A DNA stretch of 47,917 nt from Akkermansia muciniphila. Its GTDB lineage: Bacteria; Verrucomicrobiota; Verrucomicrobiia; Verrucomicrobiales; Akkermansiaceae. The stretch spans positions 1-47,917 of the forward strand of contig CAMCIC010000021.1 of NCBI GenBank assembly GCA_945874895.1, read 5' to 3'. The notes below the pieces were generated by a model. It did no database searches. It had not been told where the DNA came from and worked only from the letters and a program-made list of their open reading frames with translations. This document shows, piece by piece, positions 1 to 47,917 of the stretch; position 1 is the stretch's first letter, and each line of letters starts with the position of its first letter. The translations under genes were made by a program, and so were the position numbers.

Positions 1-528
1 CGCTGGAGCAGTTATGGCGAGGCCGTGGGCGGCGGGGCGAAGGGCAATGGCAAGAAAGCTCGCGAGGGTCTGGTGCGTGCTTGTCTGGGCCATAAGGGCG
101 TGGGATTTGAATCGGAGAAATGGCAGGAAGTGGCGAAGATGTATCGGAAGTTGTTAGGCCTGGCGATTGAGCGCAAGAGCGGAGCGGCAAGTGACGAAGT
201 GGCTGCGGCAAAAAGCAAGCGCCTACATGCGGTGACGCAGAAATCTCGCACTCCGCGCGAAAAGCCCGACCCGAATGCGGTGAAGTTTGGTGACAATGAT
301 ACCGTCTATCAAGAACTGAACATGGCAGCGATGCTGTGTCATCGCGTGCGCTATTTCACGGCGGGAGCGGTGATTGGTAGTAAGGCGTTTGTGAATGAAG
401 CATTTGCCAGCGCGCGCGCGCGTTTTGGTCCGAAACGAAAAGATGGCGCGCGGCGCATGAGAGGTCATGCCGCGGCGGCAGGCAATGTGTTATGGAGCAT
501 GCGAGATTTGCGGGTGGAATGGACCTGA
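1..528 (+). CDS. REP-associated (RAYT/IS200-like) transposase, C-terminal part, 5' end outside window
   Basis: The reading frame is open from the first base and reads RWSSYGEAVGGG before the first possible internal start (GTG at 25), so the gene begins upstream of the window. The visible 175 residues match the C-terminal half of REP-associated tyrosine transposases as I know them: a WSSYGEA segment, a basic helix, then HRVRYFTAGAVIGSKAFVNE followed by an RFGPKRKDGAR segment and a final MRDLRVEW. These proteins are single-strand DNA transposases related to IS200 TnpA and mobilise or maintain palindromic repeats. The catalytic HUH and tyrosine region would lie in the missing N-terminal part, so activity cannot be judged. 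It belongs to a different branch from the 150-residue transposase at 46812. Family assignment is from pattern recognition. Confidence 0.75.
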   Translation, partial: RWSSYGEAVGGGAKGNGKKAREGLVRACLGHKGVGFESEKWQEVAKMYRKLLGLAIERKSGAASDEVAAAKSKRLHAVTQKSRTPREKPDPNAVKFGDNDTVYQELNMAAMLCHRVRYFTAGAVIGSKAFVNEAFASARARFGPKRKDGARRMRGHAAAAGNVLWSMRDLRVEWT

Positions 529-654
529 TGATGCCTGCTGTATCTAAGGCATGCGGTGAACTGTTTGCCCTAGGGTGTGGCAACGGTAATAGGTCCTAGC
601 GGATGTCTGGATTTTTTGGTTGTTGCTTTAGCGTTCCTCGGACAAAGTGCGTGT

Positions 655-1791
655 ATGATCTCCTCCGTTGTCGAACTTTTGCAGCAATTGATTCGCATTC
701 CCTCGGTGAATCCTGATGACCAATCGGCCTTCGACGGGGGAGGAGAAGCGGCGATAGCGGAATATCTCCGCGCTTGGCTAGAGGATCTGGGGGCCGCGGT
801 TTTTTTGGAAGAAATTCTTCCTGGTCGACCAAATGTGATCGCCCGCTTTGCTCCGCTGGACGGGCGTCCGCGCGTGCTGTTTGGGCCGCACCTCGATACC
901 GTAGGTGTGGCGAATATGACGATTGATCCTTTTGCCGCCGAATTGCGTGAGGAAAAAATCTGGGGCCGGGGAGCCAGCGACACCAAGGGCTCCATGGCCG
1001 CCATGCTGTGGGCTTTGCGAGCTCACGCATCGTCTCTCTCCACACTCCCCGTGGCGGTTGATTTCGTGGCTTTCATGGGTGAGGAATCGGGTCAATGGGG
1101 ATCCAAGCATTTTGCTGAACATTATGGTTCTTCCTATGAATTTGCCATCGCAGGAGAGCCGACCTCGCTGGACATCGTTTACACCACAAAAGGCTCGCTG
1201 TGGGCGACCGTGGAGGCAAGGGGCAAAGCCGCACATAGCTCCATGCCGGAAAAAGGCAGCAACGCGATCATGATCTTAGCACGCGCAATGGATCGCTTGG
1301 AACAGGAATTGTGCCCCAGGCTCGCGGCGTATGATCATCCTGTCCTCGGTAAATCGACGATGAACATCGGCACATTCCATGGCGGCACCCGCGCCAATAT
1401 CGTGCCCGATCATGCCGACGCGCAGTTGGACATCCGACTCACACCATCGCTCGATCAGGCGGGAGGCGCCTTGGCCTTATTGGAAGCGGTGATGGCAGAG
1501 CTATCGTTACCGGTGCGCCTCTGCTACGCTCATGAAAACCCGCCTATGGAAACATCGAACGAGAACCCTTACTTGCGTCTCCTCCAGCAATCGCGTGAGG
1601 GCGCCCAGTTGGTTGGCGCGCCGTGGTTTTCCGATGCCGCACATCTGAGCCGCGGTGGCATTCCTTCGGTCTGCCTTGGTCCCGGATCCATCGATCAGGC
1701 ACATACCGCGGATGAATTCCTGCGTGTGGACGATTTGCTCGCAGGGGTGGAGCATTTTTCCCAGTTCATTGAAGGCCTGAAATCTCGCTAA
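655..1791 (+). CDS. M20-family metallopeptidase (ArgE/DapE/ACY1/CPG2-like)
   Basis: A 378-residue protein with the zinc-peptidase M20 layout. It has the first metal ligand in FGPHLDTVG, GRGASDTKG with the bridging aspartate, FMGEESG with the catalytic glutamate pair, GEPTSLD, a dimerisation-domain segment AHSSMPEKGSNAI, and a C-terminal histidine in IDQAHTADEF. Family members hydrolyse N-acyl amino acids or short peptides in the cytoplasm; the exact substrate is not readable here. The open frame runs upstream to 577, but I choose the ATG at 655 because MISSVVELLQQLIRIPSV is the usual family N-terminus and the upstream residues look non-coding. The residue before the first ligand is P where GH is usual, a small variation. 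It is followed at 77 bp by dtd. Confidence 0.85.
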   Translation: MISSVVELLQQLIRIPSVNPDDQSAFDGGGEAAIAEYLRAWLEDLGAAVFLEEILPGRPNVIARFAPLDGRPRVLFGPHLDTVGVANMTIDPFAAELREEKIWGRGASDTKGSMAAMLWALRAHASSLSTLPVAVDFVAFMGEESGQWGSKHFAEHYGSSYEFAIAGEPTSLDIVYTTKGSLWATVEARGKAAHSSMPEKGSNAIMILARAMDRLEQELCPRLAAYDHPVLGKSTMNIGTFHGGTRANIVPDHADAQLDIRLTPSLDQAGGALALLEAVMAELSLPVRLCYAHENPPMETSNENPYLRLLQQSREGAQLVGAPWFSDAAHLSRGGIPSVCLGPGSIDQAHTADEFLRVDDLLAGVEHFSQFIEGLKSR

Positions 1792-1868
1792 ACTCAGAGA
1801 AATTCTCACTGTAGGATTTGGGAAATTTTTCGTGACAGTGGTGGATTCTGAAAGTGCAATCCCCTTCC

Positions 1869-2321
1869 ATGAGAGCGATCATTCAGCGCGTCACCGAAGC
1901 CTCTGTCAGCATTGCGGGAGAGTTGCATGCGGAGATCGATCGCGGTTTGCTCGTATTGTTAGGAGTGGAGCAGGCTGACGAAGTAGAAGACCGTGACTGG
2001 CTGGCCGCCAAGATCGCACAAATGAGGATATTCTCGGATGCGGACGGAAAGATGAACCGCAACATCAGCGAGGTGGGCGGTGCTCTCCTGGTGGTGAGCC
2101 AATTCACGCTCTACGCTTCCACCAAAAAAGGCAATCGTCCTTCTTTTCTGAGAGCAGCTCATCCCTCCATGGCAGAACCCATGTATGAGTCGTTCTGCCA
2201 GCAACTGAGTCTCCTATCGGGAACAATCGTGAAAAAAGGTGTTTTTGGTGCCGAGATGCACATCCGGTTGTGCAATGACGGTCCAGTGACTATCGCCATG
2301 GATAGCCGTGACAAGCAGTGA
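1869..2321 (+). CDS. dtd: D-aminoacyl-tRNA deacylase
   Basis: A 150-residue protein, the usual length for DTD, starting MRAIIQRVTEASVSI. It hydrolyses the ester bond of D-amino acids mischarged on tRNA, a cytoplasmic proofreading step. The two signature motifs are present: SQFTLYASTKKGNRPSF in the middle, and NDGPVTI near the C-terminus, with the Gly-Pro that forms the cross-subunit chiral-proofreading pocket. The frame is open to 1854, but the ATG at 1869 gives the canonical N-terminus. The gene ends 3 bp before the end of the convergent gene at 2325, so there is no room for a separate terminator between the two. Confidence 0.95.
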   Translation: MRAIIQRVTEASVSIAGELHAEIDRGLLVLLGVEQADEVEDRDWLAAKIAQMRIFSDADGKMNRNISEVGGALLVVSQFTLYASTKKGNRPSFLRAAHPSMAEPMYESFCQQLSLLSGTIVKKGVFGAEMHIRLCNDGPVTIAMDSRDKQ

Positions 2322-2324
2322 TCT

Positions 2325-3422
2325 TCATTCTTTGAGGCGCACGGGCGTGCCGCAGTATGTGCAGCGAAACCAGCGGAAAAGCAAGATGTGCAACGCTACG
2401 GCAAAAACGTGACCGAGGAAACGAATATGATGAGCCTTGCGGTTTTTGAGGCAATTGCGCGGCACAAAACACTTCTGTCCACAAATCCGGCAACTGCTGC
2501 TGTAACTGACAGTCAAATACAGGATCCCAGCGACAAAAACGCTCAGCGGCAATGCGAGAAACCAGGAAGGGACCCACTGGAATGGAGCAGAGCCATTGTC
2601 CTTGAGTAAGAGTGCGATCGCGGCGAAAATGCCCAAGGGGATCAATGTTTGGCTGGCAAGAGTGAAGATGGCTCCCCACAGCACTTGATTCGGGTTAGAG
2701 TGAAGAACGCCACGAATGTAGCGGCGGGAGGAAGGATCGATGCCCTCGTTCGTTTCGGGAAGTGCCGCGCGCAAGATCCTCAGGCGCTCTTCCGCGCGCG
2801 CCTTTTGCTGAGCCAAGTCAGGCTGCTTATCAGGATCAACGAATTCCTGAATCGAGCGGATGCGTGAGCGGTCCACCGATTCCCTCTTGAGGCCGAAGGA
2901 AATGGTATTGACGTAGCTGCCATGACTGACTGGAGTTTTTACGGTCTGGCTCGCTTGGACTTTCTCCGGCGATTTTGTCCCTACGCGCATCGATACGTCA
3001 CCGCGCGCGGCAGTCAGTAAGATGCCCTCGGGGATTTCCGAAACGGGCACTTTTTTTTCCGCCAAGGATTTTCCGGGGATGGGCAAGGCCACTGGGGCCA
3101 TGGCGATCATTTCCAACACATCGGGGTCCAATTCAAAATTCACAAACTCCTCCGCTTGTTCCCCGCCCTGAAAATCCACGCAACCATCGGTTTCGTTTCC
3201 GCTAGCCGCGACCATCTGGCGGGCTTCATAGATCCACTGTGCGACGATGGATAAGCTCGGAAGCGTGTCATACATGTTTTCCCGTGCGTTCACCTCTTGC
3301 AGCTTTTGGTGCAGGTAGTTCGCGTCGGCAGCGGCAATCGAGTCGACATCTACCAATCCAGCCGCAGCGAGCAACTGCCTGGCATTGCTGTTGAGACTCC
3401 GTTCTGACTTCAACACACCCAT
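2325..3422 (-). CDS. Membrane protein with helix-hairpin-helix-like N-terminus and C-terminal cysteine pairs
   Basis: A 365-residue protein of unknown function. The N-terminal 60 residues (LLAAAGLVDVDSIAAADANY and following) resemble the DUF4332-type helix-hairpin-helix repeat. A long polar linker follows, ending in a basic-acidic helix (QKARAEERLRILRA). Three hydrophobic segments lie at roughly residues 247-276, 284-310 and 333-352. Between and after the last two sit cysteine groups CRIC, CFVPRNC and CTYC, consistent with a zinc-ribbon split by a membrane helix. It starts with ATG at 3422 and is convergent with dtd. I do not recognise a defined function; the domain reading is inference. Confidence 0.75.
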   Translation of the reverse strand: MGVLKSERSLNSNARQLLAAAGLVDVDSIAAADANYLHQKLQEVNARENMYDTLPSLSIVAQWIYEARQMVAASGNETDGCVDFQGGEQAEEFVNFELDPDVLEMIAMAPVALPIPGKSLAEKKVPVSEIPEGILLTAARGDVSMRVGTKSPEKVQASQTVKTPVSHGSYVNTISFGLKRESVDRSRIRSIQEFVDPDKQPDLAQQKARAEERLRILRAALPETNEGIDPSSRRYIRGVLHSNPNQVLWGAIFTLASQTLIPLGIFAAIALLLKDNGSAPFQWVPSWFLALPLSVFVAGILYLTVSYSSSCRICGQKCFVPRNCLKNRKAHHIRFLGHVFAVALHILLFRWFRCTYCGTPVRLKE

Positions 3423-3503
3423 GGAACTTGCTTCAGTTTACACGGGCGCACAACTTTGGCAAGCGCCTGAGCCACAATTCGGAAGGGACGGGCGGCGGAA
3501 AAT

Positions 3504-6035
3504 TCAGGAGTTCTTGCGCCACGATAGGCTGGGGTCACCACGGCCCGGAAGCAATCGACTCACAATGATTCCCACCACAAAACAGACACCAAAACCAATC
3601 GCAGCATAGAGCAGACCACTGACGGGAGCCTTGAACCAATACAAGGCCGCCACACTGACAAAACCCGCCACCGCCCCCCAAAAGGCACCAAGGCTATGGG
3701 CGCTGCGGGTAAAAATCCCCAAGGCAAACAACCCACCCAACGAGCCTGCCGTCAATCCAATCATCGCATTGAATGTCGCAAATGCCGATTCAATTTGAGA
3801 TTTTGCCATCACAATGGCGAGAGCCGTGCCCGCCACTCCCGCAACAATCACCACCCACTGGGCGGACCGCAAATAAGTCTTGTCCTCTCGATTCGGTCTA
3901 AGCCATCGCGCATCGATGTCCTTGACGAAGGTAGTCGCCACGCTATTCAAAGAGGAAGAAATGGTGGATTGTGCCGCCGCAAAAATCGCCGCAATGATCA
4001 GACCAGACACACCCGCTGGCAGTTCATGAAAAATGTAAAAGGGCAAGATCGAATCGCTCGAAGCGAGGGCTGGATCGAGCCGCTCAGGATGTTGTTGGTA
4101 AAAAGCGTAAATGGCCGTTCCTAACAAAAAGAAGATCAATCCCCCAGACACCGACATCCACAAGGTCAAGTTCAATGATTTTTTTGCAGCAGCGATGTCA
4201 CGCGTGGTGACATATCGCTGCACCACATCTTGGCTTGAAGTATAAGGCACCAGGGAGTTAAAAAAGAATGCGATGAAAAGAATCCACACGGAGTTCGTGC
4301 CCTCGGTGATGTCAAGTGACTTCCATTGAAGGCTTTCCCACAGCTTCTGATCTCTGATGGCAATTTGCGCCATGCCAGTAAATCCACCATCCACCTGCCA
4401 CACCGCTAGGATGAAACACAGGACCGCCCCCGCCATCAGAACGATCGCCTGCACAGCATCGGTCCACACCACCGCTTCAATGCCTCCCATGACCGTATAA
4501 ATCAGACAAAGCACGCCGATCAGCAGGATTGATGTCACGACATCGATGTCTGATACAGTCGCAAGCGCAAGAGCCGGCAGATAGAGCACAATCGCGGTGC
4601 GCCCGAGGTGAAAAGCCGTGAAGGATATCGAAGCAAACAAACGACAAGAAAACGAGAAACGCAATTCGAGGTATTCGTAGGCGGAGGTGAGATCGAGTTT
4701 ACGAAAGAAGGGCAGATAGCACACCGCGACCAGCGGAATGATGAGAAGAATGGGCAACTGTCCCAGATACCAAGAAATATCAGTCTGGTAGGCTCTCGCG
4801 GGAATTCCCATGAACGTGAGCGCGCTGAGCATGGTGGCAAAAATCGAAAGCCCCGCCACCCAAGCGGGAACACGTTGCCCACCACGGAAGTAATCATCCG
4901 TGGTCGATGCCGCTTCACGTTTCATGAAGTAATAACCAATTCCCACCATGCCGGCCAGATACACTACCACTACGATCCAGTTGGTCATGCCGAAGGCCGA
5001 CGTCTCCGTGCGCATGGCAAAGCCCTTGACCTGTGGTGTCCTGACGGCAGGCTTGGTCTCACCACTGATGATCCAGTTGGTTTTTTGCCAAGTGACCACT
5101 GGAGCGGTGACCACAGCGCCTGTATCGGCGGGCCATGATCCTATCGATGCCCACGTGCCAGTGATGGTGTCGTAGCCTAACACATTCCGTGCGAATCCGG
5201 GATGTGTGGACTTTGGTTCATGATGAGTCTGGGTGCCATCATCACCCCCCACGACCAACAGGTGGGATGCACCAGACACGATGGCCGGCGATGGAGCCGC
5301 CACGGCAGCGCGAGGCAAATCGCTCAGACGCTTCCAATTTCCTTTGGCGTCATACTTCCACGCATCTCGCAAATAAGTTCTTTGCGGTTTCCCTTGTGCG
5401 TCCGCTTGAAGCGATGCGCCGGAAAAGACATAAAGATCCCCGTCGCGCGCCCCCAACACCGGGAAAATTCTTCCCTCTGCAGGAAGGGGTGGCAGCTCAC
5501 TCCAGGCATTATCCTCGAAAACAAAATGACGATTGGAGGCCTCGGTCGAATCGGGTTGAGTCGACCCACCAATCACATGAATGCGCTTCGCCACCTGCAC
5601 GGCAGCCATATGGGCGAGAGGAATGGGCAGCGACGGAAGGGGGGAAATTTCACTTTTTCCTTCCTTGCCTCGAAGCACAAAAACATCAGCAAAATGATGG
5701 GTCGCGTCCGATCCGCCCATGCAAATGATCCCATCGGATGTCGTCACGGATGCACCATACGCCAGTGGACGGGGCAATCGACCGATTTCCTGCCACTGAG
5801 CAGCATCGGTGCGCAGCGCCCAGATGCGATCATGCCACACCTTGTTGCCACCTTCCCAAGGAGGGGCATCAGGAAAATTCGCCCCACCTGCCACCACGAG
5901 CGTATCATCGGAAACTCCCGCGAAAACGGATGCCAATCCGCGGGAGTCGGGAATCTCGGGTCGCTGATCCCAAACCAGAGTGGCCCACACTTGTGAAACG
6001 CATAACAAGCCGATGGATAGTAGTGAACGAAACAT
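3504..6035 (-). CDS. Fusion of cyclically-permuted mutarotase (kelch) and sodium/solute symporter, probable sialic acid uptake protein
   Basis: An 843-residue two-part protein. Residues 1-19 form a signal or first membrane segment. Residues about 20-345 are a kelch-type beta-propeller with repeated VVAGGANFPDAPPWEGG, ICMGG and IHVIGG blades, characteristic of the cyclically-permuted mutarotases (NanM relatives) that interconvert sialic acid anomers. Residues about 350-840 are a 13-14 helix SSS-family symporter with segments such as GRTAIVLYLPALALATVSDI and an unwound first helix. The propeller should lie outside the cytoplasmic membrane, feeding the transporter. The open frame begins at a TTG (6041); I choose the ATG at 6035. 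It is divergent from the sialidase that starts near 6162, which supports sialic acid as substrate. The substrate is inferred from domain pairing and neighbour, not proven. Confidence 0.85.
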   Translation of the reverse strand: MFRSLLSIGLLCVSQVWATLVWDQRPEIPDSRGLASVFAGVSDDTLVVAGGANFPDAPPWEGGNKVWHDRIWALRTDAAQWQEIGRLPRPLAYGASVTTSDGIICMGGSDATHHFADVFVLRGKEGKSEISPLPSLPIPLAHMAAVQVAKRIHVIGGSTQPDSTEASNRHFVFEDNAWSELPPLPAEGRIFPVLGARDGDLYVFSGASLQADAQGKPQRTYLRDAWKYDAKGNWKRLSDLPRAAVAAPSPAIVSGASHLLVVGGDDGTQTHHEPKSTHPGFARNVLGYDTITGTWASIGSWPADTGAVVTAPVVTWQKTNWIISGETKPAVRTPQVKGFAMRTETSAFGMTNWIVVVVYLAGMVGIGYYFMKREAASTTDDYFRGGQRVPAWVAGLSIFATMLSALTFMGIPARAYQTDISWYLGQLPILLIIPLVAVCYLPFFRKLDLTSAYEYLELRFSFSCRLFASISFTAFHLGRTAIVLYLPALALATVSDIDVVTSILLIGVLCLIYTVMGGIEAVVWTDAVQAIVLMAGAVLCFILAVWQVDGGFTGMAQIAIRDQKLWESLQWKSLDITEGTNSVWILFIAFFFNSLVPYTSSQDVVQRYVTTRDIAAAKKSLNLTLWMSVSGGLIFFLLGTAIYAFYQQHPERLDPALASSDSILPFYIFHELPAGVSGLIIAAIFAAAQSTISSSLNSVATTFVKDIDARWLRPNREDKTYLRSAQWVVIVAGVAGTALAIVMAKSQIESAFATFNAMIGLTAGSLGGLFALGIFTRSAHSLGAFWGAVAGFVSVAALYWFKAPVSGLLYAAIGFGVCFVVGIIVSRLLPGRGDPSLSWRKNS

Positions 6036-6161
6036 AATCAAAAATAAAAAAGAAACATGGACAAAAACATCACCAGCAAAAGAAGGGAATTGTGGTTTGA
6101 TAAACCTACCAGTTTTTTCACGTTGATGTCAAGACACATGGTGCGGATAAATCTCAAGAGA

Positions 6162-7694
6162 ATGAACCGATGGTTGCCAGTCGTTTTTTGCATGATTTTT
6201 GCCGTGAGTGCAGGTGCGGAGTCGCGACTGAGTCAGGCGCGCACCGCAGCCCCCCTCCTCATGGATGGCAAAACGCACTCCTGCTTGGAGCTCGCGCTGG
6301 AACTGGCCAAACAACAGACGATCACAGGCATCGTGCTTGACTGCGGCACGTCGCAAGATGTTTTTGCTGAGCTGACTCTCGACGGGCAAGGGGCATGGAG
6401 AATGATTCGGGAAGAGAATGGGAAGATTCGCATCGAGGGAAGCTGCCCCGTGACGCCAGGCAAGCATCTCTTCCGTGTTCTAGGCTCGCTGCGCTCCGAT
6501 CTCGATTTGCTCACAAGGGTTCAATTGAAATGTCTCACTCTGTTGTTTGCAGATGGCTCATCATTGCAACCAGAGAACGCCGCACTTGCGCCGCTGCGTC
6601 CCGCTTATCCTATTCATAGCAGAGGACAATTCCACTGCCACACTTTCCGCATACCGGGCATCGCACGTGCCATGGACGGATCACTGGTTGCGGTCTATGA
6701 CATGCGCTATCTCTCAGCGCGAGACCTGCAAGGCCACATGGACATCGGGCTATCACGATCGACCGATGGTGGCCAGACATGGGCAGATCCCGTTCCAATC
6801 ATGGACATGGGGGAGTTCGACGGAAAACCTCAGGCGGAAAATGGCTGCTCGGATCCGAACATTTTGGTCGACCCCCAAACGGGAGAAATCTTTGTTTCTG
6901 CCATCTGGACGCACGGCAAACCGGGAACGCATCAGTGGACTGGCAAAGGTTCCGAGCCAGGGCATGATCGTTCTCACAGCTCTCAGTTCATGATGGTGCG
7001 ATCGCGAGATCATGGCAAATCGTGGTCTGCTCCAGAAAACCTTACCAAACAAATCAAAGATGCCAGTTGGTATCTCTTTGCACCGGCCCCCGGAAATGGC
7101 ATTGCTCTCCGCGATGGCACTTTGGTCATGCCCACCCAAGGTCGCGATGCCGATGGCTTGCCCTTTTCCAACCTGATGATCAGCCGCGATCATGGTGCCA
7201 CTTGGACGGTTTCCACGCACGCCCGCTCCAACACCACCGAATGCTCCGCCGTCCAACTTTCCGATGGAGCCGTGCTTCTCAATATGCGTGACAATCGCAA
7301 TCGCGCGGATCAATCCAGCACCAATGGCCGCGCATTGTCCCTGACGCGGGACTTGGGCAAGACTTGGAGCGTTCATCCTGCAGATCACGGGGCTCTGCCG
7401 GAACCGGTGTGCATGGCATCCATGATTTCCCACACCCTGCCCGATGGCAGGAACATTCTCCTTTTTTCCAACCCACGCCACAAAACGGCCCGTCGCGAAA
7501 TGACCCTCCAAGTATCGTTCGATGACGGCAAAACTTGGCCAGAGAGTCATCACATGCTGCTGGATGCGGCAGGCGGAGCCTATTCTTCTTTGGTCATGAT
7601 CGATGCTCAGACTCTAGGGATTCTCTATGAATCATCGCAAGCGGACCTGGTGTTCCAAAAGATTGCATTGAACGAATGGATCATTCCCAAGTGA
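6162..7694 (+). CDS. Secreted exo-alpha-sialidase (GH33, BNR/Asp-box repeats)
   Basis: A sialidase releasing terminal sialic acid from glycans. It has the diagnostic FRIPGIARAMDGSLVAVYD motif carrying the first arginine of the triad, an aspartate region RYLSARDLQGHMDIG, and five Asp-boxes: STDGGQTW, SRDHGKSW, SRDHGATW, TRDLGKTW and SFDDGKTW. It also has TECSAVQLSDGAVLLNMRDN with the catalytic glutamate, and GAYSSLVMID with the likely nucleophilic tyrosine. About 130 residues precede the propeller, as in sialidases with an N-terminal lectin-like domain. The frame is open to 6057. I place the start at ATG 6162 because MNRWLPVVFCMIFAVSAGAES is a clean signal peptide, but 6138 is also possible. 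It pairs divergently with the mutarotase-symporter, giving a release-and-import unit. No nanA/nanK/nanE-type catabolic genes are in the window. Confidence 0.9.
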   Translation: MNRWLPVVFCMIFAVSAGAESRLSQARTAAPLLMDGKTHSCLELALELAKQQTITGIVLDCGTSQDVFAELTLDGQGAWRMIREENGKIRIEGSCPVTPGKHLFRVLGSLRSDLDLLTRVQLKCLTLLFADGSSLQPENAALAPLRPAYPIHSRGQFHCHTFRIPGIARAMDGSLVAVYDMRYLSARDLQGHMDIGLSRSTDGGQTWADPVPIMDMGEFDGKPQAENGCSDPNILVDPQTGEIFVSAIWTHGKPGTHQWTGKGSEPGHDRSHSSQFMMVRSRDHGKSWSAPENLTKQIKDASWYLFAPAPGNGIALRDGTLVMPTQGRDADGLPFSNLMISRDHGATWTVSTHARSNTTECSAVQLSDGAVLLNMRDNRNRADQSSTNGRALSLTRDLGKTWSVHPADHGALPEPVCMASMISHTLPDGRNILLFSNPRHKTARREMTLQVSFDDGKTWPESHHMLLDAAGGAYSSLVMIDAQTLGILYESSQADLVFQKIALNEWIIPK

Positions 7695-7761
7695 CTCCAT
7701 TTGCATGATCATTCGCGCACGTTTTCTGAATTGACTTCGCTCTAACAGCGCAGTTGCCGTT

Positions 7762-8370
7762 TTATGCGTTTGTGATTTCCTGGTCAATCAGCTTGAGGAT
7801 TTTCATTTTCGCACTCTTGCTCAAGTCGCCTGTCTGTCCTTTCAACCGGAGTTCGATTCCCGGTGCCAGATGAATGTGAGTCCAGATCTCGTGATGGGCG
7901 CGGAGAGCCTCTTTGCGGTCCCCCATCGCAGCTCGTACAATACCGGAGCCATGGGCGCGCGATATGGGAAGTTCCGCAAAAAGCATTGCTTTGTATTCTC
8001 GGTTGCTTTGTCCCTTGAGCGCTTCATGAATGCCCTCGGGCGTGAAGCGGAGAAAGAGCAGCTTACGTATGAGCAAGGCCTGCAGATAGTGCCGGTAGCC
8101 ATACATGGCACGACGACCATCCTTATCAGGTGCATCCAGACACCCGAGCGTCTGATAGTAGCGCAGCGTGCGCACGGTGAACGAATCACTCACTCGTTTG
8201 TCGCCTCCCTCATTCGCCTGCGGATAAAACCTTCTCACGGCATGGTTCACCCAGAGGACCAGATCTTCCATCGAAAATTCGAGTTGCATGGTTTCAAGCT
8301 GTTCAAGCTCCATTTGAGCAACATCGAGACTGCACATGGCTTCTCCGGGCGCTTTGATTTGCTTCTTCAT
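7762..8370 (-). CDS. MerR-family transcriptional regulator
   Basis: A 202-residue protein. The helix-turn-helix and wing of the MerR family lie around residues 65-130: FTVRTLRYYQTLGCLDAPDK followed by GYRHYLQALLIRKLLFLRFT. It differs from classic MerR proteins in that the DNA-binding domain is preceded by about 65 residues rather than standing at the very N-terminus. The C-terminal part has two histidines in THIHLAPGIELRLKG, which look cupin-like, as if it could sense a ligand; no cysteine metal site is seen. The frame extends to a TTG at 8394, but the ATG at 8370 is preferred because a perfect palindrome lies directly upstream (8378-8394). It ends about 70 bp from the sialidase stop, so a link to sialic acid control is possible but not shown. 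Confidence 0.8.
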   Translation of the reverse strand: MKKQIKAPGEAMCSLDVAQMELEQLETMQLEFSMEDLVLWVNHAVRRFYPQANEGGDKRVSDSFTVRTLRYYQTLGCLDAPDKDGRRAMYGYRHYLQALLIRKLLFLRFTPEGIHEALKGQSNREYKAMLFAELPISRAHGSGIVRAAMGDRKEALRAHHEIWTHIHLAPGIELRLKGQTGDLSKSAKMKILKLIDQEITNA

Positions 8371-8377
8371 TTCGGAA

Positions 8378-8394
8378 TTGAAGTTACACTTCAA
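8378..8394. promoter_or_regulatory. Palindrome upstream of the MerR-type gene, candidate operator
   Basis: TTGAAGTTACACTTCAA is a perfect inverted repeat with 7-bp arms and a 3-bp centre, ending 8 bp upstream of the regulator start. MerR-family proteins bind such palindromes, so autoregulation is a reasonable guess. Two TTGCAA boxes (ATTGCAACAAATTATTGCAA) follow at about 8401-8420 in an AT-rich stretch. Confidence 0.5.
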
Positions 8395-8559
8395 AAAAAT
8401 AATTGCAACAAATTATTGCAAAATAAAAAAATACTGCAATGAATTCTCTTGGCCGCGCTGCCGATCACCGGATGGGTCTGGAGATCAGACACTTCATCAC
8501 CTGATGCCGCATCCGCCGCAAGGCCATCCATCAAACATCACCACAAACACACAACACGC

Positions 8560-9594
8560 ATGAAACAAGACATGAAAACACTCGCCGAAACACTCAAGAA
8601 TGACGTCTATGAACTTTGTCAACCAGGAGGACGCATGGTGGATACCGTAGGACACGCCCGTGCCGAGACTTGGGTCCAACGACGACTCGGCGAGATCGGA
8701 TGCATTCCCTACCGCGGTGACACCTTCGCACTTCCCTATCATGTGGATGGAATCGATTTCACCAATTTTGCTGGTGTGATCCCGGGAGCTGACCGCACGC
8801 TAGCACCGGTGCTCATCGGAGCTCACTACGACAGTGTGATACCCCATCCCTGTGCCGATGACAATGGCGCTGCGGTTGCGATTACTCTGGCGGTAGGTCA
8901 AGCCGTCGCCCGTTCGGGAGGGCTCGAGCGAGATCTCATCATCGCCATTTTTGATGCAGAGGAACCTCCCTTTTTCCTCACCGAATCCATGGGAAGCAGA
9001 CGTTTTTATGAGGATCAAACGGACGGTCGCGACATCCATTTCGCGCTCATTTCGGATCTTGTGGGTCATGACGTCACGATGCCCAGCGATTTTCTGGGAG
9101 GTGTCGCCGCAATGATCGCCTCACCATTGAAACCACTTACGTTCATGACTGGTGCGGAAAGCCACCCGTCTCTGCCTGGCCTTCTCGATACGGTGAAGGT
9201 CCCAAGCGGGATGAAAATGATTGCCACGCTCAATCAATATGTGGGCGACATGAGCGATCACGCCGTTTTTCGCTGGAACGAGGTGCCCTATGTGTTCCTC
9301 TCCTGCGGGCATTGGCAGCACTACCACCGACCGACCGATACACCGGATCGGTTGAACTACGAGAAAATGGCTTCCATCGCCGTATACGCAGAAAACATTT
9401 GCCGCAGTGCGGCAGGAACGGAGCTTCTGAATCCAACTGAAACGAATGACTCCATTGGATTTGAGGCCAAAAGCTGGGAAAATGCTCTCGGAATGTTTTA
9501 TCAACCTGTCGCAATGATGCTCGGCGTGCCAGACTTCAAAACGCGGAAACACATCACGCGGGCGGCGCAATCCTTGCGATCGTTCGGACTCTGA
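8560..9594 (+). CDS. M28-family zinc aminopeptidase
   Basis: A 344-residue peptidase with the five metal ligands of family M28 in order: histidine in LIGAHYDSV, aspartate in ADDNGAAVA, the glutamate pair in FDAEEPPFF (general base plus ligand), aspartate in LISDLVGHD, and the last histidine in HYHRPTDTPDRLNYEKM. No signal peptide is visible from the chosen start MKQDMKTLAETL, so it appears cytoplasmic, unlike many M28 enzymes. The open frame extends to 8449, but the extra residues (HHHKHTTR and similar) look untranslated. It is followed by a 12-bp-stem hairpin at 9669. The peptide or acyl-amino-acid substrate is unknown. Confidence 0.85.
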   Translation: MKQDMKTLAETLKNDVYELCQPGGRMVDTVGHARAETWVQRRLGEIGCIPYRGDTFALPYHVDGIDFTNFAGVIPGADRTLAPVLIGAHYDSVIPHPCADDNGAAVAITLAVGQAVARSGGLERDLIIAIFDAEEPPFFLTESMGSRRFYEDQTDGRDIHFALISDLVGHDVTMPSDFLGGVAAMIASPLKPLTFMTGAESHPSLPGLLDTVKVPSGMKMIATLNQYVGDMSDHAVFRWNEVPYVFLSCGHWQHYHRPTDTPDRLNYEKMASIAVYAENICRSAAGTELLNPTETNDSIGFEAKSWENALGMFYQPVAMMLGVPDFKTRKHITRAAQSLRSFGL

Positions 9595-9668
9595 TGAAGC
9601 GGCGCGTGAAGCATCGTTCCTTGCACACCGCGGAGCTTCGCATCAGGTCTTGATTGCCTGAGACAAGA

Positions 9669-9699
9669 GGCAGTCGCTGGATTTCACCCAGCGACTGCC
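9669..9699 (+). terminator. Strong hairpin after the M28 peptidase gene
   Basis: GGCAGTCGCTGG and CCAGCGACTGCC form a perfect 12-bp stem with a 7-nt loop, 75 bp after the peptidase stop and 81 bp before pdxJ. A pyrimidine-rich rather than pure T tail follows, so it may be a terminator or an RNA stabiliser. Confidence 0.5.
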
Positions 9700-9779
9700 T
9701 GCGGAGCCTCCCCTCTTCTCTGGTCCTCGCCTTCGCAATCCATGATTGCCAAACGCAAGTTCACGTTGTTCATTGACGC

Positions 9780-10523
9780 ATGTCCTTGCTGCTCGGAGTC
9801 AATGTCGATCACGTCGCCACACTGCGCCAAGCGCGCTACGCGCTCTTGCCGGATTCGCCGAATGCGGAACCCTGCCCCTTGCAAGGCTCGCTCGATGCCA
9901 TCGCGGGCGGCGCTGACTCGATCACGATCCACGTGCGCGGCGACCGACGCCACATGCAGGAAGCCGATGCTTTCCGCATCAAACAGGCGATCCACGTGCC
10001 TCTCAATCTGGAAATGGGTGTCACGGCGGAAATGATCGACATCGCCCTGCGCCTACAACCCACCTTTGTATGCTTGGTTCCAGAAACACGGGAAGAGGTC
10101 ACTACCGAGGGCGGCCTCGATGTTCTGAGCCGCCGCCGCGAGGTAGGTGACTGCATCCGCCTCATGCAGCAATCCGGCATACGCGTGAGCCTATTCATCG
10201 ATCCCGAGATGGAGCAGGTTCGCTGTGCCGCTGAACTCGGCGCAGAGATGATCGAACTGCACACCGGCTGTTTCGGCAACGCTACCGCGACTACTATCGA
10301 TGCTGAGATCTCGCGTCTGCGTGAGGCATCCATCAAGGGTCATGAAATCGGTCTGCAAGTCAACGCCGGACACGGAATCCATTACCAAAACTGCCGCCTA
10401 CTCGAAGAAGTGCCCCACCTGAGCGAATACAATATCGGTCACAGCATCGTTTCCCGCGCCATGCGCGTCGGCATGGAGCAGGCCGTGCGCGAGATGAAGG
10501 CATTGATGAGTCAGTATCCTTGA
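9780..10523 (+). CDS. pdxJ: Pyridoxine 5'-phosphate synthase
   Basis: A 247-residue TIM-barrel enzyme that condenses 3-amino-2-oxopropyl phosphate with 1-deoxy-D-xylulose 5-phosphate to form pyridoxine 5'-phosphate in the DXP-dependent vitamin B6 pathway. Recognisable blocks are LLGVNVDHVATLRQAR at the N-terminus, ITIHVRGDRRHMQEAD (family motif HLREDRRHI), LNLEMGVTAEM, CLVPETREEVTTEGGLD, IELHTGCF, and LQVNAGHGIHYQNC with the phosphate-binding histidine. It starts MSLLLGVNVDHVA at ATG 9780. The family glutamate at the ligand motif reads G here (VRGDRRH), a small deviation. It heads a plus-strand run with the methyltransferase at 10575 and the phosphoesterase at 11171. Confidence 0.96.
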   Translation: MSLLLGVNVDHVATLRQARYALLPDSPNAEPCPLQGSLDAIAGGADSITIHVRGDRRHMQEADAFRIKQAIHVPLNLEMGVTAEMIDIALRLQPTFVCLVPETREEVTTEGGLDVLSRRREVGDCIRLMQQSGIRVSLFIDPEMEQVRCAAELGAEMIELHTGCFGNATATTIDAEISRLREASIKGHEIGLQVNAGHGIHYQNCRLLEEVPHLSEYNIGHSIVSRAMRVGMEQAVREMKALMSQYP

Positions 10524-10574
10524 ACTCCACAGCACCTGAATGGCCCCTGCTCCTCCCTTTTCCATCCTGACACC

Positions 10575-11174
10575 ATGAAACCATTTCGCAAGCCCACACG
10601 CGACCGCCAAGATAGCGCGAGAGAGAACCGCCATGTGCGATCCCTCGGTCCCGAGCCTGATGCCGTGCCCGCACGCGACGAAGACGACATCTGGGAACTG
10701 CTGTCTGCCACACCGGTCCCGCTGGTTTTGATCCTCGACTGCATTCAGGATGTGCACAACCTGGGAGCCATTCTGCGCACGGCGGATGGCGCGGGTGTCA
10801 CGGCCGTCGTCGCTCCCAAGGACAAGGCCGCCTCCATCACTGAAACGGTACGGCGCGTTTCCACCGGTGCAGCCGATTGGATGCCGTTTTTTCAAGTCAC
10901 CAACCTTGCCCGCTTCATGGAAAAACTGAAGGAAGCCGGCATCTGGATCGTCGGCACTACCGACAAATGCGACAAATCGCTTTATCAAATCGACCTCAAA
11001 GGCCCGATCGCACTTGTCATGGGTGCTGAGGGTAAGGGCATGCGCCGCCTCACCGAAGAAAACTGCGATTTCCTGTGCAAGCTCCCAATGGCAGGAAAGG
11101 TCGAGTGCCTCAACGTATCCGTAGCCACCGGCGTTTGCCTCTACGAGGCCGTGCGCCAGCGTCTCATGCCATGA
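10575..11174 (+). CDS. rlmB: TrmH-family (SpoU) 2'-O-ribose RNA methyltransferase, RlmB-like
   Basis: A 199-residue S-adenosylmethionine-dependent RNA methyltransferase with the knotted SPOUT fold. The three family motifs are clear: LILDCIQDVHNLGAILRTAD (motif 1), IALVMGAEGKGMRRLT (motif 2) and CLNVSVATGVCLYEA (motif 3). The TETVRRVSTGAADWMPFFQV stretch is most like RlmB, which methylates G2251 of 23S rRNA, but the protein is about 45 residues shorter than E. coli RlmB. It has only a charged N-terminal extension where the L30e-like substrate-binding domain would be, so the target RNA is uncertain. The stop codon overlaps the start of the next gene (ATGA), suggesting translational coupling. 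Confidence 0.85.
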   Translation: MKPFRKPTRDRQDSARENRHVRSLGPEPDAVPARDEDDIWELLSATPVPLVLILDCIQDVHNLGAILRTADGAGVTAVVAPKDKAASITETVRRVSTGAADWMPFFQVTNLARFMEKLKEAGIWIVGTTDKCDKSLYQIDLKGPIALVMGAEGKGMRRLTEENCDFLCKLPMAGKVECLNVSVATGVCLYEAVRQRLMP

Positions 11175-11983
11175 AACAACCCGTGCTGATTCTATCGGAT
11201 TTGCACTTGGGTCATAAGGCCTCTGTTCTCGACGATATCGCTGCGCTGGAACCGTTGCTCGCTGATATCGGCACACTCATCCTCAATGGCGATACTTGGC
11301 AGGAATTAGCGCGGGAATTTTACGATGATGGTCAGCGTCTCTGGAGGGACTTGCAAGCTTTGTGCGAGCAGCGCGGCATCGATATCATTTCCCTCCCTGG
11401 CAATCACGATCCCGGCCAACGCGATCAGGATTACCTAGCGCTGGCCGAAGGGAAAATCATCGTCATGCACGGCGATGCCGTCTTCCCTGAGGTCGCTCCC
11501 TGGAGTCGCATGGCCATACAAAAGCAAGACGAACTCAGAGCCGTAATCGATGCTCATCCACATGACCTCGTCGAGCAGCGTTTTGCTCTCGCCCGCAAGA
11601 TTTCCCAGTTGCTGGTTCCACCCACCTATCCGCAGAAAAAACATTTGCTCTCCCGCGTTTGGGATGCCGTGACACCACCGGGTCGAGCGTGGCGGATGTT
11701 GATCGCGTGGTGCACCATGGTTTCAGAAACACGACGCTTTGCTTCGCGCTATTTTCCCGAATGCGAAATCATGATTTGTGGTCACTTCCACCGCAGTGGT
11801 CTGTGGGATGATGATGGTCTGCTCGTGATCAATACCGGATCATTTATGCCTCCCGGTTCCGCATATTGGTGCGAGTGGAATGAGGAGCATCTAAGTGTGG
11901 GAATCATTCAGAAAAAACACCGTGCTTGGTATCGCGGCGAGGTCTTATCGCGCTGGCGTATCTCATCTCACGCGCCGCATTGA
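11171..11983 (+). CDS. Calcineurin-like metallophosphoesterase, LpxH-like
   Basis: A 270-residue dinuclear metallophosphoesterase: LILSDLHLGHKAS, LILNGDTWQ, ISLPGNHDPGQ, IVMHGDAVF and MICGHFHRSGLWDDDG supply the conserved Asp, His and Asn metal ligands. The overall layout resembles UDP-2,3-diacylglucosamine pyrophosphatase (LpxH) and related envelope phosphoesterases, and lpxD lies next door on the other strand, but I cannot assign LpxH firmly. The start is ATG 11171, which overlaps the methyltransferase stop by 4 bases; the open frame back to 11075 is inside that gene. A bidirectional hairpin terminator follows immediately. Confidence 0.8.
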   Translation: MKQPVLILSDLHLGHKASVLDDIAALEPLLADIGTLILNGDTWQELAREFYDDGQRLWRDLQALCEQRGIDIISLPGNHDPGQRDQDYLALAEGKIIVMHGDAVFPEVAPWSRMAIQKQDELRAVIDAHPHDLVEQRFALARKISQLLVPPTYPQKKHLLSRVWDAVTPPGRAWRMLIAWCTMVSETRRFASRYFPECEIMICGHFHRSGLWDDDGLLVINTGSFMPPGSAYWCEWNEEHLSVGIIQKKHRAWYRGEVLSRWRISSHAPH

Positions 11984-11984
11984 C

Positions 11985-12036
11985 AAAAAAAGAGGACGGC
12001 GAATCCTTTGATGCACGATCGATTCGCCGCCCCTTT
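11985..12036. terminator. Bidirectional Rho-independent terminator
   Basis: The arms at 11998-12005 (GGCGAATC) and 12021-12028 (GATTCGCC), extended by further G-C pairs, form the stem. On the minus strand it is followed by CTCTTTTTTTG, a good tail for stopping lpxD transcripts. On the plus strand it is followed by CCCCTTTTGG, a weaker tail for the phosphoesterase gene. Confidence 0.7.
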
Positions 12037-12162
12037 TGGTGTAACAGTCGGATAACCCAAAACCAAACAATTACAGAGAAAGAGGGAGCGCACGGCGTGC
12101 CAACTCAGACGGAATTCGATGGTATGAAATCTTTTCAGAACATCGCCTGAACCGATTTTACC

Positions 12163-13203
12163 TCATGCCGGATCCATGCGACGCTTGAGCTCTTTGACCT
12201 CATCGATGATCTTGGGCAAACGCCGCTGCAAGGCCATCAACTTCAGTTCTTGTTTCATGGGCTGGGCCGGATTGCCCAGATAGACCACGCCGCCGGGCAA
12301 GTCGGTGGTCACTCCGGTGCGGGCCGCGAGCACCGCTTTATCCCCGATTTCCAAATGACCCGCCACACCCACTTGGGCCGCGCAGGTGACATAGTTGCCC
12401 ATTTTTGAACTACCCGCTACCCCTGTGAGAGCAATGATCAGGCAATGCTTTCCGATCTGCACGTTGTGACCGATTTGCACCAAGTTGTCGATCTTTGTGC
12501 CCTCGCCGATGACTGTTTTGCCAAAACGCGCGCGATCGATGGTCGTATTAGCGCCGACCTCTACGTCATCGCCCAATTCCACGGTGCCAACCTGCGGGAT
12601 TTTCTGATGTTTCCCGGCGGAAAATTCATACCCAAAGCCATCGGCTCCGATGACAACTCCCGGTTGCAAAATGACACGATTTCCCAACACACAGCGCTCG
12701 CGGATGCTGACATTCTGATAGATCAGACAATCGCGCCCGATCACAACATCACGACCGATCACGGCGTTCGGATGGATTTCGGTCCCGTCTCCAATCACGG
12801 CGCCAGCCATCACCACAGCGCCAGCGTGAATGCATACTTTTTGCGGATCCACGATCGCAGTGGCATCCACGATCGCACGCGGGTGAATGCCAGGCTCGAA
12901 GGCCTGCTGCTTTTGAGCGAAATGCTGGATGACGGCGGAAAATGCCATCGTAGGATTTGCCACCTCAATCAAGGCCATGCCTTCGGGACCATCCAGGGCA
13001 TCAGGCGCGACGAGACAGGCACCCGCTTTGGATTGCTGGAACTGCGTGGCATACTTCGCATTGCCCAGAAAACTGATGTCCTGAGTGCCTGCGAGATCCA
13101 ATGAAGAGATCCCACAAAATAATTCTTGAGAGCCTGACCGAATGAGCCGCCCGCCCGTAAGGCGCACGAGCTCATCCAACGACAATGCGACGAGATCAGA
13201 CAT
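12163..13203 (-). CDS. lpxD: UDP-3-O-acylglucosamine N-acyltransferase
   Basis: A 346-residue enzyme of lipid A biosynthesis that N-acylates UDP-3-O-acylglucosamine. The N-terminal uridine-binding domain (about residues 1-95, with ISSLDLAGTQDISFLGNAKY) is followed by a left-handed beta-helix of hexapeptide repeats (about 100-310) and a C-terminal helix. The catalytic histidine is in NLVQIGHNVQIGKH, and the ADGFGYEFSAGKHQKIPQVG stretch is the usual LpxD substrate segment. Its presence shows a Gram-negative outer membrane with lipopolysaccharide. It follows skp by only 5 bp on the minus strand, the conserved skp-lpxD order, so the two are co-transcribed. Confidence 0.96.
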   Translation of the reverse strand: MSDLVALSLDELVRLTGGRLIRSGSQELFCGISSLDLAGTQDISFLGNAKYATQFQQSKAGACLVAPDALDGPEGMALIEVANPTMAFSAVIQHFAQKQQAFEPGIHPRAIVDATAIVDPQKVCIHAGAVVMAGAVIGDGTEIHPNAVIGRDVVIGRDCLIYQNVSIRERCVLGNRVILQPGVVIGADGFGYEFSAGKHQKIPQVGTVELGDDVEVGANTTIDRARFGKTVIGEGTKIDNLVQIGHNVQIGKHCLIIALTGVAGSSKMGNYVTCAAQVGVAGHLEIGDKAVLAARTGVTTDLPGGVVYLGNPAQPMKQELKLMALQRRLPKIIDEVKELKRRMDPA

Positions 13204-13208
13204 CGAAC

Positions 13209-13877
13209 TTATTGTCCGGCAGCACCTTCTTGAGCCGCATCTTTTGGCTTTAAAGCCTCATCGGGAGTCGGAGTTCCCTCTGCCGCAGTAGATCCTGCTG
13301 GTGCGTTTTTGTTGAGGTCTTTCAACAGCGAAGGAGTGATGTCTGTGGCATCTTTCGAATACAACACAAGAGGGACCTGTGATGTGCTCATGCCGGATTT
13401 ATCGAAGACAAAATCATAATTTTCCGCCTTAGCGCGCTCTTCGACCAACTTGCGAATTTCATCCAAAATGCCACGCATGCGCTGCACCATTTTTTCGTTG
13501 AGCGCCTTATCTTTACGGCTCAAAAATTCACGACGCTCTTTATCCAGCTGAATGCCTTCTTGGTATTTGGCTTGGTATTCCTTATACACCTGGGCTTTTT
13601 TCTGATCGGAAAGTGTAGGATCCTCGGACTGCTGCTTCAATGTGCGGATATCACTCTCAATCTGGCGGATCGTAGTGAGCTTCTCATTGTTGTCCTTCTG
13701 AATGCGAGCACGCTCCACATTGATTTCCTGCTGGGCGATGTTCGTTTGATAGAATTCTTTGAAAAGCGTAGCCATGTCAACCGTGGCGACTTTCATTTTG
13801 GCTTCCTGGGCGCTGGCGCTAGCAATGGCGAGAGTGGCTGCGGCCACGGTGATCATACGGCGAAAAGAAATTCTCAT
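13209..13877 (-). CDS. skp: OmpH/Skp-family periplasmic chaperone
   Basis: A 222-residue periplasmic protein. Residues 1-23 (MRISFRRMITVAAATLAIASASA) are a signal peptide. VATVDMATLFKEFYQTNIAQ opens the small beta-domain, a long charged coiled coil spans about residues 45-140, and YDFVFDKSGMSTSQVPLVLY closes the domain. Skp trimers hold unfolded outer-membrane proteins. The C-terminal 45 residues are a low-complexity A/E/P/K tail (GSTAAEGTPTPDEALKPKD) not seen in E. coli Skp. It is the first gene of the skp-lpxD operon; a candidate promoter lies at 13903-13930. bamA is not adjacent, unlike in many proteobacteria. Confidence 0.9.
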   Translation of the reverse strand: MRISFRRMITVAAATLAIASASAQEAKMKVATVDMATLFKEFYQTNIAQQEINVERARIQKDNNEKLTTIRQIESDIRTLKQQSEDPTLSDQKKAQVYKEYQAKYQEGIQLDKERREFLSRKDKALNEKMVQRMRGILDEIRKLVEERAKAENYDFVFDKSGMSTSQVPLVLYSKDATDITPSLLKDLNKNAPAGSTAAEGTPTPDEALKPKDAAQEGAAGQ

Positions 13878-13902
13878 GATAACGATTGGAATGTGCGGCA
13901 GG

Positions 13903-13930
13903 ATGTTACGCAGGCGCTATCGCCCGTCAA
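13903..13930 (-). promoter_or_regulatory. Candidate sigma70 promoter of skp-lpxD
   Basis: Read on the minus strand, TTGACG (13930-13925) and TAACAT (13908-13903) are separated by 16 bp and lie 26 bp upstream of the skp start. Spacing and boxes fit a housekeeping promoter. The rest of the 13878-14328 gap holds no convincing gene, only this promoter and the terminator at 14262. Confidence 0.5.
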
Positions 13931-14261
13931 TGTTTTTTCGTAGCGAATCGACGTCGAATTTGTCACCCATCCGTGACTACCTCTGCTTCTGCATCTCCTT
14001 GTATGTCGAGTGGCTTTGCGTTATGAATGTATGGCAGACGATCATGCATCTCATTCCTGCATCTCTCATATCTTAGGATGAAGCCATGGGTGATAACATG
14101 TCTTTATGCACAGGACCGCTGGTCTCCTGCTGGGCTGGAAGCAAAACTGGCTTTTCATCGTTTCGGATGAAGACCTGTGTGCGACACACACGCGGAAGCG
14201 CGAGCCATCATGGTGTGAGCAAAGTCAAAGATCCGCACTCAACGGTGCACCCGCCCTCATC

Positions 14262-14296
14262 AAAAACAATGAGGCCGGACCGAAGTCCGACCTCAA
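14262..14296 (-). terminator. Rho-independent terminator of the PEP-CTERM gene
   Basis: On the minus strand GAGGTCGGAC-TTCG-GTCCGGCCTC forms a stem with one mismatch and a stable UUCG-type loop, followed by ATTGTTTTTG. It starts 33 bp after the stop codon of the gene at 14329. Confidence 0.8.
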
Positions 14297-14328
14297 AGAG
14301 AGAAACCAATCTCAAATCGTATCTAGCA

Positions 14329-15000
14329 TTAGTTGCGGCGACGACGCAGCAGAGCCAAAGCACCAATCGCACCAAGCAACGAAGTGCTGGTTTCTGGGAC
14401 TGGAGCAAGTGTTCTCCATGAAGTGTTGGAGCTTGCGTCGGTGTTTGTCGTTTGGACACTAGCACCAGCTGTTCCGAAAAGCACGCTGGTGTTGGAGTCT
14501 GTGAAACGCACTGTCACGTTAGGCAGAGTTGGATCGTTTGAAGCCAAAAACTGCGAAGTAGACTTAAGCACCAAAAACTCTGTGGATGTTGCAAATGTAA
14601 GACCATTTCCTACAAGGATATACATGTTTTTGTTCTCAAATGCGGAGCCTGCGACAGTACGGGAAGCGGCGTTCATAGTGAAGTAACCACGAGCAAATAC
14701 TGGGGTGGCACTGTTAACAAAGTTAACACTACCATCAGCATTTGGGGAAGTAGCTGTGTTCCATGCCACAAAGTTCGATGTAAAAATCGATGCACTAGTA
14801 GCTGCGGTGAGAGCAGCGTCACCGATGTTGAAGTATCCTACAGAAGCAACTCCAGCGGTACCTGACTTGAATGCTACTCCACTGGAATCTGTGATAGCGT
14901 TGCTGCTAGCAGGGGCTCCTTGGTTGTTAGTAAGCACATATGTTGCAGCCTGAGAAAAACTCAGAGAGCAAAGCAACAAGGACATTATTTTTGATTTCAT
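14329..15000 (-). CDS. PEP-CTERM-type exported protein of unknown function
   Basis: A 223-residue secreted protein. MKSKIMSLLLCSLSFSQAATY is a signal peptide. The body is Ser/Thr/Ala/Asn-rich with alternating hydrophobics, as in beta-rich extracellular proteins, and contains no cysteine after the signal peptide. The C-terminus is a PEP-CTERM-like tripartite sorting signal: the VPE tripeptide followed by TSTSLLGAIGALALL and a RRRR basic cluster. Proteins with this tail are substrates of exosortase in exopolysaccharide-producing bacteria. No exosortase is in the window. The open frame runs to 15096, but ATG 15000 gives the signal peptide. It lies 46 bp downstream of the TIGR02597-like gene and ends at a strong terminator, so the two probably form an operon. 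Confidence 0.8.
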   Translation of the reverse strand: MKSKIMSLLLCSLSFSQAATYVLTNNQGAPASSNAITDSSGVAFKSGTAGVASVGYFNIGDAALTAATSASIFTSNFVAWNTATSPNADGSVNFVNSATPVFARGYFTMNAASRTVAGSAFENKNMYILVGNGLTFATSTEFLVLKSTSQFLASNDPTLPNVTVRFTDSNTSVLFGTAGASVQTTNTDASSNTSWRTLAPVPETSTSLLGAIGALALLRRRRN

Positions 15001-15046
15001 ATTTTGTGTTTTATGGTTTGTGTTAGTTTTGCAAATAAAAATTTTC

Positions 15047-16042
15047 TTACTGGTTGTAAGAGGTTGGCGGAGTGACGATAGCATTTTTAGCATCACCTTT
15101 GTTTTGAATTACCACGCCAGGAGTTAGCGACACATTGGAAAGGTCATTGAAGTCCAAATCATACCATGCCTGGGTGGATCCATCGTCATAGTAGAAGCAC
15201 GTAAGATAGCTTCCATCAGCTTGTGGCAGCAATACAGTGTCTGCAGCCGCAGTGTCACCATCTGTGCTGGGTGAGAGACTAGCACTCAAACCAGAATTAC
15301 CAAATGTCGATCCTGCAGGATACACAGAACCAACGAAGTTGTTACCTGCACCCAGATAAAGATTGGTCTTGGAAGTTTTAACTTCTCCTGAAATAACAAT
15401 ATCTTTATCTACACCTGCAACTCGACTAACATACATTGAGTCTGCATAGATCAAGGGAAGATTCGTTACCTCATTAAAGTCTAGATCATACCAAGCTTGA
15501 GTTGATCCATCGTCATAATAAAAGCATGTAACGAAAGCATCACCTGCTGCATTGAGGACAAGAATAGTATCGCAAGATGTTGTGTCACCATCACTGGAAG
15601 GAGTAAGACCAAAGGTGTTATTAGCACCGAAAATACCGCCTAACGTGGCAGCTTCTCTCAATTTGTAAGTCGTTGTCCCATTGGTGATTTGAGATGTAAG
15701 ATTTGTGGTCGTGCTCAGCGTGCTGCCGTTCCATGTCACAACTTCCTCAATAACTCCGTTGTCAGGTGCGCCGTTCAATTCGAGAATGTAAGACTTTCCA
15801 GCGGTAAGCAATGTCGTAAAGTTAACTTGGTTGTCAGTAACGGAAGTAGAAGTCGATGCGTCAATTACGCCCGAAGCAACCGTTGCATTGTGCAAGTTAA
15901 CGCCAATCAAGTTGGCGATGTTGGGACGCACTGTCTGAGTCACATAACCCACTGGAGTAGTAGTGGCCGTTGTTTGAGCGAACAGAGCACCTGGCGCAAG
16001 CAGTGCTGCGGTCAGTGCTGTGAGGATTGATTTTGGTTTCAT
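15047..16042 (-). CDS. TIGR02597-like secreted protein with an internal duplication
   Basis: A 331-residue exported protein. MKPKSILTALTAALLAPGALFA is the signal peptide, and TPVGYVTQTV follows as in the Verrucomicrobia TIGR02597 family. Two internal modules of about 100 residues each contain a DGDT-x-x-x-DT stretch and then the identical 19-residue segment TCFYYDDGSTQAWYDLDFN. The DNA of the two copies differs at about nine silent positions, so the peptide is conserved by selection rather than by recent copying. The function is unknown; the family is found in Verrucomicrobia and presumed cell-surface. The open frame reaches 16105, but the ATG at 16042 begins the signal peptide. Transcription continues into the PEP-CTERM gene. 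Confidence 0.8.
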   Translation of the reverse strand: MKPKSILTALTAALLAPGALFAQTTATTTPVGYVTQTVRPNIANLIGVNLHNATVASGVIDASTSTSVTDNQVNFTTLLTAGKSYILELNGAPDNGVIEEVVTWNGSTLSTTTNLTSQITNGTTTYKLREAATLGGIFGANNTFGLTPSSDGDTTSCDTILVLNAAGDAFVTCFYYDDGSTQAWYDLDFNEVTNLPLIYADSMYVSRVAGVDKDIVISGEVKTSKTNLYLGAGNNFVGSVYPAGSTFGNSGLSASLSPSTDGDTAAADTVLLPQADGSYLTCFYYDDGSTQAWYDLDFNDLSNVSLTPGVVIQNKGDAKNAIVTPPTSYNQ

Positions 16043-16643
16043 ATGTTTTTGAGATTGAATGCTTTTTGTTTTTGCGATCCGAGATGGTTCTGTGCTGTCT
16101 AACATTTATTTGCCGAAACAAATCACGCGTGGTTGGCACAGAATTTTTCTCAGATGACGAAGACATAAAAACCCATTTTGAGGGGCATCGCAAGAAAAAA
16201 TCTCGGCAAGACGAAAAAAAATCGCCGCGCGATCAAAAAAACTTCAAAAAACCTCAAAAAAGACTGATTTATCAATGTTTTTTCACTGCTTCTTTTGTGA
16301 CATTTGATGACACATACGGGCTTTTTTGAAGCATTGGGGAGTGATTTTCCCTCAATTCTCCCGTTGGGCGACCGTCGCCAGCACAAAATTTTACACTGTT
16401 GTTAGAGGGCGCGAGACGGAGAGATTCACCACAAGGAAATGATGTTTTGTTAGATGGAATTCAGGCGTTGCGCAAACGATGCCGATCACCTCACGCCGAA
16501 GGCTTTGGACTGCGGTGAGCCATCACCGCTTTTTCTTCGCTGCCCGACAAGCCGTAAACCAACCGACCTCCTTTGCCGCAAGTCGATCTCGCCTACACAA
16601 AGCTGCGATTTCTCGCAGCGATCCAAAGCAGCTGCGCCGCGAC
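16043..16643. other. Intergenic region without a recognisable gene
   Basis: About 600 bp between two minus-strand genes. It is rich in A-runs around 16190-16260 and has no convincing coding frame on either strand. An imperfect palindrome, TGTGACATTTGATGACACA, lies at 16296-16314. The part near 16043-16110 must carry the leader and promoter of the TIGR02597-like gene, but I cannot pick the boxes. Confidence 0.5.
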
Positions 16644-17576
16644 TTAAACGAGGGTCTCGATGGGCTGATCCAGGCCTTGCAGCCACGGAGTGAATTCGGG
16701 CGGAATGGTCGCGGTGAAATGGAGGCGCTCACCGCTACGTGGGTGATCGATGCTCAGCTTCCAAGCATGAAGCATGAGTCGACCAGTTTGCGCTGTCTGG
16801 CGCTGGGTTTGGGCGTAAATGGGATCGCCGATCAAAGGCGTGCCTTTGTGTTTCATGTGGACTCGGATCTGATGCGTGCGACCAGTATGCAGATGGCACA
16901 GAACCAGTGCCGTGCGCGTGGCGGCATCACCCCACAGAACCTTGTAGTCGGTGATCGACGCGCGGCCCGCTGGCGGCGTCACCACCGCCATTTTTTGTCG
17001 ATTGCGGGGATCGCGCCCGATGTGCGTGAATACCGTCTCAGCAGCAGGCGCGGGCATGTTTTGCGTCACGCAAAGATAGATCTTTTCATTGGTGCGACCT
17101 GAGAACTGTCCCACGAGGTGCTGGTGCGCGTGATCGTTTTTCGCCACGATCAAGCAGCCAGATGTGTCTTTATCGAGTCGGTGCACGATGCCCGGTCGCT
17201 CGACTCCGCCGATCCCGGAGAGTTGCCCTTGGCAATGATGAAGCAGTGCATTGACCAGTGTGCCATCGGGATTGCCGGCCGCAGGGTGAACAACCATGCC
17301 ATGCTCCTTATCGATCACGATGATATCCTCGTCTTCATAGAGGACCTGCAGAGGAATGGCTTGCGCCTTAGCCTCGGCAGGAACCGCCTCGGGAATGGCG
17401 ACGCTGATGAGATCACCGGATTTCACCGCATCGCGCGGCTTTGCGGGCTTGCCATTGTGGAGAATGAACTGCTCGCGGATCAACTCCTGGATGCGGGATC
17501 GCGATAGATCGGGCAAGCGACTTGCGAGCCAGGCATCCAAGCGGTCATTGCTCGGCTGATCAACGGTGAGGTGCAT
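16644..17576 (-). CDS. rluD: 23S rRNA pseudouridine synthase, RluD family
   Basis: A 310-residue RluA/RluD-family enzyme. An S4 RNA-binding domain occupies about residues 10-75 (SRSRIQELIREQFILHNGKP). The catalytic domain carries VERPGIVHRLDKDTSGCLIV, where the aspartate of HRLDKDTSG is the catalytic residue, then LVGQFSGRTNEKIYLCV, and LCHLHTGRTHQIRVHMKHKG. The S4 domain plus length favours RluD (pseudouridines in helix 69 of 23S rRNA) over RluA or RluC, though those paralogues are hard to separate by eye. It starts at ATG 17576. The gene lies downstream of cysK, but a 143-bp palindromic element separates them, so co-transcription is uncertain. Confidence 0.9.
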   Translation of the reverse strand: MHLTVDQPSNDRLDAWLASRLPDLSRSRIQELIREQFILHNGKPAKPRDAVKSGDLISVAIPEAVPAEAKAQAIPLQVLYEDEDIIVIDKEHGMVVHPAAGNPDGTLVNALLHHCQGQLSGIGGVERPGIVHRLDKDTSGCLIVAKNDHAHQHLVGQFSGRTNEKIYLCVTQNMPAPAAETVFTHIGRDPRNRQKMAVVTPPAGRASITDYKVLWGDAATRTALVLCHLHTGRTHQIRVHMKHKGTPLIGDPIYAQTQRQTAQTGRLMLHAWKLSIDHPRSGERLHFTATIPPEFTPWLQGLDQPIETLV

Positions 17577-17602
17577 GAGGAACAGTGAATCGTAAAGAGA
17601 TG

Positions 17603-17745
17603 GGAGCGCGGACTTCCGTCCGCATTTTTGTTATCTTCGTTCACGACTGCGCCGAAGAACGCGCATCAGGAAACTTCGATCATTCGCTACACTTTATCCC
17701 AACGTGGATCGAAAGAAAACGATGGCGGACGGAAGTCCGCGCTCC
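17603..17745. repeat. 143-bp element bounded by perfect 21-bp inverted repeats
   Basis: The 21 bases at 17603-17623 are the exact reverse complement of 17725-17745. Each arm also contains its own hairpin (GCGGAC-TTCC-GTCCGC and its complement). The roughly 100-bp centre has no coding potential. The structure resembles a BIME or MITE-like palindromic repeat lying between cysK and rluD; it could also act on mRNA ends of cysK. No second copy is present in this window. Confidence 0.75.
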
Positions 17746-17785
17746 ATGCACCGTTCCACGATGACTCCCCGGTCATCCCTTGGCC

Positions 17786-18745
17786 TTAGATCTCCTGCAC
17801 AGGCAGAGCGGCGCATTCCTCGCGAAGTTTTTCAGCAAGCATGGTGCTGAGGTAGCGCTCGGAACTGGAGCAACCGACCGTCACAATGCGTTTGCCGGCG
17901 AACTCGGGACGCTTCGCGATCTGGATGGCGGCCCAAACGTTGGCGCCAGTGGAAATGCCTGCGGGAATGCCCTCGTCTTGAGCTAGGGCGCGCGCGGTGG
18001 CGAAGGCGTCTTCGTTCGTAACCTGAATGACCTCATCGATGATATCGACGTTGAGATTTTTGGGGATGAATCCGGCGCCGATGCCTTGGATCATGTGAGG
18101 GCCGGGAGCGCCGCCAGAGATGACGGGGCTGGCCGTAGGCTCCACGGCGAAGGTTTTCATCGCGCAGCGTTGCTTCAGCACTTCGGAAACACCCGTGATC
18201 GTGCCACCTGTGCCGACGCCAGCGACGAAGGCATCGATCTGTCCGTCCGTAGCGGCCCAGATTTCCTCGGCGGTGGTTTCGCGATGGACTTGGGGATTGG
18301 CGGGATTGTCGAATTGACCTGGACCAAAGGCTCCAGGCGTTTCCTCGAGCATTTTTTTCGCCATGGCAATCGCACCGCCCATGCCACGAGCACGCGGCGT
18401 GAGAACAATTTCCGCACCGAGCAAGCGCAGCAGGACCCGGCGCTCGACTGACATGCTTTCTGGCATGGTCAAAATGCAACGATAGCCTTTCGAGCGAGCG
18501 ACGAAGGCGAGAGCGATGCCTGTATTGCCGGAAGTGGGCTCGATGATCAGTCCGCCGGGCTTGAGCAAGCCATCGCGTTCGGCAGTCTCGATCATAGCTT
18601 TGCCGATCCGATCCTTGACACTAAAAAGCGGGTTGAAAAACTCGGCTTTCACACAAACCTCGGCATCGAGGCCTTGGGTGAGATGATTGAGGCGGATCAG
18701 AGGGGTATTGCCGACGGTGTCGACCATGCTGTTGGCGATCTTCAT
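17786..18745 (-). CDS. cysK: Cysteine synthase A (O-acetylserine sulfhydrylase)
   Basis: A 319-residue PLP enzyme that makes L-cysteine from O-acetylserine and sulfide. It has VGNTPLIRLN at the N-terminus, the PLP lysine in NPLFSVKDRIGKAMI, the substrate loop EPTSGNTGIALAF, the phosphate-binding loop GVGTGGTITGVSE, and GISTGANVWAA near the C-terminus. NPLFSVKDR replaces the more common NPAGSVKDR but keeps the lysine. The open frame runs to 18814, but MKIANSMVDTVGNTPL at ATG 18745 is the family N-terminus. It is divergent from the giant prepilin-like gene; a palindrome lies between them at 18885. Confidence 0.94.
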   Translation of the reverse strand: MKIANSMVDTVGNTPLIRLNHLTQGLDAEVCVKAEFFNPLFSVKDRIGKAMIETAERDGLLKPGGLIIEPTSGNTGIALAFVARSKGYRCILTMPESMSVERRVLLRLLGAEIVLTPRARGMGGAIAMAKKMLEETPGAFGPGQFDNPANPQVHRETTAEEIWAATDGQIDAFVAGVGTGGTITGVSEVLKQRCAMKTFAVEPTASPVISGGAPGPHMIQGIGAGFIPKNLNVDIIDEVIQVTNEDAFATARALAQDEGIPAGISTGANVWAAIQIAKRPEFAGKRIVTVGCSSSERYLSTMLAEKLREECAALPVQEI

Positions 18746-18884
18746 AAACGTAATAGAGAGGTTTGTCGTTTGATGCGGCGGGAATATGACACCATCTCGG
18801 CAAAAATCCCACACTTTTTTGCGGCATGGTGGGCGAAGCTTTTCGAGACAAAAAGCATGTCACAACGATGAGGCTCTTATAGCA

Positions 18885-18920
18885 TTGTCGGATTGACAAA
18901 ACAGGGGGGGATTTTAGGAT
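18885..18920 (+). promoter_or_regulatory. Candidate promoter with overlapping palindrome upstream of the prepilin-like gene
   Basis: TTGACA (18893-18898) and TAGGAT (18915-18920) are 16 bp apart, a plausible sigma70 promoter reading right. The perfect inverted repeat TTGTCGGATTGACAA (18885-18899) overlaps the -35 box, so a repressor could sit there. The first ATG is at 18934. Confidence 0.5.
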
Positions 18921-18933
18921 CAAAAAACGGAAG

Positions 18934-21900
18934 ATGCGCAGCGCACGCCAGTTGAAAATGAGAAAAAACAACGTGAAATCTTGCTTCATGGATGCTACGG
19001 GGATGCGACGCAGGTCATCGGCGGCACGTGGATTCACCCTGGTTCTGGTTCTCTCCGTCCTCGTTTTGCTCGTGTTCATAACAATCGGCATGCTCGGTCT
19101 GTCTGGGACTTCGCTGCGACAAACCCAACAGACGGCGGCACAATCGCAGGCAAGAGCGAATGCCAAAATGTCGCTCATCATCGCACTGGGTGAATTGCAA
19201 AAGCAAGCGGGCTTGGACACGCGAGTCACAGCCTCCGCGGATTTGCTCGATGCAACGCATCCGCCGGTGCTAGGAGTATGGCGGAGTTGGGAAGGATCGG
19301 ATCATGATGCAGGGTCTTTCGCTGGACGACCGATCGCTCCAGATTACACCACCAAACGTCGCCCTAGCTCGCGCAATGGTCGTTTTCTATCCTGGTTGGT
19401 TTCCAGCAATCCGAGAGACAATGGCATGGCTGCGGCGAACGTGGTGGCAAGGAACGCGCCTTTTTCCAACTCCGTGCCGATGCTTTCCGCAGGGACCTTG
19501 GCGGCGGGTGACAATCGGCAAGTGCATGTCGCACCTACCTCGATATCCAACAATGGAGCGTTCGCCTGGTGGGTGAGCGGGGAAAACCAAAAGGCCTTGC
19601 TGCCCAAACCCCATGGGGCGACGGAAGAGACTGCCGCTCGTTGGTCGGTCATGACCAAAAGCCATGCGATTGCCGACCCTAAGACCTTCGATTGGGAGCA
19701 ACTGCTTACGAATCCGGCGCCAGCCACCAAAGCGATAAGCCGCCAGAGCGCCGATTGTTTCTCCGCGCCCGCCAACAAACGCGCTGGTCAGTATTTCCTT
19801 GATGTATCAGCTGAATCCACTGGCTTGCTCACCAACACCGCCACCGGTGGATGGAGGAAGGATCTGTCACTGCTTTCCGAATTATGGAGTCAGCAATCGG
19901 GCAATCTCCCGTTGTTTCGCATCAATGCCACGCGCACCTCTTTTGCTGCGATTCCGAACTCAGCAGACCCTTATCCGTTATCTTCCATGATCTACCCGTG
20001 GGCTGCGTATCGAGGTCAACAGGGAGTCGTCCCGATTTATCGACACGGCGCGGTATCCAGTTGGGAAAATCTCATCGATCACATGACCTCCTACAAACGC
20101 GTGATCGCACAGAGTTCAGGACGCACGATGATGAACTGCCAGTCGGTGGCGATTGACAACAACGCCAATCACTTCGGTTTCATTCACCGCGTGCGCATTT
20201 TGCCCGTGATCGCGCGGATGCAATGGGTCTTCTCGCACAGTGCGGCGCCTGCGGCCAGTGGGGGTGGGCTGCTGGAGCCTCGCCTATTGCTCACGCCCGT
20301 GATCACGATGTGGAATCCCTACAATGTCGAAATCACAACACCAGCGGCATTCAGTTTCAGCATTCCGCGGCCGCTACCCGCTGCCCTGCGTTACACCATC
20401 AACGGCGTGACCAATCCGTCCTTCAACTCGGTGATGGAGGCGAACAACCATCAACCCTCGCTGGGCACGGGCATCATGCGCTTCGCCATCAACTCCACAT
20501 TCACTCTGAGGCCGGGGGAGACGCGACTTTTCAGTCCTGATTCCACCATTCCTGCTGCTCTCACCGCGAGCATCAATCTTGCGCCGGGTTACCGCAGCGG
20601 CGGCGGTCATTTCTTTCCCGTGCGCGGCGCCTCCGGACAAACCCTAGCGCTTCCCGCCTCGACGACCCTGCGTTGCGAAGCCCGCTTCGACGCCACTTAC
20701 GTAGACGGAGCGTTGATCAACCCCGAGGGCGTAGGCATCTATCTCGACATGCTCATTGGCGGAGCGCGGCATCTCGTCTATCGCATGATCTACACGCCCG
20801 ATACTGCCAATGCGGTTTATCCACCGCTGCGCAATTTGGCAGAGGGAACTTTGGGGCAATGCGTGAGCAACCCTCAACCGTTCTTGTCCACCATCTTTGG
20901 CGCGCGCTCCGCCAGCCGCACGCACCTCGCGGCGAAGGGTTTGTTGCAATCGAGCCCACTCGTCAACTACACCGCCATGGGGCGAAAGGATGAAGCGGAG
21001 AGAACCATTGCTCGGCACTACGGTGGCACCGGACATCCGGTGAATTCCCCCTTTGATTATAGCTTCGTGCGCCATGCTCCGGGCGGCGATAGCCTTTTGC
21101 CGAATGCCAGCGATACCACCGGACGCGGCTATATCGTTACAGGATTCAACAAGGCGGAAGGACTATCGCGTTGCGTCATCGCGGAAGTGCCCACCCGTCC
21201 TCTGGCTTCCCTCGCGGAGCTGACTCACTGGGATCTGCGCTACGAGAATCCCATCCCGCCTTTTGCCCTGAACCTGATTGGGAATTCCGATGCCACTCCG
21301 TTGCTGCCTTCCAATGCCGTGGTCAATATGGCCGATGCGGGACTCGCCGAAAACCTGCAATACGATGATTCCTACTGCGCCAATCACTTGCTCTTTGACG
21401 ACTGGTTCCTCTCCGCCATCACTCCCGATCCCACCAACTTCGGCAGTGCTGGACGAAGTTTACAGGCAACCTACATCGACTTCCTCACAGGCAAAACGCC
21501 TCTGGCGCACCGCAGCTACAAACCCATTCTCAGCGACCAACTCGCCGCGGCCCAATCGAGCGGGGCACAACAAATCTACTCGACCTCCGTCGCACGTTCC
21601 AGTTCCTGGCAGACGATTGCCTCACGCCTCGATGTGGAGGGCATGTTCAATGTGAATTCCACATCCGTCAAAGCCTGGCGCGCCCTGCTGGGTCATGCGC
21701 GCAACCAACGTGTGCCGTCCATCCGCGAATCCGGCGCATCATGGCAAATCGGCCTTTCAGGACAATCCCAGCATCCACTCAATCGGTTTAGCGTCGCCGG
21801 TGATGTGCAAGCCGGAACAATGGGCAGCTCTGGGGCCTTTCCCGAAGCTACGGAATTCGCTGGCTATCGAGTGGTGGATGAAACTTATCTCGATGCCCTG

Positions 21901-22446
21901 GCCGAGCAAGTCGTCGCGCAAATTCGGCGACGCGGACCATTTCTTTCCCTATCAGAATTCATCAATCGCCAACTCTCTACTGGAGACCTCGCGCTCGCCG
22001 GGACCTTGCAGGCAGCCTTGAACGAAGTGGCAAAAAATTCCCGAACAAATCCTTACGCAGCGATGCAATCGCTCTCGACAGTGGCTTCTCCAACTCCCGA
22101 ACGCGCAGCCGATGCCGAATACAAATTCCCCGCCGCGGCCGCTGGATGCAGCGCCTTCGGGCTGCCCGGATGGACGCGACAGGCCGATCTGCTGCGCCCC
22201 CTAGCACCCATCCTCTCCGCCCGCGATGATACCTTCACCATCCGCTCGTATGGTGACGCCCGTGATGGCTCGGGCCGAGTCATCGCACGCGCCTATTGTG
22301 AGGCGGTGGTGCGGCGCATTCGCGACTTTCTTGATCCCGCAGATCTCGCGGATACCGTGAATCAGCCGGCGCGCCCGATCAACCGCGCCATGGGAAGAAG
22401 ATGTCGAATCTCCTCCTTCCGCTGGCTCCATTCTAACGAAATTTAA
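18934..22446 (+). CDS. Giant protein with prepilin-type N-terminus, Verru_Chthon cassette-like
   Basis: A protein of up to 1170 residues. After a basic leader (RRRSSAARGFTLV), a type IV pilin-like hydrophobic helix follows (VLVLSVLVLLVFITIGMLGL), then QTQQTAAQSQARANAKMSLI leading into ALGELQKQAG. This is the N-terminal pattern of large Verrucomicrobia pseudopilin-like proteins (the Verru_Chthon cassette group). The usual glutamate at position 5 of the mature pilin is valine here. The remaining 1100 residues have no domain I recognise and few cysteines. It probably sits in the envelope, processed by a prepilin peptidase or anchored by the helix. Starts at 18934, 18958, 18988 and 19003 are all possible; the latter two give a more typical short leader. 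The small secreted protein gene follows after 10 bp. Confidence 0.75.
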   Translation: MRSARQLKMRKNNVKSCFMDATGMRRRSSAARGFTLVLVLSVLVLLVFITIGMLGLSGTSLRQTQQTAAQSQARANAKMSLIIALGELQKQAGLDTRVTASADLLDATHPPVLGVWRSWEGSDHDAGSFAGRPIAPDYTTKRRPSSRNGRFLSWLVSSNPRDNGMAAANVVARNAPFSNSVPMLSAGTLAAGDNRQVHVAPTSISNNGAFAWWVSGENQKALLPKPHGATEETAARWSVMTKSHAIADPKTFDWEQLLTNPAPATKAISRQSADCFSAPANKRAGQYFLDVSAESTGLLTNTATGGWRKDLSLLSELWSQQSGNLPLFRINATRTSFAAIPNSADPYPLSSMIYPWAAYRGQQGVVPIYRHGAVSSWENLIDHMTSYKRVIAQSSGRTMMNCQSVAIDNNANHFGFIHRVRILPVIARMQWVFSHSAAPAASGGGLLEPRLLLTPVITMWNPYNVEITTPAAFSFSIPRPLPAALRYTINGVTNPSFNSVMEANNHQPSLGTGIMRFAINSTFTLRPGETRLFSPDSTIPAALTASINLAPGYRSGGGHFFPVRGASGQTLALPASTTLRCEARFDATYVDGALINPEGVGIYLDMLIGGARHLVYRMIYTPDTANAVYPPLRNLAEGTLGQCVSNPQPFLSTIFGARSASRTHLAAKGLLQSSPLVNYTAMGRKDEAERTIARHYGGTGHPVNSPFDYSFVRHAPGGDSLLPNASDTTGRGYIVTGFNKAEGLSRCVIAEVPTRPLASLAELTHWDLRYENPIPPFALNLIGNSDATPLLPSNAVVNMADAGLAENLQYDDSYCANHLLFDDWFLSAITPDPTNFGSAGRSLQATYIDFLTGKTPLAHRSYKPILSDQLAAAQSSGAQQIYSTSVARSSSWQTIASRLDVEGMFNVNSTSVKAWRALLGHARNQRVPSIRESGASWQIGLSGQSQHPLNRFSVAGDVQAGTMGSSGAFPEATEFAGYRVVDETYLDALAEQVVAQIRRRGPFLSLSEFINRQLSTGDLALAGTLQAALNEVAKNSRTNPYAAMQSLSTVASPTPERAADAEYKFPAAAAGCSAFGLPGWTRQADLLRPLAPILSARDDTFTIRSYGDARDGSGRVIARAYCEAVVRRIRDFLDPADLADTVNQPARPINRAMGRRCRISSFRWLHSNEI

Positions 22447-22456
22447 ATTTCTCCTT

Positions 22457-23152
22457 ATGTTCTTCTGGGTATCCCTTCTCTGCTGTCTCCTATCCTTGAC
22501 CACCGCATATGCAGAAAAAACTGCGGTGCGCACATGCCGCGTCCTTTTTCTTAACGGACCCGACTCCGCGCCGGACACGTTGCATTTGTTCGATGGCGCG
22601 CGCTCCCAGGAAGTGGATTTACCACGCATGAATCTCTCCAAAGTCTATGAGCTTCCCGCAGGTCCCCTGACCCTGCGTCTCCTCGATAAGCCCGTCACAG
22701 ACCCAAAAGATCTCCCCGCCAGCGCACCCAGTGCCTCAGTGACGGAAACCATGCTCGACCTCTACCTGCTGGTCACCAGCGTGTCCACAGATCCATCCTC
22801 GCCGCTGCGCATTCAAGTGATCAATGCCAACAGCGATCAACTCCGAACAGGGCAAATGCTCTGGTTTAACCTCACGCCACAGGACATCGGTGGCATCGTC
22901 GGCACACAAAAGCTGATGCTGCGGGCACAATCACGCCAAGTCATGGACCCTCCTGCGAACAACAACGAGGAGTATGAGGTCAATCTTAACTATCGCCGCG
23001 ACGGTAGCGAATCGCTTTATCCTCTCTGTGAAACCAAGTGGCGACACGATCCTCGCGGCCGCAACTTGGCCTTTGTCATCAACGAAAACGGCGCGCGCAC
23101 TCCGCGAGTGATGGTGTTCCCTGATTATCGCGAAAAACCGGAATCACGCTAA
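22457..23152 (+). CDS. Small secreted partner of the prepilin-like protein
   Basis: A 231-residue protein with a signal peptide (MFFWVSLLCCLLSLTTAYAE). The body has short conserved-looking blocks such as VLFLNGPDSAPDTLHLFDGA and SQEVDLPRMNLSKVYELPAG, which I associate with an uncharacterised Verrucomicrobia family found beside large prepilin-like genes. No enzymatic motif is visible; the sequence suggests a beta-sandwich. It starts 10 bp after the stop of the giant gene and is surely co-transcribed with it. The function is not known; a partner or accessory role is inferred from position only. Confidence 0.7.
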   Translation: MFFWVSLLCCLLSLTTAYAEKTAVRTCRVLFLNGPDSAPDTLHLFDGARSQEVDLPRMNLSKVYELPAGPLTLRLLDKPVTDPKDLPASAPSASVTETMLDLYLLVTSVSTDPSSPLRIQVINANSDQLRTGQMLWFNLTPQDIGGIVGTQKLMLRAQSRQVMDPPANNNEEYEVNLNYRRDGSESLYPLCETKWRHDPRGRNLAFVINENGARTPRVMVFPDYREKPESR

Positions 23153-23313
23153 TTCTCGCGAGATGCGAGGATGCCCCGTCAGATGCATCGGATGCGAGAA
23201 AAGATCACTTGTGAAAAACGCGTTGCCATTTTCACTCCAATCGTTTTTTTCTTTTCATCTTACTTTCACGATGAATCAAAAATCAGCCTGGAATCTGTGA
23301 ATAGACGAAGCCA

Positions 23314-26300
23314 CTAACGAGGTGCCACCACTTTCAATCGAGCAAATTTCACATTGGTTCCTACACGAGATACAGACGCCTTCACTGTCTCTCGATCGCC
23401 ATGGTCTTCAATGGACAAAGCATTTCCTGTTACGGTGGTCCAAATGGCAGGATCGAGATGATCACAAATTTCAACACTCGACACAAATCCAGCTGCCCCC
23501 GCATTTTTCATGCGCTGGAATTGAAATATCACATGGGTTTCCGTGACATTTGTCACGAGAACCTGAGCGGGAGAAGAAAGGGTAGGATCACGCCCTATGA
23601 CAAATTCGATCGCATTGGCAAGTCCATCACCATCAGGATCCGCGTCGGGCGCCTGATTTTCACTGGGAGACATGGAAACGAAAGATGCCAACCACTCATC
23701 GTAGGGATCCATATTTTTATCAAAACTTGCTGTCACACTCCCATTCGCCTGCACATTTTCATCGGTGCGCGTTGCCGTGAGCACTCCGTCACTCCATGAA
23801 ACAAAGTGGTAGCCACTAGCCGGAACTGCGGTCACGGCACTGCCCTGACTCCCCTGAAGAACCGTCTGGGAAGTCGTGCCCGAGATCGAACCATTGGCTC
23901 CCGCAGCATATTCTAGGGTGAAAACGGCGATCACTGTCAGACGCAATCCCGCGCTACTTCCGCCATTGTAGGCTGTCGCCCATCTTCTGTCGTTGGGGAG
24001 CCCGGGCAATGAAATCGAACTGTAGGTTCCCGTGCGGGATGAGCAGATCACCACATCAAAAATACTGCCTACTTCGGGAACGAATCCATCGGCCAGATTG
24101 ATTTGGAGAACGCCTGCCAGAGTGGCTGCGCCTGTGACAGAGACTTGATCGTAACCACTGCCAGGGTTTGGACCACCCAACGTTACAATCGTAGTGGCAG
24201 TTGATGTTTGAGCAAGGGCCCCCATTCCCAGAACAGCGATGCCATCCACTCCCGGTGACAAAGTTCCGGATTGATTCACAGTTCCAGACAGAGTGCCCGT
24301 GCCAGAGAGAGTGCCACTGGATGGAACGCTGACGGTAGCCGATGCCAATGATCCCGTCACGGCCAACTCTCCTGCGCTCACAGTGAGAGTCGCACTGTGA
24401 GTCGAAATCGATGAGAGAAGCATTCTTCCCGCGCCGCTCTTGGTGATATTTGCTGATCCAGTCAATGCGCCGCTCATGACGAGATCATTCGTAGCGGCAC
24501 CGTTCGCCACATTGAGATTCCATGTGCCTACGGCGTTCAGAGGTGCCTGAACCATGGTGGGAAATGCCGAACCATTCACTGTGAAAATGCTATTATTGCC
24601 GGAACGCGCGCGAAGATCCCCGCTGCCACCAGCGGTATTGCCGATTGTTCCTGCAGTGCATGTCACATCATCGACATAGGTTTCCCCCGTGAGCAAAAAT
24701 GTTCCTCCGTTCAATACGATATCCCGATCCGGATTATTGGAGCTCCCAAAGCTATGGGAGTTGCCATTGATGGCCGTGGCTCCGCTATTCACCGTGATCG
24801 CACCAGCGCCTCCGACGCTGCCCGCATACCAGCCACCGCCGCTGAGTCGCAGGGTGCCCGCATTCACGATGATACCACCTGAAGCAGTTCCCACCGCAGA
24901 AATCTCCAGTGACCCGGGACCGGTTTTTGTCAATGCAGGCGTTCCGGTCAGCGCTCCGCTCAACGATAAGGTTCTGCCACTGCCTACCGACCACTCCTGG
25001 GCCGCCGAAAGTGCGACTCCTGATGAAATCGTGAGATTGGCAGTTGCCGGAAGCATCTCAATGCCACCACTCAGGGTAAGAACATGATTCGCCACCGAAA
25101 CAGCACCCGCTGGATTCTGCACTACGATCCGAGAAACCGTAGTATTTCCGTTCAACGACGTTGCGAGATTGGCGAGTGCGTTGTTGTTAAATAGTATCGC
25201 GTCATTCGAATCTGGCGCCACTCCACCATTCCAATTCCCCGCAGTGGTCCAGAGCGCGTCAACCGAGCCGTTCCACTCTTTGAGGTCGCTACTGGCCTCG
25301 GGAATCAAGCTTAAGGTGATGGTAGCAGGATCGGATGACAGAGTGCCATCGTTGGCCACGAAAGTAAATGTATCAACTCCCGAAGCACCAGGGAGTGGCG
25401 TATAGACGAGGTTTGGTTCGGTGCCGCTCAGTGTGCCCTTGGTGGGATCGTTCACCACAGTGTATGTCAGCGGAGAATTCTCGAAATCGATGGCGGATAG
25501 AGTGATATTGGCAAACGCCCCGCCAAAGACCACGTGGGATTGCGAGGCGGCCATCGGCGCGTAGTTGGCAGGTGGGTGAGCCAGATCATCGACCGTTCCT
25601 CCCTCCTGATACTCCAGAATCGCACCGGGGAGTGGAGCGGAACCGCTGGCAGGAGTCGCCCAAACTCCCGTGGACTGCCAATTCCAAGTAAAAGCCGCGT
25701 TGTCTCCTCCACCACCTTCCTTGTGAATCAGTTCAATGTAATAGCGTCGTCCTGCCACCAGATTGATCTGCGGAGAGACACTTTCATCGGTGGTTGTCGT
25801 GGGCCACGACCTGGAACTTCGGTATGTGCTTTCCTTCGCAATCAAAACGCGACTCGCCCGGGTGTCATTGGTAGAAAGCCATAGCTCGGAAGCATCATCG
25901 GTAGCGACATAGAAACGATACGCACCGGTCTGGGGCGGGGTGATCCAACCGCTCCACCTCTCGCCGTAGTTATCTGCATAATTGATGGGTGACTCGGCGT
26001 TTGTGATCACACCGCTTGCACTGGGAAAAGAAGGATAGTTGGCATTCGAAGTAAGGTTGGCGATGGTGCTTCCGCTAATACCCGTGAACACATCGCGCCA
26101 CAAGCCACCCCATCGATACACACCGACTCCATTCACAGCAAGCGTCACACTGCTGCTGGTGACAGATCCTGCGGTGTTGGTGATCACGCAATCGTAAGTG
26201 CCCGCTGATCCCGCGGACACCGAATCCAGTATGAATGTGGAAGTCGTGGAGGCTGGCGCGGCCGCCGCACCGTTTTTCCGCCACTGATACACGAGGGGTC

Positions 26301-28302
26301 CCGTGCCTTGGGCCGTGACCGTAAAGCTCACGGAGCTTCCTTGATCCGCAGTGAGGTTCATCGGTTGCACCACAATGTAGGGAGCCACATCCGTGGGTGG
26401 AGTGACATTGCTCACCACAAGGTCATAAGGTTCGTTCAGCACATAGGTAGCGCGCGTGACTTGGAGATTGACGCGATAGGTTCCCGCCTGATTGACCGTC
26501 ACGGTCGTATCTGCTGAAGATGGAGATCCAAAAACCACGGCAGAAGGGCCGCTGACATGGGTCCATCGTGCGGTGTAATTGCCCGGCGTGAGCACGGTGC
26601 CGTTCACATCGGTAACATCCAAATCAAGAGTGTGGCTCAGCCCGCCACTCATGACAACGCGGCGCGCTTCCAAGGCAGGCCATGAATTGACAGGCGAGCG
26701 CATCCACGCGTGGATGCGTGTGGAATCGGGAGCAGGAAAACCGGGTAAATTTCCAGTGCGGATGGCAATGGGAATGGCTGAACCAATCAGAATGACATTC
26801 GCATTGTCCAGATAGCTATCGCCACCATTGTTTTGACGCCCGGGAAAATAGGCAATGGTGCCATCAGGCTTGCGCGCAAGGGCTGGGTATAAACTGGTAT
26901 TTTCTTGGAAAAACCGCTCCCTCCGATCGTCGAGAAAAGGCATTGCCAGTTGCGAGAGCGCCACTCCGCCCAGTGTGTAGGCATGCGCATGCTGCTGCCG
27001 GAACCAACGACGGGTGAAGTAGTCGGCTTGCTTTTCACTTCGCGTCAAGTCATCCGCATTCGCCGCCATTCCGTAAAGATGCCAACCGGCAAAACATCCA
27101 GGCGTGCGACCAGCACTATCCCATCCGCTCTGAGTTCCCACGTATCCCACGTTTCCATCATCGCCACCGCCAGTCGTAGTCGTCGCGGCCTTCACATAGT
27201 CCCAGCAAATGCGAAATTTCTGTGCGATCGTGGGCTGCACCAAGCCCGGATTGTATGTAAAGGCATTGATGGAAAGACCGAGATTGGCATCCATATTCGC
27301 GCCAGCATTTTTCAACAACGCCAGTGCGGGCAGCGCATGGGCATTGATGATATTGAGCGCACCCGTTCCATTGTAATGGGAATAATCCCCGTGCACACCG
27401 CCGTGCCCCATCCGGCCTATGCCACCGCCCATGACATGCGGAATGCCTGGGTCATCGTATTGAGTCCAATGTTGAATTCGATGCGCGATGGCCTCCGCCG
27501 CTCGCTGAACCACCGCATTGGCAGTCGTGTCCGCCGTCTTGGAGCGATAAAGCCCCAGAAACATCGCGCTGGTGCAAATGTCCCAGTTTTCCAGTCCTGG
27601 GCTCACGTAGGATGGATTCGCCACCACATCGGTTCCGTTCCAATAATAAGCCTCCGCCGGTTGCAAGACTCTGGCATTGATGTAATTTTCGCAACGGGTG
27701 CGAAGTTTGTTGATCGAATTCCTAAACGGATTGGAGCCTGTGGTTTGATTCCAATCGGAGTGCGCCAAAAGTATCATGCCGAACCATCCGCTGTTGTATC
27801 CAAAATCTCCGCTGGCACTTGCCTGAACTTTGGCATGGATCTGATCACAGCACCATTCAAACATCGCTGCGGTCTTGCCAACATTGGCCGGCCACGCTGG
27901 ACCCAGCGATCCAGCCGCATTCAGCGTGAGATTCAAATTCATCCCGCCCAGTCCACTGCGGATCACGCGCAAAGTAAGCGCTCCGCCATTGCCCTCGGCG
28001 CGATCCACCGCCATCGCCAAATCCTGCACAGCCCCTACAAATCCAGATCCATTGTCGGTGGAGGTGGTCGCAAACATCACCCCATCCGCGCCTCGAATCA
28101 TGTCACCCACTTGTAAGCCGGCCACAGCCCCGGGCCCTCCAGCTGTCACCGATTTCACGGAAATCAAACCCGTGCCTGGCACGATATCCCCGACCCCACC
28201 GATTCCTCCTAACGGGATATCAAGAGCAAATCCCGATCCTACGCTCATCCCTATCACCAAAAATCGGATCAGGACAGCACGCACAACACTGTGAAATTTC
28301 AT
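23314..28302 (-). CDS. Giant secreted mosaic protein: PDZ, DUF6288-like, Ig, PA14, cadherin-like and beta-strand repeats
   Basis: A 1662-residue exported protein. After a signal peptide (MKFHSVVRAVLIRFLVIGMS) come: a PDZ domain, about 30-125 (GGPGAVAGLQVGDMIRGADG); an alpha-helical DUF6288-like region, about 130-540; a PKD-like segment, about 545-640; an Ig-like domain, about 645-730 (VYQWRKNGAAAAPASTTS); a PA14 carbohydrate-binding-type domain, about 735-900; a cadherin-like domain, about 925-1010; autotransporter-associated strand repeats, about 1015-1400 (ALTKTGPGSLEI, NITKSGAGRMLL); an InlB_B-type repeat, about 1485-1555 (GYHFVSWSDG); and a C-terminal DPDGDGLANAIEF calcium-loop tail typical of Verrucomicrobia. 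It may act as a surface adhesin or glycan-handling protein. No beta-barrel or PEP-CTERM tail is seen, so anchoring is unclear. The start is ATG 28302; the 28320 start would be TTG. Confidence 0.8.
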   Translation of the reverse strand: MKFHSVVRAVLIRFLVIGMSVGSGFALDIPLGGIGGVGDIVPGTGLISVKSVTAGGPGAVAGLQVGDMIRGADGVMFATTSTDNGSGFVGAVQDLAMAVDRAEGNGGALTLRVIRSGLGGMNLNLTLNAAGSLGPAWPANVGKTAAMFEWCCDQIHAKVQASASGDFGYNSGWFGMILLAHSDWNQTTGSNPFRNSINKLRTRCENYINARVLQPAEAYYWNGTDVVANPSYVSPGLENWDICTSAMFLGLYRSKTADTTANAVVQRAAEAIAHRIQHWTQYDDPGIPHVMGGGIGRMGHGGVHGDYSHYNGTGALNIINAHALPALALLKNAGANMDANLGLSINAFTYNPGLVQPTIAQKFRICWDYVKAATTTTGGGDDGNVGYVGTQSGWDSAGRTPGCFAGWHLYGMAANADDLTRSEKQADYFTRRWFRQQHAHAYTLGGVALSQLAMPFLDDRRERFFQENTSLYPALARKPDGTIAYFPGRQNNGGDSYLDNANVILIGSAIPIAIRTGNLPGFPAPDSTRIHAWMRSPVNSWPALEARRVVMSGGLSHTLDLDVTDVNGTVLTPGNYTARWTHVSGPSAVVFGSPSSADTTVTVNQAGTYRVNLQVTRATYVLNEPYDLVVSNVTPPTDVAPYIVVQPMNLTADQGSSVSFTVTAQGTGPLVYQWRKNGAAAAPASTTSTFILDSVSAGSAGTYDCVITNTAGSVTSSSVTLAVNGVGVYRWGGLWRDVFTGISGSTIANLTSNANYPSFPSASGVITNAESPINYADNYGERWSGWITPPQTGAYRFYVATDDASELWLSTNDTRASRVLIAKESTYRSSRSWPTTTTDESVSPQINLVAGRRYYIELIHKEGGGGDNAAFTWNWQSTGVWATPASGSAPLPGAILEYQEGGTVDDLAHPPANYAPMAASQSHVVFGGAFANITLSAIDFENSPLTYTVVNDPTKGTLSGTEPNLVYTPLPGASGVDTFTFVANDGTLSSDPATITLSLIPEASSDLKEWNGSVDALWTTAGNWNGGVAPDSNDAILFNNNALANLATSLNGNTTVSRIVVQNPAGAVSVANHVLTLSGGIEMLPATANLTISSGVALSAAQEWSVGSGRTLSLSGALTGTPALTKTGPGSLEISAVGTASGGIIVNAGTLRLSGGGWYAGSVGGAGAITVNSGATAINGNSHSFGSSNNPDRDIVLNGGTFLLTGETYVDDVTCTAGTIGNTAGGSGDLRARSGNNSIFTVNGSAFPTMVQAPLNAVGTWNLNVANGAATNDLVMSGALTGSANITKSGAGRMLLSSISTHSATLTVSAGELAVTGSLASATVSVPSSGTLSGTGTLSGTVNQSGTLSPGVDGIAVLGMGALAQTSTATTIVTLGGPNPGSGYDQVSVTGAATLAGVLQINLADGFVPEVGSIFDVVICSSRTGTYSSISLPGLPNDRRWATAYNGGSSAGLRLTVIAVFTLEYAAGANGSISGTTSQTVLQGSQGSAVTAVPASGYHFVSWSDGVLTATRTDENVQANGSVTASFDKNMDPYDEWLASFVSMSPSENQAPDADPDGDGLANAIEFVIGRDPTLSSPAQVLVTNVTETHVIFQFQRMKNAGAAGFVSSVEICDHLDPAIWTTVTGNALSIEDHGDRETVKASVSRVGTNVKFARLKVVAPR

Positions 28303-28441
28303 GATTGTTATGTTGATCAATACAGCTTGACGTCCGTCGAAGAGAAGATCAAGCGAAAAAATTCGTTAGAAAATCCGTGAATGACGCCTCGCAGGCATCC
28401 TTCATTCGCCGCTTGCACTGCATCAGAGAAAGCGCACAATC

Positions 28442-29284
28442 GTGGCTGTGAAAGCGGAAAAGAGCACTGGCACGCATTTGTCCTTTCGACGCCACCGAAG
28501 AATCGTCGTGTTATCAGGACTACTGGTTTGCGGTGCTAGTTTAGGGTTCTGGAACGCTTCACGCAAGTCCGTCGTCCCGATGGAAGAACCCGCATCGGTT
28601 GCCATTTCTGATCCCAGTCCACCTCTTCCTGTGCCGGAATCGCCATTGCCTGAAGCCCCCTCCCGTGTAGTTCCTGCCCAGAAACCGATGGTAGTGGATC
28701 TAGGCGCAGGACGCTTGAGCATAGGCGCCATAACGCTGGATCAAAAAGCGCGCTCCATCACCATACCTGCCAGCGTCAACATGCGCGAGGGCGCGATCGA
28801 ATACGTCCTATGCGGTCAGAAAGGAAAAGTTCATGAATCGATATTTACGACGGATGCGACAGCACGCGATATCCACGTTGCTGCGCTCCTATTGGGAGTC
28901 AAACCAGCAGGGGATCTGGGGCCAGAAAATGCTGCCGCGCGGGTGAAACAAGGATGTGCCGTCATTGCTACGGTCGAGTGGGATCGGAATGGGCCTCCCG
29001 AAAAAATCTATCTGAATGAAACAATCCATCTCAGTGACCCCTCGAACGGATCCATCCTATCGGTTCTAGCATCCGGCGCATGGCTTTACAATGGATCCCG
29101 GATTCTTCCGGATGGTGTTTTTGCCGCCTCACAAGAGGAATCGATCATCTCCATCATACGTGATGATGACTCCCTGATCAACAACCCCAGTGCCTCGCGC
29201 GACAACGATGAAATTCACACGCCGAACACATCCAAGCTACCGAACAAGGGGCATCCCGTACGCATCATTCTAGAATTGCGCTAA
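28442..29284 (+). CDS. YdjY-like domain protein, membrane-anchored
   Basis: A 280-residue protein starting with GTG (28442, or the GTG two codons later). A single hydrophobic segment (RIVVLSGLLVCGASLGFW) near residues 19-38 acts as an anchor or uncleaved signal. A proline-rich linker follows. The main domain, about residues 85-250, resembles the YdjY family: ITLDQKARSITIPASVNMRE, then IEYVLCGQKGKVHESIFTTD and HVAALLLGVKPAG. The function of YdjY proteins is unknown. It is divergent from the giant mosaic gene and convergent with hemL, and appears to be a single-gene unit. Confidence 0.7.
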   Translation: MAVKAEKSTGTHLSFRRHRRIVVLSGLLVCGASLGFWNASRKSVVPMEEPASVAISDPSPPLPVPESPLPEAPSRVVPAQKPMVVDLGAGRLSIGAITLDQKARSITIPASVNMREGAIEYVLCGQKGKVHESIFTTDATARDIHVAALLLGVKPAGDLGPENAAARVKQGCAVIATVEWDRNGPPEKIYLNETIHLSDPSNGSILSVLASGAWLYNGSRILPDGVFAASQEESIISIIRDDDSLINNPSASRDNDEIHTPNTSKLPNKGHPVRIILELR

Positions 29285-29319
29285 TTCACCTCGAAAGAGC
29301 GGCACCTGCTAGATCAACA

Positions 29320-30603
29320 TCACCATTCTGCCACGGTTTGCTCGAGAGCATGGAGAGTTTCATCGATGTCCTCGTGCGTATGTGCCAGCGATAAAAATCC
29401 GGTTTCGTAAGGGCTGGGGGCGATGTAAATGCCCTTGTCGATCATGGACCAAAACAACCTGCGGAACATCTCGAGGTCCTGGGTTTTGACGGAATCGAGA
29501 TTGACGATCTCCTCATCGGTGAAGAAGAGACAGAACATCGAACCCACTCGATTGAATCGGTGCGGTATGCCTTTTTCGGTGAAAATTTTCTTCACGCCCG
29601 CTTCGAGATGAGCGCCGATCTGATCAAGAGTCTCATAGGCTCCGGCCTTATCGAGCTCGTGAAGTTGAGTCAGGCCCGCAACCATCGCCAGCGGATTGCC
29701 GCTGAGAGTGCCGGCTTGATAGACAGGCCCCAGCGGCGCCAGCCAGTCCATGATGTCGGCGCGACCGCCAAAAGCCCCGACGGGTAAGCCACCGCCGATG
29801 ACTTTGCCGAAACAAGAAAGGTCCGGAGTGATGTTTTCCAATCCCTGCACACCCGCCTTGCCGAGGCGAAAGCCCGTCATCACTTCATCAAAGATCAGAA
29901 CCGTGCCGTTTTTTGCGGTAATCTCGCGGAGGAAGTTCAGAAAGCCCGGTTGCGGTAAGATCAGCCCAGCATTGGCAGGGTAAGGCTCCAAGATCAACGC
30001 GGCAATCTGTCCGTCCCACCGCGCGAAGGCGGCCTCCACGGCGGCTTGATCGTTGAAGGGGATCACAATGGTCTCGGCGGCAAATGCTTTCGGAACCCCT
30101 GCAGAATCAGGCTCACCCTGGGTCAGTGCACCCGACCCCGCCGCAACGAGAAGGGAATCGCTGTGACCGTGGTAGCAGCCATCGAACTTGATGATCTTGT
30201 CTCGTTTCGTGAAACCACGGGCGAGACGAATCGCGGACATCGTTGCCTCGGTGCCGGAATTGGTCATGCGCACTTTTTCCACCGAAGGCACCCACGAGGT
30301 GACCATTTTCGCCATCTCCACCTCCAGCACGTTCGGAATGCCGAAAGATAAGCCATTTTTTGCTGCTTCATGCACGGCATTGATCACGGACATGGGCGCG
30401 TGGCCGAGGATGGCGGGGCCCCATGTGCCGATGTAGTCGATGTAGCTCTTGCCATCAATGTCCTCGATGCGGCTGCCCTTGGCACGGCGCACAAAAAAAG
30501 GCTCACCGCCAACGTTGCGGAAGGCGCGCACAGGTGAATTGACACCGCCTGGGATCAACTCCTTAGCGGTCTGGAAAAGTTTGGCAGAAATGGGATAGCG
30601 CAT
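29320..30603 (-). CDS. hemL: Glutamate-1-semialdehyde 2,1-aminomutase
   Basis: A 427-residue PLP enzyme of the C5 heme pathway, converting glutamate-1-semialdehyde to 5-aminolevulinate. Family markers are LIPGGVNSPVRAFRNVGGEP at the N-terminus, the glycine-rich MTNSGTEATMSAIRLARGFT, KFDGCYHGHSDSLLVAAGSG, LIFDEVMTGFRLGKAGVQ with the PLP-binding aspartate, CFGKVIGGGLPVGAFGGRAD with the Schiff-base lysine, and YQAGTLSGNPLAM. Length and order are standard. It starts at ATG 30603. The gene is divergent from the SH3-domain protein at 30738. Confidence 0.96.
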   Translation of the reverse strand: MRYPISAKLFQTAKELIPGGVNSPVRAFRNVGGEPFFVRRAKGSRIEDIDGKSYIDYIGTWGPAILGHAPMSVINAVHEAAKNGLSFGIPNVLEVEMAKMVTSWVPSVEKVRMTNSGTEATMSAIRLARGFTKRDKIIKFDGCYHGHSDSLLVAAGSGALTQGEPDSAGVPKAFAAETIVIPFNDQAAVEAAFARWDGQIAALILEPYPANAGLILPQPGFLNFLREITAKNGTVLIFDEVMTGFRLGKAGVQGLENITPDLSCFGKVIGGGLPVGAFGGRADIMDWLAPLGPVYQAGTLSGNPLAMVAGLTQLHELDKAGAYETLDQIGAHLEAGVKKIFTEKGIPHRFNRVGSMFCLFFTDEEIVNLDSVKTQDLEMFRRLFWSMIDKGIYIAPSPYETGFLSLAHTHEDIDETLHALEQTVAEW

Positions 30604-30737
30604 GGCGTGCGTGGATAGTCCCGCAATTTCCTTACTGCTGCAACTGAGATTCTCAAAAAATCATCGATTCCCTCATGCGCGCGCCAGCTCCGAGTTTTGT
30701 TCTTTTCTTTTCGCCACAGCCTTCTATGTTGGATGGT

Positions 30738-31448
30738 ATGAAACGATGGTATCTGGCAATGTGTCTCATTCTGCCGCTGACTGCACAGGTAAAGCGCGGT
30801 GAGCGCAAGTCCTTGCTGGATAACGATCCGCGGGTCGTCTATCTGACCGATATGCCAGATAAACAGATCGAACTGTTGGTCATCAAGGAAGCTCCTGTGT
30901 TTTCCGATCTGGACGGGAAGAACAAAGTGGGCACCATCGTGGCCGACCAAAAGGTCAAAATTGAGGCCATCACCGACAAAGCCTACAAAGTGCGCGGCAA
31001 GGGCACGCGTGATGGCATCGCCGGCTGGGTAGGCCCGTGGGCCTTTACTTCTAAAGACCCGCAGTTCGTCGAAAACCTCAAGAAATTTTATACCCGACAA
31101 CTTGAGGTCAATCAGCTGATTGCCGACAAAGAAGTTGCGATGGGCATGACCACGGAAGAAGTGACGCGATCGTTAGGCAAGCCTACGAAAAGCTCGCTGA
31201 GACAGGCTCCCGAAGGTCAGAGTGGAGCATGGGAATTCATCATATATGACGAACAACCGAATTACAATTATGTGCGCGATCCCGTTTCAGGCCATACAAT
31301 TCGCCAACTCGTGAGTGTGACCCAAATCGAAAAAAGCAAACGCGTGGTCGAGTTTAGAAACGGTGTGGTCAGTGCGATTGAAGATACAGCAAATCAGCGT
31401 AAGGATAACGTCAGAATCATCATCCCTCCCTTGGTGTTTGGTTGGTAA
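30738..31448 (+). CDS. Exported protein with bacterial SH3-like and SmpA/BamE-like regions
   Basis: A 236-residue protein with a signal peptide (MKRWYLAMCLILPLTAQVK; start at ATG 30738, with 30726 also possible). Residues about 38-110 look like an SH3b domain (LLVIKEAPVFSDLDGKNKVG, then GWVGPWAF). Residues about 130-225 recall the SmpA/OmlA/BamE fold: MGMTTEEVTRSLGKPTKSS, a WEFIIYDEQPNYNYV strand and a VVEFRNGVVSAIED end. Such proteins act in the periplasm or at the outer membrane. There is no lipobox cysteine after the signal, so it is probably soluble. It is followed after 6 bp by the amidohydrolase, which suggests one transcript. Confidence 0.65.
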   Translation: MKRWYLAMCLILPLTAQVKRGERKSLLDNDPRVVYLTDMPDKQIELLVIKEAPVFSDLDGKNKVGTIVADQKVKIEAITDKAYKVRGKGTRDGIAGWVGPWAFTSKDPQFVENLKKFYTRQLEVNQLIADKEVAMGMTTEEVTRSLGKPTKSSLRQAPEGQSGAWEFIIYDEQPNYNYVRDPVSGHTIRQLVSVTQIEKSKRVVEFRNGVVSAIEDTANQRKDNVRIIIPPLVFGW

Positions 31449-31454
31449 AATTCG

Positions 31455-32453
31455 ATGACTGCCCAACCTTCACCCAAAATCGACGGGCACGTTCACCTCG
31501 TGGGCAATGGTCGTTCCGGCTCCGGTTGCTGGATGCGCATGAGCGGTTGGCATCGGCTGATGGGGGAAATGATGCGACGCAGCATCGGCATGCCTGTCCG
31601 TGTCACCGATGCGGAATTCGACCGTATTTATGTGGAGCGCCTGTTGCAGCACATTCGCGAGTCATCTCTCGATCACGCGCTGCTTTTGGCGCAGGACGAG
31701 GTGTATTTTCCCGATGGTCGCAAACACGATTTCGGATCATTTTACGTGCCAAACGAGTATTTGTTCGCGGTCTGTGAAAAGCATCCAGAATTTTTACCTG
31801 CGGCATCGGTGCATCCCTCGCGTCCCGATGCCTTAGAGGAGTTGGATCGCTGTCTTGCACGCGGAGCCCGTGCGCTGAAACTGTTGCCGAACTGCCACAA
31901 CGTGCATTGCTCGGACCCGCGCTACGACCGTTTCTGGGAACGGATGGCGGAGGCGGAACTGCCACTGCTCGCGCATACTGGTGGCGAAATGACCGTGCCG
32001 GTGGCGAATGTCGCATACGAGGACCCGCGCACCTTGCGTAGACCGCTGGAAATCGGTGTCAAAGTCATCGCCGCCCACTGTGCCAGCAACAGCGGCTTTT
32101 GGGATCAAAATTATTTTGTGGAGCTGGAAAAGATGATGCATGAGTTCCCGAATCTCTACGCCGATACCAGCGCCCTCAACACGCCGATTCGCAGCGGCGT
32201 CATGCGTGATGCCCTGCACACCGTCCATGCGGACCGCTTGCTGCACGGCAGTGATTTCCCCGTGCCCATCGGCACTTGGTATGCGTGGCTGCGTGGTCTC
32301 ATTGACTCTGATGACCGTCGCCAAGCGGCTCGCATCGGAAACCTATTAGAGCGCGATTATTTCCTCAAACGCATGGCGGGTTTCGAAGAAACGCATTTTA
32401 CCCAGATTCGCAAAGTGCTGAGGCCTATCAGGGAGAGCCTCAGTTCATCATGA
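31455..32453 (+). CDS. Amidohydrolase_2-family metal-dependent hydrolase
   Basis: A 332-residue TIM-barrel protein of the amidohydrolase superfamily. PKIDGHVHLVGNG is the N-terminal metal-binding HxH, LPLLAHTGGEMT and VIAAHCASNSGF give two further histidines, and LLHGSDFPVPIGTWY gives the final aspartate. ARALKLLPNCHNVHCSDPRY is typical of the ACMSD/TIM-barrel branch. No signal peptide, so cytoplasmic. The reaction (decarboxylation or hydrolysis of a small acid) cannot be read from the sequence. It follows the SH3-type gene closely and precedes the aldehyde dehydrogenase by 159 bp with no gene between. Confidence 0.8.
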   Translation: MTAQPSPKIDGHVHLVGNGRSGSGCWMRMSGWHRLMGEMMRRSIGMPVRVTDAEFDRIYVERLLQHIRESSLDHALLLAQDEVYFPDGRKHDFGSFYVPNEYLFAVCEKHPEFLPAASVHPSRPDALEELDRCLARGARALKLLPNCHNVHCSDPRYDRFWERMAEAELPLLAHTGGEMTVPVANVAYEDPRTLRRPLEIGVKVIAAHCASNSGFWDQNYFVELEKMMHEFPNLYADTSALNTPIRSGVMRDALHTVHADRLLHGSDFPVPIGTWYAWLRGLIDSDDRRQAARIGNLLERDYFLKRMAGFEETHFTQIRKVLRPIRESLSSS

Positions 32454-32612
32454 TCTGCAACCCCTTCCGCAGAAGCAACTCCTCGCACCATCGATTCAAC
32501 GAGGTGTTCCGTTGCCGCGCTTGGATGGCGAGGGTTTTCTCGTATCAATCTTACCTCTTCCCGAAACAGTTCCGCCTTGTGATTTGAGGCATGCTGCTCT
32601 AGATACAATGTC

Positions 32613-34094
32613 ATGTCCGCCAATTCCCGCACTCGCACGCCTGCCCGCGAATTGCTTTTTGGAAATTTGTGGGAGTATGATCCCGCGCCGGAAACCGCAT
32701 CGCCGCAGTTGCAGGATCGCTACACGCTTTTTATCAACGGCACATGGGCAACGCCGAAAACGAAAAAATATTTTCCCTCCATCAGCCCGCGCGATGGCAA
32801 AACGCTCGCGGAAATTGCTCACGCAGGAACGGCCGATGTGAATGCTGCGTATCAGTCAGCGGCGGCTGCTTTCCCTGCTTGGAGCAAGCTGCCGGGTGCG
32901 GAGCGCGGCAAGTATCTCTATCGCATCGCCCGGCTGCTGCAAGATCGCGCACGGGAATTTGCCGTGGCGGAAACGCTCGATGGCGGCAAGCCGATCAAGG
33001 AATCGCGCGACTTTGATATACCGATGGCGGCTGCCCATTTTTTCCATCATGCCGGTTGGGCGGATAAGCTCGATTACGCCATGCCGGGCAAAAAACTCGC
33101 ACCACTCGGCGTGGTCGGTCAGATCATTCCGTGGAATTTCCCGCTGCTGATGCTGGCTTGGAAACTCGCTCCGGCTCTCGCCTGCGGCAATACCGTGGTG
33201 CTGAAGCCGGCAGAAACGACTTCCATCACATGCCTGAAATTCGCCACCATCCTGCAAGAAGCGGGACTGCCGCCAGGTGTGGTGAACTTTGTCACGGGTG
33301 CAGGTGAAACCGGAGCCGCGGTGGTGAATCATCCGCTCGCGAAAAAAATCGCCTTTACTGGGTCGACGGCTGTGGGCAAGAGCATCCAGAAAGCTCTGGC
33401 AGGCACAGGGAAAAAGCTCACGTTGGAACTGGGCGGGAAAGCGGCGAACATCATCTTCGAGGACGCTGCTATCGATCAAGCGGTGGAAGGTATCGTCAAC
33501 GGGATCTTTTTCAATCAAGGGCACGTCTGCTGCGCGGGCTCACGCTTACTGGTACAGGAATCAATCGAATCCAACGTCATCCAGAAATTGAAAATCCGCC
33601 TCCGCAGTTTGCGGGTGGGCGACCCCATGGACAAGAACACCGACATCGGCGCGATCCATTCCCTCAAACAGTGGCAAAAGATCGATGAACTCGTGCAAGC
33701 GGGCGTTGCCGAAGGAGCGGAGCTTTATCAGCCGCCGTGCCAGTTGCCTCAACACGGCTACTACTATGCGCCTAGTATTTTCACCAATGTCAGCCTCAGC
33801 CACCGCATCGCGCGGGAGGAGATTTTCGGTCCGGTGCTCTCAGTGCTGACCTTCCGCACGCCGGAGGAAGCGGTGGAAAAAGCCAACAATACGCCCTACG
33901 GCCTCAGCGCGGGAGTATGGACGGACAAGGGATCGCTCGCGATGAAAATGGCGGCGGAACTGAAAGCGGGAGTCGTCTGGGCAAACACCTATAACAAATT
34001 CGATCCCACTTCTCCCTTCGGTGGATTCAAGGAATCGGGCTTCGGCCGTGAGGGCGGCAAACAAGGCCTGCTCGAATACGCAGCTATCATCTAA
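32613..34094 (+). CDS. NAD(P)-dependent aldehyde dehydrogenase
   Basis: A 493-residue ALDH-superfamily enzyme. It has IIPWNFPLLMLAWKLAPALA, NTVVLKPAETTSITCLKFA, the Rossmann motif FTGSTAVGKSI, LELGGKAANIIFEDA with the general-base glutamate, FFNQGHVCCAGSRLLVQ with the catalytic cysteine, and EEIFGPVLSVLTFR near the end. It resembles betaine-aldehyde and broad-range ALDHs, with an N-terminal extension of about 35 residues. The substrate is unknown. The sulfatase starts 10 bp after its stop, so the two are probably co-transcribed. Together these could handle an aldehyde from sulfated-sugar breakdown, but that is speculation. Confidence 0.9.
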   Translation: MSANSRTRTPARELLFGNLWEYDPAPETASPQLQDRYTLFINGTWATPKTKKYFPSISPRDGKTLAEIAHAGTADVNAAYQSAAAAFPAWSKLPGAERGKYLYRIARLLQDRAREFAVAETLDGGKPIKESRDFDIPMAAAHFFHHAGWADKLDYAMPGKKLAPLGVVGQIIPWNFPLLMLAWKLAPALACGNTVVLKPAETTSITCLKFATILQEAGLPPGVVNFVTGAGETGAAVVNHPLAKKIAFTGSTAVGKSIQKALAGTGKKLTLELGGKAANIIFEDAAIDQAVEGIVNGIFFNQGHVCCAGSRLLVQESIESNVIQKLKIRLRSLRVGDPMDKNTDIGAIHSLKQWQKIDELVQAGVAEGAELYQPPCQLPQHGYYYAPSIFTNVSLSHRIAREEIFGPVLSVLTFRTPEEAVEKANNTPYGLSAGVWTDKGSLAMKMAAELKAGVVWANTYNKFDPTSPFGGFKESGFGREGGKQGLLEYAAII

Positions 34095-34104
34095 CAAAAA
34101 AAAT

Positions 34105-35781
34105 ATGAAAAATCCATGGAAATGCATCGCTCTGTGCCTGGTGGCCAGCGCCTCCCAACTCGCGGCAGAGAAAACCAAGCCCAATGTTTTGATGATATGC
34201 GTCGATGACCTCAAGCCCGCCCTCGGTTGCTACGGCGATCCATTTGCCAAGACGCCGAACATCGATGCCCTCGCGCGTCGGGCCGTGGTATTCGAGCGCG
34301 CGTATTGCAATCAGGCAGTCTGCGCGCCATCGCGCAACGCGCTGATGACCAGCCTGCGCCCGCAGACCTTAGGCATCTACGACCTCGGCACGAACTTCCG
34401 CCAATCGAGGCCTGATGCCGTCACCGTGGCCCAGCATTTCCGCAAGTCAGGATACAAGGCCCAAGCATTAGGAAAAATCATGCACGTGGGCCACGGCAAC
34501 GAAGAGGATAAGGCTTCTTGGGATGTGCCGCATTTTCAAGGCAAGACCGTGGGCTACGCCCTCAAGGAGAATCAAGCACCGACCCGCGAGGGCGCTCTTT
34601 TCGATAACAAGCGCCCGGATCAACTGCCCCGCGGGGCAGCCACCGAATGCGCGGATGTTGCTGACGAGACATACAGCGATGGCCAGATCGCCGCGGAAGC
34701 CATCCGCCGATTGCAAGGAGCGAAGTCGGACACGCAACCGTTTTTTCTCGCCGTAGGATTTCTCAAGCCGCACCTGCCCTTCGTGGCGCCCAAGCGCTAC
34801 TGGGACATGCATGACCCCGCGAAGCTGCCGCAACCCGAGCGACTCACTCCACCCGATGGGGCGCCCTCCTACGCTCCTCAATTCGGCGGCGAGTTGCGCA
34901 ACTACGCTGATATGCCGAGTGGTAGCGCACCACTGTCGCCTGAGCTCACGCGTCATCTGATCCACGGCTACTACGCGGCCACCAGCTACATGGATGCTCA
35001 GTTGGGCAAAGTGTTGGATGAATTGAAAAAAACGGATCAAGAGAAAAACACGATTGTCATTCTGTGGGGCGATCACGGTTGGCATCTGGGCGATCACGGC
35101 ATGTGGTGCAAGCACACGAACTACGAACAAGCCACGCGCATTCCCCTGCTCATCGCAGCGCCCAGTGCCCAGGCTGCGCGATCTCAGGCGATGGTCGAAA
35201 CCGTCGATGTCTACCCCACTCTCACAGAACTGGCGGGACTTCCCGCGCGTGAGGGCCTGGACGGAAAAAGTTTCGCCGCCGTGGTGCGCGGAACCACCGA
35301 CAAACATCGCGAGTTTGCCACTCACGTCTATCCACGTCAGAACATGATCGGACGCGCCGTGCGCGATGAACGCTATCGCTTGGTCGAATGGAAAAAACCC
35401 GGAGCTGCATCATCCACCGCCGAATACGAACTCTACGATTATCAGGTCGATCCGGGTGAAAACAAAAACCTCGCCAAGTCCCAAACAGAGTTGGTGAAAA
35501 CCCTCGCCGCCCGTCTCCAAGCCATGCCCGAGGCGAAGCCGCAAGTCAAAGCCACACCTACCACCGATGCCCCCAAGCGCCCCGCTGCACAACTCGACCG
35601 CACGCAGATGTTCGCCAGACGCGACGCCGATCAAGATGGCAAGCTCACCAAGGAAGAATTTCTCAAGCAGCAACCGGACCCCAAGGACGCCGCCGCTCGC
35701 TTCACTCGCTTTGACATCGATGGCAATGGCGTGCTCTCAAAAGAAGAATTCGTCAACGGTTCAGCGACTTTGAAGAAGTGA
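34105..35781 (+). CDS. Secreted sulfatase (iduronate-2-sulfatase-like) with C-terminal EF-hands
   Basis: A 558-residue exported arylsulfatase-type enzyme. MKNPWKCIALCLVASASQLAA is the signal peptide. NVLMICVDDLKPALGCYGD holds the calcium-binding aspartates, NQAVCAPSRNALMTSLRPQT carries the CxPSR motif in which cysteine becomes formylglycine, and VILWGDHGWHLGDHGMWCKH gives the later metal ligands. The order and HxGDHG motif fit the iduronate-2-sulfatase branch. After residue about 495, two EF-hand loops follow (DADQDGKLTKEEF and DIDGNGVLSKEEF), a fusion common in Planctomycetes and Verrucomicrobia. It probably removes sulfate from host or algal glycans. ATG 34105 is chosen over the upstream open frame. 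A strong terminator follows. Confidence 0.92.
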   Translation: MKNPWKCIALCLVASASQLAAEKTKPNVLMICVDDLKPALGCYGDPFAKTPNIDALARRAVVFERAYCNQAVCAPSRNALMTSLRPQTLGIYDLGTNFRQSRPDAVTVAQHFRKSGYKAQALGKIMHVGHGNEEDKASWDVPHFQGKTVGYALKENQAPTREGALFDNKRPDQLPRGAATECADVADETYSDGQIAAEAIRRLQGAKSDTQPFFLAVGFLKPHLPFVAPKRYWDMHDPAKLPQPERLTPPDGAPSYAPQFGGELRNYADMPSGSAPLSPELTRHLIHGYYAATSYMDAQLGKVLDELKKTDQEKNTIVILWGDHGWHLGDHGMWCKHTNYEQATRIPLLIAAPSAQAARSQAMVETVDVYPTLTELAGLPAREGLDGKSFAAVVRGTTDKHREFATHVYPRQNMIGRAVRDERYRLVEWKKPGAASSTAEYELYDYQVDPGENKNLAKSQTELVKTLAARLQAMPEAKPQVKATPTTDAPKRPAAQLDRTQMFARRDADQDGKLTKEEFLKQQPDPKDAAARFTRFDIDGNGVLSKEEFVNGSATLKK

Positions 35782-35796
35782 TACACACCCTCTCAC

Positions 35797-35828
35797 CCCT
35801 CATGCATCAAACGCATGAGGGTCCTTTT
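35797..35828 (+). terminator. Rho-independent terminator after the sulfatase gene
   Basis: CCCTCATGC and GCATGAGGG form a perfect 9-bp stem with a 7-nt loop, followed by TCCTTTTGC, 15 bp after the stop codon. Confidence 0.85.
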
Positions 35829-35832
35829 GCAA

Positions 35833-36143
35833 TCACTCCAGAGCATTCGCCTCCAGACGATCTTTCTCACGCACAGAGTTTTGTTTCCAGCGGATCAACG
35901 CTTGTTTTGATGCATAGTGTATACAGTGACCTTCGCGAGAAAAACGGTCGGCTTCGTTGACAATGTCAGCATACGTGACCCCTGAAAGGCGCGTCAAAAG
36001 ATCCATTTGACACATTTCCACCTCCTCGATGAGGCGAATCGCACATTCCTCTGTAGAGTGTCAGCGATGCCCCCGAAGACCAAAAATCACACCTTACCCT
36101 TTGCGAGTCTGGCCAACAACTTTTCGCACGAGGCTTCCATCAT
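35833..36143 (-). pseudogene. Decayed nucleotidyltransferase gene
   Basis: Read on the minus strand, MMEASCEKLLARLAKGKV, then a TGA stop, then FLVFGGIADT gives the N-terminus of a nucleotidyltransferase (helix followed by the GG of the catalytic loop). After a shift of frame and a missing middle part, a second frame reads HSTEECAIRLIEEVEM and then MDLLTRLSGVTYADIVNEAD, ending with ALIRWKQNSVREKDRLEANA. The last blocks correspond to the C-terminal helices of AbiEii/MNT-type nucleotidyltransferases (a motif like LIRNKxASGRxKDLADLEAL). The in-frame stop, frameshift and lost aspartate region mark it as non-functional. The match is by eye; the first frame was translated by hand. Confidence 0.55.
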
Positions 36144-36422
36144 CTGCGGGTGCCCGCCATTTTCCGCCACGAAGAAACAGCGCATTTTGTTGCATCACGG
36201 CGATTCGGCGCAGCGGTGAAATCCGACGGAGCGACCCACCCACCTTTTTTTCACCGCCTCTTGGAACAATTCGTTCATGCTGCGGTTTGAGTCGCAATGC
36301 GGAATTCATGCCATGGCAAGAACTCACTGAACGAAACCACCTTTCTTTCACGAGATGGTGACGGCTTGAACATTTGCCACGCGTCGCCACTCGTGCTAGG
36401 ATAGGATTCTCCTGCAGTTGTC
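36144..36422. other. Intergenic stretch without a gene
   Basis: About 280 bp between the nucleotidyltransferase remnant and the VCBS-type gene. No coding frame on either strand looks real, and no clear repeat or promoter could be picked. Confidence 0.4.
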
Positions 36423-37286
36423 ATGAATGTTATTTCCCCATCGCTGCCAGTGCTCGCCCTCCTTGGATCAACGCAGCGGAGCAGGTATGGTTGGGCAGCG
36501 GCCATCATGGCTTTCACCTTGAACATATCGTGCTTCGCCGAGCAATGGATTTTCTCGCATCAGGGTTCCCTTTATCACTCGATAACAGAGGGCAAAAAAC
36601 CCGGCCTTTTTGTTCATGAAAAATGGAAAGGAGAGAGAACATCTGGCTTCCTGCCAACCCAGCGCATCGGCGATGCCATGCCAGGTCTCACCGTTGCTTT
36701 TGCTGATGGCAAGATCCACCTCGTATCACCGGGATGCGAGCACACCCTCGATCCTCAAAAAGGGCTCCTACTCAAGCACAGAATTCTACTACCCACTGCA
36801 CCACCCTCGCCCTGCCTGTGGACGCTGGCCGATTACAATGGTGACGGGCGCAGCGACGTGATTGTTTTTTCCCAAAGTGCCTACGATGCGAAGGCGAGGG
36901 TCTTTTACGGCCGTGCCGATGGCAGTTACTCTAGCCCTTTTGTTCTCCAAGCCGATGGCAAGGAATTCGACTCATCCGGCCTCCGCTCACCACACTTTGC
37001 CAACATGGACGAGGATGATGATCTCGATCTGATTTGCCTCAATGCCGCAGGCCGTCTGATCTACTATGAAAATCGTAATACGAATTCCGAGCCGCTCTAT
37101 GCGGCAGGCGAAATGCTAGGAAACAGCACCTTGGAATCAGCACTTCCCTTCGATTGGGATGGGGATTCGTTGCTGGATTTGCTTGTCGTGACGCGGAATC
37201 AGAAAATCGGATGGATGAAGCATGGGGCATCCAAAACAGGAAAATTACCCACTTTTTCACCTATCGTTTTTTTTGATCCATCGTAA
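36423..37286 (+). CDS. Exported FG-GAP/VCBS-repeat protein
   Basis: A 287-residue protein with a hydrophobic N-terminal stretch (ATG 36423 or 36507, the latter beginning MAFTLNISCFA). Three calcium-binding FG-GAP/VCBS-type repeats are visible: LADYNGDGRSDVIVFSQS, FANMDEDDDLDLICLNA and PFDWDGDSLLDLLVVTR. Such repeats form beta-propeller blades in secreted and surface proteins. Only about three blades are present, fewer than the seven of a full propeller, so it may be a short or truncated member. The partner is unknown. The next gene is 95 bp downstream on the same strand. Confidence 0.75.
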   Translation: MNVISPSLPVLALLGSTQRSRYGWAAAIMAFTLNISCFAEQWIFSHQGSLYHSITEGKKPGLFVHEKWKGERTSGFLPTQRIGDAMPGLTVAFADGKIHLVSPGCEHTLDPQKGLLLKHRILLPTAPPSPCLWTLADYNGDGRSDVIVFSQSAYDAKARVFYGRADGSYSSPFVLQADGKEFDSSGLRSPHFANMDEDDDLDLICLNAAGRLIYYENRNTNSEPLYAAGEMLGNSTLESALPFDWDGDSLLDLLVVTRNQKIGWMKHGASKTGKLPTFSPIVFFDPS

Positions 37287-37381
37287 AAATGTATTTTCCA
37301 TTTGCATGCGTTTTTTCTGCCTCTCCGAAGAAACGGCAGTGAACAGACAAATACCCTTATCGGCGGATTTATCATCGCAAC

Positions 37382-38110
37382 ATGAATCAGCTGCGGCGCT
37401 TCCTCCTCCTCGCTTTTCTTAGTATCATCTTATGGCAACTGTGGTCGCGATCTCGTCATGAACCATCGGCTGTTTCCCAGAATTCGAGCGGAAAAACCAA
37501 CCTCACGATGACCTCTCGTCTCGATGCGGAAAAAACCGCCGAATCGGGCGGACCACTATCGTCGAGCCATCGCAAGGAAACGAACAACGGAGGAAATTCT
37601 CAGGTGGTCGATTTCGCAGTCGATGCATTCACTGACGACCATCTTGTGCATGAGCATGTGATCCACACTGTCGTTCCGCGCGGGTCATCGGTCGTGGTGG
37701 CGGGTGAGCGCGATGCGAACGGCAAGAGGCTTTTCACCATTCTCACTCCTGAATCTGGAGGGCAGGATGGTCCGGAGGGGCAGATCCAATTGGCAAGCCG
37801 CACCTATGCCCTCGATGACCAACAAATCGATGAGGCAGGCATGCGGAGCTTGCTCGGAAATGAGGCTCGTCTTCACAACCAAGGTGAGATCTGGAGCGCA
37901 CAAGACATCAACGCTACCCGCGAGAAATGGCCGACCGATGCCGCCTTATCGATGCCAACCGTAATGTTGGAACCGGGCTCCGAAGGCGTGATCGAAATGG
38001 GCTCCCTAATGGGTCAATCTCCTTATCTTTACCGCACCAAGGTTCAGGTCCATCCCACCGTCGGAGGTTTTGAGCTGAGAACCACTCTTCAGACGTTCCG
38101 CAAACCGTGA
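37382..38110 (+). CDS. Membrane-anchored protein of unknown function
   Basis: A 242-residue protein with one N-terminal membrane segment (RRFLLLAFLSIILWQLW, about residues 5-21) and a polar Ser/Asn-rich linker. The C-terminal block from about residue 185, ALSMPTVMLEPGSEGVIEMG, then TKVQVHPTVGGFELRTTLQT, has the pattern seen in the beta-domain of secretin-type proteins (a PTV strand, an x-GxxGxIxxG turn, then paired strands around HPTV). That resemblance is weak and is inference. I do not recognise the rest. It ends just before the leader of the glycerate kinase gene. Confidence 0.6.
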   Translation: MNQLRRFLLLAFLSIILWQLWSRSRHEPSAVSQNSSGKTNLTMTSRLDAEKTAESGGPLSSSHRKETNNGGNSQVVDFAVDAFTDDHLVHEHVIHTVVPRGSSVVVAGERDANGKRLFTILTPESGGQDGPEGQIQLASRTYALDDQQIDEAGMRSLLGNEARLHNQGEIWSAQDINATREKWPTDAALSMPTVMLEPGSEGVIEMGSLMGQSPYLYRTKVQVHPTVGGFELRTTLQTFRKP

Positions 38111-38169
38111 GAGTTTTTCAGCAAGGCGCATTGACACGAGGTCGGGTGCTTTCTCAAGATGACACGCAC

Positions 38170-39324
38170 ATGAATTGCGAATCTCGCCGCACACTCACTC
38201 TCATCGCCTGCGATAAATTCAAGGGCTCGCTGTCCGCGATCGAGGCCTGCGCGGCCGTGCAACGCGGGCTTGGCGATGGCTGGGATGTAGATCTGTGCCC
38301 GATTGCGGATGGTGGTGAAGGCTTTGTCGATACCCTCATTACCGCCATGCGCGGCAATAAAATCCAAGCACCCTGCCATGATGCTCTGGGTCGGGAAATT
38401 TCCGCCGAGTATGGCATCGTAAGACGCGATGGAAAAAACATCGCCGTCATCGAGATGGCAGCGGCCAGCGGGTTGTGGCGTATCGATGCGTCAGAACGCG
38501 ACATCATGCGTGCTTCCACATTCGGCACCGGCGAACTCATGCGTCATGCCATCGAGAATCATTCGGTCGATCAGATCATCGTCGGCATCGGTGGCTCGGC
38601 GACGAACGATGGCGGCGCGGGCATGGCGGCGGCATTGGGCGTGCGTTTTTTGGATGCGGTGGGAAACGCTTTGGAAGTGACGCCCGCGGGACTGCGCCAG
38701 CTCGCGAGCGTGGATTTTTCCCAGTGCATCACACTCCCGCCGGTGCTAGCAGCCTGTGATGTGGACAATCCCCTCTGTGGCGAAAGAGGAGCGAGCGCAA
38801 TCTACGGTCCGCAAAAAGGCGCCACGCCCGCGCAGGTTTCCGAGCTCGATGCCTTTCTGCAGAACCTAGCCGAGCAAAGCGGCTCAGCGCAGCATGCGAA
38901 TTTTCCCGGCGCGGGAGCGGCGGGAGGTCTGGGCTTCGGGCTCATGGCTTTTGCAGGTGCCCGATTGTTGTCCGGTTTCACCATGGTGGCGGACATTTGT
39001 GCTCTTCACCAACGTGTGGCTGCGGTCGATCTGGTCATCACGGGCGAGGGCTCGCTCGATGCCCAGTCGCTTTCCGGCAAAGGCCCCGTGGGAATCGCCA
39101 AGATCGCCCGCGAACACGGGGTGCCCTGCGTGGCGGTGGCAGGCGTGTGCACGGAAGAACTTCGTGCCAGTGACATCTTCGCCGATGCCATCGACCTCGT
39201 ATCGCTCGGTCATCCGCTAGACTTCACCCTCTCCCACGCTGCCTCCTTGCTCGAAGAAAACGTCGCGACATCCGCCCAGCGCTGGCGAATACTCGTCGAA
39301 GGCGCTATCGAAACATCACCGTGA
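38170..39324 (+). CDS. Glycerate kinase
   Basis: A 384-residue enzyme of the GarK/GlxK glycerate kinase family, phosphorylating D-glycerate with ATP. Family blocks: LIACDKFKGSLSAIEACAAV at the N-terminus, CPIADGGEGFVDTLI, IVGIGGSATNDGGAGMAAAL (glycine-rich catalytic region), CDVDNPLCGERGASAIYGPQ, LGFGLMAFAGARLLSG and LVITGEGSLDAQSLSGKGPV. It links glycerate, from glyoxylate or sugar-acid breakdown, to glycolysis. The open frame begins at a GTG overlapping the previous stop, but ATG 38170 gives the family N-terminus. 2- versus 3-phosphorylation cannot be told from sequence by eye. Confidence 0.92.
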   Translation: MNCESRRTLTLIACDKFKGSLSAIEACAAVQRGLGDGWDVDLCPIADGGEGFVDTLITAMRGNKIQAPCHDALGREISAEYGIVRRDGKNIAVIEMAAASGLWRIDASERDIMRASTFGTGELMRHAIENHSVDQIIVGIGGSATNDGGAGMAAALGVRFLDAVGNALEVTPAGLRQLASVDFSQCITLPPVLAACDVDNPLCGERGASAIYGPQKGATPAQVSELDAFLQNLAEQSGSAQHANFPGAGAAGGLGFGLMAFAGARLLSGFTMVADICALHQRVAAVDLVITGEGSLDAQSLSGKGPVGIAKIAREHGVPCVAVAGVCTEELRASDIFADAIDLVSLGHPLDFTLSHAASLLEENVATSAQRWRILVEGAIETSP

Positions 39325-39443
39325 TCCATGCAAATCGAAAGTTCTACTTGAAATTTGCATCGCCACTTGGCCGATGGGGGGCACACTCCAAAAATTTACC
39401 TCCTCAGCGCAAAAGTTCTAAAAAAAACCGATTTTGTGCTTGC

Positions 39444-39466
39444 GCTAGGGTGGACATGCCCCTAGC
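39444..39466 (+). promoter_or_regulatory. Small hairpin in the leader of the small basic protein gene
   Basis: GCTAGGG and CCCTAGC pair over a 9-nt loop, 32 bp upstream of the start codon of the gene at 39499. It could be a leader structure used for regulation. Position and pairing are direct; role is a guess. Confidence 0.35.
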
Positions 39467-39498
39467 TTCGCGCTCCGCAACTTCAACTTTCCCCAGTT

Positions 39499-39654
39499 AT
39501 GTCCAAGCACAACAGTCTCAAATCAGCTTCCACAGTGGGTGGCAAGCGTTCCGTTCTCAAGCGCTTTGAACGCGTGAAGCTCATGAAAGAGCGCGGTCAG
39601 TGGAAGCAAGGTCGCAGCCCCATCGGTCTGCCCAAAACCAAGCACGAGGGCTGA
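39499..39654 (+). CDS. Small basic protein of the Chlamydiae/Verrucomicrobia type
   Basis: A 51-residue, very basic protein starting at ATG 39499: MSKHNSLKSASTVGGKRSVL, then KRFERVKLMKERGQWKQGRS, ending PIGLPKTKHEG. The order, an N-terminal SLKS block, an RSVLKRFERV helix, WKQGRSP and a GLPK tail, matches the small basic protein family of Chlamydiae and Verrucomicrobia (TIGR04137), thought to be associated with the ribosome. It is too short to be found by most gene callers. It lies between glycerate kinase and the RsuA-family pseudouridine synthase, itself an rRNA-acting enzyme, which fits a translation role. It is one of the best taxonomic markers in the window. Confidence 0.85.
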   Translation: MSKHNSLKSASTVGGKRSVLKRFERVKLMKERGQWKQGRSPIGLPKTKHEG

Positions 39655-39761
39655 TTCAACGGCGCGTTGGCAACATCGCGCCCGCCATCCGTGTTCATTC
39701 TTTTTCGACAAGCGCGGGTCTGCTCGGATCCGCGCCTTTTTTCTTGCCACACTCCGCCGTC

Positions 39762-40655
39762 ATGGAAACCACCCGACTGAACAAATACCTGGCCGCGTGC
39801 GGGATCGATTCGCGCCGCGGTTGTGACGCGTTGATTCTGGAAGGTCGCGTCGAACTGAACGGCCACCCCTGTCTCAAGCCGGGCACACAGGTCAAGGACG
39901 GCGATCACGTGCGGGTGGATGGCAAGCGCGTCACCCTGCGCCGCACCACCACGATCCTCTTCAACAAACCGCGTGGACTGGTTTGCACCAAGGAGGATGA
40001 AAACGGTCGCGACACCATTTATTCGCTTTTGCCCGTGGCCTTGCAACATTTGCATCACGTGGGACGGCTCGACGCGGAATCCGAGGGCCTGCTGCTGCTA
40101 ACCAACGACGGTGATCTGACCCAGCGCCTGATGCATCCACGCAATAAGGTGGAGAAGGAATACCTCGTCACCAGCAATCAGCCGTATTTGCAAGAGCACC
40201 TCGAATTGTTCCTCTCCGGCGTCTACTGCAAAGATGGCAAATTCAGTGCCAAATCCCTGCGCCGTATGAGCGCGCGGCGCATTTCCATGGTTCTCGATCA
40301 GGGAGCCAAACGGCAGATCCGCGTGATGCACGAGGCTCTCGGCTACCAAGTGACTAAACTCGTCCGCGTGCGCATCGGCACCCTGTGGGGCGGCGATCTG
40401 GAAGTGGGGCGCTACCAATTGCTGGGTGATGAAGAAATTCTCAAGGCCAGCACCAATCCAGAAAACGTGGCACCGAAGTCGCAGGTGCGCGGCGATGCCA
40501 AAACCGCAACCGCGAAAAAGTCGGCGCGCAAATCCGCCCGACCCGCCGCAAAAAAAACCGCGCGCAAGTCCGCCTTCAAGCGCAGCTTTGATCGCGAACC
40601 ACCCGCAAAAAAAACGGGGCGAAATCAGGCGCGCAAGCGTCCACGCAAGTACTGA
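39762..40655 (+). CDS. RsuA/RluB-family rRNA pseudouridine synthase with histone-like basic tail
   Basis: A 297-residue enzyme. The S4 RNA-binding domain opens it (RLNKYLAACGIDSRRGCDAL, residues 4-65). The catalytic domain has LFNKPRGLVCTKEDENGRDT, HVGRLDAESEGLLLLTNDGD with the catalytic aspartate, NKVEKEYLVTSN and LDQGAKRQIRVMHEALGYQV. These match the RsuA/RluB/RluE/RluF branch that makes single pseudouridines in 16S or 23S rRNA; RluB is likeliest by the S4 domain and spacing. From about residue 235 a Lys/Ala/Arg/Ser tail begins (KSARKSARPAAKKTARKSAF), like histone H1 tails, probably binding RNA. The ATG at 39762 is the family start; the open frame to 39600 overlaps the small basic protein gene. 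Confidence 0.9.
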   Translation: METTRLNKYLAACGIDSRRGCDALILEGRVELNGHPCLKPGTQVKDGDHVRVDGKRVTLRRTTTILFNKPRGLVCTKEDENGRDTIYSLLPVALQHLHHVGRLDAESEGLLLLTNDGDLTQRLMHPRNKVEKEYLVTSNQPYLQEHLELFLSGVYCKDGKFSAKSLRRMSARRISMVLDQGAKRQIRVMHEALGYQVTKLVRVRIGTLWGGDLEVGRYQLLGDEEILKASTNPENVAPKSQVRGDAKTATAKKSARKSARPAAKKTARKSAFKRSFDREPPAKKTGRNQARKRPRKY

Positions 40656-40780
40656 TGTCGTCGGACAAAGGGAGTTCACCCCTACGGAGATCCCGTGCAG
40701 CTGTTTTCCTCCCTTGATCGCCCTGACTGCCGCCCAAAAATCCTGCTTCCCTCCACGAAAAACCACGCTATCCTTCTGCC

Positions 40781-42940
40781 ATGCGCTACGTTTCCGCCTT
40801 TGCTTGGCTCACTCTGTTCCTGGCCACCGCTGGGCTCACGATACCTGCGATGGCACAGGCTCCCGCCACCCGCGCTCCTGCACAACCGAATTTCGACCCC
40901 GCGGATGTCTATTACCAGGCTTGGCTTTTCGTGCGGGAAGCAGAAACCCTGCAAAAACAAGGTCGCCACGCTGAGGCTCTGGGCAAGCTGCGCAGCGCGG
41001 AAAAATTTTTCCAAACCATCCATCGCTTCCATCCCGAATGGAAAAAAGACATGGTTGGCGACCGATTGACCTTAACAAAGGATCAAATCACCAAAGTCCA
41101 GCCACTGGCCGAGGCACAGCAGAAAAAAGAAGAAATCGCCGTCGCAGAAATCGTGGAAAGCGGCGGCGCTACCCGCCCAGTGGCACCCATGCCCCCGAAG
41201 AATCCCGGGCCCTCCATCGAAATGGAAGATGCAAAAATGAAGGCTCTGGAGGCCGAAGTCAAACGACTACGCACCGCCCTCGCCTCGCCCTCGAATCAGG
41301 AATCACGCGAAGCAGCGCGCGCCAGCGACCTGGAGAAACAGCGCGATGAACTCAACGCACGGCTCAAACAAAGCACGACCGAACTGGAGGCCCTGCGCGC
41401 GAAAATGGCCACGGCACCTGTGCAATCGGAGATGGATCGTCTCAACGAGCGCCTCCGCTCACTGGAGCAGGAACGTCAGGCCATGGGCATGGCGCTGTCA
41501 CAAAGCCGCGAACAACAATTGCAAACGCAAGCGAAAATGGCCACCTTGCAGGCCGACTATCAAGCGGTTCGCCAACAAGCCGCCGACTTGCAACGCAACA
41601 TGGAATTGGAGCGAAAAAAGTCCAATGAGGTGACCGCGGCGCAAATTCAGCAACTCCAACAACTGGAGCAAACCTTCAAACAAAAGGACGCGGAAATCGC
41701 CAGCGCCAACCAGCGCGTGGCTTCGCTGCAAAAACAATTGCAGGAAAGTCAAGATGCCTATCAGGAACTGCGTACCGAGCGCGATGACCTCCTGCGCGAA
41801 CGGGATCACATGGCTGCACTCCTCAAACTCAATGAGAGCGGCAGGATCCAACAGCTCATCGAACAAAACATGGGCCTTGCGAAGGAACTGCGCGAGGCCA
41901 AGGAGCGGGTGGATCGCCTGAGCAAAAACAACGACGAAACCAACGATCAACTCGCCGAGGCCCTGCGCGATCTGGCCATCACCAAGACCAAAATCATCGC
42001 CCTACAAACGGAAAAACGCTCTCAAGAACAACGCATCAGCGATCTTGAGTTGCAATTGCAAAACAACGAGAAAGCCCTTGCTGCCGGCGAAGCCGCCGCC
42101 AGCGATGAGGAGGCGGAAGCCCTGCGCGACATCATCAAACGGCAACTGCGTGTGCAAGAACGACGCAAACAGGCCGCACAGTTGCTGCTCGATGCTGCGA
42201 AAAAACAAACCACTGCGGGTGATGCGAATTACGATGAAGCCGTGGCACTGCTGACGGATCAGGAAATCACCCTCACGCCCGAGGAACAGAAAATCCTCGA
42301 ATCTCGCAAAGTGGATGGGGAGATTTATTCACCCTACGCCGGCAGCAAAGCCCGTGTGGCCGAGGCCACCACGGAAATGCATCAGCAAATCGATGATTAC
42401 ACCAAGGCCGCCGTCCGCGCCTTTGGTTCCCAACGCCTGAGCGCATCGCGCGAAGTCCTAGGAATGATCCTCGACCTCCACCCCGGACACGTGCCCACGA
42501 TGACCAAGCTAGGCATCGTAGAATTGCGCCTCAATGATCCTGCCGCCGCATCCGTCATCCTTCGCACGGCAGTGGAAAATGATGAATCGCGTTCCTTATC
42601 CCATCGTCTGTTAGGGTTGGCTCTTTACAAAATGGGCGACCTGGCCCAAGCGGAGACATCGCTGGTGAAGGCTTTGGAAATCGACCCAAACGATGCGGCA
42701 GGCTATACCATCTACGGCAACACTCTGCTGCGTTTGAAGCGCGCACCAGAAGCCGAGATCGCCTATCAAAAAGCCATCGCCCTCAACCCGCAATCATCGG
42801 AGGCACTGCACAACCTCGCCGTGCTCTGTCAGCGCGATGGCCGCACCAAGGAGGCCAAGGGCTATTACCAGGAAGCTATGCTGCACGGCGCCCAGCCCAA
42901 TCCCGATCTGGAAGCCTTGCTGAACAAGCAAAAGAACTAA
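40781..42940 (+). CDS. Exported coiled-coil and TPR protein
   Basis: A 719-residue protein with a signal peptide (MRYVSAFAWLTLFLATAGLT, cleavage near AMAQA). An initial tetratricopeptide-like stretch (residues about 42-85) is followed by a long coiled coil (about 150-450) rich in Glu, Gln, Lys and Arg, then a hinge. A set of TPR repeats runs at about 555-715 (HPGHVPTMTKLGIVELRLND, then LGLALYKMGDLAQAETSLVK, then YGNTLLRLKRAPEAEIAYQK). Such proteins act as periplasmic scaffolds. Partner unknown. No enzymatic motif. It lies 125 bp after the RsuA-family gene and is convergent with lutC. Confidence 0.8.
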   Translation: MRYVSAFAWLTLFLATAGLTIPAMAQAPATRAPAQPNFDPADVYYQAWLFVREAETLQKQGRHAEALGKLRSAEKFFQTIHRFHPEWKKDMVGDRLTLTKDQITKVQPLAEAQQKKEEIAVAEIVESGGATRPVAPMPPKNPGPSIEMEDAKMKALEAEVKRLRTALASPSNQESREAARASDLEKQRDELNARLKQSTTELEALRAKMATAPVQSEMDRLNERLRSLEQERQAMGMALSQSREQQLQTQAKMATLQADYQAVRQQAADLQRNMELERKKSNEVTAAQIQQLQQLEQTFKQKDAEIASANQRVASLQKQLQESQDAYQELRTERDDLLRERDHMAALLKLNESGRIQQLIEQNMGLAKELREAKERVDRLSKNNDETNDQLAEALRDLAITKTKIIALQTEKRSQEQRISDLELQLQNNEKALAAGEAAASDEEAEALRDIIKRQLRVQERRKQAAQLLLDAAKKQTTAGDANYDEAVALLTDQEITLTPEEQKILESRKVDGEIYSPYAGSKARVAEATTEMHQQIDDYTKAAVRAFGSQRLSASREVLGMILDLHPGHVPTMTKLGIVELRLNDPAAASVILRTAVENDESRSLSHRLLGLALYKMGDLAQAETSLVKALEIDPNDAAGYTIYGNTLLRLKRAPEAEIAYQKAIALNPQSSEALHNLAVLCQRDGRTKEAKGYYQEAMLHGAQPNPDLEALLNKQKN

Positions 42941-42995
42941 GCTCTCTCCCCAGGCGATCTCTTGGGGAAAAGTGAAAAACGCAAAGGCTCAAACG

Positions 42996-43607
42996 CTAAG
43001 CGAGACACAAGGCGATTTGTTCGCCAGGGCCGTGCACCCCCTCGATAAGAATGCCTTCCACGTCCGCAGTTTTTGACGGCCCCGTGGCCCAAATGATGTT
43101 CGGTGCCTCTCCCAGCGCCACCACGGCATCGGGAATGGTGCGGTGGATCGATGTCTCCGCCAGCACCGCCACGTGCGTCCAGGGTGACAAGGCCGCCAAT
43201 CGATCCGAAGTGTTGTCGTCATCCAGAATCAAACTGCCGGACTCCGCAATCGCCCCCGTCGCCCGCGTGATGCCGAATTGATAACGGTCGTATTGCTCGC
43301 GATGATATTCCGTTTCCACCGTGAGTCCCGCTTGTTGCAGCACACGACCCACCGCATCCCACAGCGCCGGATCACAGTAACCCGTGGTTTGGTGGGTCTG
43401 TTGCAAAAAGGCGATCAATTCCTCGCAGGAGCGCATCGTCTTGCCATTGACGGCGCGGAAATTGCGATCGAAAATCTGCCACAATCCATCCCCTGCCAGC
43501 CGCGGCGCCGAATGCAAGTCCGTGACCTCATATGCCGGATATTCCGCTTTTTCCGCAATGCTCTGCGTGGCTTGTTTGATCTTGGCTAAAATCGTGTCGC
43601 GCGACAT
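42996..43607 (-). CDS. lutC: LUD-domain protein, LutC/YkgG family
   Basis: A 203-residue protein of the LUD superfamily. The family blocks are MSRDTILAKIKQATQ at the N-terminus, YQFGITRATGAIAESGSLIL in the middle, and ALGEAPNIIWATGPSKTADVEGILIEGVHGP at the end. In B. subtilis LutABC oxidises L-lactate to pyruvate, with LutC as the non-iron-sulfur subunit. Here no lutA or lutB neighbour is in the window, so lutC stands alone or its partners lie elsewhere. It starts at ATG 43607, convergent with the coiled-coil gene. Confidence 0.88.
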   Translation of the reverse strand: MSRDTILAKIKQATQSIAEKAEYPAYEVTDLHSAPRLAGDGLWQIFDRNFRAVNGKTMRSCEELIAFLQQTHQTTGYCDPALWDAVGRVLQQAGLTVETEYHREQYDRYQFGITRATGAIAESGSLILDDDNTSDRLAALSPWTHVAVLAETSIHRTIPDAVVALGEAPNIIWATGPSKTADVEGILIEGVHGPGEQIALCLA

Positions 43608-43797
43608 GAAAGACCCCTACCACAGATTGCCGCAACTGACAAGCCAGTTCCATGGCATGGCAGCGCAGAGCGATCAAGTGAGAGAAGCAGTGGATCGTTT
43701 TGACCTCTCTAGCCGATCTTGCTTTAGGTCATTCGCACTTGAGGGGCGCGGAAATGGTTTCCATTCCACCTCCGCTGACTACCATGTGTTCCCCTGA

Positions 43798-43831
43798 TTG
43801 ACAAAAATGCCACGGATGGTAAAATGCCATC
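43798..43831 (+). promoter_or_regulatory. vapBC promoter with overlapping inverted repeat
   Basis: TTGACA (43798-43803) and TAAAAT (43820-43825) are 16 bp apart. GATGG and CCATC (43815-43819 and 43827-43831) flank the -10 box, directly before the ATG at 43832, so the leader is very short. Binding of the VapBC complex there would repress transcription, as usual for type II systems. Confidence 0.6.
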
Positions 43832-44086
43832 ATGATCAAGACCCAGATTCAGATTCCTGATGAATTGTATCATACGGCAAAGGCCATTGCCGAGCAGCGC
43901 GAGTGGTCGCTGGCAGAAGTCGTAAGGCGCGGACTGGAACACATGGCCCTTGCTTATCCCGTCAGACCGGTCAAACCAGACTGGCAGTTGCCCGTGCTCA
44001 AAAAAGGAGATTTTCGCCGCGGTTGGGAACAACTGGATCTCAAGGCATTGGCAGAAACGGATGAAATTCGAGAGATGATACCATGA
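43832..44086 (+). CDS. vapB: VapB-type antitoxin (ribbon-helix-helix)
   Basis: An 84-residue protein. IKTQIQIPDELYHTAKAIAE is the beta-strand and first helix of a ribbon-helix-helix DNA-binding fold, and REWSLAEVVRRGLEHMAL is the second helix. The C-terminal stretch (GDFRRGWEQLDLKALAETDE) would wrap the toxin and cover its active site. The last four bases overlap the vapC start (ATGA), which gives translational coupling and a fixed antitoxin to toxin ratio. The promoter overlaps an inverted repeat, fitting autoregulation. Confidence 0.85.
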   Translation: MIKTQIQIPDELYHTAKAIAEQREWSLAEVVRRGLEHMALAYPVRPVKPDWQLPVLKKGDFRRGWEQLDLKALAETDEIREMIP

Positions 44087-44526
44087 TCGCCATCGATACG
44101 AACATCTTGCTCTACTCACTCGATCCGGAATCGAAATCGCACCGAGCTGCCGTGGCTTTTCTCCAGGAATGCTTCGGTGATGCCAGCAAGCGCATCGTTC
44201 TGTGTGACTACGTGCTGACGGAGCTGTATGTTCTGTTGCGCAATCCTGCCGTGCTCAGCCATCCGCTCTCTGCCAAGTCGGCCCGCGATCTGGTGGTTTC
44301 CTATCTTGACATTCCGAACGTGAGAAGAGTCGAGCATGCTGCCGTCATGGATCAAGTATGGAACGCCGCAGGCTCGAAGGACTTTGCACGACGTCGGATT
44401 TTCGATGCGCGCCTGGCTCTCACCTTGCGTCATCATGGTGTGACGCACTTTGCCACCGCGAATGTCAAAGATTTCCAAGGCTGGGGTTTCACCAAGGTTT
44501 GGAACCCACTGTTGCGTCGCGCATAG
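44083..44526 (+). CDS. vapC: VapC-type PIN-domain ribonuclease toxin
   Basis: A 147-residue PIN-domain endoribonuclease. The acidic residues of the metal site are in MIAIDTNILLYSLD (first aspartate), DYVLTELYVLL (glutamate), RRRIFDARLALTL (third acid) and FATANVKDFQGWGF (fourth). It would cleave RNA, often initiator tRNA or rRNA, when VapB is degraded. Length and spacing are normal for VapC. The final residues (LLRRA) and stop codon lie in DNA that resembles the spacer of the repeats at 46431-47761, so the C-terminus may have been altered by a repeat insertion. Confidence 0.88.
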   Translation: MIAIDTNILLYSLDPESKSHRAAVAFLQECFGDASKRIVLCDYVLTELYVLLRNPAVLSHPLSAKSARDLVVSYLDIPNVRRVEHAAVMDQVWNAAGSKDFARRRIFDARLALTLRHHGVTHFATANVKDFQGWGFTKVWNPLLRRA

Positions 44527-44541
44527 CGGCTTCGGATGCCC

Positions 44542-44635
44542 CCTGATGAATCGTCCCGTTAGGACGAGAAATGTTTGGCAAAACACTCTCCCCACGGTTT
44601 CTCCGTGGGCTTGGATAAATGGTCCCTTGGGGACC
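44542..44635 (+). repeat. Triple-hairpin repeat, copy R1 (orientation B)
   Basis: A 94-bp unit of the family described at 46560, here directly downstream of vapC. Hairpin 1 is degenerate (CGTCCCGTTAGGACG), hairpin 2 is CCCACGGTTTCTCCGTGGG and hairpin 3 is GGTCCCTTGGGGACC. It is the only copy outside the transposase array and lies between vapC and the convergent winged-helix gene. Confidence 0.85.
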
Positions 44636-44688
44636 GAAGGCAGAAAATTCGATGGGCTGATCGGATCCTTCAAGGAATGGGCTTTGGC

Positions 44689-45759
44689 TCAGCGGATGGA
44701 GGTGGCGGGACGGACCGCATCTCCATCAGAGTCAGCGAGAACACTCCCCCATTTTTCGCAATCCTCATGGAGGGCCTCGATCAAATGCCTGCCTGTCATC
44801 GTGCGAGACGCGGTCAAGCTTTCGGCGAGGCCCGCTGCAGACAGCGCAGGCATGGCGGCATCGAGCGCCTGACGGAGCTGAATGGCCTGAACTTGCACTG
44901 GAGCATCGTCAAGACCGGGTTGATCGAGCGCTTTGCAAAATGTGTAGATGGCAGAAAACATCGGCATCCAAGCACTCCAACGCGGGAAACCTGAAGGCTG
45001 AGACCAGGTGACAAGCACCTCCCATGCGCCCGGTTTGATCCAGAAAATTTTCTCCCGACCATCCCTGCGCGAACGGATGTGACCAGAGTCCTCCATTTCG
45101 TTCAGCGTGTGCTGGACGGTTTTGGAAAAATAGCCGGTATCCCGAGCGATGGCGGCAGGATGGCCCGATTCATGCGTGAGCAACCAAGCGAAAATTTCAG
45201 CGCGTGCATTGACCCCGAAAAAGGCGCGCAAGCTGAGCAGCAAATTCGCGGCTTGCCGCGGATCCGGCGATCGGCTCGTGTGGCGCAATTCCATCGGATC
45301 ACGCAATAATCCGTGACGGAGAAAGACAGGATCGGGCTGCGGAAAAACCGGCAAAGGACTTCCTGCAGCGGTAAGAAAAAGCGCTTCCGGCTTGCTCCCC
45401 TCTTGTGCTGGTGCAACAAGTGTCAGCCATTTTCTCATCACCGATTGGGTGGTCAGTCCCTCGCTGATGGCGGCAAGCACGCGCAAGTCCGCCACAGGCC
45501 ACTCATCGTGGATGCGACGAAGCCTCTGAAGGTTGATCCGTTCGCCGTTTGCATGAAGCCAATCGATCACCCCATCCAGCAGACGCGAGTCATAGCGCCC
45601 GAAACGCGTGGTCGCTAGCAGCAAAGCCTCGGGATCAATCACGCGATGCTCCCGACCGTTTGCTCGGCCTGCGACGCCCAGGATGGACCACTGGCGCCAG
45701 AGAAAATCGAGGAAACGCTCGAGTAGCCTATCCTTCGAATGTTGGAATGAGGTGTGCAT
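44689..45759 (-). CDS. Winged-helix protein, second gene of a nucleotidyltransferase module
   Basis: A 356-residue cytoplasmic protein of no family I can name. Residues about 175-260 form a winged-helix DNA-binding domain (ARAEIFAWLLTHESGHPAAI, then ARDTGYFSKTVQHTLNEMED, then GREKIFWI as the wing). The N-terminal part (FLDFLWRQWSILGVAGRANG) and the C-terminal helix bundle are unique. The start at ATG 45759 overlaps the end of the nucleotidyltransferase gene (45728) by 32 bp, so the two are translationally coupled. A regulator or antitoxin for the nucleotidyltransferase is the natural guess, as AbiEi is for AbiEii, but the order is reversed and the helix-turn-helix is internal rather than N-terminal. 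Confidence 0.7.
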   Translation of the reverse strand: MHTSFQHSKDRLLERFLDFLWRQWSILGVAGRANGREHRVIDPEALLLATTRFGRYDSRLLDGVIDWLHANGERINLQRLRRIHDEWPVADLRVLAAISEGLTTQSVMRKWLTLVAPAQEGSKPEALFLTAAGSPLPVFPQPDPVFLRHGLLRDPMELRHTSRSPDPRQAANLLLSLRAFFGVNARAEIFAWLLTHESGHPAAIARDTGYFSKTVQHTLNEMEDSGHIRSRRDGREKIFWIKPGAWEVLVTWSQPSGFPRWSAWMPMFSAIYTFCKALDQPGLDDAPVQVQAIQLRQALDAAMPALSAAGLAESLTASRTMTGRHLIEALHEDCEKWGSVLADSDGDAVRPATSIR

Positions 45760-46327
45760 GTCCGAGATGGTGGAGAAGATCGGGAATTTTGTCGCGGTGA
45801 GAGAGAACCGTTCTATGGTCAAGCACCCAACGCAGCGATGCGGCGGTTTCCTCGCTTGTGGGAGCCAGGATGCGAAGGTCGTCAAGATCACGAGGTTTGG
45901 CGCGATTCAATGCCGCATACATCTTCAGCTGAATTTGGCCCGCACGAGCCACAAAGCTGATTTTCAAATCATCCCCATAATCGCGGGTATCCAAATCCTG
46001 CCAGAACGATGCCGGCAGCGAATGCAAATCGGGGAAATGCATCGAAGCCGCATTATTGAGCCAGTTTCCCCCGAGCTTCAATTCGTCTGCCACGGCTGCC
46101 GCAGCTTCCTTGAGGATGGGAGGCATGGGAAATGCGGCATCCACTCCACCCTCCCCGTCGCGCATGTCGAGAATGTCGACATCTTCGGTGGACCTGGAGA
46201 TGATCTCCTGAGCCAACAGGGCAGATCCTCCGCAGACGACCAGCCAAAAGCCAGAGGCCTTCCGAGCAGTCAGCACTTTTCCCAACAACTGGAACGCCTG
46301 CTCCAGATTTTGCTGATTCATTTCCAT
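45728..46327 (-). CDS. Nucleotidyltransferase-fold protein, DUF6036-like
   Basis: A protein of 199 residues from ATG 46327 (or 197 from 46321). WLVVCGGSALLAQEIISRST followed by EDVDILDM is the nucleotidyltransferase signature: GGS loop, then the DxD metal pair. Later blocks LKISFVARAGQIQLKMYAAL and RAKPRDLDDLRILAPTSEET match the DUF6036-type C-terminal helices that follow the catalytic core. Upstream, TTGAAA and TATAAT form a promoter whose -10 box overlaps the longer open frame (to 46351), so I place the start at 46327. It overlaps the winged-helix gene. It could transfer nucleotides to a tRNA or protein, like MenT or AbiEii toxins; this is inference from the fold. Confidence 0.75.
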   Translation of the reverse strand: MEMNQQNLEQAFQLLGKVLTARKASGFWLVVCGGSALLAQEIISRSTEDVDILDMRDGEGGVDAAFPMPPILKEAAAAVADELKLGGNWLNNAASMHFPDLHSLPASFWQDLDTRDYGDDLKISFVARAGQIQLKMYAALNRAKPRDLDDLRILAPTSEETAASLRWVLDHRTVLSHRDKIPDLLHHLGHAHLIPTFEG

Positions 46328-46340
46328 AGAAAGTAGCGCC

Positions 46341-46368
46341 ATTATATCCAAATTGGATGATATTTCAA
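46341..46368 (-). promoter_or_regulatory. Promoter and palindromic operator of the nucleotidyltransferase module
   Basis: On the minus strand TTGAAA (46368-46363) and TATAAT (46346-46341) are 16 bp apart, a near-consensus sigma70 promoter. The spacer contains the palindrome ATCCAAATTGGAT (46346-46358, 6-bp arms, one centre base). A repressor bound there would block RNA polymerase. Confidence 0.65.
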
Positions 46369-46430
46369 TATTTTATTTTCAACATGGATGCCATGGCGAT
46401 CGGTATCGCATTGTCCCTTGCCAGCCTTCC

Positions 46431-46522
46431 CGTCCTAACAGGACGATTGATGCCAGCCCACGGAGCATCCGTGGGTAAGGTCCAAGAAAAGTCCCCCTGC
46501 GTCCTAACGGGACGCTTCATCG
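46431..46522 (-). repeat. Triple-hairpin repeat, copy R2 (orientation A)
   Basis: The reverse-complement-oriented unit: CGTCCTAACAGGACG, CCCACGGAGCATCCGTGGG, then GCGTCCTAACGGGACGC and CTTCATCG. The spacer of about 37 bp after it carries a conserved string containing GCGTCGTGCGGCATGATCTT. Confidence 0.85.
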
Positions 46523-46559
46523 AAACACTTGCGTCGTGCGGCATGATCTTCGTATGCCC

Positions 46560-46653
46560 CCTGATGAAGCGTCCCTTTAGGACGCGAAATGTTTGGGGAA
46601 AACGCTCTCCCACGGTTTCTCCGTGGGCTGGGATGAATGGTCCCTTGGGGACC
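46560..46653 (+). repeat. Triple-hairpin repeat, copy R3 (orientation B)
   Basis: Reference copy of orientation B: CCTGATGAAG, hairpin 1 (GCGTCCCTTTAGGACGC), a 28-bp spacer, hairpin 2 (CCCACGGTTTCTCCGTGGG), then hairpin 3 (GGTCCCTTGGGGACC). B and A units are diverged reverse complements of each other, so the array alternates like a BIME. Confidence 0.85.
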
Positions 46654-46689
46654 GAAGACCGGAATCGCATTGTCCCTTGCCTGCCTTCC

Positions 46690-46780
46690 CGTCCTAACAG
46701 GACGATTGATGCCAGCCCACGGAGCATCCGTGGGTAAGGCAACCAAAAGTCTCCCTGCGTCCCAACGGGACGCTTCATCG
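46690..46780 (-). repeat. Triple-hairpin repeat, copy R4 (orientation A)
   Basis: Starts exactly 259 bp after R2. CGTCCTAACAGGACG, CCCACGGAGCATCCGTGGG and GCGTCCCAACGGGACGC are all intact. It ends 31 bp before the transposase start codon, so it is the left-end hairpin unit of the element. Confidence 0.85.
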
Positions 46781-46811
46781 AAACGCTTGCGTCGTCTGAT
46801 ATGCTCTTTGT

Positions 46812-47264
46812 ATGTCACACTCACTCGCCAACGTGATTCTTCACATCGTCTTTTCCACAAAAAAACGCGAACGATCCATGACTGATGCCGTGCGTGATCG
46901 CTTGCATGCCTACATGGCCGAGGTGGGTCGCAACATGGGATGTAAGATGTTTCGCGTTGGAGGAACCGCCGATCATGTGCATTTAGCCGTAGGACTATCG
47001 CGAACTTGTTCGATTGCCGACTTTACGAAAAAAATCAAACATACCAGCTCCTCTTGGCTCAAAGAGCAAGGACGTGAGTTTTATGATTTTTCCTGGCAAG
47101 CGGGATATGGCGTTTTTTCCATCAGCATTTCCCACCTCGAAAAGCTGATTGCCTATATCGAGAATCAAGAAGAGCACCACAAAACCCTATCGTTTCAAGA
47201 TGAGTATCGAAACTTGGTGCGGAAAAATGGGATCATCGTTGATGAAACGCATTTGTGGGATTGA
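46812..47264 (+). CDS. tnpA: IS200/IS605-type Y1 transposase (RAYT), flanked by its repeats
   Basis: A 150-residue single-strand DNA transposase of the HUH superfamily. It has ILHIVFSTKKRERSM at the N-terminus, GGTADHVHLAVGLSRT with the HVH metal pair, ADFTKKIKHTSSSWL, FSWQAGYGVFSISISHLEKL with the region of the catalytic tyrosine, and YIENQEEHHKTLSF near the end. All core motifs are intact, so it may be active. It is preceded by repeat R4 and followed 9 bp after its stop by repeat R5, both pointing inwards in mirror orientation, the classic arrangement of a REP-associated transposase. The start codon lies in sequence that is also found, gene-free, as the spacer in the repeat array. Confidence 0.92.
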   Translation: MSHSLANVILHIVFSTKKRERSMTDAVRDRLHAYMAEVGRNMGCKMFRVGGTADHVHLAVGLSRTCSIADFTKKIKHTSSSWLKEQGREFYDFSWQAGYGVFSISISHLEKLIAYIENQEEHHKTLSFQDEYRNLVRKNGIIVDETHLWD

Positions 47265-47273
47265 AGCACCTCC

Positions 47274-47366
47274 CCTGATGAAGCGTCCCGTTGGGACGCG
47301 AAATGTTTGGCAAAACGCTCTCCCACGGTTTCTCCGTGGGCTGGGATGAAGGGTCCCTTGGGGACC
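47274..47366 (+). repeat. Triple-hairpin repeat, copy R5 (orientation B)
   Basis: First unit downstream of the transposase gene, with all three hairpins intact (GCGTCCCGTTGGGACGC, CCCACGGTTTCTCCGTGGG, GGTCCCTTGGGGACC). It forms the right end of the transposase-bearing element. Confidence 0.85.
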
Positions 47367-47411
47367 AAGAACCATATTTTTCAGAACCGATTCGGTCCTC
47401 GCCTGCTTTCC

Positions 47412-47502
47412 CGTCCTAACAGGACGATTGATCTAAGCCCACGGAGCATCCGTGGGTAAGGCAACCAAAAGTCCCCCTGCGTCCCAACGGGACGCTTCAT
47501 CG
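47412..47502 (-). repeat. Triple-hairpin repeat, copy R6 (orientation A)
   Basis: Intact A unit; the central spacer reads ATTGATCTAAG where other copies have ATTGATGCCAG. It is followed by the conserved spacer and R7. Confidence 0.85.
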
Positions 47503-47539
47503 AAACGCTTGCGTCGTGCGGCATGATCTTCGGATGCCC

Positions 47540-47633
47540 CCAGATGAAGCGTCCCGTTGGGACGCGAAATGTTTGGAAAAACGCTCTCCCCACGGTTTCT
47601 CCGTGGGCTGGGATGAATGGTCCCTTGGGGGAC
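47540..47633 (+). repeat. Triple-hairpin repeat, copy R7 (orientation B)
   Basis: Intact B unit with an extra G in hairpin 3 (GGTCCCTTGGGGGACC). It begins CAGATGAAG where other copies read CTGATGAAG. Confidence 0.85.
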
Positions 47634-47670
47634 CGAAGACCGGAATCGCATGGTCCCTTGCCTGCCTTCC

Positions 47671-47761
47671 CGTCCTAACAGGACGATTGATGCCAGCCCA
47701 CGGAGCATCCGTGGGTAACGCAACCAACACCCCCCCCGCGTCCCAACGGGACGCTTCATCG
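47671..47761 (-). repeat. Triple-hairpin repeat, copy R8 (orientation A)
   Basis: Starts 259 bp after R6. The arm before the last hairpin has a C-run (ACCCCCCCCG) absent from other copies. Its final CTTCATCG overlaps the stop codon of the partial gene at 47756. Confidence 0.85.
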
Positions 47762-47917
47762 ATCCATCAGAAACGCCCCGGTGCGGAAGCTGCCTTTGAC
47801 GCCTGTGGTGGGGATTTTGATCAAGCCTGCCCCCACGCTCTCGAGATCGTTGCGGCGGAAGACGACACCTGACACACCGGCATTGCCCTTGAGAATCCCG
47901 CTATTGCTGGCATCGAG
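47756..47917 (-). CDS. C-terminal end of a protein of unknown function, 5' part outside window
   Basis: An open minus-strand frame enters from the right edge and reads LDASNSGILKGNAGVSGVVF, RRNDLESVGAGLIKIPTTGV and KGSFRTGAFLMDR before a TGA at 47758-47756. The Gly/Ser/Thr-rich, beta-strand-like sequence suggests a secreted or surface protein, but I cannot name the family. The stop codon lies in the outer part of repeat R8 (the TGA of GATGAAG), so the original C-terminus may have been replaced when the repeat inserted. Confidence 0.6.
   Translation of the reverse strand, partial: LDASNSGILKGNAGVSGVVFRRNDLESVGAGLIKIPTTGVKGSFRTGAFLMDR

Follow-up and report, generated by a model that had tools for sequence, protein, structure and literature searches.

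In REPtrons, a low-copy Y1 gene (RAYT, or TnpA-REP, Class 2) lies between inverted palindromic repeats, and gene-free inverted pairs and clusters of these repeats, the REPINs, occur in the genome. The available text of Bertels and Rainey (PMC3116915) describes REPINs as thought to be derived from REPs flanking an ancestral autonomous element. PATEs and other ends-only derivatives of IS200/IS605 elements consist of element ends joined after coding DNA has been lost, and a PATE-like copy in Halanaerobium kept the last 58 nt of tnpB between its ends, according to the portion of PMC7290912 used here. TIRtrons carry a Y1 gene (TIRYT) between long inverted repeats, with copies of the TIR elsewhere (Di Nocera 2013, PMC3733652, in excerpt), and in the passages available from Quentin et al. 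2018, subclass 2.1, with a helix-turn-helix-like C-terminal domain, accounts for 20 of 26 TIRYTs. The same passages define TnpA-Y1 subclass 1.2 by the motifs DH[IV]H, WQ and Y-x-x-x-Q-x-x-HH, a length of ~148 aa and the entry 'REP: no', and describe it as generally without terminal secondary structures and found mostly in Cyanobacteria and Bacteroidetes. Loss of a gene from between element ends is already a known kind of event, of the MITE, PATE or REPIN type.

Here we analysed a 47,917-nt stretch of Akkermansia muciniphila DNA (the window), the right end of which holds a transposase gene, tnpA, between two inverted units, A and B, together with A-B pairs that have no gene. Judged from the sequence, A-tnpA-B is very probably a small Y1/HUH element with inverted three-hairpin ends, and the gene-free A-spacer-B copies its internal-deletion derivatives. 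The low-copy Y1 gene between inverted palindromic repeats and the gene-free pairs and clusters resemble a REPtron with its REPINs, but there is no Y-x-x-x-NP motif, each end has three hairpins without a GTAG foot, same-genus genomes have at least 4 to 31 unit matches each, and remnants of the deletion are visible. Like a PATE, the gene-free copies join element ends after loss of coding DNA; unlike in PATEs, no tnpB was seen beside tnpA, one end is an inverted copy of the other, and more than one genome contains a graded set of deletion products. The locus shares with TIRtrons a Y1 gene between long inverted repeats with copies elsewhere, whereas its protein has 150 aa and subclass 1.2 motifs. 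It agrees with subclass 1.2 in length, motifs and low copy number, but differs from the subclass as described in the available text by its host phylum, Verrucomicrobiota, and its structured inverted ends. Finally, the middle and outer hairpins match the RNA family Acido-Lenti-1 (RF01687), although the window scores lie below 37 and the third hairpin falls outside the model. The open-access literature searched yielded no subclass 1.2 element with REP-like ends, no three-hairpin inverted ends, no graded series and no link to RF01687.

A Y1 transposase gene between inverted three-hairpin units

The right end of the window is made up of four A units on the minus strand and three B units on the plus strand, with a lone B further left (Table 1). 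These coordinates, from a covariance-model search over 91 positions, agree with the original prediction of an array of B and A triple-hairpin units. That prediction also placed the starts of paired A units 259 bp apart, as was found: the four copies of a 153-nt repeat that includes A start 259, 722 and 259 bp apart. The two 259-bp blocks are 89% identical and, as a repeat pattern, the 259-bp period and the near-identical B-A joints are the mark of tandem duplication.

Table 1. Features of the array in the window, and tnpA DNA retained in gene-free copies of same-genus relatives (tnpA numbering, in which the gene including its stop ends at nucleotide 453). Fractions out of 200 give shuffles that scored as well.
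Feature	Position	Strand	Evidence
Lone B unit	44545..44635	+	95.4 bits
A unit, gene-free copy 1	46431..46521	-	covariance model 95.8 bits
Spacer, gene-free copy 1	46522..46562	+	tnpA promoter and ATG joined to post-stop DNA; 28/35, 0/200
B unit, gene-free copy 1	46563..46653	+	94.9 bits
B-A joint	46654..46689	.	near-identical to joint 47635-47670; score 67 over 36 bases
A unit, upstream terminal inverted repeat of tnpA-bearing element	46690..46779	-	96.8 bits
tnpA promoter region	46780..46811	+	-10-like TATGCT at 46800-46805
tnpA, 150-aa Y1 (HUH) transposase	46812..47264	+	PF01797, NF033573, motifs
B unit, downstream terminal inverted repeat of tnpA-bearing element	47277..47366	+	93.1 bits
A unit, gene-free copy 2	47412..47501	-	95.3 bits
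Spacer, gene-free copy 2	47502..47542	+	28/35 to tnpA -32..+3, 0/200
B unit, gene-free copy 2	47543..47634	+	94 bits
A unit without partner, array right end	47671..47760	-	93.5 bits
G008 C255	tnpA 350-456		80/106 identical, 0/200
G008 C80	tnpA 387-461		57/74 identical, 0/200
G008 C61	tnpA 392-463		54/70 identical, 0/200
G008 C464	tnpA 406-463		41/57 identical, 0/200
G008 C461	tnpA 415-463		37/48 identical, 0/200
G008 C193	tnpA 417-455		31/37 identical, 0/200
G009 C3	tnpA 407-463		41/56 identical, 0/200
G009 C15	tnpA 409-453		36/44 identical, 0/200
G009 C5	tnpA 420-454		27/34 identical, 0/200

The TnpA protein matched PF01797 (87.5 bits) and NF033573 (69.6 bits; cut-off 55), has the PDB relatives 2fyx and 2a6m, and carries the motifs DHVH, WQ and YIENQEEHH; with HUH and the catalytic tyrosine present, it is a Y1_Tnp of IS200/IS605 type, its fold class being settled by these matches. 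By its motifs it is of the subclass 1.2 type, and the tyrosine pattern Y-x-x-x-Q-x-x-HH recurred in 109 of a set of 110 loci that includes the one in the window; in place of the Y-x-x-x-NP motif of Class 2 RAYTs it has YIENQEEHH. The genome contains no match to this protein besides the window copy; a profile search found two more, weaker Y1 genes there. Compared with the copy in one relative (G005), dN was 0.132 and dS 1.711, indicating purifying selection on tnpA; other comparisons were saturated. The -10-like box lies six bases from the tnpA ATG, and TAnnnT stands exactly six bases 5′ of the ATG in the five closest tnpA copies (G000, the window's genome, and G005, G002, G001 and G009), so that a leaderless mRNA is likely here. 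A leaderless promoter across the whole family was rejected, with TAnnnT at this distance in 7/109 loci.

A and B are two inverted forms of a single ~90-nt unit with the same three hairpins: the inner one, GCGTCCCnnnGGGACGC, has a GATGAA foot and is followed by ~25 nt of variable sequence, the middle hairpin CCCACGG...CCGTGGG and finally the outer hairpin. In 22 units from six genomes (G000, G001, G003, G005, G008 and G009), the 18 base pairs were paired in 98.5% of 396 cells, and six pairs had changes on both sides (0/500 shuffles); one of five measures, further pair types, did not exceed the shuffles (251/500). The usual foot is GATGAA or GATGAG, and a GTAG-type REPIN foot is absent. In CGTC-tagged REPs the stem carries an unpaired CGTC tag at one of its ends; in the unit described here CGTCC belongs to a paired stem, so it is not of that kind.

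AATCCTTnAAGGCATTG is a candidate end of the element. A candidate outer end, AATCCTTNAAGGCATTG, had eight matches in the genome at up to two mismatches, compared with one for the backward control, and six of the eight lay 15-29 nt from a unit when compared by hand. Directly after the candidate end AATCCTTnAAGGCATT, units on C7, C8 and C13 (L006, L009, L013, L223) adjoin the palindrome-like sequence GGACTGAAGTCC or a variant. The lone B at 44.5 kb (44636-44678) and a half-copy on C11 (L005) have 43 nt in common past the outer hairpin (score 66), and the element may accordingly extend outward beyond its three hairpins, as this common stretch suggests. At the same point within the inner A hairpin, three loci of two relatives (L135, L159 and L158, on G009 C3, G009 C5 and G008 C461) carry a slightly varying stretch of ~29 nt, approximately CAAGATCGCGTGAGGCTAGCCTTTTACGC, which may be a further very small mobile palindrome.

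The A-tnpA-B arrangement was likewise found in G001, G002, G005 and G009. Across subclass 1.2, inverted similarity between upstream and downstream flanks exceeded the 99th percentile of mismatched pairs at 62 of 109 tnpA loci (47 were not above it) and beat all 100 shuffles at 30/51 loci of Bacteroidota (by title), 23/30 of the window's order and 24/28 others. Three or more hairpins were present in 27% of 215 tnpA flank regions, compared with 0.6% of shuffles and 0.5% of 197 control regions 1.2-1.4 kb away. Structured inverted ends thus look common in subclass 1.2 but not universal, and the window element, with its inverted triple hairpins, differs from a subclass described without REPs or terminal structure. 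A second tnpA lineage of the order (L111, L112, L113, L117, L120) has another inner stretch, GGGCTGAAAGCCC or a variant, near the start codon, so the hairpin sequence seems to follow the transposase lineage.

Two further genes lie near the units. A nucleotidyltransferase-like gene (45728-46351, minus strand) with a weak AbiEii match (25.9 bits) stands beside the array. The DNA left of the lone B (44512-44543) is spacer-like and overlaps the end of a PIN-domain (VapC-like) gene at 44083-44544, which ends within the stretch TTGCGTCG...CTTCGGATGCCCCC (0/1000 shuffles), as if the 3′ end of the PIN toxin gene had taken the place of the A half of a copy, or been fused to it.

Spacers of gene-free copies match the flanks of tnpA

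Both 41-bp spacers in the window aligned without gaps to positions -32 to +3 of tnpA, as had been claimed for a spacer resembling the DNA upstream of the gene including its start codon (Table 1). The spacer quoted with that claim, however, mixed two copies: copy 1 reads ...CTTCGTATGCCCCCTGATGAAG and copy 2 ...CTTCGGATGCCCCCAGATGAAG. The retained part includes the -10-like box six bases before the ATG. As to the predicted direct join to the DNA behind the stop codon, the spacer does continue into post-stop DNA, but its 3′ part matches from 7 bases past the stop; the gene copy reads AGCACCTCCCCTGATGAAG after TGA, and those 7 bases are also gone from the spacer junction. Taken by itself this 3′ junction is weak evidence, since the CCCCTGATGAAG in common consists largely of the following hairpin's foot; that side of the deletion rests on copies of other genomes in which 3′ codons remain.

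Elsewhere in the genome, the gene-free copies on C15 (26/35) and C11 (27/35) matched the same interval of tnpA (each 0/200 shuffles), and a half-copy on C11, delimited by hand at 41 nt, matched -26 to +4 (23/30, 0/200). An A-B gap of 41 recurs at four places on three contigs (C21 twice, C11 and C15); like a REPIN, the derivative thus has two inverted palindromic units with a short spacer and is dispersed. A genome-wide search had been proposed for gene-free copies, and those on C11 and C15, with a spacer of 41 ending at the tnpA ATG, are what it found. On C15 the spacer reads ATGGCCCC and four related tnpA genes start with ATGGC, and the join may have used a 2-base overlap.

The alignment of spacers with the tnpA flanks was extended to 20 hand-delimited spacers, with shuffles that kept base composition only, and the similarity held: 14 of the 20 matched tnpA or its promoter at 0/200 (five in G000, three in G009, six in G008). 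The other six (four in G000, including the half-copy at 44.5 kb, and two in G008) missed this level. Weak spacers in G000 were those of C7 (7/200) and C9 (6/200); the tnpA match failed for C8 (57/200 shuffles as good), and for the 44.5-kb half-copy there was none (172/200), although this half-copy matches a window spacer (0/1000).

Copies in relatives keep the 3′ end of tnpA

Nine gene-free copies in two same-genus relatives, G008 and G009, still have the final 11-34 codons of tnpA, with its stop, next to B (0/200 shuffles; Table 1). Some of the nine have an incomplete A or B, and two (G008 C61 and C464) also keep promoter-like DNA, as seen by eye. In G008, the spacers of C185 (14/14 at the stop) and C403 also hint at tnpA remnants, each at 3/200. 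The breakpoints differ among gene-free copies, indicating that tnpA was lost from A-tnpA-B more than once, and the retained codons, hard to explain otherwise, indicate that the gene was lost and not gained. No one deletion boundary therefore holds for all copies: the 41-nt spacer recurs on three contigs, and other breakpoints occur in G008 and G009. The best tnpA of G008 is 49% identical to that of the window, and in this assembly, which is 82% complete, the gene-free copies seem to outlive their parent element.

Dispersal of the units

Unit matches (E≤0.01) were found in all 10 genomes of the genus searched, the window's own included, at 4-31 or more per genome, with the best 150 of ~900-2700 candidates scored in each. 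The window's genome holds at least 23 unit matches against one tnpA of the window type, and in G006 units were present and no tnpA match was found. The C15 copy sits before a 359-aa frame, kinase-acetyltransferase-like by eye, and for the gene to its right the corresponding loci of 9/9 same-genus relatives carry no unit at E≤0.1. A search on that side gave no clean empty site, the left DNA of seven relatives being unlike that of G000 by eye. The flanks of the window units shared no similarity scoring 30 or more with the flanks of the C15 pair or of the 7-kb pair on C11.

Outside the genus, tnpA remnants were absent from dispersed units at 13 loci of Verrucomicrobium sp. BvORR106 (G057) and at three of six matches of G027. 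G057 (L235-L247) has at least 41 matches to the upstream end of tnpA, with 40 of 94 candidates scored, and its form of dispersal differs from the pairs of the window. Nine facing pairs in an Acidobacterial genome (G059) resemble each other in two groups, several having the same three-hairpin pair architecture by eye, and had no similarity to the one tnpA context tested, that of L026. With no tnpA remnant at these loci of G057 and G027, and no resemblance of the G059 pairs to that one context, deletion of tnpA is not established as the general origin of the units. The earlier proposal of derivation by gene loss holds for copies in G000, G008 and G009, but not for every dispersed unit.

Relation to the RNA family Acido-Lenti-1

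RF01687, which is labelled sRNA, models two of the unit's three hairpins; in each of the four window A units it matches the middle and the outer one, at 28.6-31.6 bits (gathering cut-off 37). Among 4227 families it was the sole match at E≤0.1, with 21 matches in 20 of 30 loci (L104-L133); 16 of these lay within 300 nt of tnpA, in 10 of the 20 loci, 14 pointing outward and two inward by hand count. The inward ones are at L110 and L104, the latter being the next A unit of the window array, while at L105, L118, L129 and L132 each side of tnpA has an outward match. Matches near tnpA exceed the cut-off at L129 (41 bits), L132 (39.9) and L032 (38.6); L032, beside tnpA, was the one match among 20 further loci at the gathering threshold.

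Across 57 genomes, RF01687 occurred in 36 of the 42 that have a tnpA match and in 3 of the other 15 (Fisher p 8e-6, a value that ignores kinship and genome size). Among the 150 RF01687 matches listed for these genomes, 13 lay within 300 nt of one of 122 tnpA matches (0.091 expected), all 13 outward, at 13 genes of 10 genomes; within 1000 nt there were 21, of which 17 were outward. Fourteen control genomes had no RF01687 match. Of 14 genomes chosen for tnpA, ten had RF01687, which was absent from G060, G062, G068 and G069. Nine were searched for adjacency among the matches listed: G063, G065 and G071 have RF01687 45-56 nt from tnpA, outward (in G065 with an additional inward match at 188 nt), and in the remaining six, among them G058 (Lentisphaera) and G059 (Acidobacterial), no listed match lies within 300 nt. 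In G058, where scores reach 57.1 bits, the nearest listed match is ~308 nt from tnpA and points inward, and G060, like G059 a member of the Pyrinomonadaceae, has tnpA and no RF01687 match; adjacency is therefore not established in the phyla after which the family is named.

On balance, we favour the reading that RF01687 represents a portion of the terminal inverted repeat carried by elements of TnpA-Y1 subclass 1.2 and is not chiefly an RNA gene. The triple-hairpin ends and gene-free pairs would then form a large REPtron-like system in several phyla (Verrucomicrobiota, Acidobacteriota, Lentisphaerota, Planctomycetota, Chlamydiota, Bacteroidota and relatives), the birth of which by loss of the transposase gene is still readable in the genus of the window. 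The preference is a modest one, given that G060 has no match and that matches were counted among those listed. A link between Acido-Lenti-1 and a transposase was not found in the open-access literature searched, as far as its available text goes; the accessible part of one report considers the family a possible regulator of protease genes in Tannerella (PMC13298647).

Discussion

The derivation of the spacers, the retained 3′ codons, the differing breakpoints and the 41-bp derivative on three contigs together establish the deletion at the level of sequence; as in MITEs and PATEs, the spacer alignments point to internal deletion from an autonomous element. This bears out the original prediction of MITE-like internal-deletion derivatives. 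The reverse order of events, with an ancestral gene-free pair into which tnpA was later inserted, would suit the excess of units over genes in G000, but promoter and ATG, or 3′ tnpA codons, sit at corresponding places in the gene-free copies; an insertion would leave no codons in the empty form, and we regard this order, largely contradicted by the retained codons, as very improbable. Hardly more credible is that no deletion took place and that the A unit merely extends into the promoter: the promoter-side similarity of the five G000 spacers would by itself fit, yet the ATG is included, and G008 and G009 retain coding DNA from its opposite end.

How the copies spread is a separate matter. Recombination, through tandem duplication and gene conversion between units and not through TnpA, is suggested by the 259-bp periodicity, near-identical joints and closely similar blocks of the window array, but the same derivative lies on C11 and C15 in surroundings unlike those of the window, and the C15 site is without units in all nine relatives; recombination accounts for the array and not for dispersal, and as the general route is unlikely. 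That the hairpins are a functional small RNA, with the transposase a mere companion, draws on the match of RF01687 to all four A units, on the entry 'RNA? y' (probably) for Acido-Lenti-1 in the visible part of a 2010 table, on 4 of 14 genomes chosen for tnpA being without RF01687, and on G058 and G059, with no listed match within 300 nt of tnpA, and G060. We think it a poor prospect, given that RF01687 occurs in inverted pairs and arrays, tracks the presence of tnpA, and in the 57 genomes points outward in all 13 listed matches within 300 nt of the gene.

For the internal-deletion origin, the following course is conceivable. The coding region would be lost while both ends are kept with promoter and start codon, leaving an inverted A-B pair that may be a mobile, cargo-free unit like a REPIN. 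TnpA from an intact copy could act in trans on single-stranded A and B hairpins, by which we infer that gene-free copies spread. In the available text of PMC8266576, IS200/IS605 elements transpose as single-stranded DNA, with guide sequences 5′ of each palindrome choosing the cleavage sites; by analogy, A and B are proposed as such sites. The 259-bp array near tnpA would have grown by tandem duplication, and single units would arise on loss of one half.

To our knowledge, direct intermediates of REPIN origin are seldom seen. Here, a graded series is readable, from the whole element through copies with 11-34 codons to those with promoter and ATG only. The element gives a subclass described without REPs a likely substrate, and our results suggest that a candidate non-coding RNA family, RF01687, may be transposon DNA. 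In the genome of the window, one can see directly how a transposon can give rise to repeats without the gene.
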